Shown piece after piece: positions 1 to 54,855 of a stretch of DNA of 54,855 nucleotides; the first letter of the stretch is position 1, and each line of letters begins with the position of its first letter. The notes beneath the pieces are model-generated. The model was not told the DNA's origin and made no database searches. It saw only the letters and a program-made list of their open reading frames with translations. A program made the translations under genes and the position numbers. This DNA is from Candidatus Kurthia intestinigallinarum (lineage in GTDB: Bacteria; Bacillota; Bacilli; Bacillales_A; Planococcaceae): assembly GCF_003991225.1 (NCBI RefSeq), contig NZ_JTFC01000011.1, forward strand, positions 1 through 54,855, read 5' to 3'.

Positions 1-170
1 TAGCTCCGGTTTCCCGAAGTTATCCCAGTCTACAGGGCAGGTTGCCCACGTGTTACTCACCCGTCCGCCGCTAAATCAGAGAAGCAAGCTTCTCATCATT
101 CGCTCGACTTGCATGTATTAGGCACGCCGCCAGCGTTCGTCCTGAGCCAGGATCAAACTCTCCATAAAAA
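1..170 (-). rRNA. 16S ribosomal RNA, 5' end (partial)
   Basis: Read on the minus strand this begins with the universal 16S start (GAGAGTTTGATCCTGGCTCA) followed by the conserved GGACGAACGCTGGCGGCG block. The gene runs off the left edge, so only about the first 170 bases are present. The exact 5' end is placed by comparison with Bacillus 16S and may be off by a few bases. Any reading frame across this stretch is spurious. Confidence 0.97.
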
Positions 171-317
171 GTGTTTGAAAGCTCATTTGCTTTGCTAGCG
201 TTATCTTGCTTGATAACATTTTGTTTCGATTCAATTGAACCGAATTTATTGTGATTACATCTTGCTTGTTCAGTTTTCAAGGTTCATTTCGTTTGCCGTT
301 ATCTTAACGACTCATTC

Positions 318-347
318 ATTATATCATCATAACTTCCAAGAAGTCAA
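318..347 (-). promoter_or_regulatory. rrn promoter, proximal
   Basis: On the minus strand TTGACT (347-342) and TATAAT (323-318) are 18 bases apart. This is the closest of three tandem sigma-A promoters to the 16S gene. Between it and the 16S start lies a leader of about 140 bases that includes CCTTGAAAACTGAACAA, a segment that is common in Bacillus rrn leaders and thought to take part in processing. Confidence 0.75.
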
Positions 348-401
348 CAACTTTTTTAAAAAAGTTTTTTTATGATGTTTTGTTGTTTTCACAACTTTTA
401 T

Positions 402-430
402 ATAATAACAATTGTTTCAAGGCTTGTCAA
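402..430 (-). promoter_or_regulatory. rrn promoter, middle
   Basis: Consensus -35 TTGACA (430-425) and -10 TATTAT (407-402) are 17 bases apart on the minus strand. Just downstream is the small inverted repeat GTTGTtttcACAAC (382-395). Confidence 0.78.
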
Positions 431-468
431 ACATTTTTTATAATGTTGTTTGCCAATCAACGTTTATA

Positions 469-497
469 ACTATACATCTCGTTTTATAGACTGTCAA
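469..497 (-). promoter_or_regulatory. rrn promoter, distal
   Basis: Consensus -35 TTGACA (497-492) and -10 TATAGT (474-469) are 17 bases apart on the minus strand. A weaker match (TTGTGA, 17 bases, TATATT) lies a little further upstream, near 530-560, and could be a fourth start. The rest of 171-637 is very AT-rich leader DNA without a gene. Confidence 0.75.
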
Positions 498-637
498 CAA
501 TGTTTCGTCCAGATCATTACTTCTCTATCTAATATAATGATTTGTTCACTACATCACAAACTTCATTATCTATTTCAACTTTTTTTCTTCTATAATTAAT
601 AAATTTAAAACATCAGCTATTTCAGCGGTTTTTCTAT

Positions 638-679
638 AAAAAAAGCAGGAGGCATTGTACAACGCCTCCTACTTTTATG
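638..679 (-). terminator. Intrinsic terminator of the purine permease gene
   Basis: Perfect stem GGAGGCGTTGTACAATGCCTCC-type hairpin followed on the minus strand by a run of T. It separates the permease gene from the rrn promoters. Confidence 0.88.
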
Positions 680-707
680 ATAATTCACGTATTGTTTCTT
701 CTATATA

Positions 708-2018
708 TTATCGAACCCAGATAAAGTACGCTAAGAAGACAAAGAACATAACATACATTAATGGATGTACTTCTTTACGACGACCAGCTAAGATCATCGT
801 AATTGGATAGAAGATAAAACCGACCGCGATACCCGTTGCGATACTGTAGCCCATCGGCATCATAAATACGGTTAAGAATGCTGGAACAGCGATTTCAAAG
901 TCATTCCATTCAATTAAGCGTAATGACGATACCATTAGTACTCCAACCATTACTAATGCTGGTGCTGTTACTGCTCCAGTTAAAACATCTAGTAATGGGA
1001 AGAAGAATAGCGATAAAGCGAATAAAATGGCAACGATAACAGATGAGAAACCTGAACGAGCGCCAGCTGCTACACCTGAAGTTGATTCAACATAAGCTGT
1101 TGTTGTTGATGTACCGAAAAGTGAACCAATTGTTGTACCAAGTGCATCAGCCATTAATGCACGACCTGCGCGAGGCATTGTACCATCTTTACGAATTAAA
1201 CCAGCTTTATCTGCTACAGCCATTAATGTACCTGCTGTATCAAAGAAATCAACGAATAAGAATGTTAATACGACAATTAAGAATTGTGTATTTAATAATG
1301 AGCCGAAATCATGAATGATTGGATCAAGTGCAACACCAAATGTAGATGATACGCTTGGTACTGCTGAAACGATTGATTCTGGTGTTTTAACTACACCCGT
1401 AACCATACCAACAATTGCTGTAATAACGATTGTGAAGAAAATTCCGCCACTAACTTTTTTCGTTAAGAAAATGACCGCTAAGAAAATTCCGAAGATTGCT
1501 AATAGAACACTGCCTTGTGAAAGGTCGCCTAATGTAATAAAAGTTGATTCACTTGCAACGATAATTCCTGCGCCTTTTAAACCAACAAACGTAATGAATA
1601 AACCGATACCTGCTGATACCGCATATTTTAATTGCTGTGGAATAGCATTAATAATTGTTTCACGAATACCTGTTAATGATAAAAGAATAAAAATAACACC
1701 TGAGAAGAATACACCTGTTAAACCAGTTTGCCATGGAATACCATATGTTAATACAACGGTATAAGCAAAGAATGCATTTAATCCCATACCTGGTGCGAGT
1801 GCGATTGGGAATTTTGCGATAACACCCATAATTAATGAACCAACGATAGCTGCAAGAGCAGTTGCTACGAATACAGCGCCTTTATCCATTCCTGCATCTG
1901 CTAAAATTAGAGGGTTTACCGCTAAAATGTAGGCCATTGCTAGGAATGTTGTGACACCCCCAATGATTTCTCGGCTATAAGTAGTACCGAGCTCATCAAA
2001 TAGGAAATACTTTTTCAT
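708..2018 (-). CDS. pbuG: Guanine/hypoxanthine permease, NCS2 (AzgA/PbuG) family
   Basis: This 436-residue membrane protein imports purine bases by proton symport. It has the family's full length, about a dozen hydrophobic segments, the N-terminal block LAPGMGLNAFFAY near residue 75, the DFFDTAGTLMAVADKAGL signature near residue 257, and the serine/threonine-rich GTSTTTAYVESTSGVAAG block near residue 303; the last two line the substrate site in AzgA-type proteins. It stands alone between its own riboswitch and its own terminator. A guanine-sensing riboswitch upstream implies guanine or hypoxanthine as substrate rather than uracil or xanthine. In B. subtilis, pbuG is likewise controlled by a purine riboswitch. 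A close paralogue such as pbuO cannot be excluded from sequence alone. Confidence 0.92.
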   Translation of the reverse strand: MKKYFLFDELGTTYSREIIGGVTTFLAMAYILAVNPLILADAGMDKGAVFVATALAAIVGSLIMGVIAKFPIALAPGMGLNAFFAYTVVLTYGIPWQTGLTGVFFSGVIFILLSLTGIRETIINAIPQQLKYAVSAGIGLFITFVGLKGAGIIVASESTFITLGDLSQGSVLLAIFGIFLAVIFLTKKVSGGIFFTIVITAIVGMVTGVVKTPESIVSAVPSVSSTFGVALDPIIHDFGSLLNTQFLIVVLTFLFVDFFDTAGTLMAVADKAGLIRKDGTMPRAGRALMADALGTTIGSLFGTSTTTAYVESTSGVAAGARSGFSSVIVAILFALSLFFFPLLDVLTGAVTAPALVMVGVLMVSSLRLIEWNDFEIAVPAFLTVFMMPMGYSIATGIAVGFIFYPITMILAGRRKEVHPLMYVMFFVFLAYFIWVR

Positions 2019-2048
2019 GATACTTAATTCCTCCGATGTCGTCTTTTG

Positions 2049-2205
2049 AAAAAAAGAAAGAGGTATACGACGATTTTGTCATATACCTCAACGATTTCTG
2101 CTACTGCAGAGAGAAGAAACACATTGTTTCTTCAATCGTAGTCAAATCATTTACGGTGATTTGGTAGAAACTTTCGAGCCTTATTCTCGATTTTATACGA
2201 CGACG
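2049..2205 (-). promoter_or_regulatory. Guanine (purine) riboswitch with terminator
   Basis: The aptamer (about 2205-2133) contains the invariant GTTTCTACC and CCGTAAA core elements, P2 arms TCGAG/CTCGA and P3 arms AAATCA/TGATTT. The ligand-selecting base in the 3' junction reads GAC, not GAT, so C74 predicts guanine or hypoxanthine recognition. Downstream, GAGGTATA pairs with TATACCTC (2060-2089) and is followed by T-rich sequence, forming a terminator. Its TCGTA segment can alternatively pair with the P1 3' strand TACGA. The layout is that of an OFF switch: purine binding favours termination. Confidence 0.95.
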
Positions 2206-2223
2206 TTATTTAATTACAGTGAT

Positions 2224-2252
2224 AATATAACACGACTCCCATCACCTTTCAA
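2224..2252 (-). promoter_or_regulatory. Promoter of the pbuG riboswitch transcript
   Basis: TTGAAA (2252-2247) and TATATT (2229-2224) are 17 bases apart on the minus strand, placed just upstream of the aptamer. Confidence 0.7.
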
Positions 2253-2403
2253 GCTATTTTACGAACATTTATTATATTTTAAACACTATAGTTCGTGAAT
2301 CAATTGAGTTTTTCAGATCAAAGCACTTAAAAGAATTATTCCTTGCAATTTTACATAAAAAAAGTGTTAACTGAAGAAAACCACTTACGAGGAGGATACT
2401 AAA

Positions 2404-3027
2404 ATGCCTTATATTGCACCCGCTGAAAGATATCAACAGCTCATTTCTGAAAAACGTGTATGGCTAAGTGACATCACACAGCCTACTCACTTTGTTGAAT
2501 GTGTCATCATGTGGGATGATTCTACAAATCAACTGCATGATGTTTGTTTCGAGAATTGTCGCTTTCAAGAGTGTGATTTTTCTAATTTTGAATTACTAGA
2601 TGTCGTATTTAAAAAGTGTGATTTATCCAATGTTTTATTCCACGATGCTATTTTATATCGCACGGAATTTTATCAAGGGAAATTACTTGGTACGGAATTT
2701 CTACAAACAACCATGAAGCATGTTGGATTTTTTGACTCTGTTATTAACTATGGCCAATTCTCTGAAAGTAAATTTAAAGAATGTCAGTTTAAAAAATGTG
2801 AATTAAAAGAGACCCTCTTCCGATATGTGACACTAAATGATATACTTTTCGACTACTGTGAATTACATGATAGTGATTTTACTGAAACATCGTTTAAAGG
2901 AATCGACTTATCCACTTGTGAGTTCGATACAATCCAAATTGATGCAAATGCTTTAAAGGGCTTAACGATTCGCTTTGACCAAGCTGCAAGTTTACTCCCT
3001 CCACTCGGCGTTACAATTAAATATTAA
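2404..3027 (+). CDS. Pentapeptide-repeat protein
   Basis: This 207-residue soluble protein has a run of pentapeptide repeats of the A(D/N)LxX type from about residue 45 to 175. Examples are CRFQECDFSNFELLDVVFKK and the stretches FKKCELKETLF and CELHDSDFTETSF. Such repeats fold as a right-handed quadrilateral beta helix. Some family members (Qnr, MfpA, McbG) mimic DNA and protect gyrase, but many have no known role, and nothing here proves gyrase protection. It has no signal peptide or membrane segment. A GAGGAGG site sits 9 bases before the ATG. It is a single-gene unit on the plus strand, sharing a bidirectional terminator with the convergent hydrolase. Confidence 0.88.
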   Translation: MPYIAPAERYQQLISEKRVWLSDITQPTHFVECVIMWDDSTNQLHDVCFENCRFQECDFSNFELLDVVFKKCDLSNVLFHDAILYRTEFYQGKLLGTEFLQTTMKHVGFFDSVINYGQFSESKFKECQFKKCELKETLFRYVTLNDILFDYCELHDSDFTETSFKGIDLSTCEFDTIQIDANALKGLTIRFDQAASLLPPLGVTIKY

Positions 3028-3036
3028 AAAATAACA

Positions 3037-3075
3037 AAAGAAGGAATCGCGCTAACGCACGATTCCTTCTTTTTA
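3037..3075. terminator. Bidirectional terminator between convergent genes
   Basis: The stem GAAGGAATCG / CGATTCCTTC is flanked by A-rich and T-rich runs and serves both neighbouring genes. Its loop and arm sequence (GAATCGCG..GCACGATTC) resembles the core hairpin of the dispersed repeat in this window. Confidence 0.88.
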
Positions 3076-3885
3076 TGCACCTACATATTGGTCAACGAAT
3101 GCGAGAAGCATTTTATTAAACTCCACAGGTTCTTCTAACTGAGGTAAATGACCAGATGTTTCAAATATATAGGAATGGCCTGTTTTAACACGCTTAGCGC
3201 ATTCCTGTGCATGTTGATGTGACCAATACGCGCTATGTTCACAACCAACAAATAAAATCGGCACTGTTATTTGAGGTAATACATCCAACCAATTTTCAAA
3301 GAAGTGATTAAATAATAGTGGCTTCGTTACAATATAATCAAACTGATGGTCTTGCTTTTTATAATGGGCAATTTTCTCCCGAAGCACGATATCAATCTCT
3401 TTGAATGTAGCTTCTGGTAAATCGCGCGCTAGCGTCTCATCGAAATTATCGTATGTGACATCATACATACCATATTTCCACGACTTATCATTAATCATTT
3501 TCGGTGTTTGGTCTATAGACATAATCGCTCGTACATTTTCACTACCATGTAGCATAATGTAAGCGTAAATTGCTGACATCCCCTGCGAGTGACCAATTAA
3601 GATAGGTTTTTCTAACTTCAGTAGCTCAATCAAATCGTGTAAATCTTCACCATGACGTGCAATATGCTGACCATACGTGACATTTTGTGATGCACCGTGA
3701 TTTCGACGGTCAAAGCCAATTACACGAAAGCCGCCATATGCAAGTAGCGCTTCTACTTGATTAAACCATGATTTTGCATTTCCGCCGTAACCCGCAATTA
3801 ATACGATAGGTTGTCCTTCACCGACATCGAAATAGGAAAGTGTTGCTTGGTCACTTGTAACAAAATAATTCATTTGAAATTCCAT
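3073..3885 (-). CDS. Alpha/beta hydrolase
   Basis: This is a soluble serine hydrolase of about 270 residues with a typical alpha/beta fold. The oxyanion region reads VLIAGYGGNAKSW, the nucleophile elbow is GHSQG, and the catalytic histidine is in ETSGHLPQLEEP near the C-terminus. The expected acidic residue after strand 6 falls in VGCEHSAYW, where a glutamate replaces the more usual aspartate. The ATG at 3885 is chosen because AAGGGTG lies about 8 bases upstream; the ATG nine codons earlier has no ribosome site. The substrate is unknown: esterases, haloperoxidase-like enzymes and lactonases all share this scaffold. It is a single gene between two terminators. Confidence 0.85.
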   Translation of the reverse strand: MEFQMNYFVTSDQATLSYFDVGEGQPIVLIAGYGGNAKSWFNQVEALLAYGGFRVIGFDRRNHGASQNVTYGQHIARHGEDLHDLIELLKLEKPILIGHSQGMSAIYAYIMLHGSENVRAIMSIDQTPKMINDKSWKYGMYDVTYDNFDETLARDLPEATFKEIDIVLREKIAHYKKQDHQFDYIVTKPLLFNHFFENWLDVLPQITVPILFVGCEHSAYWSHQHAQECAKRVKTGHSYIFETSGHLPQLEEPVEFNKMLLAFVDQYVGA

Positions 3886-3953
3886 GCATGCTTCACCCTT
3901 TATTCTAGACATTTATCTATTTAATACCCTTTGGAAAATAGCGGTAAACGGCA

Positions 3954-3986
3954 TAAAAAAAGAACCGCGCAATAGCACGATTCTCT
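3954..3986 (-). terminator. Intrinsic terminator of the LysM gene
   Basis: AGAATCGTGCTATTGCGCGGTTCT forms a hairpin on the minus strand, followed by a T-run. The hairpin sequence is nearly identical to the core of the 50761-50893 repeat copy. Confidence 0.8.
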
Positions 3987-4009
3987 AATTTATTCGACTA
4001 GACTACTTC

Positions 4010-4693
4010 CTAGTACCAACCGTTTTTAACCCAGAAAGATTTAGCTGCTTCCCATGAACCGTAACGTTGTTTAACATAGTTGTTTGCAACGCGTTCTTGG
4101 TTAGCTGCAGAGTAATCACCATTTAAGTATGATTTATCTAATTGGTAGCGACCGATGTATTTACCAGTTGCGCTACGTGCTGAGTATGAACCACTTGATT
4201 CTTTGTTTGCGATCCACTCTTTAGCTGAGTTAGAACCTGCTGATGCTGAAGTTGTACGTTTGTATGATTGAGTAGCTGGTTTTTTGTAAGTTGCTTTTTG
4301 TGTATAAGATTTCTTAGCAGCCGTGTTTGTGCTGTATGATTTTTGCGTGTTGTATGCTGGTTTTTTATACGTTGATTGTGCTTTGTAAGTTGTTTGTGTT
4401 TTAGGTGCACTGTAAGTTGTTGTGGCTTGAGAAGTCTTTGTTACAGCTTGTCCTTTTGAAGGAATTGTTAAACGTTCACCTACATAGATCATATTAGGGT
4501 TTGCAATTCCATTTGCTGAAGCAATACTGTTTACTAGAGAGAAGTCACCAACATATTTTTGAGAAATCTTTGCTAAAGTGTCTCCTGACTGAACTGTATA
4601 TGCTGTTTGTGCGCTCGCATTTGAAGCTCCTGCAAATGCTGCTAATCCTACGGCTAATGTTGTTCCGGCTACTAAAGCTTTGATTGATTTCAT
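4010..4693 (-). CDS. Secreted LysM protein with Apf-like lysozyme-fold C-terminus
   Basis: This 227-residue secreted wall protein has three parts. Residues 1-28 are a signal peptide ending ASNASA-QT. Residues 31-77 are one LysM peptidoglycan-binding domain (YTVQSGDTLAKISQKY...ERLTIPS). A low-complexity Thr/Lys/Gln/Tyr-rich linker of about 70 residues leads to a C-terminal domain from about residue 155 (EWIANKESSGSYSARS..GRYQL..NQERVANNYVKQRYGSW) ending in SFWVKNGWY. That domain matches the short transglycosylase-like region of aggregation-promoting-factor and IsaA-like proteins; the ES pair after EWIANK supplies the candidate catalytic glutamate. The role inferred is peptidoglycan cleavage during growth. 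AAGGTGG lies 13 bases before the ATG, a slightly long spacing. A 560-base AT-rich region precedes it. Confidence 0.88.
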   Translation of the reverse strand: MKSIKALVAGTTLAVGLAAFAGASNASAQTAYTVQSGDTLAKISQKYVGDFSLVNSIASANGIANPNMIYVGERLTIPSKGQAVTKTSQATTTYSAPKTQTTYKAQSTYKKPAYNTQKSYSTNTAAKKSYTQKATYKKPATQSYKRTTSASAGSNSAKEWIANKESSGSYSARSATGKYIGRYQLDKSYLNGDYSAANQERVANNYVKQRYGSWEAAKSFWVKNGWY

Positions 4694-5252
4694 ATTAAAT
4701 AATTTTCCACCTTTTTTTAAGTTTTGTCACTTTCACGTCTCGTCTTGCACGCTTATATTTTCCTGCGCTTCGTTTTGCGCTCGCTTGTTTTAAGCTGAGA
4801 TAAGATTACCATGCTGAATTTTGACATAGAAGTCGGAAATATTACAAAAATATTAAAGGACATGCCTTTTATTACAAATTGCAGTAATTTATAAAGACAA
4901 TTCAGATTATTTAAGTCTTTTTTTATTCATTTTTTAATGTTATTCGATAAAAAAAGGGTTTATATGGTTTTTATAAAAAGAATAAAAAAAAATGAAAAAT
5001 AATAAATTTCTTGTATTTTTTTAAATTCTGGGTGTTTTCTTTAACTTTTTTTACTTTTTAAGTATAAAAAAGGAATTATTTTTAACTTAATTTGTAAATA
5101 ACATTTTCGTTTTTAAGCTAAATGTATGGTTCATTCTTTTATTTTTTTTAGCACCTTATGTTTTATAAGTAAAAGGCCTTAAAATTACTTAAAATGAGCT
5201 TATTACATGACGCTTTCTTCTATAATAAAGAAATTACGAGAGGAGCTTTTCA
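4694..5252. other. Long AT-rich divergent intergenic region
   Basis: No gene is visible. The part next to the LysM gene (4694-4800) is a GC-richer leader with repeated GCGC segments. The centre (4860-5200) is dominated by A and T runs. A -10-like TATAAT at 5221-5226 precedes the decarboxylase gene, without a good -35. I found no riboswitch motif in it. Confidence 0.6.
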
Positions 5253-6650
5253 ATGAATCAACAACGAACACCGCTTTTTGATAAGCTAAAAAACTATGCA
5301 TCAAGTAAAACAACGTTTCATGTACCAGGGCATAAAAATGGTACGGTATTTCCTACATGGGCGCGTACCTACTATCAATCTCTTTTACAAATCGATGCAA
5401 CAGAGATTACTGGAATGGATGATTTGCATGCACCAGAGGAGGCCATTTTAGAAGCACAGCAATTATTGCAAGATCACTATCAATCTCAAAGAAGTTATTT
5501 TCTAGTAAATGGCTCGACTGTAGGAAATTTAACGATGATTTTAACAACACTTCAAGCTGGAGATTTTGTACTTGTCCAGCGCAACTGTCATAAATCGATT
5601 TTAAATGGTCTTGAGTTAGCTGGCGCACACCCTATTTTTCTCGCGCCTTCCTATAACAGCGACTGGCAGCTTGCAACAAGTTTAACAACTAATTGTGTCA
5701 AGCAAGCGTTCAAACAATTCAAGGAAGTAAAAGCGTTGATTTTAACCTATCCAAATTATTATGGACTCGCTCAGCAAAATATTAGGGAGCTCATTGATAC
5801 CGCACATGATTACGGGGCAATTGTTTTAGTAGATGAGGCGCACGGAGCTCATTTTACATTAGATAGCTTTCCAAAGAGTTCTCTTCACTTTGGTGCTGAT
5901 ATAGTTATCCAATCTGCTCATAAAACCTTGCCTGCCATGACAATGGGCTCTTACTTACATATTGGAAGCCAGCGCATAGATTGTGCACGCATTGAACATT
6001 ATCTTCAAATGTTGCAGTCTAGTAGCCCTTCTTATCCGATTATGGGGTCTCTTGATCTTGCTCGGTTTTATTTAGCCACTTATATAGAAGAAACTCCATT
6101 AATACAATCGATAAATCGATTCAAGAAAGCACTCAATTCACTTGAAATGATTCGAGTAGTAGAAGCTCCTGACAACTATTATGTAGATCCTTTAAAGGTA
6201 ACCATTCAATCAACACAGCAAGTAAGTGGCTATACGCTCCAAGCCGCTCTTGAATCGGTTGGTATTTATCCAGAACTTGCAGATCCTTATAATGTGCTAT
6301 TTGTTTTACCTCTCGCTGTTACGGATTATACGGAAATACTTCAAAATATAGCTGTTGCCTTAAAAAATTTAGCAAAAGAAAAACTGCCTACTATACAAAG
6401 TGTTCCTTCTCACACGACAATGCTCGCAATGAGTTATGCAGAGCTACGTAACGCCTCAACTGAATTTATCTCAATAAAAGAAGCGAGTGGACGCATTAGC
6501 GCTGAAATGGTGACGCCATATCCACCAGGAATCCCGCTTATTATGTATGGTGAAAAAATAAGTGATACGCAACTGGAGGCACTTTCAAACTATGAACGAT
6601 TTCATGGTGGTGAAAAACTAGCAGAAGGATTACTACGTGTCATCCAATAA
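5253..6650 (+). CDS. Orn/Lys/Arg decarboxylase-family PLP enzyme (YaaO/SpeA-like)
   Basis: This 465-residue PLP-dependent enzyme belongs to the fold-type-I group of basic amino acid decarboxylases. Diagnostic segments are FHVPGHKNG near residue 22, ITGMDDLHAPEEAI near residue 53, LVNGSTVGN near residue 84, LVDEAHGAHF near residue 192 and SAHKTLPAMT, whose lysine binds PLP. The length matches the short Bacillus forms (YaaO, SpeA about 480-490 residues) rather than the 700-residue E. coli enzymes. The likely reaction is decarboxylation of arginine or lysine for polyamine synthesis, but substrate cannot be assigned by eye. GAGAGGAG precedes the ATG. It is a single-gene unit with its own terminator, convergent with the radical SAM cassette. 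Confidence 0.87.
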   Translation: MNQQRTPLFDKLKNYASSKTTFHVPGHKNGTVFPTWARTYYQSLLQIDATEITGMDDLHAPEEAILEAQQLLQDHYQSQRSYFLVNGSTVGNLTMILTTLQAGDFVLVQRNCHKSILNGLELAGAHPIFLAPSYNSDWQLATSLTTNCVKQAFKQFKEVKALILTYPNYYGLAQQNIRELIDTAHDYGAIVLVDEAHGAHFTLDSFPKSSLHFGADIVIQSAHKTLPAMTMGSYLHIGSQRIDCARIEHYLQMLQSSSPSYPIMGSLDLARFYLATYIEETPLIQSINRFKKALNSLEMIRVVEAPDNYYVDPLKVTIQSTQQVSGYTLQAALESVGIYPELADPYNVLFVLPLAVTDYTEILQNIAVALKNLAKEKLPTIQSVPSHTTMLAMSYAELRNASTEFISIKEASGRISAEMVTPYPPGIPLIMYGEKISDTQLEALSNYERFHGGEKLAEGLLRVIQ

Positions 6651-6651
6651 A

Positions 6652-6685
6652 AAATGAGCCACACAATCATGCGTGGCTCATTTTT
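6652..6685. terminator. Bidirectional terminator
   Basis: ATGAGCCAC pairs with GTGGCTCAT around a short loop, with A- and T-rich flanks. It ends both the decarboxylase gene and, on the minus strand, the radical SAM cassette just after the small peptide gene. Confidence 0.88.
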
Positions 6686-6688
6686 ATA

Positions 6689-6775
6689 TTAGTTTAAGTT
6701 ACCTGGTACAGTCTTCATGATGCGACCCGAGTTTACTTTCTTCACGGGTGTAGTTGCTGGTCGTAATACACGCAT
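6689..6775 (-). CDS. 28-residue peptide, candidate RiPP precursor
   Basis: This short open frame starts with ATG behind an exceptionally strong site, AAGGGAGGTGACAAT, and stops just before the cassette terminator. The peptide begins MRVLRPATTPVKK, continues VNSGRIMK and ends TVPGNLN; it has no cysteine, is basic, and has no signal peptide or membrane helix. It starts 30 bases after the stop of the radical SAM/SPASM gene on the same strand. Position, ribosome site and size suggest that it is the substrate of that enzyme. The identity as a RiPP precursor is inference; no known family (streptide, SCIFF, epipeptide, mycofactocin) is recognisable. A free signalling peptide is an alternative. Confidence 0.62.
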   Translation of the reverse strand: MRVLRPATTPVKKVNSGRIMKTVPGNLN

Positions 6776-6805
6776 ATTGTCACCTCCCTTCAAAGAATCA
6801 TTAGA

Positions 6806-8131
6806 TTACACTTCTTGTAAGCTGTTTTTCCATACAAGATTCAATACTTTTTTAATATTCTTCTTCTCTGAAGGACATGGACGTTCTCCGGATACAACAC
6901 GGTACCATGGGCAGTGATTGCCCTGACAAGCTGGGCGGAAGAAGCACGACTGACAAACCGTATCTGTTTCTTCTCCTGACAATAACCATGAAGCGATTTT
7001 ATCGTAATCTAAATCCATCGTACCATCTGCATTAATATGCCCAACTTTATTCACTTCTTCGTCAAGCACTGTCGTACATTTATAAAGTTGACCGTCTGAG
7101 CCGATTACCATTGCATTAGGCTTTGCAGCGTAGCATACAGCAGCTGTTGGATTCAGTGCACCTTCAACCATATTACTCATCGCAAGCCCTTTATCGATTG
7201 CTGTTTCTGTAAATTCCCAGATTTTTTTATTCGCTGTAATATGTGTGCATGTTGGAATTTCCTCATCGTTTGGACCACCCCAGCGCCCTACTGGACGGAA
7301 GAATACACCAAAACGTTTATCCTCTGCAAAATGTTCTTTTAAGAAGTCGATTAAATGTTCTGTTTCACGTAAATTGTCTTCGTCAAAGTTGATGCGGATT
7401 GTCATATTGAAGTCACCTTCAACATCACGTAATGTTTTTAAGTTATCTACAATTCGCTCAAATGAGCCTTGGCCCCCAATCATATGACGACGTGCATCAT
7501 GGACTGCTTGCACACCATCGATTGTCACCATATATTGAGAGACATTCCATGATAATAGCTTTTCAAATGTTTCACGATTTAAGAAGTAACCATTCGTTAC
7601 GACATCTGCGGAATAATTAATATTATTATCCGCCGCAATCGTCATATATTCTTTAGAAAGCTCTTCGATGATACCAAGCTCAAGCAATGGCTCACCACCA
7701 AACCAGCTAATGTGTAAATCATTCAATGTTCCTGCACGCTCAGCTACTAATGCTTTAACGCCTGCTTTTGTTTCATCTGTCATACGCCCTTTTGCAAAAG
7801 ACTCATAACAGTAGCGGCAGCGGAAATTACATTGCTCCGTTGTCATTAAAATTAAGTGCAACATATCGGTACGGTGCATCGATTGGTGTAATAAATCGGC
7901 ACGTTGCATTTCATTTACCGTATCCTTGACGATAAAGCCACTCTCAAATAGCGCTTGCTTTACTTCTGTATCAAGTGCTGTCGAGCCTTGGCGTTTCAGT
8001 GCTGTCATGACTTCCTCGCGTTCGCCTGCTTCGAAGTTCACAATAGCGCCTGTATAGCTGTTATAAACAACTAACCCGCCGTCCTCTGTTTTTGTTAATG
8101 CGTTAAATTTTGATGGTATGTATGTCACCAT
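6806..8131 (-). CDS. Radical SAM/SPASM peptide maturase
   Basis: This 441-residue enzyme shows three regions. Residues 1-90 (FNALTKTEDGGLVVYNSYTG onward) look like the PqqD-type recognition region at the front of many peptide maturases. The radical SAM core starts at CNFRCRYC (C101, C105, C108), which binds the 4Fe-4S cluster, and includes SWFGGEPLL near residue 142. The SPASM domain carries C333, C352 (spacing GX4C), C393, C396, C402, C407 and C419, enough for two auxiliary clusters. Such enzymes modify backbone or side chains of ribosomally made peptides. GAGGGGGAA lies about 9 bases before the ATG. Candidate substrates are the 28-residue peptide downstream and the 46-residue protein upstream. 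An anaerobic sulfatase-maturase relative is less likely because no sulfatase is nearby. Confidence 0.9.
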   Translation of the reverse strand: MVTYIPSKFNALTKTEDGGLVVYNSYTGAIVNFEAGEREEVMTALKRQGSTALDTEVKQALFESGFIVKDTVNEMQRADLLHQSMHRTDMLHLILMTTEQCNFRCRYCYESFAKGRMTDETKAGVKALVAERAGTLNDLHISWFGGEPLLELGIIEELSKEYMTIAADNNINYSADVVTNGYFLNRETFEKLLSWNVSQYMVTIDGVQAVHDARRHMIGGQGSFERIVDNLKTLRDVEGDFNMTIRINFDEDNLRETEHLIDFLKEHFAEDKRFGVFFRPVGRWGGPNDEEIPTCTHITANKKIWEFTETAIDKGLAMSNMVEGALNPTAAVCYAAKPNAMVIGSDGQLYKCTTVLDEEVNKVGHINADGTMDLDYDKIASWLLSGEETDTVCQSCFFRPACQGNHCPWYRVVSGERPCPSEKKNIKKVLNLVWKNSLQEV

Positions 8132-8204
8132 TCTGATTCCCCCTCATTCATTTCACTTTCGCCAATGAAATGATGTTTTTTGGCCTTCTAAACCAACTGG
8201 AGAA

Positions 8205-8250
8205 CATAAAAAATCCACTCATATTTTCATTGCTAAATAAGAGTGGATTG
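8205..8250 (-). terminator. Terminator-like hairpin between the small protein and the radical SAM gene
   Basis: On the minus strand AATCCACTC and GAGTGGATT pair across a 20-base loop and are followed at once by TTTTT. It would reduce read-through from the small gene into the maturase gene, giving more small-protein mRNA than enzyme mRNA. Confidence 0.65.
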
Positions 8251-8393
8251 TAGAAATAATCGATTGAATTTGAATGGATGGCTTTTTGCCTGAACAAACG
8301 CGGTGCATACAATCCTAAATGGGACAGATTTTGTCTATGACAAAGAACCGTGCAATTAGCGATAAATGCTGCGCTAGATTCACTTCAATTAGA

Positions 8394-8534
8394 CTATTTC
8401 CATTCAGTTGTTGTAGGTGGCTTAGAAGTAATATCTTCTTGTACACGCATTGCTCGTTCAACTTCTCCTGAAATACGTGTCATGACAAATTCAATTTTAT
8501 CGAACATGATTTTATTGATTGTATCATTTCGCAT
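8394..8534 (-). CDS. 46-residue small protein upstream of the maturase
   Basis: This short frame begins MRNDTINKIMFDKIEFVMTR, continues with an amphipathic helix-like part containing ISGEVERAMRVQED, and ends KPPTTTEWK. GTGAGGG lies about 8 bases before the ATG. It follows a strong promoter (8635-8663) by about 100 bases and precedes a terminator-like hairpin and then the radical SAM gene. The charged helical front and short Pro/Thr/Trp tail fit the leader-plus-core plan of a RiPP precursor, but this is inference. It could equally be an unrelated small regulatory protein. I do not recognise a family. Confidence 0.5.
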   Translation of the reverse strand: MRNDTINKIMFDKIEFVMTRISGEVERAMRVQEDITSKPPTTTEWK

Positions 8535-8591
8535 GCCTTTTCCCTCACAACTGTTTAGAATCTAATTGGTCGTACATTTCCGTTTATTACG

Positions 8592-8627
8592 AAGATGCTA
8601 TGCACAAATGCGTACACCCTTCGTAGA
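8592..8627 (-). promoter_or_regulatory. 5' leader hairpin of the small-protein transcript
   Basis: TACGAAG pairs with CTTCGTA, with further partial pairing inside (TGTACGC with GTGCATA). It lies between the promoter start site and the 46-residue frame, at the very 5' end of the predicted RNA. Role unknown: an RNA stabiliser or a regulatory leader. Confidence 0.45.
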
Positions 8628-8634
8628 TGAATTA

Positions 8635-8663
8635 AGTGTATCGGTCTTAGTACTAGGTGTCAA
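8635..8663 (-). promoter_or_regulatory. Sigma-A promoter of the radical SAM cassette
   Basis: TTGACA (8663-8658) and TACACT (8640-8635) are 17 bases apart on the minus strand. The -35 overlaps the last codons of the yheO-like gene, so the cassette has its own start but could also receive read-through. Confidence 0.72.
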
Positions 8664-9319
8664 TGCGTTTTTTTTATTTCCTGAATGTATTTATAAATAC
8701 TAACCTCCGACATTTGAAATGCTTGTGCAACTTTGACAATTGCATCTTTTAATTCAAAAAAGCCTCTATCATGTAATACCTCAACTATTTTGATTTTTTC
8801 CTGTTTCAATAACGGCTCATTCTGTAAATTGCGCCCATTCGTCAATTGTTGAATTGTATCTTCTACCACATGATCTGCATTCAAATAAAAATTTTCGGTA
8901 ATTTCTTGAGGTGGTCGCTTATCCACTTTTTCTCGCTGAATCATCGCAAGTCCCTCAGTCAAAAGTTGCTCAAGTGTTTGTAGCTGTGCGTTATCACGAT
9001 TAATGCAAATCATACCGATCAACTCACCTAATTCATCTTTAATAAAGAAACTAGATGACTCTAGTGTTAAACCACTAGCTGTCATCGTCTGATAATTTGT
9101 AATGAAATCCTGCTGCTCATACCCTTTTTCACGTAAGATTTTAATTAAAAAATCTGTCGCTGGAGCACCGATTTCACGACCCGATAAATTATTTTTAATA
9201 TACACAACCGATGACGTGAGGCCACTACCGATATCCTGTAGTACAATTTCTGAACGTGGCCCGAGTACATGGGATAAAAACTCTAATAAAGGAATGTATT
9301 TTTTTAACTCCGAATTCAT
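8660..9319 (-). CDS. YheO/DauR-like transcriptional regulator
   Basis: This 219-residue cytoplasmic regulator has an N-terminal PAS-like YheO domain (about residues 5-115, with ILQDIGSGLTSSVVYIKNNL-type and GREIGAP segments) and a C-terminal helix-turn-helix of the YheO type (about residues 155-216, AFQMSEVSIYKYIQEIKK). Family members such as DauR control D-amino acid or other nitrogen catabolism. It is the last gene of a three-gene operon, 10 bases after the PLP enzyme, and probably regulates the operon. The signal it senses is unknown. There is no clear terminator after it; the next promoter overlaps its end. Confidence 0.85.
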   Translation of the reverse strand: MNSELKKYIPLLEFLSHVLGPRSEIVLQDIGSGLTSSVVYIKNNLSGREIGAPATDFLIKILREKGYEQQDFITNYQTMTASGLTLESSSFFIKDELGELIGMICINRDNAQLQTLEQLLTEGLAMIQREKVDKRPPQEITENFYLNADHVVEDTIQQLTNGRNLQNEPLLKQEKIKIVEVLHDRGFFELKDAIVKVAQAFQMSEVSIYKYIQEIKKTH

Positions 9320-9329
9320 TTGCTCACCT

Positions 9330-10466
9330 CTATTGTAATGCCTGGGCTAAGTCTTCGAGTAAATCTTCAATATCTTCAATGCCACAAGATAGACGTAATA
9401 GTTCATCACAAATTCCTTGATTTAAACGTTCATGCGCAGGTAAGCAAGCATGGGACATTGTGGCAGGGTGTGATAAAATCGATTCCACGCCACCAAGACT
9501 CACTGCTAAAATCGGTAGCTGAATACGTTCTGTAAAACGAATTAAATCCTCTTTTGTATGTAGCTCAAACGATAAAACAGCCCCACCATTTTGTGCCTGC
9601 TTCATGTGAATAGCCTGTCCTTTATGATGCGCTAATGTTGGATAATAAACCTGCTTCACCTGTGGATGCTGTACTAAAAACTGCGCAATCTTTTCAGCAT
9701 TTTCAATCGAACGCTCCATTCGAAGCCCCATCGTTTTCATACCTCGTAATACGAGCCATGCATCCTCTACGCCTAAAATAGCTCCAAAGTTTTTTTGGTA
9801 CAGCTTTAATTTCTCGTACAGCACTTCATCATTCGTTGCCGCAAGCCCTGCCACTACATCACTATGACCATTAATAAATTTCGTCACGCTCTCAACGACA
9901 ATATCTACGCCGTACCCAAGTGGCGATTGGTAAAGCGCCGTCATGAATGTATTATCCGCTGCTGTTAAAATCTCATGCTTTTTCGCCAGTGCCACAATTG
10001 CTTCGATATCACTGATTTTCAGCAATGGATTCGATGGTGTTTCTAAATACAGCATCGCCGTATTGGGCTGAATTGCCGCCTCGACTGCGTGAAGATCCGC
10101 AAAATCAACAAAAGTCGTTTCAATATGAAAATTCGGCAATACTTCATTTACAAATTGGCAAGTGCCGCCATATACTTCAGTCGGTAAAATAATATGCTCA
10201 CCAGCCTTTACAAGCATTAACACATTCGAAATCGCTGCCATGCCTGATGAATAAGCGAGTGCATAGCGCGCATTTTCAAACGATGCTAGCGCCTCTTCTA
10301 GTGCATGAACAGTCGGATTACCAAAGCGTGTGTACGAGAATTGCTGTGAATCGTCATAAAGCTTTTGCTGATGAAACGTCGATGTTTGGTATTTTGGAAT
10401 GGATGACGCGCCTGTGTATGCATCAATTACCGGATAGTCATGTAATAATTTTGTGTTTGTTTTCAT
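9330..10466 (-). CDS. Trans-sulfuration PLP enzyme (cystathionine gamma-synthase/lyase family)
   Basis: This 378-residue enzyme belongs to the Cys/Met metabolism PLP family. Visible landmarks are the YTRFGNPT block near residue 45, AYSSGMAAISNVL near residue 71, LYLETPSNPLLK near residue 140, AADNTF near residue 169 and the PLP lysine K196 in ESVTKFINGHSDVVAG. The C-terminal LPILAVSLGGVESILSHPA block is also typical. The reaction could be cystathionine gamma-synthase, cystathionine lyase or methionine gamma-lyase activity; these cannot be separated by eye. It overlaps the upstream amidotransferase gene by 4 bases (ATGA), showing translational coupling. The pairing with a class-I amidotransferase and a YheO regulator suggests catabolism of a sulfur or gamma-glutamyl compound rather than standard methionine synthesis. 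Confidence 0.88.
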   Translation of the reverse strand: MKTNTKLLHDYPVIDAYTGASSIPKYQTSTFHQQKLYDDSQQFSYTRFGNPTVHALEEALASFENARYALAYSSGMAAISNVLMLVKAGEHIILPTEVYGGTCQFVNEVLPNFHIETTFVDFADLHAVEAAIQPNTAMLYLETPSNPLLKISDIEAIVALAKKHEILTAADNTFMTALYQSPLGYGVDIVVESVTKFINGHSDVVAGLAATNDEVLYEKLKLYQKNFGAILGVEDAWLVLRGMKTMGLRMERSIENAEKIAQFLVQHPQVKQVYYPTLAHHKGQAIHMKQAQNGGAVLSFELHTKEDLIRFTERIQLPILAVSLGGVESILSHPATMSHACLPAHERLNQGICDELLRLSCGIEDIEDLLEDLAQALQ

Positions 10467-11212
10467 TTAGATTCCTCCGCCCCTCTAGCATTGTCAATAA
10501 GTTGTTGGAATAGGCGATTCATTAGCGGCTCACTTTTATGAAGCATTTCTGGATGCCACTGAATGCCTAGAAGAAATGGATAGCTCGCATGTTCAATTGC
10601 CTCAATGGCTCCGTCTGCTGCAGTTGCGCTAATGACGAACTCTCTAGCCGGGTGCTTAATTAATTGGTGATGAAATGAATTCACACGTAGCGTCTTCTCT
10701 TGTAAAATTTCTTGTAATATCGTTCCTTCTTCAATCGTCACCGTATGGGTCACAAGCTCTGGATTATGGCCCTGCATATGCTTAATCGTCGTATTTTCAC
10801 GATGCGCTAAATCCTGCCACAAGCTGCCACCGTGGCACACATTAATGACCTGTGCCCCGCGACAAATACCTAAAATCGGAATGCCTTTCTTTTTCGCAAG
10901 CTCGATTAATGTAAATTCAAATCGGTCGCGTGCTGGATAAATGTCACCAAGCGCAAGCTCTGGCTCCTCATCATAAAACTGCGGACTAACATCATGACCA
11001 CCAGATAAAATCAGCGCATCAATCGTGTCGATATAATTTGCAATGACCGTTTCATCCTCTACAACCGGTAAAATAAACGGCGCACCCCCGTTTTGCACGA
11101 CCGCATGAATATAATCCTCATTTACATAACTTCTACGATACCCTGGAAATAGCCCACCTTGATCAATAATGACACTGCCTGACACACCAATAACCGGTAA
11201 TTTCTTTTTCAA
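10463..11212 (-). CDS. Peptidase C26 / gamma-glutamyl hydrolase-like class I amidotransferase
   Basis: About 249 residues with a glutamine amidotransferase fold: nucleophile cysteine in LGICRGAQVINV, catalytic His-Glu in GIQWHPEM, and the ILSGGHDVSP glycine-rich loop. Members (PuuD-like) hydrolyse gamma-glutamyl amides such as gamma-glutamyl-GABA. The TTG at 11212 is preferred because AAGAGGTG lies 6 bases upstream; GTG codons at 11215 and 11221 overlap or crowd that site. It is the first gene of the operon with the PLP enzyme and YheO regulator. The natural substrate is unknown. The upstream 11213-11350 stretch holds no gene. Confidence 0.85.
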   Translation of the reverse strand: MKKKLPVIGVSGSVIIDQGGLFPGYRRSYVNEDYIHAVVQNGGAPFILPVVEDETVIANYIDTIDALILSGGHDVSPQFYDEEPELALGDIYPARDRFEFTLIELAKKKGIPILGICRGAQVINVCHGGSLWQDLAHRENTTIKHMQGHNPELVTHTVTIEEGTILQEILQEKTLRVNSFHHQLIKHPAREFVISATAADGAIEAIEHASYPFLLGIQWHPEMLHKSEPLMNRLFQQLIDNARGAEESK

Positions 11213-11351
11213 CACACTCACCTCTTATAATTTTTTATAAGTAATTTATAAATAATTATAAAGAAAAGACGTAAAAAGTTAATGAGGCGATGACATTTAG
11301 TTTTAAAATAAGATTAGGGTTCAAAATAGCTATATACCGTTTTAAAGCATT

Positions 11352-11385
11352 AAAAAAGACTCTCGCATAATGCGAGAGTCTTTTC
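11352..11385 (-). terminator. Intrinsic terminator of guaA
   Basis: Near-perfect hairpin GACTCTCGCA / TGCGAGAGTC followed by a T-run on the minus strand, 8 bases after the guaA stop. Confidence 0.9.
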
Positions 11386-11392
11386 GTTTATC

Positions 11393-12946
11393 TTATTCCC
11401 ACTCGATTGTAGCTGGTGGCTTAGATGTAATATCATACAGTACGCGGTTGACGTGGTCGACTTCGTTTACGATACGTACAGAAATTTTTTCAAGTACGTC
11501 GTAAGGAATACGTGCCCAGTCAGATGTCATACCGTCGATAGATGTTACGCCGCGGATACCGATTGCGTAGTCATACGTACGGCCATCGCCCATTACACCA
11601 ACTGAACGGATGTCTGGTAATACGCAGAAGTACTGCCAGATGTCGCGGTCAAGGCCGGCTTTTTTGATTTCTTCACGTAGGATGAAGTCCGCATCACGTA
11701 CGATTTCTAATTTTTCTTCTGTTACTTCACCAAGAACACGGATACCTAAACCAGGACCTGGGAATGGTTGACGCCATACAACAGCTTCTGGAAGGCCTAA
11801 TTCAAGACCAAGTGCGCGCACTTCATCTTTGAATAATGTGTTAAGTGGTTCGATTAATTCAAATTTCATGTCTTCAGGAAGACCACCCACATTGTGGTGA
11901 GATTTGATTGTTTGTGCTGTTGCTGTACCTGATTCGATGATATCTGTATAAAGTGTACCTTGTGCTAAGAAGTCCATATCTTTAAGCTTCGCAGATTCTT
12001 CGTCAAATACGTAAATAAATTCGTTCCCGATAATTTTACGTTTTTGTTCTGGGTCAGAAACGCCTTTAAGTTTGTTCATGAAGCGATCACGTGCATCGAT
12101 TTTGATTAAGTTCATATCGAAGTCTTCTGTGAAAGTTTTCATTACTTGTTCAACTTCACCTTTACGGTTTAAGTTGTGGTCTACGAACATACAAGTTAAT
12201 TGGTCGCCAATGGCTTTGTGGATTAATACCGCAACAACTGATGAGTCAACGCCACCTGAAAGTGCGCAAAGAACTTGTTTGTCGCCAACTTGAGCACGGA
12301 TTTTTTCGATTTCGATTTCGATGAAGTTCGCCATTGACCAGTCGCCTTTACAGCCACAGATGTCTAATGCGAAGTGACGAAGTAAATCGTTACCGTATAC
12401 AGAGTGACGTACTTCTGGGTGGAATTGTACAGCGTAGAATTTGCGTTCTGGGTTTGCCATCGCAGCGATTGGGCAAGAAGCGCTTGTTGCGATTGTTGTG
12501 AACCCTTCTGGTGTTTCGGTTACTAAGTCACCATGGCTCATCCATACAACTTGTTCTTTCGGTGTATTAGCGAATAATGCATTCTCTTCTAATACGTTGA
12601 TTTCAGCTTTACCATATTCACGGTGAGCAGCTTTTTCTACTTTACCGCCTAAAGTGTGAGACATTAATTGCATGCCGTAGCAAATACCTAAGATAGGTAA
12701 ACCAAGTTCAAAAATTGCTTCATCAATTTTGAAAGCATTGTCGTCATAAACTGAGTTTGGACCACCTGAGAAAATGATACCTGTTGCGTTTAAGTCTTTT
12801 AATTCTTGTGCAGTAATTGTATGTGCGTGTAATTCACTATAAACACCGAATTCACGAATACGACGTGTGATTAATTGATTGTATTGACTACCGAAATCAA
12901 GAACGATGATTTTTTCTTGATCTTTTAGTTGTGTACTAGCTGACAA
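11393..12946 (-). CDS. guaA: GMP synthase (glutamine-hydrolysing)
   Basis: This 517-residue enzyme converts XMP to GMP using ATP and glutamine, the last step of guanine nucleotide synthesis. The N-terminal class-I amidotransferase domain has the nucleophile cysteine in LGICYGMQ, and His-Glu in AVQFHPEV. The ATP pyrophosphatase domain has the P-loop [10 protein letters not shown] near residue 230, and the C-terminal dimerisation domain ends [13 protein letters not shown]. The start is TTG, with GAGGTGG about 8 bases upstream. Transcription is governed by a guanine riboswitch and terminator just upstream. It follows the MoxR/DUF58/transglutaminase genes, the same order as in B. subtilis. Confidence 0.97.
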
Positions 12947-12997
12947 CTTATTTCCACCTCTTCAATGTATTTTGTGTATAACTGATGACCCAATCTT

Positions 12998-13170
12998 TTT
13001 AAAAAAAGGACGTGCGAAAATAAACATTTTCTACACGTCCTCTCAACTGATAGATGAATAGACGAAAACACCTTATAGTAAGGGACTTCGTGCATTCACC
13101 TTCATAGTCAAGTCATTTACGGCAACTTGGTAGAAACATTCGATCCATATTATCGAACATATATGAGGGT
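12998..13170 (-). promoter_or_regulatory. Guanine (purine) riboswitch with terminator, guaA leader
   Basis: The aptamer (about 13168-13100) has GTTTCTACC and CCGTAAA, P2 arms TTCGAT/ATCGAA, P3 arms AAGT/ACTT and the junction base GAC (C74, guanine type). Downstream GGACGTG pairs with CACGTCC (13008-13040) and is followed by seven T, forming the terminator. Guanine binding should stop guaA transcription. This is the second such switch in the window. Confidence 0.94.
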
Positions 13171-13195
13171 AATTCAATTATAACTCTTTGAGCTT

Positions 13196-13224
13196 AGTGT
13201 ACCGTTTGAATGGTGTAAAATCAA
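13196..13224 (-). promoter_or_regulatory. Promoter of the guaA leader
   Basis: TTGATT (13224-13219) and TACACT (13201-13196) are 17 bases apart on the minus strand, overlapping the end of the upstream transglutaminase gene. A TATAAT nearer the aptamer (about 13176-13181) lacks a matching -35. Confidence 0.55.
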
Positions 13225-15395
13225 CCTCTTACTTTATTGATTAAATATTGCCAACTTTCTTTCAACTTATCCCACTGCACTTCTTTCGCACTTGGATCAT
13301 AAATATAGCGCTCATATTGTGCAACAAATGCCTTCATATGATGTTCGCCAAGTTTTTCATCGACCCGCTTCGCAAATTGCTGGAGTGTTTCACTGTCTGC
13401 TTTTTTCAAACCATACATAGCAAGTACCTTTAATAAGTCATTGTATGCTTGTTCAATCGATACAGTCGATTTTGATGCATAGCGTGTTTTCACATATTGT
13501 GGAATCCATTTCTTACGCGTACGCCAGAAACCATATGCTACGACAAGGACAACGAAACCTACAAGCCAAGGCCACCATGTAATGCCCTGTTCATCTGCTT
13601 TGCTAGTATCTGTTTGTGGCTCTTGTTGTTGCGGCTCTGGTTTTTCTTGCTGTTGCTCTTTTTCTTCTTCTGCTTCAGGTGCTTGCTCCTCTGCAGAAAG
13701 TTGTGTGTCATTCTCTGGACGTGTATCATCCTCTACTTGATTAAAGCCACTAAAGCCAATTGTCGGCTCAAATTGCATCCAACCAACACCTGGCATATAC
13801 GCTTCAACCCATGAGTGAGCATTATTATTCGTCACTTCAAAATGCGTTGTCTTATTGTTTGTATCGACAACATCGCCCTCAGAGAAACCTTTTACCCAAC
13901 GTGCAGGAATCCCTTGTGAACGTAGCATCACTACCATCGCTGTTGAGAAGTTATCACAATAGCCAATCTTCGTATCAAATAAAAACTGGTCAACATAATC
14001 TTGATTGTCTTCCGGATAATCGACATCACTACGTGAATAGCGGTAACCATTGACACTAAAATAAGATTCAATCGCGGTCGTCTTGTCATAGACACTCGTT
14101 TCATCTTTTGTGATTTCACGAGCTAATGCACGTACACGACGAGGTAAAGATTCTGGCAGTTGTAAATACTTATCAAAATCTTCATCTAAGTTTTGTAGTT
14201 CATGCATCGATGTTTTATTTAATTCACTTAATTTATACGTTGGCGGACTATAGCGCATACTGTATTTTGTAAGTGTTGTACGCTGTTCATCCACAGTCGG
14301 ACGGATTTTTTCAGTATCGAGCTCGACATAAAATCGATTCGTGTCCTTATCATTTGACTCGATTTTTCGCAGTCCATATGGCTGTGCTAAAAATTGATAT
14401 TGCTTATGCATATTAATTTTCATTATATCGGTATCATCGGATGGACCAGATTTAATAGACAATGGCACACGATCATCATAATCAAATGAGCGGACATAAA
14501 TATCGCCCTTCTTCCGTTCCCAACCCTTGCCTGTGTAAACATACTTTGTATCGACACGTAAATACTGTGCATCCTTCGCCCACACATCAAATACCGGTGT
14601 ATCATCCAGTTCAAAGCTACCACCAAGTCGTGTGTCATCCTCTACGTAGCCAATTTTCCCGGTTGGCGATAATTGCTTATTTACCCAATCATTGATTGCT
14701 TCAATAGGCGCAGGAAGATCGACTGCAGGTTCACTTTTTGGCATAAAGTACGCAAAGGCACTACTAACAACAATCATTAAGAGTAGCGGCACCATTAGCT
14801 TAATATAGCGTAGTAGCGTTGGTTTCATATGATGATTGACGAATACTTTTTCAATAAATAGCATCCCAACTAAAAAGAAGCCAATACACATGACGCGAAT
14901 TAATGGATACGTCGCATCGTATTCTGTAAAGGTATCAATCGATGCGAGGAAGAAAATCGTCATAAAGAAAAATAAAAAAATCGAATAACGTACAGTTAAC
15001 CAGTGATGGATTAAATAAATCGTCATCCATAGTAGCACGAGGAAAATAAATGTACGTGCGCTATCGGTCACATTATCGATATGCAATGTAAGTAGTGCCT
15101 TCACACTCGTTATAAATTCATTAAAAATTACGGGGATTTCAGATGGCGTTAAATTGCCATGAATATAAAAGACGATAAAGGCGACAAAACCTACCTTTAA
15201 TGCGGTGTTACACCAAGCAGGCCAAATCGTAATAAGATTGGTCGCAAAGCATAAGATCACAAAGGTTGTAATAAGTGGTAAATGACCTGTTCCCGTCAAT
15301 TCACTAATTGGACCAAGCCATTCATACAACATTAAAAAAACGAGTGTATATAAAATAAGTAAACTTGCCCAGTGGAGGGTAGGTGATTTTCTCAT
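13221..15395 (-). CDS. yebA: Transglutaminase-like membrane protein (YebA/TgpA type)
   Basis: This 724-residue protein has five or six membrane segments in the first 210 residues, a large external transglutaminase-core region, a Glu/Gln-rich linker (about 575-610), another membrane helix (WWPWLVGFVVLVVAYGFW) and a cytoplasmic DUF4129-like tail. The papain-like triad is visible as cysteine in IGYCDNFSTAMV, histidine in NNAHSWVEAY and the FEPT segment, where glutamate occupies the usual acidic region. It is the last gene of a MoxR-DUF58-transglutaminase operon; its start overlaps the DUF58 stop (TAATG). The biochemical role in Bacillales is not known; such trios are proposed to assemble or process surface complexes. 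Confidence 0.88.
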   Translation of the reverse strand: MRKSPTLHWASLLILYTLVFLMLYEWLGPISELTGTGHLPLITTFVILCFATNLITIWPAWCNTALKVGFVAFIVFYIHGNLTPSEIPVIFNEFITSVKALLTLHIDNVTDSARTFIFLVLLWMTIYLIHHWLTVRYSIFLFFFMTIFFLASIDTFTEYDATYPLIRVMCIGFFLVGMLFIEKVFVNHHMKPTLLRYIKLMVPLLLMIVVSSAFAYFMPKSEPAVDLPAPIEAINDWVNKQLSPTGKIGYVEDDTRLGGSFELDDTPVFDVWAKDAQYLRVDTKYVYTGKGWERKKGDIYVRSFDYDDRVPLSIKSGPSDDTDIMKINMHKQYQFLAQPYGLRKIESNDKDTNRFYVELDTEKIRPTVDEQRTTLTKYSMRYSPPTYKLSELNKTSMHELQNLDEDFDKYLQLPESLPRRVRALAREITKDETSVYDKTTAIESYFSVNGYRYSRSDVDYPEDNQDYVDQFLFDTKIGYCDNFSTAMVVMLRSQGIPARWVKGFSEGDVVDTNNKTTHFEVTNNNAHSWVEAYMPGVGWMQFEPTIGFSGFNQVEDDTRPENDTQLSAEEQAPEAEEEKEQQQEKPEPQQQEPQTDTSKADEQGITWWPWLVGFVVLVVAYGFWRTRKKWIPQYVKTRYASKSTVSIEQAYNDLLKVLAMYGLKKADSETLQQFAKRVDEKLGEHHMKAFVAQYERYIYDPSAKEVQWDKLKESWQYLINKVRG

Positions 15396-16603
15396 TAAGC
15401 CTTCCCTCCTTCAAATGCTGCCGCAAAACGATTTGCCGGCACATAGATAATACGCATTCCTCTTGTTGCTGCGCGTTTTTCGACATCCGTTGCGGCATGG
15501 ACTTCTGTTGGATTTACAATAATAAAAATGACGCAATTTTTCGGTGTTGCTGCTGTATTGGATAATGCTTCAACCCATTCATTCGTTAAAGAAGAGGTAA
15601 TAAAATGGATAATTGCTGCTTGGCGTAAGTCCTCGTTATACGAATACATTTTTTGCGCATCAAATCCTTCTTCTTGTACACCTGCTAAATGAACGAGCAA
15701 ACTTTGTAATTGCTCATTCGTCTGTAAATTTTGCGCGGTAAAAGGACGTGTACTAGCGGTCATATAGCTAAGTGATTCATGCTGTTTTTGAGCCGATGCA
15801 AGAATGGATGCAGCAAAGGAAACCTGTGGCTCAAAATATTCGCTCGGTAATGTATCAAGAACAATCCATGTACTATCATCACGATATGGCTCAAATTCCT
15901 TCGTTTGAAGCTTCCCTGTTTTCGCAAAACTCTTCCAGTGAATCCAGCTCATGCGGTCACCCGCTTCATAATCCCGAATACCGGCAACGACATTTGTATC
16001 CTTCAAGCGACTTTGTAGTGCCTTCGCGCTACCTGGTGTTTTGTAGCGCAGCATTTTTTTATAAACAAGTGGCTGAATTTTAGGGAACACAATAACCGTT
16101 CGCTTCCCCTCGATAAACTTCATTTTCTTTACCCAGCCAAAAAAGTCCGTCACCGTTACATACACGCCAACGAGCTGATGCTCACCGCGTGGTACATCCT
16201 GAATTGCATACGTCCACGACACTTCCTTGCGAAATCCTAACGCCACAAGACGTCGTGTTTCGTGTTGCTCAACCGAATCAAAAACGCCTTTTGGTAGCAC
16301 TTCCTCTACGATGACGTACAATAACGGCCATCGATTTTTACGTGTTAATGTGACGGTCATCTCTAACGTATCATGCTGTTCTAGTCGCGTATTATCGGTC
16401 GAGCGCCTGACGTCAAATTGACTAATTGGCATAAACCAAAGCATGATAGAATACACAAAAGGTGGTACGAGCATGTAAAAAATAAACCAGCTCGTAAATC
16501 CTCCCTGTAGTAGTGCAAAGCAAAATGACACGATTAATAACACGACAACAAACAGCAACCGAAATAATGCGGATGAGCTCAATCGTGTGTATTGCTTTTT
16601 CAT
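15395..16603 (-). CDS. yeaD: DUF58 domain protein (YeaD)
   Basis: This 402-residue protein has two N-terminal membrane helices (about residues 10-55) and a DUF58 region with the family signature GDRMSWIHWKSFAKTGKLQTKEFE-type segment near residue 215, followed by a von-Willebrand-A-like fold (TWIVLDT). DUF58 proteins partner MoxR ATPases and transglutaminase-like proteins. Its first codons overlap the MoxR gene and its stop overlaps the next start, so the three are translationally coupled. The molecular function is unknown. Confidence 0.86.
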   Translation of the reverse strand: MKKQYTRLSSSALFRLLFVVVLLIVSFCFALLQGGFTSWFIFYMLVPPFVYSIMLWFMPISQFDVRRSTDNTRLEQHDTLEMTVTLTRKNRWPLLYVIVEEVLPKGVFDSVEQHETRRLVALGFRKEVSWTYAIQDVPRGEHQLVGVYVTVTDFFGWVKKMKFIEGKRTVIVFPKIQPLVYKKMLRYKTPGSAKALQSRLKDTNVVAGIRDYEAGDRMSWIHWKSFAKTGKLQTKEFEPYRDDSTWIVLDTLPSEYFEPQVSFAASILASAQKQHESLSYMTASTRPFTAQNLQTNEQLQSLLVHLAGVQEEGFDAQKMYSYNEDLRQAAIIHFITSSLTNEWVEALSNTAATPKNCVIFIIVNPTEVHAATDVEKRAATRGMRIIYVPANRFAAAFEGGKA

Positions 16604-17550
16604 AGCGCTTCAGACTTTCTTGTTGGTACAGCTGTATTAAGGACGATACGACCAACGATATCTTCTGCGCTCACATTGTCATAGCGCGCCTCAGGTTTTA
16701 AAATCAGACGATGTGAAAATACAAATGGCGCTAAATATTGAATATCATCTGGTGTCACAAATGTACGTCCTTTTAATAACGTATATGCCTGTGCAGCTTT
16801 CATTAAGGCAATCGAACCACGCGGGCTAGCACCTAAATAAACATACGGATGCTCACGCGTTGCTTGCGCTAATGTCACAATATATTGTTTTACTAAATCA
16901 TCGACATGAATTTCCTTTACTTGCTGCTGTAAGTGAATCAACTCTTCTAGTGACACAACCGATGTTAATGTTTCGATTGGTTTTGTTGATTCCGCACGGC
17001 GTAGCACTTCAATTTCATCTAAAATATCTGGATAGCCCATTTTTAACTTTAATAAGAAGCGGTCAAGCTGTGCTTCTGGTAATGGGTATGTACCCTCGTA
17101 TTCAATCGGGTTTTGTGTCGCCATCACAAAAAATGGTTTCGGAATTTCAATCGTTTCCCCGTCAACCGTCACAGCAGCTTCCTCCATTCCTTCAAGTAGC
17201 GCTGCCTGTGTTTTGGGTGACGTACGATTGATTTCATCGGCTAAGACGATATTCCCCATTATCGGTCCTGGTCGGAATTCAAACGCCATGTCTTTTGGGT
17301 TGTAAATTGACACGCCAAGCACGTCAGACGGTAGTAAATCCGGCGTAAATTGAATACGCTTAAATGTTGCACCAACGGATTTTGCGAGCGAGCGTACCAT
17401 CATCGTTTTACCGACACCTGGTACATCTTCTAGTAGTACATGGCCTTGCCCGAGTAACGCCACGACGCTTAGTTCGGCGATATGACGTTTCCCGATCATT
17501 ACTTTCTCAATATTATCAATGATTGCTTGTAGCTTTACTTGTGTATCCAT
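16600..17550 (-). CDS. yeaC: MoxR-family AAA+ ATPase (YeaC)
   Basis: This 316-residue AAA+ ATPase shows Walker A (EDVPGVGKTMMV near residue 41), Walker B (NIVLADEINR near residue 103), sensor-1 (FVMATQNPIEYEGTYPLPEAQ-type region; MATQNP) and a C-terminal lid ending at GRIVLNTAVPT. MoxR proteins act as chaperone-like ATPases that activate partners, here presumably the DUF58 and transglutaminase proteins. GGAGG precedes the ATG. It is the first gene of the operon; the same trio precedes guaA in B. subtilis. No regulatory motif was recognised upstream. Confidence 0.93.
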   Translation of the reverse strand: MDTQVKLQAIIDNIEKVMIGKRHIAELSVVALLGQGHVLLEDVPGVGKTMMVRSLAKSVGATFKRIQFTPDLLPSDVLGVSIYNPKDMAFEFRPGPIMGNIVLADEINRTSPKTQAALLEGMEEAAVTVDGETIEIPKPFFVMATQNPIEYEGTYPLPEAQLDRFLLKLKMGYPDILDEIEVLRRAESTKPIETLTSVVSLEELIHLQQQVKEIHVDDLVKQYIVTLAQATREHPYVYLGASPRGSIALMKAAQAYTLLKGRTFVTPDDIQYLAPFVFSHRLILKPEARYDNVSAEDIVGRIVLNTAVPTRKSEAL

Positions 17551-17640
17551 TCCTCATCCTCCAAGTATTAATGATTATCAATTATACCATGTACCTACGT
17601 TTTCTTTTGCGTCGAAAGTATTTGTTAAACAACCTGCCAT

Positions 17641-17671
17641 AAAAAAAAGAGCCGCATATCATCAGCTCTTC
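17641..17671 (-). terminator. Intrinsic terminator of the nos accessory operon
   Basis: AAGAGC and GCTCTT pair across a 12-base loop, followed by eight T on the minus strand, directly after the nosF-like stop. Confidence 0.82.
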
Positions 17672-17675
17672 CGTG

Positions 17676-18371
17676 TTAATTATGTGTGGCAAATCCGACA
17701 TTGCGCATAAATAATTCTTCCAAATGTGACACTTTTTCTTGTTGTAAAATAGATTGCAGTTCTCCTGTCATGAGCACGTTGCCATCATGAAGTAACAGCA
17801 CATCATCTGCTAGCTCTTCAGCAAACGATAGTAGATGTGTTGAGAAAAGTATCGTTTTTCCTGCTTTCTTTTCTTCACGTAAAATTTGCTTTAGCTCTGC
17901 AATCCAGTGCAGGTCTAGGCCATTTGTCGGTTCATCTAAAATAAGTAATTGCTCATCGCCTAAAAGACTTTGTGCTAAATTAAGTCGCTGACGCATCCCA
18001 CGCGAATATTGGCGTACACGTTGTTTACGATACTGCCATAAACCAACACGTTCGAGCACTTCCTGACAGCGGGATGTTGGCAATTGTTTCATCGTCGCAA
18101 GTAGTTGAATAATTTCTTGTGCTGTAAATGCTAATGGAAAATTAATATCGTCTGGCATATACCGAATTGACTTTCCATCTGCCCAAACAATCGTTCCTGC
18201 ATCTAGCTCTTCTTCCTCAATTAACAAACGAATTAACGTCGATTTCCCGGCCCCATTTCCACCAGCTAAAGCAATAATTCGCCCCTCATTTAATGAGAAC
18301 TTAATGCCATGCAATCCTTGATGATTGGCATATTCTTTTGTTACAGCTTCGCCTTCAACAATGGTCTTCAT
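17676..18371 (-). CDS. nosF: ABC transporter ATP-binding protein, NosF-like
   Basis: This 231-residue ATPase has Walker [11 protein letters not shown] near residue 36, signature YSRGMRQRLNLAQSL near residue 122, Walker [14 protein letters not shown] near residue 140 and the H-loop FSTHLLS. It pairs with the NosY-like permease, whose stop it overlaps (TAATG). In nitrous oxide reductase biogenesis, NosFY with NosD supplies sulfur for the copper-sulfur CuZ site. The assignment rests on the neighbours, since the ATPase alone is generic. It is the last gene of the operon. Confidence 0.85.
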   Translation of the reverse strand: MKTIVEGEAVTKEYANHQGLHGIKFSLNEGRIIALAGGNGAGKSTLIRLLIEEEELDAGTIVWADGKSIRYMPDDINFPLAFTAQEIIQLLATMKQLPTSRCQEVLERVGLWQYRKQRVRQYSRGMRQRLNLAQSLLGDEQLLILDEPTNGLDLHWIAELKQILREEKKAGKTILFSTHLLSFAEELADDVLLLHDGNVLMTGELQSILQQEKVSHLEELFMRNVGFATHN

Positions 18372-19177
18372 TATACGTCACGTCCTTTTTTACTTAAAAT
18401 CCAATTTGCTAAACCAAGTGGTGTAATGACCCACAATGCACTTAGCATAATAAATAAGAAATAGCCAAAAAATGATGTGTAAAATTCCGTGAAATCATAA
18501 AAAGCAGGTCCGAGAACAGTCGTTTGACCAGAGAACATAAAGTAACCAAAGCGTAGCCATTCTGCTGGATTTAAGTGAATCATCACGATAGTCAGCCATT
18601 TAAGCATGGTGCCAGACACAATCGTGCCAAGAGCCATTAAAATATATGAAAACAGTAGTAAGCTCACAGCCCATATGACGAGTGAAAGAGATAAGGCATG
18701 CAAACGATTTTTCGCAAGTACCCCACAAAATACGGCAAGCGCTGAAAAAATAAGTACCATAAAAATCGATAAGAAAATAAAAACAACAGGTAGCTGCATA
18801 TGTCCCGTGATGCCCGACATCGTTAGGACAACACCGAATGCTAGTAATAAAATTAGCAAGAAAGATAATACGATGGCAACGTATTTACTCCATAAAAACC
18901 CGAAAATACTCATAGGATATGTTTTTAAAAGCGCATACCACCCTGACTCGATATCACCTGCCACACTCATACTACCAATCGTCAATGTAAATAAAGGTAA
19001 TAGAAATAATAATAAATTAAGGAAGCTTGCTGTTTGCCGTGTAAATCCATCCGTCGGTAATGCCATTTGCTGAATAAGGGATATTGCTGCAAAGACAACG
19101 ACAAAGAGCACTGCTACGAGTTGCATCCAGCGACTGCGTAGCATTTGCTTCCATTCTAGTTTAATGAATAAAGCCAT
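18371..19177 (-). CDS. nosY: ABC transporter permease, NosY-like
   Basis: This 268-residue membrane protein has six hydrophobic segments and starts MALFIKLEWKQMLRSRW, as is usual for ABC-2 type permeases of the NosY group. The IGSMSVAGDIESGWYALLKT segment near residue 68 is characteristic: these permeases carry an AxDxExG-like cytoplasmic motif that contacts the ATPase. It is translationally coupled with nosL upstream and nosF downstream. The transported substrate is unproved; a sulfur species is proposed for NosDFY. Confidence 0.85.
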   Translation of the reverse strand: MALFIKLEWKQMLRSRWMQLVAVLFVVVFAAISLIQQMALPTDGFTRQTASFLNLLLFLLPLFTLTIGSMSVAGDIESGWYALLKTYPMSIFGFLWSKYVAIVLSFLLILLLAFGVVLTMSGITGHMQLPVVFIFLSIFMVLIFSALAVFCGVLAKNRLHALSLSLVIWAVSLLLFSYILMALGTIVSGTMLKWLTIVMIHLNPAEWLRFGYFMFSGQTTVLGPAFYDFTEFYTSFFGYFLFIMLSALWVITPLGLANWILSKKGRDV

Positions 19178-19635
19178 TACGCATGACCACTCCAGTCCAT
19201 CGCTTTCACTTCATCAAATGTAATGACTTTCCCTTTGCCTTCCGAATCAATAAATTGCTGTGCTTCCTCCTTCGTTTTAAAGGCAATCACACCGTAACTC
19301 ATTGGCGTAGAAATTTCTTTATCTGATACATAAATGGCCGTTTCTACATTTACCCAAGTGTCTCCGCTAAAATCTTTAACAAACGCTTCTCCAATTTGCT
19401 TTTTATCCGTTTTCGTATAGTATTCCATCAGACAGCCAATATCATCGAATGTCTCGTAATCACCATTTGCGAGTGCTACTTGTGCTGCATATTTTTCAGC
19501 AGCTACACTCATATTACAAATTTTGCAAATATCTGTCGCCGGATTAATATCACGTGCTTCAAACGATTTATCTCCACAAGCACTCAACAATAATGAGGTT
19601 GCCATCGCACCTGCTAGCCATATTTTTTTCTTCAT
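19177..19635 (-). CDS. nosL: NosL-type copper lipoprotein
   Basis: This 152-residue lipoprotein has a signal peptide with lipobox LLSAC (C20), so it should be anchored on the outer face of the membrane. NosL features are CKICNMSV near residue 37, whose Cys and Met are the predicted Cu(I) ligands, DDIGCLMEYY near residue 64, and the C-terminal PMSYGVIAFKTKEEAQQFI segment. NosL delivers copper to nitrous oxide reductase or related cupredoxin sites. It overlaps nosD by 4 bases. A second, longer NosL-like gene opens the same operon. Confidence 0.92.
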   Translation of the reverse strand: MKKKIWLAGAMATSLLLSACGDKSFEARDINPATDICKICNMSVAAEKYAAQVALANGDYETFDDIGCLMEYYTKTDKKQIGEAFVKDFSGDTWVNVETAIYVSDKEISTPMSYGVIAFKTKEEAQQFIDSEGKGKVITFDEVKAMDWSGHA

Positions 19636-20912
19636 TGTTTAACACCCTTTCTCCAAAGAAATATTGCACCAGTTAGCATGATAAGACCAATCAAAAATGA
19701 CCATAAATGAAAAGCGTACTCTTTATGAAACGCATTCGTTGGTTCCATCATCGGCGTACTATCGACTAGTTGATTTGTTTCGACACGATTCGTTTGCTTA
19801 TCCATTTGGTTCAACATAATGACAGCGGGTGATTCAATAAAGTATTGATACGCCGGCTCTCGCACCATCCACTGGCCAAAACTTTGTAGTGCTACATAAT
19901 TTGTATCGCCTACTCCGTTGTCATCAATATCATTTCCATCGTAATCATCATAATAGTTTTTGTCGATTCTACTATCACTACCATCCGAACGAATGTTTAA
20001 AATGTTACCAACAAAATCATTGTTCGTTACCGTATTGTTTTTATCTGCCGCTGTAAATTCAATCGCGGTTTGATTGGATGAAAAAATATTATGCTGTATT
20101 TGCGCATTTTTTAATGTTTGGCTCAAAACACCAGTTCGATTCCCTGAAAAAACATTGTTTTCTGCGACAATATTTTCAGCGTTATATAATGTAAATCCAG
20201 AGGAATTCCAGTCCCATTGTAAGCTAATATCGTTATAGCGAAGTGAGGCATTTTTTGCGAGCATCAGCATAATCCCTGTTACATTTCGCTTGAGTGTATT
20301 GTGTTCCGCCTTGATACCATCTGCATACATAAAATGAAGACCATAACGGCTATCTGTCGCAATATTATTTGTCACCGTAACATCTTTTGTATGTTCTAAA
20401 TAATATGCGTCTTGCACAGACGTTACATCATTATGATCAAGCGTTACGTTACTACTTTTAAATACCGCTAGACCATAACCTTTTGAAGCGAACTGTCCAT
20501 CGATTCCTTTTAGCGTCAACCCTTTAATCGTCACGTCTTTTGAGTCATATACTTGAACCCCACTAAACATTTGAATCATCTCAAGCTTGTCTAATTGAAT
20601 CTTTGATGAATTTTTCACGACAACTGCTGCATTAGATTGTAAAAAGTGTAGCCCTTTTAACGTGACGTTTTCGGCATTCTTAATTGTAAAGACCGGCTTG
20701 TCGCTATCAGACATGAGGAGGGTTTCTTCACCACCTATTATGGTAATGGGCTTTTTAATTACAGCAGTTTCCATATATTCACGACTAAATAATGTTAACG
20801 TTCCTCCTACAGGTGTTTTATCAATTTGTTGTTGCAATGTATCGGCACTTGCTGAAAGTGTAAAGAGAAACAACGTAGCAAAAAAGGCTATCCAAAAATG
20901 CAGTCTTCTCAA
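19632..20912 (-). CDS. nosD: NosD-like periplasmic beta-helix protein
   Basis: About 426 residues: signal peptide (to SASA), a long right-handed parallel beta-helix made of repeated NVTLKGL/NNIAT/AENNVFSGN-type coils from about residue 60 to 300, the typical NosD end block KNYYDDYDGNDIDDNGVGDT, and a C-terminal membrane helix (LWSFLIGLIMLTGAIFLW). The TTG at 20912 is preferred since GGGGGA lies 6 bases upstream; the ATG at 20927 has no ribosome site and follows the upstream stop by 4 bases. NosD works with NosFY in building the CuZ centre. No nosZ lies beside it. Confidence 0.9.
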   Translation of the reverse strand: MRRLHFWIAFFATLFLFTLSASADTLQQQIDKTPVGGTLTLFSREYMETAVIKKPITIIGGEETLLMSDSDKPVFTIKNAENVTLKGLHFLQSNAAVVVKNSSKIQLDKLEMIQMFSGVQVYDSKDVTIKGLTLKGIDGQFASKGYGLAVFKSSNVTLDHNDVTSVQDAYYLEHTKDVTVTNNIATDSRYGLHFMYADGIKAEHNTLKRNVTGIMLMLAKNASLRYNDISLQWDWNSSGFTLYNAENIVAENNVFSGNRTGVLSQTLKNAQIQHNIFSSNQTAIEFTAADKNNTVTNNDFVGNILNIRSDGSDSRIDKNYYDDYDGNDIDDNGVGDTNYVALQSFGQWMVREPAYQYFIESPAVIMLNQMDKQTNRVETNQLVDSTPMMEPTNAFHKEYAFHLWSFLIGLIMLTGAIFLWRKGVKQ

Positions 20913-20931
20913 AGACGTATCCCCCATTCAT

Positions 20932-21510
20932 TTAATGCCCATGTGACTCCGTTGAATCGTCCATCTGTTCACTTTGCATATTCATTTTCATCTTCATTTT
21001 TTCATGTGCCTTATCATCTATGTCCTCTACCGCAACTAGTTTTGATCCTTCATGCTTATCGATAAACTTCTGTGCATCCGCCTTCTGTGCAAAATAAGCA
21101 AAGCCGTAATTCATTGGTGTTTTAATATCGCCTGCTACAACAGCTGCATCTTCTAAATGAATCCACTCTTTTGAATCGTAATCTCGCACAAATTTTTCAA
21201 GTGTTACGTTATGTTCTCGTTCGTAGTTCAACATGCAACCCGCATCATCAAAAAATAAATTTTTTCCTTTATCATCGATTGCCTGAGCCGTAAAAGCACC
21301 TAATTTATTGTTTTTTTGATAAACCTTCATGTTACAGAATGCACATTTTTCATCCTTTGCTGGTTCTTTTAAACGATTGTCTACTGGTGCTGCGGTCGTT
21401 TGATTTTCTGAAATGGTTGTATTTTCACTGTTTACTGAAGTTGTATTTTCTCCACAACCTGCTAATAATAACCCTGCTATTACCACTGCTCCACCCAATT
21501 GATAGTTCAC
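20932..21510 (-). CDS. Second NosL-like lipoprotein with Met/His-rich tail
   Basis: This 192-residue lipoprotein has lipobox LLAGC, an Asn/Thr/Glu linker, the copper motif CAFCNMKV near residue 56, DDAGCMLNYE near residue 88 and MNYGFAYFAQKADAQKFI near residue 133. Unlike the nosL at 19177 it ends in a tail rich in Met, Lys and His (KMKMKMNMQ ... ESHGH) that could bind copper. The start is GTG with GAAGGGAG upstream. It is the first gene of the nosL-nosD-nosL-nosY-nosF operon, a position often held by nosZ or nosC in complete clusters. Copper acquisition or storage ahead of metallation is a reasonable inference. Confidence 0.87.
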   Translation of the reverse strand: MNYQLGGAVVIAGLLLAGCGENTTSVNSENTTISENQTTAAPVDNRLKEPAKDEKCAFCNMKVYQKNNKLGAFTAQAIDDKGKNLFFDDAGCMLNYEREHNVTLEKFVRDYDSKEWIHLEDAAVVAGDIKTPMNYGFAYFAQKADAQKFIDKHEGSKLVAVEDIDDKAHEKMKMKMNMQSEQMDDSTESHGH

Positions 21511-21612
21511 GTTTTAAAACTCCCTTCAAGTTGTTTCTATCATTTATTGTAGCCAGCAATTGTGAAATAAGATAAAAATCAATTTGACGTTTTAAATACA
21601 ACTAATAAAAAA

Positions 21613-21750
21613 AGAGAGACTGCGATAAAATATACCATGTTTCTTTTTTAGCGTTCGCAACGAAAAACCGGAACCGCACTTTCACGCGATTCCGGTTTTT
21701 TTATGCTCATAGGAGAGGTGATTTTTACACGTATGTCAAAGCTTCCCCTC
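21613..21750 (+). repeat. Dispersed hairpin repeat, copy 1 (degenerate ends)
   Basis: The interior is closely related to the other copies (TTTTTTAGCGTTCGCAACGA, then the ACCGGAACCGC..GCGATTCCGGT hairpin and ATGCTCATAGGAGAGGT). The outer arms are eroded: AGAGAGACTGCGATA and TGTCAAAGCTTCCCCT no longer pair well. It lies between the nosL-like gene start and the nadE stop. The hairpin with A and T flanks can still serve as a terminator for nadE on the minus strand. Confidence 0.88.
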
Positions 21751-21755
21751 GCTTA

Positions 21756-22580
21756 TTATTTCCAAAAATCATCATATACCGTAATCGGTAGATGACGTTT
21801 ATGCTGTGTTTTTAAATAGTGACCTTCTAAAATCTTCTGTGCCGCTTCATCGATTTGTTTACCTTCTAAGTAATCATCGATTTGCTCATACGTCACACCT
21901 AGTGCATCCTCATCGGGAATACCTGGTCGATTTTCTTCTAGGTCGGCTGTTGGCTTTTTCTCATATAAATGAGTTGGACAATCTAGTGCCTTTAGTAACG
22001 CCTTGCCTTGGCGTTTATTCAAGCGCCAAAGCGGAGTTAAATCTGCTGCCCCGTCACCAAACTTCGTATAGAAGCCTGTAATCGCCTCTGCTGCATGATC
22101 TGTACCAAGGACAACGCCCGCATTTACTGCCGCAATCGCAAACTGTACTTTCATACGTTCACGCGCTTTTTCATTCCCCTTAACAAAATCGCTTAGTTCA
22201 ATACCCGCTTCTTTTAACGCACTAACGCCCGCATCAACAGCTGGTTTAATATTGACTGTATACGTTTTCGTTGGTTGAATAAATGCAAGTGCATCCTCAC
22301 AGTCTTTCTCATCTGCTTGAATACCATATGGTAAGCGTACAGCCCAAAATGAATACGTTGCTGTGCCTGCTTCTTCATTTAACTCATCGACTGCAAGCTG
22401 CGCTAATTTACCAGCAAGCGTCGAGTCTTGTCCGCCTGAAATACCTAGCACAAAGCCTTTTACAAAGCTATATTTATGCGCATAGTCTTTTAAAAAATCA
22501 ATGGTGCGACGAATTTCTTGCTCCGCATCAATGGTTGGTTGTACATGAAGCTCTTCAATGATTTGTTGTTGCAATGTCAT
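21756..22580 (-). CDS. nadE: NH3-dependent NAD+ synthetase
   Basis: This 274-residue enzyme amidates nicotinic acid adenine dinucleotide to NAD+. The PP-loop [14 protein letters not shown] near residue 46 binds ATP. Other conserved blocks are [20 protein letters not shown] near residue 158, [17 protein letters not shown], and the C-terminal [13 protein letters not shown]. The length is that of the short, ammonia-dependent form without a glutaminase domain. It begins 3 bases after the pncB stop, forming a two-gene NAD salvage operon. Confidence 0.96.
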
Positions 22581-22582
22581 GC

Positions 22583-24064
22583 TTATGCCCCCTCAATTTC
22601 ATCTACAGTGCGTTGTACCATTTCCTTTACTTCTTCGATATTACGCATTTTATTATCCCAACATTTTTGACTTAAATCCACTGGGTATGCTTCTGGATTT
22701 AATGAACGTTTGTATTCATCCCATAACTGGTCAAGATTTGCAAAAGCATATTGTTTCATCTCTTCCACAGTTGGTGATTCGTAAACAACTTCACCATTTG
22801 CAATCACTTTTTCGTGTAAGTTTTTCGCTTCAAAGTTCGTTACAAATTTTGAAATGAATGTGTGTACTGGGTGGAACATTTTTAAACGTTCCTCTGAGCT
22901 TGGATCCTCATCATGCATACAAATATAATCGCCCTCTGCTTTGCCATTTTCACGGTCGATGATGCGATATACCTTTTTATGTCCAGGGGTTGTCACCTTT
23001 TCTGCATTAGCAGAAATTTTGATTGTATCTTGCATAACACCATTTTCATCTTCAATTGAAACAATTTTATAAACAGCACCTAATGCGGGTTGATCATACG
23101 CTGTAATAATTTTTGTACCGATTCCCCATAAATCAACACGTGCATTTTGCGCACGTAAATTCAGCATTGTATATTCGTCTAAATCATTTGATACGACAAT
23201 TTTCGCTTCTGGGAATCCCGCTTCGTCTAGCATACGACGCGCTTCTTTTGATAAGAATGCGATATCCCCGCTATCTAAACGAACACCGATAAAGTTAATT
23301 TTATCGCCAAGTTCTTTCGCTACTTTAATCGCCATCGGTACACCAGATTTTAATGTATCGTATGTGTCGACTAAAAAGACACAATCTTTATGACGACGTG
23401 CATACGCATGAAATGCCTCATAGTCGCTACGGTATGATTGCACAAGTGAATGCGCATGTGTACCCGCAACTGGTAAATCGAATAATTTACCCGCTCGTAC
23501 ATTACTTGTTGAATCAAAACCACCAATAATCGCAGCACGTGTACCCCAAATCGCTGCGTCCATTTCCTGTGCTCGGCGTGTACCAAATTCCATGACCGTT
23601 TCTTCACCCGCCACATGCTTGATGCGGCTCGCTTTTGTTGCGATAAGTGTTTGGTAATTCACAATATTTAGTAATGCTGTCTCAATTAATTGTGCCTCTA
23701 CAAGTGGTGCCTCAATGCGTACAATTGGTTCATTACCAAAGACTAACTCACCTTCAAGCATTGAATACATATCCCCTGTAAAACGGATATCGCGTAAATA
23801 ATTAATAAAATCTTCTTTATAGCCGACCTCTTGTTGCAAATAAGCTAAATCCGATTCGCTAAATTTAAAGTTGCGTAAGTACTCTAGCATACGCTCTAAG
23901 CCGGCAAATACTGCATACCCATTCCCAAATGGTAGCTTTCTAAAATAAAGTTCAAAAATTGCTTTACGATTGTGAATGCCATCTGCCCAATACGTTTCTG
24001 CCATGTTGATTTGATAAAGGTCTGTATGTAACGCTAAACTATCATCTGAATAGATTGATTTCAT
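22583..24064 (-). CDS. pncB: Nicotinate phosphoribosyltransferase
   Basis: This 493-residue enzyme converts nicotinate plus PRPP and ATP to nicotinate mononucleotide. Family blocks seen are [12 protein letters not shown] near residue 16, [20 protein letters not shown]-type region near residue 160, [25 protein letters not shown] near residue 200 and [15 protein letters not shown] near residue 255. It is the first gene of a pncB-nadE operon: nicotinate salvage followed by the final amidation step. AAGGGA precedes the ATG. It has a leader of nearly 190 bases from the likely promoter, which may hold control elements. Confidence 0.95.
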
Positions 24065-24261
24065 AATAATTAGTCCCTTCTTCTAAAAGTTAAGTTAAGA
24101 ACGTGGTTCACTTCTTAATTACGTTCCCCAAAATACCTTTTTATATGCAATTCGTTTCCGCTCCCACGAAACCATATGTATAAACATGATACATCGTATC
24201 AGACGAAGCGTCTTACGTCATCTACAATCTTCGCCTGTTTTCTGGATGTAGCTCTATTATA
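24065..24261 (-). promoter_or_regulatory. pncB promoter and long 5' leader
   Basis: A TATAAT (24261-24256) with a weak -35 (TTTTTA, 17 bases away) would start a leader of about 190 bases. The leader holds a small hairpin AGACG..CGTCT (near 24205), a GTTTCGTGGGAGCGGAAACG hairpin-like segment (24149-24168) and GAAGTGAACCACGTTCTTAA. No known riboswitch was recognised. A repressor site for NAD control is possible. Confidence 0.4.
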
Positions 24262-24311
24262 GCTCTTTCAAGTGAAATTAAAAACCTTCTGACTTGTCAC
24301 AAGTCGTTACG

Positions 24312-24347
24312 CAAAAAAAGCTTCTCACATCTAGATGTAAGGAGCTC
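24312..24347 (-). terminator. Intrinsic terminator of the adaAB operon
   Basis: AGCTCCTTACATC pairs with GATGTGAGAAGCT (one mismatch or wobble), followed by seven T on the minus strand. Confidence 0.88.
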
Positions 24348-24355
24348 AATGTTTA

Positions 24356-24847
24356 TTATTCTTTATATGTTGTAAAGCCTTCAAGATGAAGCAATGTTTT
24401 CTTCATCGCTAGCCCACTGCGGAAACCTGTTAACTTTCGATTTTTGCCGATAACGCGGTGACAAGGAATAACGACAAGCACTGGATTGCGTCCAATCGCA
24501 TTCGCAACAGCGCGCACAGCAGTTGGTTTGCCGATTTTTTCTGCGACATCTGAATAGGTCCACACATCACCAAATGGAATCGTCATCAGTGTTTGCCAAA
24601 CTTGTTGTTGAAGCGCCGTTCCTGTGACATCTAATGTGAGATGAAAGGTTTCTAAGTTCCCTGAAAAATAACGTGCGAACTGTGTACGATAAACTGACAT
24701 TGCCTCATTATCTTGTACTAGTACTTCCTTACGCTTCGCCGCATAATCAAATAGTTCCTGCTCTTCATTTCCCACATAGCATAAGCCTTTATTTGTTGCT
24801 GCTATATAGAGAACATCATTCGGTACTGCTAATGTAGTGTAATTCAT
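24356..24847 (-). CDS. adaB: Methylated-DNA--protein-cysteine S-methyltransferase
   Basis: This 163-residue suicide repair protein removes methyl groups from O6-methylguanine and O4-methylthymine onto its own cysteine. The active site is C129 in VVIPCHRVIGKNRKLTGF; the preceding TAVRAVANAIGRNP block and the recognition helix WTYSDVAEKIG are typical. It overlaps the end of adaA (ATGA), forming the same adaA-adaB pair as in B. subtilis. It would be induced when AdaA is methylated. Confidence 0.93.
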   Translation of the reverse strand: MNYTTLAVPNDVLYIAATNKGLCYVGNEEQELFDYAAKRKEVLVQDNEAMSVYRTQFARYFSGNLETFHLTLDVTGTALQQQVWQTLMTIPFGDVWTYSDVAEKIGKPTAVRAVANAIGRNPVLVVIPCHRVIGKNRKLTGFRSGLAMKKTLLHLEGFTTYKE

Positions 24848-25413
24848 CGTTTATTCCTCGCTTTCAACTGATATTGCTTTGGTGTTTGTTGCTCGTACTG
24901 CTTAAATACCGCTACAAAATAGGCACTACTATGAAATCCTACACGTGCGGCAATCTCATGGATGCGTAGCGTCGTATTATTCAGTAGACGTTTGGCCTCT
25001 GTTAAACGTAGCTGTGTAATATGCTGTGTAAGCGTCTCCCCCGTCATTTCTTTATAAATACGACTCAAGTGAAATTTACTGCCATGAAAACGCGCCGCAA
25101 GCTTATCAAGTGTCACATCATACATATAATGTGTTTCTAAAAATGCATTAATAAGCGCCACCCATTCGTCATTCGGCAATATCACATTTTCAGGCCGACA
25201 ACGCTTGCATGGTCGAAATCCTTGCGCCATCGCCTCTTCAAGTGAATGAAAGATGCACACCTTTTCCCGGTGAGGAAGACGTGATGGACAACTTGGCTTA
25301 CAACAAATTTTCGTCGAATGCACCCCATATAAAAAACGCTCATTATACGTTTTATCATTTGTCTCAATGGCTGCCCATTGTTCGTCGGTTGGCCTTACGC
25401 CCTCATTCATCAT
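24844..25413 (-). CDS. adaA: Methylphosphotriester-DNA methyltransferase / AraC-type activator
   Basis: This 189-residue regulator and repair protein has an N-terminal Ada zinc domain with C38, C42, C69 and C72 (ICCKPSC...PCKRC), matching the spacing in E. coli Ada; C38 accepts the methyl group from phosphotriesters. A C-terminal AraC-type double helix-turn-helix follows (TLDKLAARFHGSKFHLSRIY, then IHEIAARVGFHSSAYFVAVF). The methylated form activates its own operon with adaB. GGAGGTG precedes two consecutive ATG codons, of which the first is annotated here. Confidence 0.93.
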   Translation of the reverse strand: MMNEGVRPTDEQWAAIETNDKTYNERFLYGVHSTKICCKPSCPSRLPHREKVCIFHSLEEAMAQGFRPCKRCRPENVILPNDEWVALINAFLETHYMYDVTLDKLAARFHGSKFHLSRIYKEMTGETLTQHITQLRLTEAKRLLNNTTLRIHEIAARVGFHSSAYFVAVFKQYEQQTPKQYQLKARNKR

Positions 25414-25437
25414 TCGGTGTACACCTCCTTTTTCTTC

Positions 25438-25466
25438 ATTATAAAGTAGATTTTTTTCGAGTCGAA
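25438..25466 (-). promoter_or_regulatory. adaA promoter
   Basis: TTCGAC (25466-25461) and TATAAT (25443-25438) are 17 bases apart on the minus strand, with the start site about 25 bases before adaA. AATCTTGCGATGATAG lies upstream and could hold an Ada-binding site; this is not certain. Confidence 0.6.
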
Positions 25467-25545
25467 TTTTTCACACTATCATCGCAAGATTTTAATAGTT
25501 TTTAAATAATGATATGTTACGCTACTACAGAAGGAGGTTTTGCAT

Positions 25546-26262
25546 ATGACTGCAGCCATTACTTTTCATAATATTTCTGTTACGATGCAAGATACACAGA
25601 TTATCAATACGATTTCCGGACAGTTTCCAAAAGGGCAGATTACCACACTCGTCGGTCCTTCTGGCGCAGGCAAAACAACCATTTTAAAATTATGTAACGC
25701 GTTATTATCGCCTACAGATGGGACTATTTTTTATAATGATCAGGAGTTAAAAACATACAATCCTCTAACCTTACGCCGCTGTGTTGGCATGGCCTTACAA
25801 GATGCACCAATGATTAAAGGAAGCGTCTATGATAATTTAAATTTACCGCGACAACTTCAAGGTGAAACATTAAGCAAAGACGAGGCGATACAGGCACTTC
25901 AGCAAGTCGGCTTAGATGCTAAAAATATACATAAAAAAGCGCATGACCTTTCTGGTGGACAGCGCCAAAAATTATCGATTGCAAGAACACTTATAAATCC
26001 GACCGATGTACTGTTACTGGATGAAATCACCTCTGCGCTTGACCCGCATTCGGTAACGGAAATTGAGCAATTGATTGTAACGATGAAACAGCGTGGTGTC
26101 ACGATTATCTGGATTACGCATAATTTAGAGCAGGCTCGTCGCATTGGGGATTATATGTGGCTAATGCATCGTGGCCAATTAATCGAGAGTGGCAGCATTC
26201 ATTTACTAGAAACCTCACAAAACGAACGCGTCCAACAATTTATGCGAGGTGAGCTTTTATGA
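25546..26262 (+). CDS. fetA: ABC transporter ATP-binding protein, FetA/YbbL-like
   Basis: About 238 residues with Walker A VGPSGAGKTTILKL near residue 38, Q-loop GMALQDAPMIKG, signature LSGGQRQKLSIARTL near residue 135, Walker B VLLLDEITSALD and H-loop WITHNLEQ. The ATG at 25546 is chosen because AAGGAGG lies 8 bases upstream. It pairs with a UPF0014-type permease, whose start overlaps its stop (ATGA). FetAB in E. coli is reported to export iron under oxidative stress; the function here is by homology. Confidence 0.88.
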   Translation: MTAAITFHNISVTMQDTQIINTISGQFPKGQITTLVGPSGAGKTTILKLCNALLSPTDGTIFYNDQELKTYNPLTLRRCVGMALQDAPMIKGSVYDNLNLPRQLQGETLSKDEAIQALQQVGLDAKNIHKKAHDLSGGQRQKLSIARTLINPTDVLLLDEITSALDPHSVTEIEQLIVTMKQRGVTIIWITHNLEQARRIGDYMWLMHRGQLIESGSIHLLETSQNERVQQFMRGELL

Positions 26263-27023
26263 CGTTTACAACGCTAGCGATTACACTCGCATTCGTCTGT
26301 ATTCCACTTGTCTTATCGAAAGCATTAAATTTACAACTTGGTAAAGATGTCATCATTGCTACGATTCGTGCCATCGTTCAGCTGCTTGCGATTGGGTATG
26401 TATTACAGCTCATTTTTGACCAGCAAAATGTGGTATTTAGCTTCTTAATGGTCGCAATCATGATTGCCGTGGCAACGCTGAATGCACGCAAAAAAGGCGC
26501 CCAAATCAACGGCATTACGTGGAAGTTGGCGCTAAGCTTATGTGTGATTGAAGCCATTGTCATGAGCGTATTAGTAGGATTTCATATTGTACCGGCTACA
26601 GCACAATATATTATTCCACTGAGCGGCATGGCAATCGGCAACTCAATGGTTATGAGTATTTTATTCCTCAACCGCTTCACCGCAGAAATCGAGGCACACG
26701 AACAGGAAGTCGAGCTTATTTTATCGCTCGGTGGCACACCGAAGCAGGCCATTCACCGCCAGCTCATTACATCGATTAAAGCGAGTATGCTACCAACAAT
26801 TGAAAGCCAAAAAACGATTGGCCTCGTACAGCTCCCTGGTATGATGAGTGGCCAAATCATTGCCGGTGCGGACCCGGTCCAGGCGGTTATGTTCCAGTTA
26901 CTTGTACAATTCATGCTACTGACGACCGCCTCTGTTTCAAGTGTGCTACTTGGTTTCTTAAGTTACCGTACTTTATTTAATCAGAAACTGCAAATAATTC
27001 CAGAAAAATTTACCGGACAATAA
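26259..27023 (+). CDS. fetB: ABC permease, FetB/YbbM (UPF0014) family
   Basis: This 254-residue membrane protein has about seven hydrophobic segments and the UPF0014 hallmarks: ATIRAIVQLLAIGYVLQ near residue 33, PLSGMAIGNSMV near residue 119, LSLGGTPKQAI, and QLPGMMSGQIIAGADPVQAV near residue 189. It forms the membrane part of a metal (probably iron) exporter with the ATPase upstream. The pair is a two-gene unit closed by a strong terminator. Confidence 0.9.
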   Translation: MTFTTLAITLAFVCIPLVLSKALNLQLGKDVIIATIRAIVQLLAIGYVLQLIFDQQNVVFSFLMVAIMIAVATLNARKKGAQINGITWKLALSLCVIEAIVMSVLVGFHIVPATAQYIIPLSGMAIGNSMVMSILFLNRFTAEIEAHEQEVELILSLGGTPKQAIHRQLITSIKASMLPTIESQKTIGLVQLPGMMSGQIIAGADPVQAVMFQLLVQFMLLTTASVSSVLLGFLSYRTLFNQKLQIIPEKFTGQ

Positions 27024-27024
27024 A

Positions 27025-27065
27025 AATCGCCTTCCCTATTCCATGTAGGGAAGGCGACTTTTTTG
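27025..27065 (+). terminator. Intrinsic terminator of fetAB
   Basis: Twelve-pair stem TCGCCTTCCCTA / TAGGGAAGGCGA followed by a T-run. Confidence 0.92.
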
Positions 27066-27345
27066 TCATAATATTATTGTGTACCGTACTCAACGTTACC
27101 TATTTTAAAGAGACAATTCAATAGCAAGTAACGAATCGCGTTAAAAATGGTCAGAAACGAGCCAATTACCGCATATCTCCTTGAAAATTGTACATAAGCG
27201 AACGGATTTGGAACTTCTTGGCAAAAGAATGTTATACACAATTAGAGTATATACCCTAAATTTAGGATATTCAATTTTTCTGCTTCAAACGAAATTCTAA
27301 TCTTTTGAGTCGGTCATTTTAATATTTCACAATACCGAACGGCTA
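27066..27345. other. Intergenic gap between fetB and desR
   Basis: No open frame with a ribosome site, RNA gene or clear terminator was found here. Short frames broken by stops read in places like decayed coding DNA, but no family could be recognised. Confidence 0.4.
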
Positions 27346-27951
27346 TTACTTATTCCAGCCTTTTTCTTTATAACGAACGATTGCCTCGATACGATTACTT
27401 ACTTCCAATTTGTCTAAAATAGTTGAAATATAATTGCGTACCGTACCGGGCGATAGAAAAAGCTCTTTTGCAATTTCCTTTGTCGTTTTTCCTTCTGCAA
27501 CAAGGCCAAGAACCTCTGTCTCACGCTCTGTCAGAGGATTTTCAACGGTTTCTTCATAGACGATGTCGATTAACTCAGGTGCATATATGCGGCGGCCATC
27601 CATAATGACACGAATCGCATTAACAAGCTCTTCAATCGGACTATCTTTTAATAAATACCCACGAACCCCCGCTTTTTTCGCACGTTCGAAATATCCAGGA
27701 CGTGCAAAAGTCGTTAAAATAACAACCTTATAATCCTGTCCTTTAATTTCTTCTGCTACATCAAGACCTGTTTTTTCGGGCATTTCAATATCCATAATGA
27801 TGATATCTGGCTGATGCTCTGTAATTGCCGTTAATGCCTCAACACCGTTACGTGCTGTTGCCACAACTTCCATATCATCCTCCATATTGATTAATGCCTG
27901 CATGGCACCAAGTAACATGCCTTGATCCTCTGCTAACACGATTTTAATCAT
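27346..27951 (-). CDS. desR: Two-component response regulator DesR
   Basis: This 201-residue NarL/FixJ-type regulator has a receiver domain with phosphorylation site D54 (IIIMDIEMPEKTG), the LTTFARPGYFERAKKAGVRG segment that is almost identical in B. subtilis DesR, and a C-terminal LuxR helix-turn-helix (LTERETEVLGLVAEGKTTKE region). In B. subtilis DesR, phosphorylated by the membrane thermosensor DesK, activates the desaturase gene in the cold. Here it follows the desaturase gene directly (38 bases), and no kinase gene is between or beside them. Confidence 0.92.
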   Translation of the reverse strand: MIKIVLAEDQGMLLGAMQALINMEDDMEVVATARNGVEALTAITEHQPDIIIMDIEMPEKTGLDVAEEIKGQDYKVVILTTFARPGYFERAKKAGVRGYLLKDSPIEELVNAIRVIMDGRRIYAPELIDIVYEETVENPLTERETEVLGLVAEGKTTKEIAKELFLSPGTVRNYISTILDKLEVSNRIEAIVRYKEKGWNK

Positions 27952-27989
27952 GTAAGACTCACTTCCTTACGCCCTATTTTATATGCTTA

Positions 27990-29012
27990 TTATAGCAAAC
28001 CTCTATTTGAAGCGCTCTTTAATGCCGCATACTCTTTAAACGTAATGAAGCGTTTGTTTGATGCATCATACAGTTTATAACGTAATGATTCGAAGCTTGT
28101 TTTTAATGTAATCGTTGTGACACGTTGTAGTGGTGGCGTTTTTTCATGTGCTTCCTCTAACTCATAGTTTGGAATACGCGGTGCTAAATGATGTACATGG
28201 TGGTACCCGATATTACCAGAAATCCATTGTAGTAATTTTGGTAATTGATAATACGAACTTCCTTCTACAGCTGCTTTTACATAATCCCAATCTTGCTCAT
28301 TCTCGAAATATGAATCTTCAAAGGTATGTTGAATATAAAATAACCAGATGCCTAGTACTGCTGCGATGTACATTGAAATCCCTTGTACAATCAACATTGC
28401 TTGCCAGCCAAATAATAGGCTCATTACAACAAGCATAACGACTAGCGCAAGCGTTGTGTAATACGTGTTAAGACGTTCTTTTTTCTTCGCATTTTTTGCA
28501 TTCATACGATTTGATACTAAAATTAAATAAAGTGGTCCTACGCCGAACATGATAATTGGATGACGGTATGAACGGTAGCAAAAACGTTGCCATTTCGATG
28601 CTTCATTATATTCCTCTGTTGTCATCATCCAAATGTCACCGACACCACGCTCATCTAAGTTTGAGCTTGATGCGTGGTGAATTAAATGTTCGCGTTTCCA
28701 TTGTTCGTATGGAAATGTCGTAATAACGCCTGTGATATTCCCTACTAACGCATTTAATTTTCTGTTTTTGAAAAATGATCCATGTGTACAGTCATGGAAA
28801 ATAATGAATGTACGCACAACAAAGCCGCTTGCGATTACTGCGCAGACGATTGAAATGATAGGTGATACATGAAATAAGCCGTAGCCAGCACCCCATAATA
28901 GAAGTAGCGGTACGAGCGTATTAATCAATTGGCGAATGCTCGTGCCCATCTCTGATTTTGAGAACGGCGCAACGGCTTTTTTCAGTTCTTTAATTTTTTC
29001 GCGATCCGTCAT
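27990..29012 (-). CDS. des: Membrane fatty acid desaturase (Des)
   Basis: This 340-residue membrane enzyme introduces double bonds into phospholipid acyl chains, keeping membranes fluid in the cold. It has four to six hydrophobic segments and the three histidine boxes that bind the di-iron site: HDCTH (73-77), HLIHH (109-113) and GYHHVHHL near residue 275. RBS and ATG agree (GGAGGCAAAAAA before ATG). It is first in an operon with desR. An inverted repeat upstream (29078-29106) is a likely DesR operator. Confidence 0.93.
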   Translation of the reverse strand: MTDREKIKELKKAVAPFSKSEMGTSIRQLINTLVPLLLLWGAGYGLFHVSPIISIVCAVIASGFVVRTFIIFHDCTHGSFFKNRKLNALVGNITGVITTFPYEQWKREHLIHHASSSNLDERGVGDIWMMTTEEYNEASKWQRFCYRSYRHPIIMFGVGPLYLILVSNRMNAKNAKKKERLNTYYTTLALVVMLVVMSLLFGWQAMLIVQGISMYIAAVLGIWLFYIQHTFEDSYFENEQDWDYVKAAVEGSSYYQLPKLLQWISGNIGYHHVHHLAPRIPNYELEEAHEKTPPLQRVTTITLKTSFESLRYKLYDASNKRFITFKEYAALKSASNRGLL

Positions 29013-29077
29013 TTTTTTGCCTCCAACTAATTTATTGTTTCTAGTATAAAATAAATTAGTTGGAGGTCACATAGGTG

Positions 29078-29106
29078 GATGTCACACATATCATATGACA
29101 TTCATC
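29078..29106 (-). promoter_or_regulatory. Candidate DesR operator upstream of des
   Basis: An inverted repeat GATGTCA ... TGACATTC, with the half-sites 11 bases apart, lies upstream of a promoter-like pair (TGTGAC near 29067, TTATAC near 29046) on the minus strand. DesR in B. subtilis binds palindromic TCATGA/TGTCAT-type sites at des; the match here is by general form, not proved. Confidence 0.5.
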
Positions 29107-29165
29107 ACTAGTTAAACGACAAAATAATCGAAAGTGTCTATTAGTAACCACTCACTTTTATGTAT

Positions 29166-29200
29166 AAAAAAAGAGAGGCCATTTAGCCCCTCTCTTTTCT
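29166..29200 (-). terminator. Intrinsic terminator of the methionine operon
   Basis: AGAGAGG pairs with CCTCTCT (with extra GGC/GCC-like pairing inside), followed by seven T on the minus strand, just after the metH stop. Confidence 0.9.
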
Positions 29201-29203
29201 CTA

Positions 29204-32200
29204 TTAAACGTTAAAATAACGTGCATCTGGATGTGAGAACATCATCGCAGAAACTGATGCCTCAGGGTCCATCATAAATTCCTCTGTTAAATTCACACCA
29301 ATATCCTCTGGGTGAATCAGACCAAATAATTTCTTTTGATCCTCTAAGTTTGGACATGCTGGGTAGCCGTATGAGAAGCGCTGTCCTTGATACTTCGCCG
29401 CAAAGCGGTCACGCATCGTGAAATCCACACCATCTGGATATCCTGCATGGTCACGCATCTCCTGGTGAACTCGCTCTGCTAAGCCCTCTGCAAGTTCAAG
29501 TGCTGTTGCTTGAAGCGCATGCATTTCAAGGAATTTTCCCTGCTCTTTTAATTGCTGTGCCTTTTCACGAATGCCCTTACCCGCCGTTACTTGTAGGAAG
29601 CCTACATAGTCCATTTCGCCGCTGTCTTTTGATTTTAAGAAATCCGCTAGACAGAGGAATGGTTCTTTTTCTTGACGCGGGAATGTAAAGCGCTCGATTT
29701 CTGTGACACCGTCCTTGTCATAAATAATGACATCGTCGCCATCTGATTGTGCTTTAAAGAATTGATACATGGCCTTTGGATGTAGTAAATCGGACTGTAA
29801 ATAACCTCGCACTAATTCAAATAGCTCAACTGCACGCTTGTCCCCCTCTTTAATCATATCTTCTTTAAAGCCTTTTAAACCAAGGTGATGACCAATCAAT
29901 GTGCGCATATTCACATATGGATATAAATAAGCTGGTGTATAATCACGTAGCACATGGCGCTCTAAATCGGTTGGTTTGTAGACTGGCACATCTGTACGTA
30001 CGGTTTTCGCTGGGCGCGTTTTCACTGCAACTGCCGGACGCTCTGCACGATTTGCATCTTGAACTTTACGTTTTTCCTGTGCCTCAAAAATTTCCGTTAG
30101 TAAGCCTTCGCGGTCATCACTCATTAGGCGGTTAATCGTTTCAAGTCCTTGCATCGCATCTTTTGCATACATGACCGGGCCATTATAGTTGGCGGCAATT
30201 TTTGTATCGGTAAAGCGACGAGAAAGCGCTGCACCCCCAACGATAATTGGTGTATCAATCCCCGCTTCTTTAAAGTCCTGTGCTGTCACAACCATTTGTT
30301 GGGCCGATTTTACAAGCAGACCCGATAACCCAACGATGTCTGGGTTTTCTTTACGAATCGCTTCAATTAATGTTTGTGGTGTCACTTTAATGCCAAGGTC
30401 AACAACTGTATAGCCATTGTTGCTCATAATGATGTCGACTAAGTTTTTACCGATATCATGCACATCACCTTTGACCGTTGCAATAAGCATTTTCCCTTTC
30501 CCAACATCATCTGCGCTTTTCTCCATGTACTGCTCTAAATGCGCAACAGCAGCCTTCATAACACCCGCTGATTGTAATACCTCCGCAACGATTAGTTGAT
30601 TTTCATTAAATAGCTTCCCAACGGTCGCCATCCCCTTCATCAGTGGACCATTGATAATATCAAGTGGTGCATCATACATGTCACGCGCAGCCTCTAAATC
30701 ATCAATTAAACCTTCCTTCGTACCTTCTAAAATATAATATTCAAGGCGCTCTGGCACAGTTTTTGGAATATCATCCTCTGTTTTTTCTTTCTTCTTATCA
30801 CGATAGAAATCGGTAAATACCGCGAGTGTTTCATCATTCGTATTGAATAATAAATCATTCGCTAACTTGATTTCCTGTTCAGGAATCGACGCATAACGCT
30901 CGAGCTTCTCTGTATTGACAATCGCATAATCAAGTCCTGCCTGTGTACAGTTATATAAATACACCGCATTTAAAATTTCACGACCTACTGGTGGTAAACC
31001 GAATGATACATTCGATACCCCTAGAATTGTTAAAGCACGTGGTAGCTTTTCTTTAATCAAACGAATTCCTTCGATTGTCTCGACAGCGGAGCCAATATAC
31101 TGCTCGTCCCCTGTACCAACTGGGAAAACAAGTGGGTCAAAAATAATATCTTCTGGTGCGATATCCCACTTATTCACAAGTAAATCGTATTCGCGCTCTG
31201 CAATTTCAAGCTTACGATGGCGGTCAACAGCCATCCCTTTTTCGTCGATTGTCCCAATAACGATTGAGGCACCGTATTTTTTCACAAGTGGTAGTACTGC
31301 ATCAAAGCGTTCTTCGCCGTCCTCTAAGTTAATGGAGTTGATGATGGCCTTCCCTTGTGAATATTTTAGTGCTTCTTCGATTACCTTCTCATCCGTCGAG
31401 TCGATAACGAATGGTACTTTTACTTTTTTTACGACTTCTTCCATATAGTTACGGATATCTTCTAGCTCATCACGGTCTGGGTTGGCTAGGCAAATATCGA
31501 GTACATGCGCACCATTTTTCACTTGCGCACGGGCGATTTCTGCCGCTTCTTCAAACTTACCTTCTACGATTAAACGTTTGAATTTACGTGAACCGATAAC
31601 GTTTGTACGTTCCCCTACAAATAATGGACGCATTGAATCATCGTACATTAATGGCTCAATACCTGATACCATGTGCGGATGATCATGGTTTGGACGCTTA
31701 CGTGGTGCTTTGTCTTTTACTGCCTCGCGAATCGCGCTAATATGCGCAGGTGTCGTCCCACAGCAACCACCAATAACATTTAACCAGCCTTTATCTGCAA
31801 AAGCCGCTAGTTTTTTCGATAATGACTCAGGTGTTTCATGGTAATGACCTTCCTCATCCGGAAGTCCAGCATTTGGGTAACAGCTAACATAGCTCGTCGC
31901 TACTTCCGCAAGTGTACGAATATGGTCTGTCATAAATTCTGGTCCAGTCGCGCAGTTTAAGCCGACTGACAGTGGTTTAATATGCTCGATTGAAATATAA
32001 AATGCATCGATTGTTTGACCCGCAAGTGTTGTACCCATTGGCTCAATCGTTCCTGAAATCATAACCGGTAATTCTTTTCCTAGCTCATCAAACGCTTGTT
32101 TAATACCAAGTGTTCCTGCTTTTACATTCAGCATATCCTGTGATGTTTCCATTAATAAAACATCCGCACCACCATCAATTAATCCCTTTGCTTGCACATA

Positions 32201-32632
32201 AAAATCATGTTGTAGTGCATCAAATGTCGTACCACCTGTTACTGATAATGTTTTGGTCGTTGGCCCTAACCCACCTGCAACATAACGTGGCCATTCAGGT
32301 GTTGAAAACTCATTTGCTGCTTCAACCGCAAGCTCTACCGCACGTTTATTAATTTCATACGCATGCTCACCTAAACCATATTCGTTTAATACAAGCGGTG
32401 TCCCACCAAATGTATTGGTCGTTACGATGTCTGCTCCTGCTTCAAAGTAAGCACGGTGGATATCACGTACAACATCTGGGCGTGTTAAATTCAGGTTTTC
32501 ATTACAGCCATCTAACTCTTCGCCACCAAAATCTTCTGCTGTTAAATCAGCGTTTTGGAGCATTGTCCCCATCGCACCATCTAAAATTAAAATATGATCT
32601 TGAATACGATCCTCAATGCGTTGTTTCGACAT
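29204..32632 (-). CDS. metH: Cobalamin-dependent methionine synthase
   Basis: This 1142-residue modular enzyme transfers a methyl group from methyltetrahydrofolate to homocysteine through cobalamin. The homocysteine domain (1-320) has zinc ligands C227 (GLNCATG) and C290-C291 (GGCCGTTP). The pterin domain (about 340-610) contains GERTNVIGSRKF and DICLANPDRDE. The B12 domain has DVHDIGKNLV near residue 735, whose histidine is the cobalt ligand. The C-terminal AdoMet reactivation domain (about 900-1142) includes RFSYGYPACPNL. All four modules are intact. The start overlaps the upstream gene by 20 bases, with GAGGGGGAA about 8 bases before the ATG. The SAM riboswitch controls the operon. Confidence 0.97.
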   Translation of the reverse strand: MSKQRIEDRIQDHILILDGAMGTMLQNADLTAEDFGGEELDGCNENLNLTRPDVVRDIHRAYFEAGADIVTTNTFGGTPLVLNEYGLGEHAYEINKRAVELAVEAANEFSTPEWPRYVAGGLGPTTKTLSVTGGTTFDALQHDFYVQAKGLIDGGADVLLMETSQDMLNVKAGTLGIKQAFDELGKELPVMISGTIEPMGTTLAGQTIDAFYISIEHIKPLSVGLNCATGPEFMTDHIRTLAEVATSYVSCYPNAGLPDEEGHYHETPESLSKKLAAFADKGWLNVIGGCCGTTPAHISAIREAVKDKAPRKRPNHDHPHMVSGIEPLMYDDSMRPLFVGERTNVIGSRKFKRLIVEGKFEEAAEIARAQVKNGAHVLDICLANPDRDELEDIRNYMEEVVKKVKVPFVIDSTDEKVIEEALKYSQGKAIINSINLEDGEERFDAVLPLVKKYGASIVIGTIDEKGMAVDRHRKLEIAEREYDLLVNKWDIAPEDIIFDPLVFPVGTGDEQYIGSAVETIEGIRLIKEKLPRALTILGVSNVSFGLPPVGREILNAVYLYNCTQAGLDYAIVNTEKLERYASIPEQEIKLANDLLFNTNDETLAVFTDFYRDKKKEKTEDDIPKTVPERLEYYILEGTKEGLIDDLEAARDMYDAPLDIINGPLMKGMATVGKLFNENQLIVAEVLQSAGVMKAAVAHLEQYMEKSADDVGKGKMLIATVKGDVHDIGKNLVDIIMSNNGYTVVDLGIKVTPQTLIEAIRKENPDIVGLSGLLVKSAQQMVVTAQDFKEAGIDTPIIVGGAALSRRFTDTKIAANYNGPVMYAKDAMQGLETINRLMSDDREGLLTEIFEAQEKRKVQDANRAERPAVAVKTRPAKTVRTDVPVYKPTDLERHVLRDYTPAYLYPYVNMRTLIGHHLGLKGFKEDMIKEGDKRAVELFELVRGYLQSDLLHPKAMYQFFKAQSDGDDVIIYDKDGVTEIERFTFPRQEKEPFLCLADFLKSKDSGEMDYVGFLQVTAGKGIREKAQQLKEQGKFLEMHALQATALELAEGLAERVHQEMRDHAGYPDGVDFTMRDRFAAKYQGQRFSYGYPACPNLEDQKKLFGLIHPEDIGVNLTEEFMMDPEASVSAMMFSHPDARYFNV

Positions 32633-34472
32633 TTACTTGTTCCCCCTCAGTTTGTGCATCTAACTGCTTAATATAATCAATTAACTCAACGGTCATGTCA
32701 TAGCGCATGAACGGTGTAATTAAATAAATTCCTTTAAATAGTGGTGCGGCGACATCGATTAACTCCTTTGCAATCTTAAGTCCCTCTGCACGTGCACGCT
32801 CTTTATCCTCTTCGCAGTCACGCATACGTGTAAGTACATCTTCGGATAATTTAATGCCCGGTACTTCATTGTGTAAAAATTCTGAGTTACGTAGACTTGT
32901 CAGTGGCATGATACCTAAGAAAATAGGCTCTTCAATATGTTTTGTTGCCTCGTACACCTCAATGATTTTTTCCTTCGTATACACCGGCTGTGAAATAAAG
33001 TAATCTGCACCGGCTGCGATTTTTTTTTCAAGTCGTGGTACAGCGCGCGCCACATTTCGTACATTTGGATTGAAGGCGCCTGCGACAGAGAAGTTCGCCT
33101 TTTTACGAAGCGGCTTTCCTGAGAATGAAATGCCCTCATTTAATTTTTTAATTAGCTCAAGTAGCTCGATGCTTGAAACATCATACACACTCGTTGCCCC
33201 TGGGAAGTCTCCTACTTTTGTTGGGTCCCCTGTCACCGCTAAAATGTCCGTAATGCCTAGCGCATCAAGGCCCATTAAATGCGATTGCAGACCGATTAGG
33301 TTACGGTCACGACATGTAATATGTGCCAGTGCGCGAACATTCTTTTCATATTTCAAACGAGCACCCATCGCCATATTACTGACGCGAGGTGAAGCAAGCG
33401 AGTTATCCGCCATCGTCACTGCATCTGCACCGGCATCTTGTAAAATACGTGCACCATCAACGAACGCATCCGTTTCTAAATGACGTGGCGTATCAAGCTC
33501 GACGATAATCGTACGCTGTTTTTTCGCCTGTACATGCAGTGGTTCATGTGCAGCTTCATCTGCATCTTTAATAATTAATGACTTTTTCTTTTCGACGATT
33601 TTTGCTTTAATCGGTGGAAGATCTGCTAAACGTTTTTTCACCTCGGCAATATGCGCCGGTGTCGTCCCACAGCAACCGCCGATTAGACGCACGCCCTCAT
33701 CACGTAATAGTACTGCTGCGCGGCCGAAATAATCTGCCTCTGATTCATAAACAACTTTACCGTCCTCAACGTCTAATAAGCTCGCATTTGGATAGGCTGA
33801 TAAGAAGGCTGTCTCTGGTAGCTCTACGTTTTCAAACGCTTGGATGGTATGATGCGGACCTAGACGACAGTTCACGCCAACGATATTGGCACCAAGGGAT
33901 TCGAGTGTATGAAGTGCTTCATTTAATGAGACACCGTTTTGTAGAACGCCCGGCTCATGCATCGATACTTGTGCAATGATTGGTAGCGCTGTGTGTGCAC
34001 GTAGTAATTTCACTAATGCTGATAGCTCTTCAAAGTCGTAAAATGTTTCAAGTAATAAGCCATCGACGCCGCCTTCGATTAAAATTGTTGCCTGCGTATG
34101 CAGTGCTTCTAAAATTTCTTCTAGTGTTTCATCCGTTTTGCGAATTCCTCGAATGCCACCGATTGTCCCAAGTACATACTGACCACCTGGCGCTGCAGCT
34201 CGTTTTGCAATCGCAACTGCACCTTCGTTAATCGCTACAACTTGGTCCTCGATACCATAGCGAGCTAATTTAATCGCATTGGCTGTATATGTATTCGTTT
34301 GAATAATATCTGCACCTGATTCGATATAACGCTTATGAATATCCTCGATAATTTCTGGCTTTGACACATTTAATTCCTCATAGCAGTAGTCAATCCCATA
34401 TGAATAAAGTAGCGTGCCCATCGCACCGTCCGCTGTTAATACTTTCGTTTTTAAATCGTTCAGCAATCCCAT
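32613..34472 (-). CDS. yitJ: Bifunctional homocysteine S-methyltransferase / 5,10-methylenetetrahydrofolate reductase
   Basis: This 619-residue protein joins a homocysteine methyltransferase-type domain (about 1-290; zinc-binding GVNCRLG near residue 199 and GGCCGTTP near residue 265) to a MetF-type reductase domain (about 310-610; VELDTPRH, DAVTMADNSLASPRVS, HITCRDRN, ITDILAVTGDPT). The reductase part makes methyltetrahydrofolate, the methyl donor for metH immediately downstream. The fusion is the same as B. subtilis YitJ. First gene of a SAM-riboswitch operon. Whether the N-terminal domain is active on homocysteine is not known from sequence. Confidence 0.93.
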   Translation of the reverse strand: MGLLNDLKTKVLTADGAMGTLLYSYGIDYCYEELNVSKPEIIEDIHKRYIESGADIIQTNTYTANAIKLARYGIEDQVVAINEGAVAIAKRAAAPGGQYVLGTIGGIRGIRKTDETLEEILEALHTQATILIEGGVDGLLLETFYDFEELSALVKLLRAHTALPIIAQVSMHEPGVLQNGVSLNEALHTLESLGANIVGVNCRLGPHHTIQAFENVELPETAFLSAYPNASLLDVEDGKVVYESEADYFGRAAVLLRDEGVRLIGGCCGTTPAHIAEVKKRLADLPPIKAKIVEKKKSLIIKDADEAAHEPLHVQAKKQRTIIVELDTPRHLETDAFVDGARILQDAGADAVTMADNSLASPRVSNMAMGARLKYEKNVRALAHITCRDRNLIGLQSHLMGLDALGITDILAVTGDPTKVGDFPGATSVYDVSSIELLELIKKLNEGISFSGKPLRKKANFSVAGAFNPNVRNVARAVPRLEKKIAAGADYFISQPVYTKEKIIEVYEATKHIEEPIFLGIMPLTSLRNSEFLHNEVPGIKLSEDVLTRMRDCEEDKERARAEGLKIAKELIDVAAPLFKGIYLITPFMRYDMTVELIDYIKQLDAQTEGEQVNVETTH

Positions 34473-34507
34473 CTATGAACTCCCCTTCTATTTATCAATC
34501 TCCCCAA

Positions 34508-34660
34508 TAAAAAAACCCTCTTACTCGTTAGAATAAGAAGGGATATACGCATAGTCCTTCTTATCTTTTAAGGTTATTACCTTCTGGAATTAGCACCTGA
34601 CCTTTCGGCTGGTTGCTGAAGCTTCGTAGGGCCAGTCCCTCTGCTTCTCTTGATAAGAAA
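34508..34660 (-). promoter_or_regulatory. SAM-I (S-box) riboswitch with terminator
   Basis: On the minus strand the aptamer (about 34660-34557) shows the S-box core: TCTTATCAAGAGAAGCAGAG, GGGACTGGCCC, GCTTCAGCAACC and AGGTGCTAATTCCAG, closed by P1 arms CTTATC/GATAAG. Downstream CCCTTCTTATTC pairs with GAGTAAGAGGG (34512-34540), followed by seven T. S-adenosylmethionine binding should terminate transcription of yitJ-metH. Confidence 0.97.
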
Positions 34661-34688
34661 TTGATTTAATTTTTAGAATATTATATGA

Positions 34689-34717
34689 ATAATACATCTT
34701 AGATGAAAGAACGTCAA
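34689..34717 (-). promoter_or_regulatory. Promoter of the SAM riboswitch operon
   Basis: TTGACG (34717-34712) and TATTAT (34694-34689) are 17 bases apart on the minus strand, about 30 bases before the aptamer. Confidence 0.78.
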
Positions 34718-34788
34718 TAGCTCTGTCTTTTTTTCATGATTTTCATGCAAAATTAGAAAGACAATGCAATGATGCATTCCATTCAATC

Positions 34789-34820
34789 AAAAAAAAGAAA
34801 CCACCGACAACGATGATTTC
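34789..34820 (-). terminator. Intrinsic terminator of the sortase gene
   Basis: GAAATCATCG pairs with CGGTGGTTTC (two G-T wobbles) around TTGT, then eight T on the minus strand. Confidence 0.82.
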
Positions 34821-34827
34821 TCTGTCA

Positions 34828-35538
34828 TTATTTTTCTTCTTTAAAGGCTTCTTTTGGTGCCTCGTCAATATTCATTGCACGTATAAACTTCGCATGTGTA
34901 ATTTGACGCTTCGTACCATTAAAGCTACATGTTACGAGTGTTAATTCTTTTTTATTTTTATGGTCATTAATGACTTCGACTTGTGACGCTTCAACATTAT
35001 AAATTTTATCGATTTCATAAATATATACTTTATCATAATCCGTCACATATGCTTTCATACCTGTTTTCGCTAATGTTAGTGGACTAAATAAAGAGCGCTC
35101 ATTACGCACATTATGGCCGGCCAGTGCATAGTTTCCTGTCCCCATTGGCATCTCTTCCTTCATTGTGCCTGCGCCAATAGCTAAATTCTTATTCGAAATA
35201 CCATATAAAATCGGTAGCTGCATGTTTACATCTGGCACACTCACCATACCGATTGAATCAGGCTTTTTCGAATCCATTTGTGCCTTCAATACTTCGCCGA
35301 GGCTAATGTCTTTTACTTGCTCAAAATCAAATGTGACATCTTCTGATTCCTTCGCCTTTGCGATGCTATCATCGTAATTTTTGCCCGCTTTATTTTGCAA
35401 TGTTGAGTCCGTCATATGGTTGACCACAAAGCCCATAATCGGCTTATTAAATACGAGAATTAACCCTGCGATTAATAATAGTACACCTATAATGGTCAAC
35501 CATTTATTACCGCCTTTTTTAGCTGTATTCTCCGCCAT
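34828..35538 (-). CDS. srtA: Class A-like housekeeping sortase
   Basis: About 236 residues with one N-terminal membrane anchor (WLTIIGVLLLIAGLILVF) and an extracellular sortase beta-barrel. Catalytic features are histidine in ALAGHNVRN, cysteine in LTLVTCSFNG and arginine in TKRQITHAKF; IGMVSVPDVNMQLPILYG is the usual strand before the active site. It cleaves sorting signals and links surface proteins to peptidoglycan. The ATG at 35538 is preferred: GAAAGGAAG is 8 bases upstream, while the ATG at 35556 has none. No LPXTG substrate gene is adjacent, as expected for a general sortase. Class is by overall look; a class D assignment is possible. Confidence 0.88.
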   Translation of the reverse strand: MAENTAKKGGNKWLTIIGVLLLIAGLILVFNKPIMGFVVNHMTDSTLQNKAGKNYDDSIAKAKESEDVTFDFEQVKDISLGEVLKAQMDSKKPDSIGMVSVPDVNMQLPILYGISNKNLAIGAGTMKEEMPMGTGNYALAGHNVRNERSLFSPLTLAKTGMKAYVTDYDKVYIYEIDKIYNVEASQVEVINDHKNKKELTLVTCSFNGTKRQITHAKFIRAMNIDEAPKEAFKEEK

Positions 35539-35596
35539 TATTTTACTTCCTTTCATCGACGATTCATTATGTTGTTAACACCTGTTTTGGAACGAA

Positions 35597-36997
35597 TTAA
35601 ACCGTCGTAAGTTGCGCTGCAATGCGAGTCGCAATCTCTTTACCGTTCGCGATGCATAACCCGATGCCCACACCATAATACGAGCAGCCTGCTAGTGTAA
35701 TAGTTGGATAATAGCTCTGCATTTGTTGCTCTAGATTTTTCACAGCGGCCGCGTGCTCTAAATTATACACCGGCATTTGCTGTGTCCATTTCGATACTTT
35801 AATTGTCGACGGCTGCTCCTCAATATTAAGGGATGTCGCGACATCCTTCATCGCAAGCTGTGCTAACTCTTCTTCTGTGAGCTTGATTAACTCCGCAAAT
35901 TTCGGATTCGTTTTTTTATAAAAGACACGCAGTAGTAGCTTGCCATCTTTTGATGTATTTGGCCATTTTGCACTTGTCCAGGTGCAGGCATCACAGTTTA
36001 CGGCGTCACTATTTGCTACAATAAAACCAGTGCCCTCTGCTGGTAGGACGTCATTGCCGACTTCATAACCTAAATATACGGTAATAATCGAGCTCGTTTT
36101 AAAGGCATCAAAGGCAGGTGTTAAACGTTCATCACCTAGCGCTTCCTGTGCCATGCGATGTGGTGTCGCTAATACGACATGGTCTGCTTCAATCGCCTCA
36201 TGATGGTCAAAATGAACGATAGTTTTCTCATTCACTGTTTCAAGCTTCGTTACAGCCGTATTTTTTAAAAACTCGACTGTCGTTAATACTTCTTCAAAGC
36301 GCTCAAATAATTCACGTAAGCCATTTTTAAATGATAAAAACTTATTATGTGATAGATTGATAAACTTGTCTTTATTCGCCGCATAGCCTTTTAAAATACT
36401 GCCATACTGGTTTTTATAATCGATTAAATAGGGGATGGTAGACGCTAATGTTAATGAATACAGATCACCTGAATAAATACCCGATAGTACAGGGGCAATC
36501 TGCTTTTTCACGAGCTCTTCACCAAAGAAATATTCAAGGAATTCGCCAATAGATGAATCCTTTGTAAATTGCTCATTTGGTAATGTTAAATCATTTAGAG
36601 CAGCTCGCTTACCCGCTTCAGAAATAAGGGTGCTTTGCTGTAGTGCTTCCTTATTCATCGGGATGCCATACATGCTCTCTAGTGGGATAGCATGTAGCTC
36701 ATTTTGGGTATAAATATAAGAGACGCCTGTGCCGTTATAAACGACGCGATCTTCTAGCCCTAATTCTTCGATTAAAGGCATGACACTTTTATGACGTGCC
36801 ACAATGGAATCTGCGCCAAGCTCCATGATAAAGCCGTTTTCCTCATGCGTCGCCATTTTACCGCCAAGCTGTGCCTCTTTTTCAACTAATACAAGACGTA
36901 TATTTTTATGTTGTAATTCGCGTGTTAAGTAGTGCATCGTTGATAATCCAGTGATACCGCCACCTACAACAACGATAGTTTTCATAGACTGAGCCAT
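35597..36997 (-). CDS. hemY: Coproporphyrinogen III / protoporphyrinogen oxidase
   Basis: This 466-residue FAD enzyme of the HemY/CgoX type has the N-terminal dinucleotide motif VVVGGGITGLSTMHYL, LGGKMATHEENGFIMELGAD and, at the C-terminus, LAGCSYYGVGIGLCIANGKE, which completes FAD binding. In Gram-positive bacteria it oxidises coproporphyrinogen III to coproporphyrin III in haem synthesis. AAAGGAGG lies 7 bases before the ATG. It is not with hemE or hemH here, so it is an isolated haem gene, about 60 bases upstream of the sortase gene, perhaps co-transcribed with it. Confidence 0.93.
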   Translation of the reverse strand: MAQSMKTIVVVGGGITGLSTMHYLTRELQHKNIRLVLVEKEAQLGGKMATHEENGFIMELGADSIVARHKSVMPLIEELGLEDRVVYNGTGVSYIYTQNELHAIPLESMYGIPMNKEALQQSTLISEAGKRAALNDLTLPNEQFTKDSSIGEFLEYFFGEELVKKQIAPVLSGIYSGDLYSLTLASTIPYLIDYKNQYGSILKGYAANKDKFINLSHNKFLSFKNGLRELFERFEEVLTTVEFLKNTAVTKLETVNEKTIVHFDHHEAIEADHVVLATPHRMAQEALGDERLTPAFDAFKTSSIITVYLGYEVGNDVLPAEGTGFIVANSDAVNCDACTWTSAKWPNTSKDGKLLLRVFYKKTNPKFAELIKLTEEELAQLAMKDVATSLNIEEQPSTIKVSKWTQQMPVYNLEHAAAVKNLEQQMQSYYPTITLAGCSYYGVGIGLCIANGKEIATRIAAQLTTV

Positions 36998-37115
36998 TAT
37001 TCGGCCTCCTTTAACTTCTTCGTCTTTTAGTATACTCGTTCATTTAGTGGCATCGCTAGCAGTTCTACTCATTTCCATGAATTGTACATATTTTAAGAAA
37101 GGAGCGTCAAATTCA

Positions 37116-39143
37116 GTGGACTTACTTATTTTAGTTATTTTATTAATGCTTTCTTTATTACTATCAAATATTCTCGGTCATTATTTGCCATTTCTTCCGA
37201 TGGCACTTGTCCAAATTGGCTTTGGGATTATTTTAGCCATTATCTTCCCAAGCTTTGATATCCAGCTTGAATCCGAATGGTTTTTGCTGTTATTCGTTGC
37301 ACCACTTCTTTATAATGATGGGCGCAATTTCCCGCGTGAAGAGCTATGGAATATGCGCGGCTTTATTTTAAGTAATGCCATTGTGCTCGTAATTATTACG
37401 ACTGTGCTCGGTGGTTTGTTTATTCACTGGCTCATTCCATCTATTCCGTATGCGGCGGCCTTTGCGCTTGCGGCGATTTTATCACCAACCGATCCCGTTG
37501 CAGTGAACGGGATTGCCAAACGTGTACAAATCCCTGAGCGTATTTTAAGTGTTGTTCGTGGTGAATCATTAATCAACGATGCATCAGGCTTAGTTGCCTT
37601 TAAATTTGCGGTTGGTGCCGCAGTATCAGGCTATTTCTCGTTAAAATCAGCCGTTGTTGAATTTTCTTATACCTTTATCGTAGGGGCACTACTCGGACTG
37701 GCAATTAGCATTGTACTTAGTCAAATTCGCTTTTGGCTTCGTCGCTCAGGTATTCGCGATACGGTGTTCCATACGTTATTCCAGCTCGTCACACCGTTTA
37801 TTATTTATTTGATCGCCGAAGATTTATTTCACGCATCTGGCGTTATCGCCGTCGTAATTGGTGGGATTGTTCATGCACTCATTAATGAAAAAGCTGAGCC
37901 TATGCTTGCGGAGGAGCAAATGCTCACAGAAAATACATGGTCGATTGTGCTATTTATTTTAAATGGTCTTGTATTCTTATTACTTGGCTTAAACATTCCT
38001 GATTCCATGGCAAATTCTTTATCCGATCGTCATACGAATAACTGGATTTTAATTTTTGATGCCGTAGCGATTGGGTTTGTTATTTTAGGTGTTCGTTTCA
38101 TCTGGTCCTATACATTTGGTACATTCCAATATCGCTTCGGGCGCGACCAAGTACGTCCAACATTAAAGACGAGCTTAATCAGTAGCCTTGTAGGTGTGCG
38201 CGGTGCAGTTACAATGGCCGGGATTTTATCGCTTCCTTACTTTATTCAAAATGGGACAGCAAACTTCCCAGAGCGCTCACTCATTATCTTTTTAGCGTCT
38301 GCTGTTATTTTATTCACATTACTTGCAGCGACGATTTTCCTTCCGATGCTTACCGATAAGGATGAGGGAATTGAGCTTGCAGAAGGACAGTACTCATTTA
38401 ATCGTGCAAAAATGCAAGTGCTCTTAAAATCCGTTAAATCGCTACAAACATCGATTAATGATGAAAATCGACGCATCACCTATGAGCTAATAGATGAGTT
38501 GCAGCAAATGTTTAGGCAGCTGCAGTTAGAAGCAAATGCGGAACAATCAGATAAGCAAAAACAAGAGCTAGCGAAACTACGCGAGCGCGCCATTAACATT
38601 GAACGAAAGCATATTGAGGAACTGCATGATGATAATCAGCTCGATGATGATATGTATGCAAATCTTTTATCAACAATTGAGGATCGCTTGAATCGACAGG
38701 AAACGAATATGTTTATGAGCTTCTTCATTACCTTGCGTCAAGTCATTCGCATGTGGATTATGACGCGCAAAAATGATACGGATAAAACACAATTTTATTC
38801 CTACATTCGAATGCGCCAAGATATCCGTCGTCAGTGCTATTTAAAGGCACTTCATTTCTTAAAAGAGGAACGTAAAACGGTCGACCCACGCAAACGTCCG
38901 CTATATGTTATCGTCATTTACGAATATGAAAAAGCCTATGAAAAATTACGTAAAGTCGTCACGATTGATTCTGCTCGTGAGGAGGAACTTCGCGAGGAAC
39001 TTCACCTACAAGTGATGGAGGTTCAGCGTAGTGAAATTCACCATATGTACGAAGAAGGTAAAATTTCACGTGAGCAAGAAAAAGAACTACGACGCTTCGT
39101 TAATTACATCGAAAGTGTATCGTTGTATGAATACGTCGATTAA
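37116..39143 (+). CDS. CPA1 family Na+/H+ antiporter
   Basis: About 675 residues. The first 440 form 12 or so membrane helices with CPA1 signatures: AILSPTDPVAVNGIAKR near residue 138, RGESLINDASGLVAFKF near residue 165 (the ND pair is the ion site), and GVRGAVTMAGILSLP near residue 360. A charged cytoplasmic tail of about 230 residues follows, with helical Glu/Arg-rich stretches. It resembles NhaG/NhaP-type and YjbQ-like exchangers, expelling Na+ for H+. The GTG at 37116 is chosen because AAAGGAG lies 11 bases upstream; earlier in-frame codons have no ribosome site. Confidence 0.9.
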   Translation: MDLLILVILLMLSLLLSNILGHYLPFLPMALVQIGFGIILAIIFPSFDIQLESEWFLLLFVAPLLYNDGRNFPREELWNMRGFILSNAIVLVIITTVLGGLFIHWLIPSIPYAAAFALAAILSPTDPVAVNGIAKRVQIPERILSVVRGESLINDASGLVAFKFAVGAAVSGYFSLKSAVVEFSYTFIVGALLGLAISIVLSQIRFWLRRSGIRDTVFHTLFQLVTPFIIYLIAEDLFHASGVIAVVIGGIVHALINEKAEPMLAEEQMLTENTWSIVLFILNGLVFLLLGLNIPDSMANSLSDRHTNNWILIFDAVAIGFVILGVRFIWSYTFGTFQYRFGRDQVRPTLKTSLISSLVGVRGAVTMAGILSLPYFIQNGTANFPERSLIIFLASAVILFTLLAATIFLPMLTDKDEGIELAEGQYSFNRAKMQVLLKSVKSLQTSINDENRRITYELIDELQQMFRQLQLEANAEQSDKQKQELAKLRERAINIERKHIEELHDDNQLDDDMYANLLSTIEDRLNRQETNMFMSFFITLRQVIRMWIMTRKNDTDKTQFYSYIRMRQDIRRQCYLKALHFLKEERKTVDPRKRPLYVIVIYEYEKAYEKLRKVVTIDSAREEELREELHLQVMEVQRSEIHHMYEEGKISREQEKELRRFVNYIESVSLYEYVD

Positions 39144-39156
39144 TTTCCGACACAAA

Positions 39157-39287
39157 AGAGGTTGGGACAAAACACGTTATGTTCTTTTTTAGCGTTCGCA
39201 ACGAAAAACCGGAACCGCGCCAAAGCGCGATTCCGGTTTTTTTATGCTCATAGGAGAGGTTGTTTTTATACGTATGTCCCAGCCTCT
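39157..39287 (+). repeat. Dispersed hairpin repeat, copy 2
   Basis: 131 bases with outer inverted ends AGAGGTTGGGACA / TGTCCCAGCCTCT, then an interior TAGCGTTCGCAACGA and the hairpin AACCGGAACCGCG..CGCGATTCCGGTT. It fills the gap between two convergent genes (antiporter stop 14 bases away, acyltransferase stop 3 bases away) and should terminate both. Confidence 0.95.
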
Positions 39288-39289
39288 TT

Positions 39290-41206
39290 TTATTTTTTAT
39301 TAAACTGCTTTGCAATTTCAAGCGTGATTAAGCCGGCGTAATATTTTCCACCCTCAACATTTGGATGGATTTTATCATCATAGAAAATATCTGTTTTTGT
39401 AGCAGATTCATCATACCAGTCAATCATCGACACATTACTATATTTCTTGTCGGCATTAGCAAGCGTTGTATTCACGCTATCTTGCCAGCTACGTGGTACG
39501 CGCACATTTACTAAGTAAATATGACGGTCTTTACCTAAGATTTGATAGATTTCGTCAAATTGTTTTTCAGTGAACGTTCCATTTGAGCCAAGTCCAAGTA
39601 CAACATTATTCGCAAGCTTGCCTTTTTTATTCATTGTTTCAAGTACTTCAATCGCTTCTTCTACTTGGCGTCCAACGGTTGCATCCACCGTCATTTTCGG
39701 CATATTATTTTGAAGCGTGGTCGCAGCACTCAGCATAACTGAATCACCTACTGCTGTAATTGGTACATTCGTTAGCTTCGCTTTTGCTTGATTGACATCT
39801 TTTTTGAACTTCGCTGCTTCTTTTTTCTCTTTTTCACTTTGACGTTTTGCCGCTTCTGCCGCCGCTTTTTTCTCCTCGGCTCGCACCTTACGTTCGGCCG
39901 CCTTTTTCTCTTCAGCTGTCATTTTTAAATTTTTCTGTTGATCTTGCAGATGCATTTCAAGCGCTTTGTTACCACTCGCTTTTGGTGATGGTTCAATCAT
40001 TAAGCCAACTGTAAAGACGATTAATAACGCGGCAAGCAAGCCGTTCATTACACGCGTACGAACCTTCCAATGGCGAATATTGAATGACCAATTGCGTGGA
40101 TGCATATGCTTCAGCCATGTTTTCCATTCACCTTTTCGAATCGGGTCCTCAACAAATGTCCATGACAATGCCGATAACACTAACGTTAGAACGAGCGCTA
40201 ATAAAATGCGCCACATACTTAAATCACCCGTATCGACGCCTAACCCAAGAAGGACAAGAATTGGGAAATGCCAAATGTAAATACCGTACGAACGCACACC
40301 TACCCATAATAACGGTTTCCAACTTAAAATATCGCCGATAAAGCTTGCTGGGTGGACGATGACTGCAATCAACAACGCAACGATAGCTGATGCTAAATAC
40401 ATACCACCATAATAAAGGAATGTGCCATCTTCACGCATAAAGATAATAAATACCATCATGAGCGCAAATGCTACAACACCTGTAATGTTTAGCGCACGCT
40501 TCATTTCAGTTGTAACATTTGGTTTCAAACGTCGACTTGGCCATACAATCGCTAGTGCCGCACCAATCAATAATGAAAAGGCACGTGTATCTGTACCATA
40601 GTATACGCGGCTTGGGTCTGTGCCCGGTGTAAACATGAATGCCATCATTTCTGCTGATACAACGGATAATAGCATCACTAGAAAGGCAAGCTTACCTGTC
40701 GATTTCGCAAATTTTAATGCAATTAGCATAATAATTGGCCAAATAATATAAAATTGTTCTTCTACCGCAAGTGACCACATGTGCTGTAGTGGCGATGGCG
40801 GTGAAAATTTCGTGAAGTATGAGTGCTCCTGCCAAACGTAATACCAGTTACTAATGTAAACGAAGGCAGCCCCAATTTCTCCGCGTAGTCCTGCTAGATA
40901 ATCACGTTGGAATAACGTAATCCACACCGTAATTAAAATAAGCATGACGAAAAGTGCCGGTAACAATCGTCTTAGGCGACGCACCCAGAAACTTTTGAAA
41001 TCAATCGTACCTGTTTTTTGGTACTCATTAATTAATAAATCGGTAATCAAATAACCGGATAAGACAAAGAATACGGTAACACCTAAATATCCCCCATTAA
41101 TCCATGGGAAATGGAGGTGATATAAAATAACAGCTAATACTGAAATTGCGCGTAATCCATCCAAACCACTTATGTACCGATGATTTTTTTTGACAGGTTG
41201 TGGCAT
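39290..41206 (-). CDS. OatA-like membrane acyltransferase with SGNH domain
   Basis: This 638-residue protein has an acyltransferase-3 membrane domain (about 1-370, ten or more helices; GLDGLRAISVLAVILYHL, GGYLGVTVFFVLSGYLITDLL, RRLRRLLPALF, PLQHMWSLAVEEQFYIIWP). A charged Lys/Glu/Ala-rich coiled-coil segment (about 420-475) leads to an extracellular SGNH hydrolase domain with the serine block ITAVGDSVMLS and the Asp-His block DDKIHPNVEGGKYY. Such two-domain proteins O-acetylate peptidoglycan or other wall polymers; OatA protects against lysozyme. Which polymer is modified here is unknown. Confidence 0.9.
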   Translation of the reverse strand: MPQPVKKNHRYISGLDGLRAISVLAVILYHLHFPWINGGYLGVTVFFVLSGYLITDLLINEYQKTGTIDFKSFWVRRLRRLLPALFVMLILITVWITLFQRDYLAGLRGEIGAAFVYISNWYYVWQEHSYFTKFSPPSPLQHMWSLAVEEQFYIIWPIIMLIALKFAKSTGKLAFLVMLLSVVSAEMMAFMFTPGTDPSRVYYGTDTRAFSLLIGAALAIVWPSRRLKPNVTTEMKRALNITGVVAFALMMVFIIFMREDGTFLYYGGMYLASAIVALLIAVIVHPASFIGDILSWKPLLWVGVRSYGIYIWHFPILVLLGLGVDTGDLSMWRILLALVLTLVLSALSWTFVEDPIRKGEWKTWLKHMHPRNWSFNIRHWKVRTRVMNGLLAALLIVFTVGLMIEPSPKASGNKALEMHLQDQQKNLKMTAEEKKAAERKVRAEEKKAAAEAAKRQSEKEKKEAAKFKKDVNQAKAKLTNVPITAVGDSVMLSAATTLQNNMPKMTVDATVGRQVEEAIEVLETMNKKGKLANNVVLGLGSNGTFTEKQFDEIYQILGKDRHIYLVNVRVPRSWQDSVNTTLANADKKYSNVSMIDWYDESATKTDIFYDDKIHPNVEGGKYYAGLITLEIAKQFNKK

Positions 41207-41429
41207 TGTAAATCCTCCTACTAAAAAAACTCCTCAAATCCACGGTTCGATTCATACTTTACAAATTTTAAAAAACATTCTTCTATTAGTCAAACGAGAG
41301 TCCTCAGTCTTTTTCCCTATACTATCTATTGCATCAAAATTACAAATAATACAATTTTGTCACAGATAACGAAATCGAGAGCCATTCCGATACAAAAAGA
41401 TTATGATAGAACAAGTAGGGAGGAACATC

Positions 41430-42296
41430 ATGCGAAAAACTATTTTAAAATGGATTGCAGTGATCTCAATGTTTACAATTGCCGCAGCAGCGCTTACTGT
41501 GATGTCTTCATCAAGTGCAAATGCTGCTAGTGTAAAAATGAAAGTTACTGCACCAAACACAGACAAATTGAATATGCGTAAGGGTCCGGGCGTGAAATAT
41601 TCGACAATCCGTAAATTAAACTATAATACCGTTGTTACACGTACTAAAGTATCAGGTAGTTGGTCTAAAATTACATACAAAGGTGAAAGTGGTTGGGTTT
41701 CAACAAAATATCTTCGTAAAGTTGCAATCAAAAGTGCAACATTCCCATTAGATAACTTCACCATTGTTGTCGATGCAGGTCACGGCGGCACAGATGACGG
41801 TGCGTTTTATTACAATACATCTGAAAAAAGCGTGAACTTAAAAGCCGCTAAAGAATTAAAGAAACAACTTGAATACGAAGGTGCTGAAGTTGTGATGACA
41901 CGTTCTACAGATAAAACATTATCACTTCCAGGCCGTGTTAAAATTTCGAAAAAAATAAAACCAGATGCTTATATTAGTCTGCATCACAACGCTAGTAAAA
42001 CTGGTAATAAAACTGATAAAGGCTACTTAGTACTTTATACAAAGAGTAAAGAAAAAGCATTCACAAAAGCGGTTTATAGCGGCATGAAGAGTGTGCTTTC
42101 AACGAAAACAACAGTGCCATATGAAGGTTACCGCTACCAAAACTTACATGTATTACGTGAAAACCCATACATCGGTACACTTGTTGAATATGGCTATATG
42201 TCTACACCAAGTGAGCTGAAAAAAATCAATAAAGATAGCTATCGTAAATACGTTGCACAAGGTATTGTTAAAGGTGTAATTAATTACTTTGACTAA
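41430..42296 (+). CDS. Secreted N-acetylmuramoyl-L-alanine amidase (SH3b + Amidase_3)
   Basis: About 288 residues: signal peptide (1-34, ending SANA), a bacterial SH3 domain (about 38-95; LNMRKGPGVKYSTI, GWVSTKYLRK) for wall binding, and a zinc amidase domain (about 108-287). Zinc ligands and catalytic residues are in VVDAGHGGTDDGA, SEKSVNLKAA, ISLHHNAS and LVEYGYMS. It cuts between MurNAc and the stem peptide. The ATG at 41430 is preceded by GGGAGG; the more upstream in-frame start lacks a site. It is a single-gene unit with its own terminator. Confidence 0.93.
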   Translation: MRKTILKWIAVISMFTIAAAALTVMSSSSANAASVKMKVTAPNTDKLNMRKGPGVKYSTIRKLNYNTVVTRTKVSGSWSKITYKGESGWVSTKYLRKVAIKSATFPLDNFTIVVDAGHGGTDDGAFYYNTSEKSVNLKAAKELKKQLEYEGAEVVMTRSTDKTLSLPGRVKISKKIKPDAYISLHHNASKTGNKTDKGYLVLYTKSKEKAFTKAVYSGMKSVLSTKTTVPYEGYRYQNLHVLRENPYIGTLVEYGYMSTPSELKKINKDSYRKYVAQGIVKGVINYFD

Positions 42297-42310
42297 TCAT
42301 TAAAAAGAAG

Positions 42311-42337
42311 AAAACCGCGCGAAATGTGCGGTTTTTT
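42311..42337. terminator. Terminator between convergent amidase and lipid kinase genes
   Basis: AAAACCGC pairs with GCGGTTTT around a short loop, with a T-run on the plus strand and an A-run on the other side. Confidence 0.85.
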
Positions 42338-42343
42338 GTTTTT

Positions 42344-43222
42344 TTAATGTGGCGCTAATACCGTTAGAAACTGTGGTTTCACGGTGATTTCTACTGGTAG
42401 TTTAGGCCCTTCATCTCCGTTTACATTCGTTACGAGTGGCTCTTTTGCAGAAACCGTTAATGTCTTACACGTCAGCATTTGTACATGCTCTGACTCCATA
42501 ATTTTTCCTTTCCATAAATCTGGTGCAAGTTTGACTAACTCACTAAAACCGAGCTCAGGAATAATCATGACATGTATAAGGCCATCATCAGGTGTCGCAT
42601 TCGGGAAAAAATGCTCAAGCCCTGCAATATAACTCGTTAGCCCAATCATAACAATTGCTGCTTCTCCTTTCCAATGTTTTCCATCGTACGTGATATCAAA
42701 ATGATAATTTTCATTTTCCGCTAATGTCTGAACACCCTTCATAACAAATGCAAACGGGCCAAACATCGTTTTAGCTTCGGATGGCACTTCATGCATCGCT
42801 CTTGGAATTGTGCCGATTGTAACACTATTTGTAAAATACTGATCTTCAATATAGCCTAAATCAATATTGCGCGGCTTGTAGGTCAAAATCTCATCAATCA
42901 CTTCTTCAGGGACAAGTGGCATATCAAGCGCACGTGCAAATTCATTTACTGTACCAAGTGGTATAAAAGCAAGTGTCGGTCTCTTTTCAAGGGGTGCAAT
43001 CCCCATAATCACCTCACTAAGCGTCCCATCGCCGCCCATCGCAACGACTAAATCGGTCGTTGCTGCACAGTCTATCGCAAATTTTGTAGCGTCCCCTTCT
43101 TGCCGTGTTTCAAGAACTTCTACCTCATCATATTTCTTTGAAAGTTCCCGTTCTAAATGTTCTTTATAGCTAACGGCTTTTTCTTTTCCTGCAGAAGGAT
43201 TAACAATCATAACAGCTTTCAT
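42344..43222 (-). CDS. Diacylglycerol/lipid kinase, DagK/YegS/BmrU family
   Basis: This 292-residue lipid kinase has MIVNPSAGKEKA at the N-terminus, the nucleotide loop VVAMGGDGTLSEVIMG near residue 62 and the block LAFIPLGTVNEFARAL near residue 89. The second half is a beta-sandwich with LVTNVNGDEGPKLPVEI. It phosphorylates diacylglycerol or a related lipid during phospholipid and lipoteichoic acid turnover. GGAGTGG precedes the ATG. It could be DgkB or a YegS/BmrU paralogue; I give no symbol for that reason. Confidence 0.88.
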   Translation of the reverse strand: MKAVMIVNPSAGKEKAVSYKEHLERELSKKYDEVEVLETRQEGDATKFAIDCAATTDLVVAMGGDGTLSEVIMGIAPLEKRPTLAFIPLGTVNEFARALDMPLVPEEVIDEILTYKPRNIDLGYIEDQYFTNSVTIGTIPRAMHEVPSEAKTMFGPFAFVMKGVQTLAENENYHFDITYDGKHWKGEAAIVMIGLTSYIAGLEHFFPNATPDDGLIHVMIIPELGFSELVKLAPDLWKGKIMESEHVQMLTCKTLTVSAKEPLVTNVNGDEGPKLPVEITVKPQFLTVLAPH

Positions 43223-43241
43223 AAGCTTCCACTCCTTTTAT

Positions 43242-43276
43242 ACGTTATGTTCCCCTTTCATTAAAAAACATAACGT
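43242..43276. repeat. Ten-base perfect inverted repeat upstream of the lipid kinase gene
   Basis: ACGTTATGTT (43242-43251) and AACATAACGT (43267-43276) flank a 15-base spacer. Read on the minus strand, CACGTTATGTTTTTTA resembles the front part of the dispersed repeat (CACGTTATGTTCTTTTTTAG in copy 2), so this may be a decayed copy. It could also act as an operator for the kinase gene. Confidence 0.55.
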
Positions 43277-43342
43277 GTAAGAAGGCTTCAATTGGTAGTT
43301 TAAAAGGGATAACTATAAGTAATACAAAAAGGAGAAAAAAGT

Positions 43343-43369
43343 CGAATCTATGTTAGATTCGGTTTTTTT
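43343..43369 (+). terminator. Free-standing intrinsic terminator
   Basis: CGAATCTA TGT TAGATTCG followed by seven T on the plus strand. No gene lies upstream on this strand, so it either ends a small RNA from about 43280-43340 or is a remnant. The remainder of 43277-43512 shows no gene. Confidence 0.6.
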
Positions 43370-43512
43370 AGTTCATCTAATTAGACGTTTTTTTAAAGAG
43401 AAAAGTTTTAAATAGAATGAATAAATTCTTTTAATTTTCCATTTACTAAAAAATCATACTATCTTATCCAACAATCTTTTTATTATAAGACTCAAAAGAA
43501 ATGAGGTGTCGT

Positions 43513-43980
43513 ATGCGCAATTATTTTTTATTCTGTCTTATAATTTTTTCGGATGTTGCCAATGCGAAAAAATTCGATGCATCGTTTGTAAAGTCATTTG
43601 AAAAAGGACGTTTACCGGACCATCCGTATAAGATTGGGACGCGATTTTGGCTGGGGATGACGATGCGCTGATCAATATGTACGACGGCTTTTTTAGCTAC
43701 TCGGCTCAAAAGACTACCTACTATTTCCTAGCAAATGATGTCATATTGCCTGGCATTCCTGCAAAGGGCATTGCCGCATTATATGACGGCAGAACAACTG
43801 AAAAAACGCTAAAAAATCACGTAGCAATCAAGTCAGCTATACAGACGGTCGTAAAAACATCGCCCTTTATAAAGTCGATGAATACTATGTGACGGCTGAA
43901 TATAAATCAAAAAAATACGCTTTATGGTCGCGACCTTAGAAGGTATGCGCACGTATTATGGCTTTAAAAAAATAGACAAA
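43513..43980 (+). pseudogene. Frameshifted secreted-protein pseudogene
   Basis: A GAGGTG site precedes ATG at 43513, and the frame opens with a signal-like MRNYFLFCLIIFSDVANA. It then reads FEKGRLPDHPYKIGT and stops. A second frame continues without a start as AGDDDALINMYDGFFSYSAQ ... KGIAALYDGRTTEKTLKNH. A third resumes as SNQVSYTDGRKNIALYKVDE and a fourth gives MVATLEGMRTYYGFKK. The pieces are in order on one strand and together look like one protein of about 150 residues broken by at least three frameshifts. The KGRLPDHPYKIGT start recalls DUF4309-type secreted proteins, but this is a weak resemblance. Confidence 0.75.
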
Positions 43981-44019
43981 AAAAGAGCCTCCGACAAAGT
44001 GTCGTAAGGCTCTTTTTTT
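43977..44019. terminator. Bidirectional terminator after groEL
   Basis: AAAGAGCCT pairs with AGGCTCTTT, with further GACA..TGTC pairing inside, flanked by A- and T-runs. It ends groESL on the minus strand and the pseudogene on the plus strand. Confidence 0.85.
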
Positions 44020-44062
44020 AATGTGTGCTAAGCGCTAGGGTAGATAAAGTCCTAACGTGGTA

Positions 44063-45715
<1,653 letters not shown>

Positions 45716-45739
45716 TTAATAAAGTAAGATATGCAAGGA

Positions 45740-46009
45740 TTATTCAATTACCGCTAAAATGTCTTCTTCTGAAAGGACTAAGTAAGCAGTATCGCCGTAA
45801 GTAACTTCTGTGCCTGCGTATTTTGCGAACACAACATCGTCGCCTTCTTTCACGTCGAAAGTAACGCCTGATCCAGTAGCTAATACTTTACCTTGTTGAG
45901 GTTTCTCCTTTGCAGAGTCTGGTAATACGATGCCGAATGCAGATTTTTCTTCTACTTCTACGACCTCAATAATAATACGTTTGCCTAATGGTTTTAACAA
46001 ATGAAACAA
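45740..46009 (-). CDS. groES: Co-chaperonin GroES (Hsp10)
   Basis: This 89-residue protein caps the GroEL ring. It has [28 protein letters not shown] with the mobile loop, GKVLATGSG, and the C-terminal [31 protein letters not shown] region. GGAGGTTG lies about 6 bases before the ATG. It is the first gene of the groES-groEL operon under HrcA/CIRCE control. Confidence 0.97.
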
Positions 46010-46034
46010 CCTCCTAATAAGATATCTTAATTTA

Positions 46035-46061
46035 TTAGCACTCTTTAGTCTTGAGTGCTAA
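46035..46061 (-). promoter_or_regulatory. CIRCE element (HrcA operator) of groESL
   Basis: The exact consensus TTAGCACTC-N9-GAGTGCTAA, between the promoter and groES. A -10-like TAATAT/TATAAT lies just upstream (near 46075) with TTGCAA about 17 bases further. HrcA repressor should hold the operon off until heat shock. Confidence 0.97.
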
Positions 46062-46184
46062 CACAAGTATTATATTAATGAATTTCAACTGAACTTGCAA
46101 GTATTACGCATAAAAATTTTGAATTTAACATTCTTTCCTCTACAATAAGGAAGAACACTTACTGTAAAGGAAAGGATTCCTATT

Positions 46185-46856
46185 GTGAAAAATAAAAAAA
46201 CAGCTTTCTATATACTGATTACGTATATTATTATGCAGCTAAGCGGCGCTGTTTTACTGCAACCGCTGTATACTTTCTATAAAGGCCAACACCCTACATG
46301 GACGCACGATAAATTGGCACTTCATACGCAGGGCTGGTATATGTTTTTTAGTATGCTTTTAGCACTGATTGTATCGATTCTTTTCATTGCACGCGACAAA
46401 CAATTTTTCGACAACTTTAAAGAAAAAATGCCGCTTCCACAAGCCATTCTTTGGGGAATTATTGGTTTTGTTATGGTGCTCGCTGGCCAAATGATTGGTG
46501 GCATGATTGAGTCATTGCTCGGTATTAGCGGCAGCTCTGAAAATACAACATCCCTTCTCGGTATAACAGATGTTGTGCCAATCGCCATTTTGGCTATCGC
46601 ACTCTTTGGTCCCATTTTAGAGGAGCTCTTATTTCGTCGTGTCATCTTCGGTTCACTTTATCAAGGCACAAGCTTCTGGGTAGCAGCACTGATTAGTTCG
46701 TTATTCTTTGCGCTTATGCATTTTGATTTTGTGCATATTTTACTTTATGCGATTACTGGCTTCGTTATGGCATTTTTATATACCAAAACTGGTCGCATTA
46801 TTACACCGATGATTGCGCATATTTTATTAAATACCTTTGTAACATTTACTCAATAG
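46185..46856 (+). CDS. ydiL: CPBP (CAAX-like) intramembrane protease, YdiL-like
   Basis: This 223-residue membrane protein has six to eight helices and the three motifs of CPBP intramembrane glutamic proteases: FGPILEELLFRRVIFG near residue 145, LFFALMHFD near residue 183 and IAHILLNTF near the end. The EE..R and two histidines form the active site. The start is GTG behind AAAGGAAAGG. A ydiL gene sits beside groESL in B. subtilis, too. Substrate unknown; some relatives process prenylated or toxin peptides. Confidence 0.88.
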   Translation: MKNKKTAFYILITYIIMQLSGAVLLQPLYTFYKGQHPTWTHDKLALHTQGWYMFFSMLLALIVSILFIARDKQFFDNFKEKMPLPQAILWGIIGFVMVLAGQMIGGMIESLLGISGSSENTTSLLGITDVVPIAILAIALFGPILEELLFRRVIFGSLYQGTSFWVAALISSLFFALMHFDFVHILLYAITGFVMAFLYTKTGRIITPMIAHILLNTFVTFTQ

Positions 46857-46860
46857 AAAA

Positions 46861-46993
46861 AGAGGCTGGGACATACGTATAAAAACAACCGTTCCTATGA
46901 GCATAAGAAAAACCGGAATCGCGCGGTGGCGCGGTTCCGGTTTTTCGTTGCGAACGCTAAAAAAGGAACATGACGTGTTTTGTCCCAGCCTCT
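46861..46993 (-). repeat. Dispersed hairpin repeat, copy 3 (inverted)
   Basis: 133 bases with perfect 13-base inverted ends AGAGGCTGGGACA / TGTCCCAGCCTCT. Its interior is reversed relative to the other three copies, reading the AGCGTTCGCAACG part on the minus strand. It fills the gap between the convergent ydiL and tatC genes, 4 and 8 bases from their stops. Confidence 0.96.
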
Positions 46994-47001
46994 TTTTCTG
47001 T

Positions 47002-47787
47002 TTACCCTTTTAACATGCCATCAATCGATTCTTTTTCCATGCCTAGCTCCGTCAACCGCTTACGCTCTGAGCGCAAATATTGACGATACCCAAGTCGCGC
47101 AATCCATATACTAATCTCATATAAAATGCACAGTGGAATCGTAATCATTAAATGTGATACCACTTCTGGTGGTGCAATAATCGCGGCAATGACCAGTAAT
47201 GAGAAATACGCATATTTCCTCACACTCGCCATCCACATCGGTGTTACAAGTCCAATGCGCGCAACAAAGTGCATAATGACTGGTAGCTGGAATACAAAGC
47301 CAAATGGAATGGTAATCTTAAATAAAAACTGAAAATATTCATTGATGCCAATCGTTTGCTCCACATTCATATCCTGTGACCATTCCATCATGAATTTCAT
47401 AATATACGGAAATAAAATCAGATAGGAAAATGCAACGCCAACGACAAACAGTACAATCACATATGGAATATAGCGCAGTGTCGCCTTTTGTTCATGCGCA
47501 TACAACCCCGGACTTACATATGCCCACAACTGATACATAATAACTGGCATCGTCAGCACAAGTGCAATGACAAAATCCGCCTGAAAGAAAATCTTTAGCG
47601 GGTCCGTGACATTAAAGGCATGTAACTGCAAAGACTTTGCATGCTCACTATACTGTAAGTAATGAATAAGTGGCTTCGCAATAAAGAGGCCTATAATCAC
47701 ATTAATGACAAAGAAAACGGTTACTGTAATTAACCGTTTTCGAAGTTCATTTATATGCTGTTCAAGCGTTAGTTCATTATCTTCCAT
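47002..47787 (-). CDS. tatC: Twin-arginine translocase subunit TatC
   Basis: This 261-residue membrane protein has six helices and is the signal-peptide receptor of the Tat export system. Conserved features are LTLEQHINELRKRLI at the N-terminus, FFQADFVIALVLTMPVIMYQLWAYVSPGLY (P-L-F-L type region) near residue 70, and RKYAYFSLLVIAAIIAPPEVVSHLMI near residue 190. It lies 16 bases after tatA in the rex-tatA-tatC arrangement. Confidence 0.96.
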   Translation of the reverse strand: MEDNELTLEQHINELRKRLITVTVFFVINVIIGLFIAKPLIHYLQYSEHAKSLQLHAFNVTDPLKIFFQADFVIALVLTMPVIMYQLWAYVSPGLYAHEQKATLRYIPYVIVLFVVGVAFSYLILFPYIMKFMMEWSQDMNVEQTIGINEYFQFLFKITIPFGFVFQLPVIMHFVARIGLVTPMWMASVRKYAYFSLLVIAAIIAPPEVVSHLMITIPLCILYEISIWIARLGYRQYLRSERKRLTELGMEKESIDGMLKG

Positions 47788-47803
47788 TGCAATAACTCCC
47801 TAA

Positions 47804-47995
47804 CTATTTATGTTCAACTTTATTTTTCTCTTTTGTCTTATCATCATCGTCATCCACTAAACCTTTAGTGGCATTCTTGAATTCACGGAGCGTGGAGCCC
47901 ATCGCTTTTCCAAGCTCAGGCAGCTTCTTCGGACCAAAAATAAGTAGAGCAACGACAGCGATGATTACAATGCTGCCAAAACTAACTCCTCCCAT
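47804..47995 (-). CDS. tatA: Twin-arginine translocase subunit TatA
   Basis: About 63 residues: a short N-terminal membrane helix (GSIVIIAVVALLIFGPKKLPELG, hinge FGPKKLPELGKAMG) followed by an amphipathic helix and an acidic/basic tail (DDDDDKTKEKNKVEHK). It forms the pore of the Tat system. The ATG at 47995 is chosen because GAGGAGGTG is 6 bases upstream and the protein begins MGGVSFGS; an in-frame upstream ATG has no site. Confidence 0.95.
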   Translation of the reverse strand: MGGVSFGSIVIIAVVALLIFGPKKLPELGKAMGSTLREFKNATKGLVDDDDDKTKEKNKVEHK

Positions 47996-48077
47996 TACAG
48001 GCACCTCCTCATTAAGATGCCTATATTGTAACGCAATCATTCTCAATTAGCTATAGCGTTCTCAATAGACTATTGAC

Positions 48078-48713
48078 TCATTTTCCTACATTACGCATAA
48101 AGTAGCTCAGCGTCTGTAATTCAATTGATAAATCGATTGTATGTACACGGAATGTATCCGGTACTTGTAGGCGCACAGGCGTGAAATTAAGAACACCCTT
48201 CACATCCATCGCAACAAGGCGGTCTGTCATCATTTGAGCAGAGCGTGCTGGTACTGTTAAAATCGGTAGCTCAGCATGAAACTCTTCAAATTTTTCTTCC
48301 ATAACATCTGGATGAAAAACGGGTACACCATTGACTAATTTCCCATCAAGTGGATAGTTCGTATCGAAGGCAACAACGATTTTCATATTCTGATTTTTTT
48401 GGAAGTTATATTTCAGTAGCGCATGCCCCAGATTACCAATCCCGATAACAGCGACATTCATGCGCTCATTATCATCTAATACATCTCTAAAGAAAACGAG
48501 TAATTTTTGTACATCGTAGCCATAGCCCTTACGACCAAGTGCGCCGAAATGTGAAAAATCTCGTCGAATCGTAGCAGAATCTATTTGCATCGCCTCACTT
48601 AACTCTTTTGAAGAAATGCGTTCTATTCCTGCTTCCGAAAAATTTTGAATGAAACGATAATAGAGAGGTAATCTTTTCGTCGTGGCCTGCGGAATTTTAT
48701 AATTTTCTTTCAA
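48078..48713 (-). CDS. rex: Redox-sensing transcriptional repressor Rex
   Basis: This 211-residue repressor senses the NADH/NAD+ ratio. The N-terminal winged helix (about 1-80; [40 protein letters not shown]) binds DNA, and the C-terminal Rossmann domain ([14 protein letters not shown] near residue 90) binds NADH. It controls fermentation and anaerobic respiration genes. It precedes tatA-tatC, as in B. subtilis. No canonical Rex site (TTGTGAANNNNNNTTCACAA) was recognised in the nearby leader. Confidence 0.96.
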
Positions 48714-48806
48714 AGCGGTTGTCCCCTCCTGGATTAACTTTAACTTCTTAACATTGCACCACTGCCCACATTTCGATAAACTAAAATGAGAACTGAGGTG
48801 TACTTC

Positions 48807-50750
48807 ATGATTGTATTACAAGTCAATCAATTATATAAATCTTATATTGCAGATGAAATTTTAAGTGGCGTGAAGCTCGAAGTACAGCATCGAGACCGCG
48901 TCGCACTTGTTGGCCGTAATGGTGCCGGCAAATCCACATTATTAAAAATTATCGCGGGGCAACTTTCGTATGACTCCGGCGATATTATTATGCCAAAAGA
49001 TATCCATCTTGGCTATCTCGATCAACATGCGGGTCTTGATTCAGACCTAAGTGTATGGGATGAAATGATGACGATATTCGAGCCCCTAAAAGCGCTTGAA
49101 ACAACGATGCGCTCACTCGAACAGCGTATGGCAGACCCAGACATTTATAACGATGCTGAACAATATGCCAAAATTATGGCTGATTATGATCAGCTTCAAC
49201 ATGACTTCAAAGCACGTGGCGGCTATCAATACGAAGCCGATACACGTGGGGTTCTTCATGGGATGCAGTTCCCTCGAGAAATGTTTGACCAGCCAATTAA
49301 TTCATTATCCGGCGGTCAGCGTACACGACTTGCCCTAGCGAAGCTACTACTTAGCAAGCCTGAGCTCCTTATTCTCGATGAACCGACCAACCACTTAGAC
49401 ATTGAAACACTAAGCTGGCTAGAGAATTATTTGAAGAACTACGATGGAGCCATCCTTATCGTATCACATGACCGTTACTTCTTGGACCAAGTTGTGTCGA
49501 TTGTCTATGAAGTTTCTCGTCATCATGTCTCAAAATTCTCTGGGAACTATTCGGACTATCTAGACCAAAAAGCGAAAAACTATGAATTAGACGTTAAACG
49601 CTATGAAAAAGAACAATCGGAGAAGGCGAAACTTGAGCAATTTGTTGAAAAAAATATTGCTCGTGCATCCTCTACAAAAATGGCGCAAAGCCGTCGTAAA
49701 ATGTTAGAGCGACGTGAATGGATGGATTCTCCGCTTGGCGATGAAAAGTCAGCCACGCTGACATTTGAAATCGAGCGTCAAAGTGGCAATGATGTATTAT
49801 CGGTGGACAACCTCGCAATTGGCTATGATGACAAATTAATTTCAGAGAATATTCAGCTACGTGAATACCGCGAAGACCGTATTGCTCTTGTCGGCCCAAA
49901 TGGTGTCGGTAAATCTACACTATTGAAAACGATTGTAGGCGACCAACCAAAGCTTGCTGGTGAAGTACGCTTTGGTACGAATGTTCAAATTGGCTACTAC
50001 GACCAAGAGCTTGCAAAATTAACGAGCAATCGTACGGTCATTAAAGAAATTTGGGATGAATGGCCATTAATGAACGAAAAAGATGTGCGTTCTGTACTCG
50101 GCCGTTTCCTATTTTCAGGCGACGACGTTGAAAAAATTGTGAGTGACTTGTCTGGTGGCGAAAAAGCGCGTCTAGCACTTGCCAAATTGATGCTTGAGAA
50201 AAATAACTTCCTCGTACTCGATGAGCCAACCAACCACTTAGACTTAGATAGTAAAGAAGTGCTTGAAAATGCGTTGATCGATTACCAAGGCACACTGCTT
50301 TTCGTGTCACATGACCGTTACTTTATTAATCGTATCGCCACAAAAGTTGTTGAACTCTCACATGATGGGACATTCGAATATTTAGGTGACTATGATTATT
50401 ATGTTGAGAAAAAACTGGAGCTCGAAGAAATTGCGCTTGAAAAAGCAGCTGAAGAGCAGGCAAAACACCCTACGCCAGTAAAAGAGAAAAAAGTGACAAA
50501 CACATCAATTGATAAAGAAGCCAAGAAAAAAGAACGCAGCCTTCGTCGTAAAATCGAGACGTTAGAAGCTGATATGGCAACGTTTGATGCACAGATTGTT
50601 GAATATGAGCAGCAGCTTTGTGACCCAGATGTCTATTCAGATCATGAAAAAACACTGACCATTCAATCGGCATTAGATGATGCCAAAGAACAAAAGGATA
50701 CGCTTGAAATGGAATGGCTTGAATTAAACGAAGAGCTTGAAGCACTTTAA
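48807..50750 (+). CDS. ydiF: ABC-F family ATPase (YdiF)
   Basis: About 647 residues with two ABC modules and no membrane part. Walker A motifs are [10 protein letters not shown] near residue 36 and [10 protein letters not shown] near residue 360; signatures [16 protein letters not shown] and [16 protein letters not shown]; both are followed by [10 protein letters not shown]-type Walker B. An inter-module linker of charged helices and a C-terminal coiled coil (about 550-645) complete the ABC-F plan. ABC-F proteins act on ribosomes, aiding stalled translation or antibiotic resistance. The ATG at 48807 has GAGGTG 6 bases upstream; the ATG at 48786 has none. Confidence 0.93.
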
Positions 50751-50760
50751 TCCTTTAAAG

Positions 50761-50893
50761 AGAGGCTTGGACAAAACACGTCATTTTCCTTTTTTAGCGT
50801 TCGCAACGAAAAACCGGAACCGCGCTACAGCACGATTCCGGTTTTTCTTATGCTCATATAAACGGTTGTTTTTATACGTATGTCCCAGCCTCT
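50761..50893 (+). repeat. Dispersed hairpin repeat, copy 4
   Basis: 133 bases with ends AGAGGCTTGGACA / TGTCCCAGCCTCT and the same interior as copy 2, including CCGGAACCGCGCTACAGCAC of the core hairpin. It begins 11 bases after the ydiF stop and should terminate ydiF. Confidence 0.96.
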
Positions 50894-50951
50894 TCTTTTT
50901 TACGGCAACCTCCTGATATAAATTTCGCTCTTATAAAAAAGGAGGCGTCCT

Positions 50952-51209
50952 ATGAATAAAAATTGGTTAATGTCGTTGTTAGTCATTGTATTCATTTATC
51001 AACTTGGCTTTTTTGCGGTTCATTTACCATCATTTTTACACTATTTGTATTGGGGTTCTGCAAGTATTTTGGGTCTTGTCATAGGGTTCTACAGTTTAAA
51101 GAATTTCTACAAAAAGCTACCGGTTGCTGTACTCGGGAAATTAACATTTTTAATAGGTGGCTTCACATCTTCCCTTCTTCTCTTAGAATTGGCTACGTTA
51201 AATATGTAA
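50952..51209 (+). CDS. Small membrane protein of unknown function
   Basis: This 85-residue protein has three predicted membrane helices (MSLLVIVFIYQLGFFAV, YWGSASILGLVIGFYSL, FLIGGFTSSLLLLELA) joined by short basic loops. AAAAGGAGG lies 8 bases before the ATG and a clean hairpin terminator follows, so it is very likely a real gene. I do not recognise a family. It sits where moaC or other genes are found in B. subtilis, between ydiF and tsaD, next to the DnaA-box cluster. Confidence 0.8.
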   Translation: MNKNWLMSLLVIVFIYQLGFFAVHLPSFLHYLYWGSASILGLVIGFYSLKNFYKKLPVAVLGKLTFLIGGFTSSLLLLELATLNM

Positions 51210-51236
51210 GATGCAGGAAAATCCTGCATCTTTTTT
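51210..51236 (+). terminator. Intrinsic terminator of the small membrane gene
   Basis: GATGCAGGA AAA TCCTGCATC followed by T6. Confidence 0.9.
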
Positions 51237-51238
51237 AG

Positions 51239-51387
51239 TTATCCACAGGCTAGTTGATTCCAATTTTTCATTATACATATTTATGCAATTTATCCAAATC
51301 GCGTTATGCCGCGATTTATGGCATTAAAAAACAGCCCAACAAGTAAATTGTCAGACTGTTTCAAAAAGTTATCCACATGTGCATAAC
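51239..51387. promoter_or_regulatory. DnaA-box cluster downstream of tsaD
   Basis: Two perfect DnaA boxes TTATCCACA lie at 51239-51247 and 51369-51377, and TTATGCACA lies on the opposite strand at 51379-51387, one base from the second. Weaker one-mismatch boxes TTATACATA (51271) and TTATCCAAA (51290) lie between. In B. subtilis a DnaA-box cluster is reported beside gcp (tsaD), so this one is likely conserved. It may titrate DnaA or regulate neighbouring genes. The function is inference. Confidence 0.65.
51329..51362 (-). terminator. Intrinsic terminator of the t6A operon
   Basis: AAACAG..TGACAA and TTGT..GCTGTTT form an imperfect hairpin ending in TTTTTT on the minus strand, about 40 bases after the tsaD stop and inside the DnaA-box cluster. 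Confidence 0.72.
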
Positions 51388-51401
51388 TTTATTTTCCTTT
51401 T

Positions 51402-52424
51402 TTAATCATTCCAAGAACGTAATTCCATGCCTGGACGACCATTTAAATCCCAACCGCTACGTTTGCCGGCTTTAAACATTTCTGTTCCTGCTGCGGCAAT
51501 CATTGCGGCATTATCTGTACATAATTTAAGTGGTGGTACGAAGAACGGAATGCCCTCTTCATTGAAGATTTTCTCAAGTTCCGTACGTAAGCCTTTATTG
51601 GCTGATACGCCACCTGCTGCGATGACTTGCTTCACATTAAATTCACGTGCCGCACGCAATGTTTTCGTTGATAGCACTTCTACAACACTATCTTGGAAAC
51701 CTTTTGCGATATGGTATGGATTAATATCGCCACCGCGTTGTTTTGCGTTGTGTTGATAGTTAATAACGGCTGATTTTAAGCCACTAAAGCTGAAATCATA
51801 CGAATTAGGCTCCAACCATACACGTGGAAACTCGATGGCTTCGTCACTTTCATGTGCCATTTGGTCAATACGTGGACCACCAGGATACGGGATGTCTAGC
51901 ACGCGCGCTACTTTATCGTATGCTTCACCTGCTGCATCATCACGTGTTTCACCAATTACTTCAAATGAGCCATGCTCTTTCATTAAAACAAGTTCTGTAT
52001 GCCCACCTGATACGACTAATGCAAGTAATGGAAACTCCATTGGTTGCATTAAGTTATTCGCATAAATATGCCCTGCAATATGATGTGTGCCGACAATCGG
52101 TAAATTATGTGCAAAAGCAAAAGCCTTCGCAGCATTAATACCGATTAAGAGCGCACCAACAAGCCCAGGACCTTCTGTAATACAAACTGCATCTAAATCC
52201 TTAGGCTCCATATTCGCTTGCTTTAACGCTTCCTCAAGAACGATTGTGACATTCTCTACATGATGACGTGATGCAATTTCTGGCACAACGCCGCCAAAAC
52301 GTTTATGACTTTCAATTTGTGATGCCACGACATTTGAAATGATTTCAGTCCCATTTTTCACGATAGACGCGGCCGTTTCATCACAGCTACTTTCAATACC
52401 TAATATATAAAGATCTTTTTCCAT
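51402..52424 (-). CDS. tsaD: tRNA N6-threonylcarbamoyladenosine transferase TsaD
   Basis: About 340 residues, catalysing transfer of threonylcarbamoyl to A37 of ANN-decoding tRNAs. It has the ASKHA-fold start [18 protein letters not shown], the metal histidines in [13 protein letters not shown] near residue 110, and ASGL-type ATP loops ([26 protein letters not shown]). The ATG at 52424 overlaps the rimI stop (TAATG); the upstream in-frame start lies within rimI and is less likely. It is the last gene of tsaE-tsaB-rimI-tsaD, the normal Bacillus order. Confidence 0.97.
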
Positions 52425-52864
52425 TATAAATTCACCCACATGACAAGAGCATCCTCTTGATTATCTGTATAGTATCCTTTACGAATACCACCTGCCTGGA
52501 ATCCTAGTTTGCGATAAAGATTTTGTGCTACGTCATTTGTTACGCGCACCTCAAGGCTCATAACCACGCAGCCCTGCTCTTTTGCGATGCGCATGGCTTC
52601 GCGCATCAATTGCTCCCCAATTCCTTTGCCGCGACCTGCTGGCATAACGGCAACATTTGTAATCTGACTTTCATCAAGTACAATCCACATACCGCAAAAA
52701 CCGATAATTTCATCGTCTTCAAGTGCGACTACATAGGTTGCTTGTGTATTTTTCGTCATTTCCATTTCAAATGACTCTAATGTCCATGGCGCTGGGAATA
52801 CAGCTTCTTCAATATGGTGAACAGCGGCTGCATCCGCAAGCGTCATTAAACGATAGGTTACCAC
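52424..52864 (-). CDS. rimI: Ribosomal protein S18 alanine N-acetyltransferase RimI
   Basis: This 146-residue GNAT-fold enzyme acetylates the N-terminal alanine of ribosomal protein S18. The acetyl-CoA loop is [18 protein letters not shown] near residue 70, and the C-terminal [37 protein letters not shown] segment is typical. The start is GTG, with AGGTG upstream. It is coupled to tsaD and follows tsaB by about 10 bases. Confidence 0.93.
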
Positions 52865-52874
52865 ATTTGTTCAC

Positions 52875-53576
52875 CTACTTATTTTTTTGTTCTTTAATCC
52901 AATTCGCCTCAGCTTCTGCTAAACGGCGATATTGTGGCACAAAATTATGCACCGCATCCCCTGTTAATTGAGGCATTTTTTCTGCTAAATAAATTAGTTG
53001 TGCAGCATCTGGTAAATCAATTGTATAAGGCGCACGAACTGCACGCTCGCCTAATGTTTCGACAATTACATCCCAGAAAGTATCCACATCATGCCCTACG
53101 AATAATACAGGTGCATTCAGTGAATCTAATTTTTCTATTAAGTCTGCGATGCTATAGTGATGGTCCTCAACAACATTTTCAAAGCCATTTGCTGCATCAA
53201 AAGCACCCGCGTATACATTTTGACGGCGTGCATCAATTAACGTACAAACAATGCCATTATACATTGCCGCATTTGCTGCTAGCATTTTTAAGCTTGAAAC
53301 GCCTACTAAAGGCTTGTTCAGTGTCCATGCTAATGTTTTCGCAATCGTTACGCCAATACGAATACCTGTGTATGAGCCAGGCCCTTCGCTGACTGCCACC
53401 GCATCAATATCCTGCGCTGTTAACTTCACACGTGTTAATAAGCGCTCAATCGCAAGCATCGCACCACCTGAGTGATTTAACTTAATATTTGTTACTTCGT
53501 TTGCGAGCACTTGACCGTCTTTCACTAACGCTACGGCAAGCGGTGTATTTGCTGTATCAATACCTAACCAAATCAT
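52875..53576 (-). CDS. tsaB: tRNA threonylcarbamoyladenosine biosynthesis protein TsaB
   Basis: This 233-residue protein is an ASKHA-fold partner of TsaD (IWLGIDTANTPLAVALV, AVSEGPGSYTGIRIGVTIAKTLAW, NGIVCTLIDARRQNVYAGAF). It forms the TsaBDE complex that makes t6A. GAGGAG precedes its ATG, which overlaps the tsaE stop. Confidence 0.96.
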   Translation of the reverse strand: MIWLGIDTANTPLAVALVKDGQVLANEVTNIKLNHSGGAMLAIERLLTRVKLTAQDIDAVAVSEGPGSYTGIRIGVTIAKTLAWTLNKPLVGVSSLKMLAANAAMYNGIVCTLIDARRQNVYAGAFDAANGFENVVEDHHYSIADLIEKLDSLNAPVLFVGHDVDTFWDVIVETLGERAVRAPYTIDLPDAAQLIYLAEKMPQLTGDAVHNFVPQYRRLAEAEANWIKEQKNK

Positions 53577-54025
53577 TTCATTAACTCCTCACACAACTGC
53601 TCATAACGTGTTCCAGTTGGGTTTAGTAAAAATCGTCTTGCGTCTGCATCAACACGTTCAATACGAATCGCAAGTCGTTCTGCCGGTAGGTCTGGTTCAA
53701 TTAAATGCGCCCATTCTACAACCGACACTGCATCGCCGAAAAAGATTTCATCCCAGCCAAGATCCTCATCACTATCAGCTAGACGATAAACATCTAAATG
53801 ATTGAGTGGAAGGCGTCCTTCATATTGTTTCATAATCGTAAATGTCGGGCTATTAACGATACGTTTTACTCCTAAACCTTTAGCAAGTGCTTGTGTAAAC
53901 GTTGTTTTTCCTGCACCTAAGTCGCCTTCTAGTGTAATCGTATCTTGTGGTTGTAATAAATCAGCGAGCTTCATGGCAAGAGCTTGTGTCTCTTCTAAAG
54001 ATTGTACAGTCCATTCAATCGTCAT
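53573..54025 (-). CDS. tsaE: tRNA threonylcarbamoyladenosine biosynthesis ATPase TsaE
   Basis: About 150 residues: a P-loop ATPase with Walker A LEGDLGAGKTTFTQALAKGLG near residue 35 and VNSPTFTIMKQYEGRLPLNHLDVYRL (switch-like region). It activates the TsaBD complex. The ATG at 54025 (MTIEWTVQS) is chosen because GGAGAGGA lies about 8 bases upstream; upstream in-frame codons are less likely. First gene of the t6A operon. Confidence 0.94.
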   Translation of the reverse strand: MTIEWTVQSLEETQALAMKLADLLQPQDTITLEGDLGAGKTTFTQALAKGLGVKRIVNSPTFTIMKQYEGRLPLNHLDVYRLADSDEDLGWDEIFFGDAVSVVEWAHLIEPDLPAERLAIRIERVDADARRFLLNPTGTRYEQLCEELMK

Positions 54026-54109
54026 GTTTCTCGTCCTCTCCAAAAATGCATATCTATAGTGTAACGAATTCAAGTTAATTGTTCAAAGTGTATGAATTCA
54101 ATTTCTAGG

Positions 54110-54142
54110 CAAAAAAAATAACACAGCGCCATTGCTGTGTTT
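54110..54142 (-). terminator. Intrinsic terminator of tRNA-Asp
   Basis: AACACAGC pairs with GCTGTGTT, followed by an A/T run ending in eight T on the minus strand, 15 bases after the tRNA. Confidence 0.88.
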
Positions 54143-54156
54143 ACATAAATAAAAAA

Positions 54157-54233
54157 TGGCGGTCCGGACGGGACTCGAACCCGCGACCTCCTGCGTGACA
54201 GGCAGGCATTCTAACCAGCTGAACTACCGGACC
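54157..54233 (-). tRNA. tRNA-Asp (GTC anticodon)
   Basis: This 77-base tRNA has acceptor arms GGTCCGG/CCGGACC, a D-arm (GTTCAGCTGGTTAGAAT), anticodon loop CCTGTCACG with GTC, T-arm GCGGGTTCGAGTCCCGT and an encoded CCA end. It lies just downstream of a 5S gene on the minus strand but has its own promoter. Confidence 0.98.
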
Positions 54234-54253
54234 AAAGATTATTTACAAAAAAT

Positions 54254-54282
54254 ATTATAGCAAGGTGCTTAATATATAGCAA
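54254..54282 (-). promoter_or_regulatory. Promoter of tRNA-Asp
   Basis: TTGCTA (54282-54277) and TATAAT (54259-54254) are 17 bases apart on the minus strand, about 20 bases before the tRNA. Confidence 0.68.
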
Positions 54283-54352
54283 TACTTTTATAAATTTTTT
54301 TATAGGTATAATAAACTTTATTTATTACTGCGGTATTGATTCGTATAAAAAC

Positions 54353-54379
54353 AAAAAAGACGAACATACTGTCCGTCTC
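54353..54379 (-). terminator. Intrinsic terminator after 5S rRNA
   Basis: AGACGGACA GTA TGTTCGTCT (one wobble) followed by six T on the minus strand, placed between the 5S gene and tRNA-Asp. Confidence 0.82.
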
Positions 54380-54384
54380 TGTGT

Positions 54385-54501
<117 letters not shown>

Positions 54502-54626
54502 TATTTAATTACCTTTTCTCAAGAACATTAATTATTTTAACATCATATTGAGTGAAAGTCAATTACTTTTTTAGAAAAATAATTATTCTTTCAAAACTGG
54601 ATAAACATGGACATGAAAGTATATTT

Positions 54627-54855
54627 GGTTAAGTCCTCGACCTATTAGTATTCGTCAACTCCGTACATCGCTGCACTTCCATCTCGAACCTATCTACCTG
54701 ATCGTCTTTCAGGGGTCTTACTTACTTGCGTAATGGGAAATCTCATCTTGAGGGGGGCTTCATGCTTAGATGCTTTCAGCACTTATCCCGTCCACACATA
54801 GCTACCCAGCGATGCCTTTGGCAAGACAACTGGTACACCAGCGGTGTGTCCATCC
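54627..54855 (-). rRNA. 23S ribosomal RNA, 3' end (partial)
   Basis: On the minus strand this ends with GACGAATACTAATAGGTCGA then GGACTTAACC, the standard 23S 3' terminus. The gene runs off the right edge of the window; the 23S-5S spacer (54502-54626) holds no tRNA. Confidence 0.97.

Follow-up and report, generated by a model that had tools for sequence, protein, structure and literature searches.

A radical SAM/SPASM enzyme and a conserved 28-residue peptide as a candidate RiPP-type pair in Kurthia and other genera

The window analysed here is the whole 54,855-nucleotide contig NZ_JTFC01000011.1 of Candidatus Kurthia intestinigallinarum, whose nearest relatives, judged by comparison of the enzyme described below, are Kurthia genomes. 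At the locus under study, a gene for a radical SAM/SPASM enzyme is directly followed by a frame for a 28-residue peptide and preceded by a 46-residue frame and, farther upstream, by guaA (Table 1). The enzyme frame and the 28-residue frame behind its ribosome-binding site, both described in a first-pass annotation of this DNA, were found again. The enzyme is 96% identical to its counterpart in K. huakuii and 92% identical to those in K. massiliensis and K. gibsonii; a search of its own genome with the enzyme gave one match at E 0.001.

Table 1. Features of the locus, with positions in the window.
Feature	Position	Strand	Basis
Convergent decarboxylase-like gene	5253..6650	+	Common to Kurthia and Rummeliibacillus only
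Terminator-like hairpin and T run behind the 28-residue peptide, shared with the convergent gene	6655..6680	.	Sequence
28-residue peptide MRVLRPATTPVKKVNSGRIMKTVPGNLN, proposed precursor/substrate	6689..6775 (stop included)	-	Locus conservation, own profile, codon changes
Ribosome-binding site AAGGGAGGTGACAAT of the 28-residue peptide, directly 5′ of the ATG	6776..6790	-	Sequence
Radical SAM/SPASM enzyme, 441 residues	6806..8131	-	Pfam, NCBIfam, model and Foldseek, Cys columns
Hairpin followed by a T run between the 46-residue frame and the enzyme gene; terminator or attenuator	8212..8249	-	Fold
46-residue frame, a duplicate of the guaA 3′ end	8394..8534	-	Pfam, NCBIfam, base alignment
guaA	11393..12946	-	3′ end aligns with the 46-residue frame

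A single promoter at 8635-8663 had been proposed to lead into all genes of the unit. The site matches a promoter at 10 of 12 positions, but the region contains 7 promoter-like sites against a mean of 7.6 in shuffled sequences, which leaves the proposal unsupported. The two terminator-like hairpins can both be seen, each with a run of T, whereas a strict terminator scan of the region returned no sites and listed neither, so that they rest on reading and folding. RNA folding of 8110-8400 predicts the upstream hairpin (the z score of -4.26 refers to the whole 291 bases), and inverted repeats with changed letters were seen by eye at the position of the downstream one in four aligned Kurthia sequences. 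The hairpin ahead of the enzyme gene speaks for two transcription units or for attenuation.

Pfam yields only general domains for the enzyme (Radical_SAM, 4.2e-17), and it matches PHROG 1802 (radical SAM) with 2.2e-35. As to the PqqD-like front region ascribed to it, no PqqD model is among its Pfam matches. An AlphaFold model (mean pLDDT 69.1, pTM 0.64) was obtained from 11 of 13 alignment rows, two rows from the genome search having been left out. In this model the N-terminus forms strands and then helices, in the order of an RRE, at pLDDT 52-87, and residues ~1-85 are predicted to be an RRE-like region. The full auxiliary Cys set noted earlier was confirmed: the CxxxCxxC motif (C101/C105/C108) and seven SPASM cysteines (C333, C352, C393, C396, C402, C407 and C419) are invariant in all 17 enzymes that come with a 28-residue peptide. 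The only invariant Cys outside both cluster motifs is C295, which is also found in 9 of 12 sister enzymes.

Membership in a family with a different known substrate was not indicated by NCBIfam, where 76 models match at E up to 1 and none of the best 25 of these reaches its cut-off. The best, TIGR04463 (rSAM_vs_C_rich), matches residues 9-430 and scores 225.5 bits where its cut-off demands 525; its name tells of Cys-rich targets, and a plasmid member adjoins a gene for a peptide with Cys at every fifth position, whereas the window peptide is Cys-free. The Clo7bot maturase CtpM (TIGR04334) likewise shows a full-length profile match and short peptides beside its gene, but the score is 192.9 bits against 600, its annotated targets are Cys-rich and an ABC transporter gene lies nearby. 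Scores for TIGR04280 (166.4 bits, cut-off 400) and the CefB model (161 bits, cut-off 600) are lower still. Among solved structures the closest relative by both profile and fold is CteB, the SCIFF thioether maturase (PDB 5WGG/5WHY), which comes first in a sequence-profile search of the PDB (9.7e-23) and first in Foldseek (TM 0.54, rmsd 12.2), ahead of TigE in second place and EpeE at rank 27. CteB and the window enzyme appear to share an RRE, radical SAM and SPASM build, the first part being only RRE-like in our model; the substrate chemistry of CteB, however, needs Cys, and the window peptide has none.

The peptide lies directly downstream of the enzyme gene in all 13 loci read, which were found through the enzyme (four in Kurthia including the window, three each in Rummeliibacillus and Proteiniclasticum, and one each in a Clostridia MAG, Evansella and genome G072); L002-L004 and L006, being the same places as L008-L011, are not among them. 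A profile built from 11 peptides was searched without the enzyme. It matched 8 of 261 genomes of the order (four from Kurthia, three from g17, the genus of Rummeliibacillus, and a weak one), with E-values down to 9.1e-19 per genome; the weak match (L031, E 0.006) has no enzyme nearby and was set aside. In the class, 12 of 398 genomes from nine genera were matched, two of which (the window and G072) had already contributed to the profile, and at all 12 places the enzyme gene lies upstream on the same strand. In G725 it is split over two overlapping frames (L055/L102), by either assembly error or decay. The small frame is thus conserved beside homologous enzymes, as the first-pass annotation had proposed to check.

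Conversely, an enzyme search at 1e-60 retrieved 24 places in 20 of 358 class genomes, and the profile found the peptide at 10 of these: nine with enzymes of at least 47% identity (window included) and the split G725 gene (43% and 57%). At the 14 places with 30-45% identity the peptide was found nowhere. In 398 genomes of the phylum the window was the only match of the profile, while four Clostridia contigs carry the pair; it follows that the spread is patchy and that the samples miss members. Peptide and enzyme distances are correlated (r 0.88, with none of 5000 permutations as high), which could be expected from joint descent alone too. The possibility that the unit is plasmid or virus cargo was rejected, since a plasmid search with the peptide gave no match at E 1, plasmid enzymes (58 records) are all below 60% identity and the 12 viral-contig enzymes are at 25-40%. 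From these genome searches, we regard the conserved pair of enzyme and 28-residue peptide as real.

Between the window and K. huakuii, the peptide gene differs by 8 synonymous and no amino-acid changes, and judged by its codons the peptide is under purifying selection. Residues M1, P10, K21, P24 and G25 are fixed across 17 peptides; at position 23, 15 peptides have V and 2 have A, at position 26, 14 have N and 3 have S, and positions 19, 20 and 23 are mostly Ile, Leu, Val or Met. The N-terminal part is conserved as M-[RK]-[VI]-[LIV]-R-P-A, the stretch 11-16 differs between peptides in both letters and length, and the C-terminal part, G-R-[ILV]-x-K-[ST]-V-P-G-N-L, is nearly invariant around a nearly fixed putative core, K-[STA]-[VA]-P-G-[NS]-[LM]. 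The window peptide is without Cys, aromatic or acidic residues, and the earlier statement that this excludes thioether chemistry on a peptide Cys holds for it; one of 18 aligned peptides (R. suwonensis) has a single Cys, in the variable linker, and Glu or Tyr occurs in none of the 18. A purine-rich ribosome site was seen by eye before all 23 listed peptides. None of the 18 peptides matches NCBIfam, PHROG gave no match for the 28-residue peptide, and nothing in Rfam exceeded the gathering score, the sole sub-threshold match (isrJ, E 0.88) being taken as chance.

To compare neighbours, all frames of at least 70 residues from 23 loci with unequal flanks were set against one another, the loci being sorted into 12 groups of our own making (the MAG placed with Proteiniclasticum). 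More than three groups share only the enzyme, along with antisense frames inside its gene; in these local flanks no transporter or protease is widely common to the 23 loci, in line with the first-pass annotation, which saw none near the genes in the window. Some possible hints to function come from one or two genomes each. In G725 (L055), thiG and a thiH-like radical SAM gene stand directly before the enzyme gene, with 5 bases between, and in G732 (L047) a gene for an FAD oxidoreductase, read as ThiO-like, lies 3′ of the peptide; a thiazole or glycine link is possible, as is chance. Nitrate-respiration-like neighbours were seen by eye in G732 and G072.

Two sets of more remote enzymes were considered as members and rejected. 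In G403 (L019/L035), a 24-residue frame, MEWIQKPDAALDPPQHFDSNCHNC, lies downstream of a 36%-identical enzyme and is contained in a longer frame read in the same phase. The peptide profile gave no match at this locus and none in 72 genomes of the same class, a sample uninformative by itself. Enzymes on Deinococcus plasmids (39% identity) are accompanied by a different small frame without a profile match. In these plasmid loci (L020 and L021), the radical SAM enzyme is found with an oxidoreductase gene and a small frame that looks secreted and contains ESGGAGxPGGG; the oxidoreductase is an MsnO8-type LLM protein in L020, where the unit adjoins lantibiotic dehydratase genes, and is annotated as alkane 1-monooxygenase in L021.

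The enzymes were placed in a tree of 33 rows rooted by midpoint, from which near copies (L012, L017, L005/L033, L040, L042), the split gene (L102) and partial sequences (L104-L106) were left out. All 17 peptide-bearing enzymes fall on one side of a branch with support 100/100. The next group in the tree is Cys-type or unknown (88/86, below the tool's star). Seven residues (E37, M201, W305, K337, H406, Y410 and R417) are invariant in the 17 enzymes and shared by no more than 2 of the 16 other rows, counts that are uncorrected for relatedness; H406, Y410 and R417 are close to the last SPASM cysteines, and the M201 position is Gln, Asn or Thr in other enzymes.

Ten of the 14 more distant enzymes belong to one family (f169). 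Near 11 of the 14, short Cys-containing frames were found, several ending in NCNC. The choice was made by eye among small frames preceded by a ribosome-like site; seven of those chosen are downstream of the enzyme gene and four upstream, and near L097, L101 and L107 two looks by eye found no acceptable Cys frame. Examples are MKLVKKAMKRREAVANTNCNC, MKFVKKANQAVRKINAGNNCNC and MKWIVKAAQERKATGNNNNCNC, the first with one further, near-identical copy next to it and the last present in three near-identical copies. At three Cys-type loci the N-termini look alike by eye (MKLVKKA, MKFVKKA and MKWIVKA). Four distant enzymes and one of family f9 are far below the NCBIfam cut-offs among the matches listed. 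As a separate observation, very short Cys-ended peptides (NCNC, CNNCWC) occur beside the radical SAM enzymes of L098, L099, L100, L108 and L110, as three near-identical tandem peptides in L100; the enzymes of L098, L099 and L108 are far below NCBIfam cut-offs among the matches listed.

A new RiPP-type pair of enzyme and 28-residue peptide is, as far as genome comparison can tell, well supported by the two-way conservation, the selection and the single clade. The best reading of its origin is that the unit branched off, Cys-free, from a RiPP family of Cys type. Most simply, a Cys-type maturase lineage would have given rise to one enzyme with a Cys-free and then nearly frozen peptide; with a root set at the midpoint, this direction is what we infer.

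With a probability of roughly three in four, we propose a minimal two-gene RiPP-type unit in which the RRE-like part holds the N-terminus of the peptide and the radical SAM centre acts on its C-terminal part. The RRE-like N-terminus would hold the peptide by its leader-like M-[RK]-[VI]-[LIV]-R-P-A segment, and the radical SAM centre, together with the two auxiliary [4Fe-4S] clusters of SPASM, would act on G-R-[ILV]-x-K-[ST]-V-P-G-N-L, so that residues 1-10 would be the leader and residues 17-27 the target. The review PMC8326336 states that an RRE binds the leader. The peptide is probably the substrate of the enzyme and hence modified, which we infer along with the leader and core borders and the chemistry; these borders, like the likeness to Cys-type peptides, were judged by eye. 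Against this best explanation stand a core that hardly varies, as is uncommon among RiPP natural products, the mediocre quality of the AlphaFold model and the lack of a linked protease or exporter in the flanks compared. A sequence so nearly fixed, with neither exporter nor protease linked to it, points to a conserved product of housekeeping or signalling and not to a bacteriocin.

As the peptide is Cys-free, the chemistry is probably different from that of the related Cys systems. Given a complete SPASM set, a peptide without Cys, aromatic or acidic residues and no clade-confined donor Cys, we tentatively suggest an oxidative change (minus 2 Da) within K21 to N26, most likely centred on the invariant Lys21. 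TigE (PDB 8VPO), the second Foldseek match, is a cyclopropyl synthase. A GYW motif is associated with cyclopropyl synthases, whereas all 33 enzymes in the tree lack it and Val23 of the peptide is Ala in 2 of 17. Formation of cyclopropylglycine by TvgB is described in PMC9062424.

It is less likely that the enzyme epimerises peptide residues from L to D, as EpeE (PDB 8AI4) does, in a redox-neutral reaction without mass change. EpeE acts on Cys-free peptides and is among the Foldseek matches, and such a reaction would need neither Cys nor an aromatic residue in the peptide, whose positions 19, 20 and 23 are mostly aliphatic. However, the known epimerases treated in PMC8326336 use a critical Cys, and the window enzyme group has no clade-specific donor Cys; the sole candidate, C295, is shared with most sister enzymes, though it could still serve. 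The same review describes the epipeptide as losing a long leader during export, a further difference from the unit here.

We consider it more doubtful again that the peptide is a small partner or regulator and that the enzyme acts on something else. Such a role would be consistent with a C-terminal half as nearly invariant as a binding partner's might be, and with the lack of a processing or export gene common to the loci, but the relatives of the enzyme are peptide maturases, and the short peptides near the distant enzymes differ from one another and are sometimes in tandem, as precursors are.

One or both small products had been offered as the substrate; the 28-residue peptide stands as a member of a conserved pair, and the 46-residue frame does not. 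The latter exists as a frame, but it repeats the end of guaA (57 identical bases in an alignment of 84; Pfam GMP_synt_C, 1.8e-07; TIGR00884, 5e-08). While guaA is present in all 8 Kurthia genomes searched, a similar frame (at least 67%) is found in four, the same four that have enzyme and peptide, and tblastn found it in none of 19 loci of other genera with both. A role as substrate or second substrate is very improbable: the frame does lie upstream of the enzyme in all four Kurthia having the enzyme, and its pN/pS of 0.11 to 0.64 hints at some constraint, more than a free remnant needs and counter to a pure remnant, but in K. gibsonii its end is truncated, and a hairpin stands between it and the enzyme gene. 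It was thus rejected as the precursor, being a guaA-end copy confined to Kurthia among the loci examined, and is not judged part of the peptide system.

The end of guaA serves as an insertion site, and the second guaA 3′ end is likely the mark of an old insertion there. In the window, three extra genes at 8660-11221 (C26 amidotransferase-like, a Cys/Met PLP enzyme and a PAS/HTH regulator) separate guaA from the copy; at this place they are missing from K. huakuii and K. massiliensis, and in K. gibsonii 3.3 kb of different sequence is found. G004, which has no enzyme, carries a different, shorter guaA-end copy on another contig (83% over 30 residues) in an assembly listed with 8% contamination, and in G006 an aggregation-promoting-factor gene follows guaA, and neither a tail copy nor the enzyme or decarboxylase gene lies between the two. 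Least credible of all is that the 28-residue frame, directly ahead of a terminator-like hairpin, is a chance frame kept by a conserved terminator or RNA element, given its protein-level constraint, the ribosome site and start conserved in 23 loci, the strength of its profile matches and the lack of an Rfam match above the gathering score.

In PQQ and mycofactocin systems, a short conserved peptide goes with a radical SAM/SPASM enzyme. The parallel to the proposed two-gene unit would be a Cys-free peptide turned into a cofactor; the Glu/Tyr pair of PqqA is, however, missing from all 18 peptides here, and no further biosynthetic genes are common to the loci. By this analogy the unit might, speculatively, make a peptide-derived cofactor or a widely shared signal through a radical reaction on the Lys-Ser/Thr-Val-Pro-Gly-Asn segment, with Cys-based chemistry left behind. 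We know of no such reaction on this segment from any RiPP, and in the open-licence literature searched, outside which many papers lie, no description of the enzyme-peptide pair was found. One enzyme and one 28-mer make a compact and experimentally simple pair, and a single clade standing beside enzymes with Cys-type peptides lets one see, by natural comparison, how the chemistry of a radical SAM peptide maturase may change.
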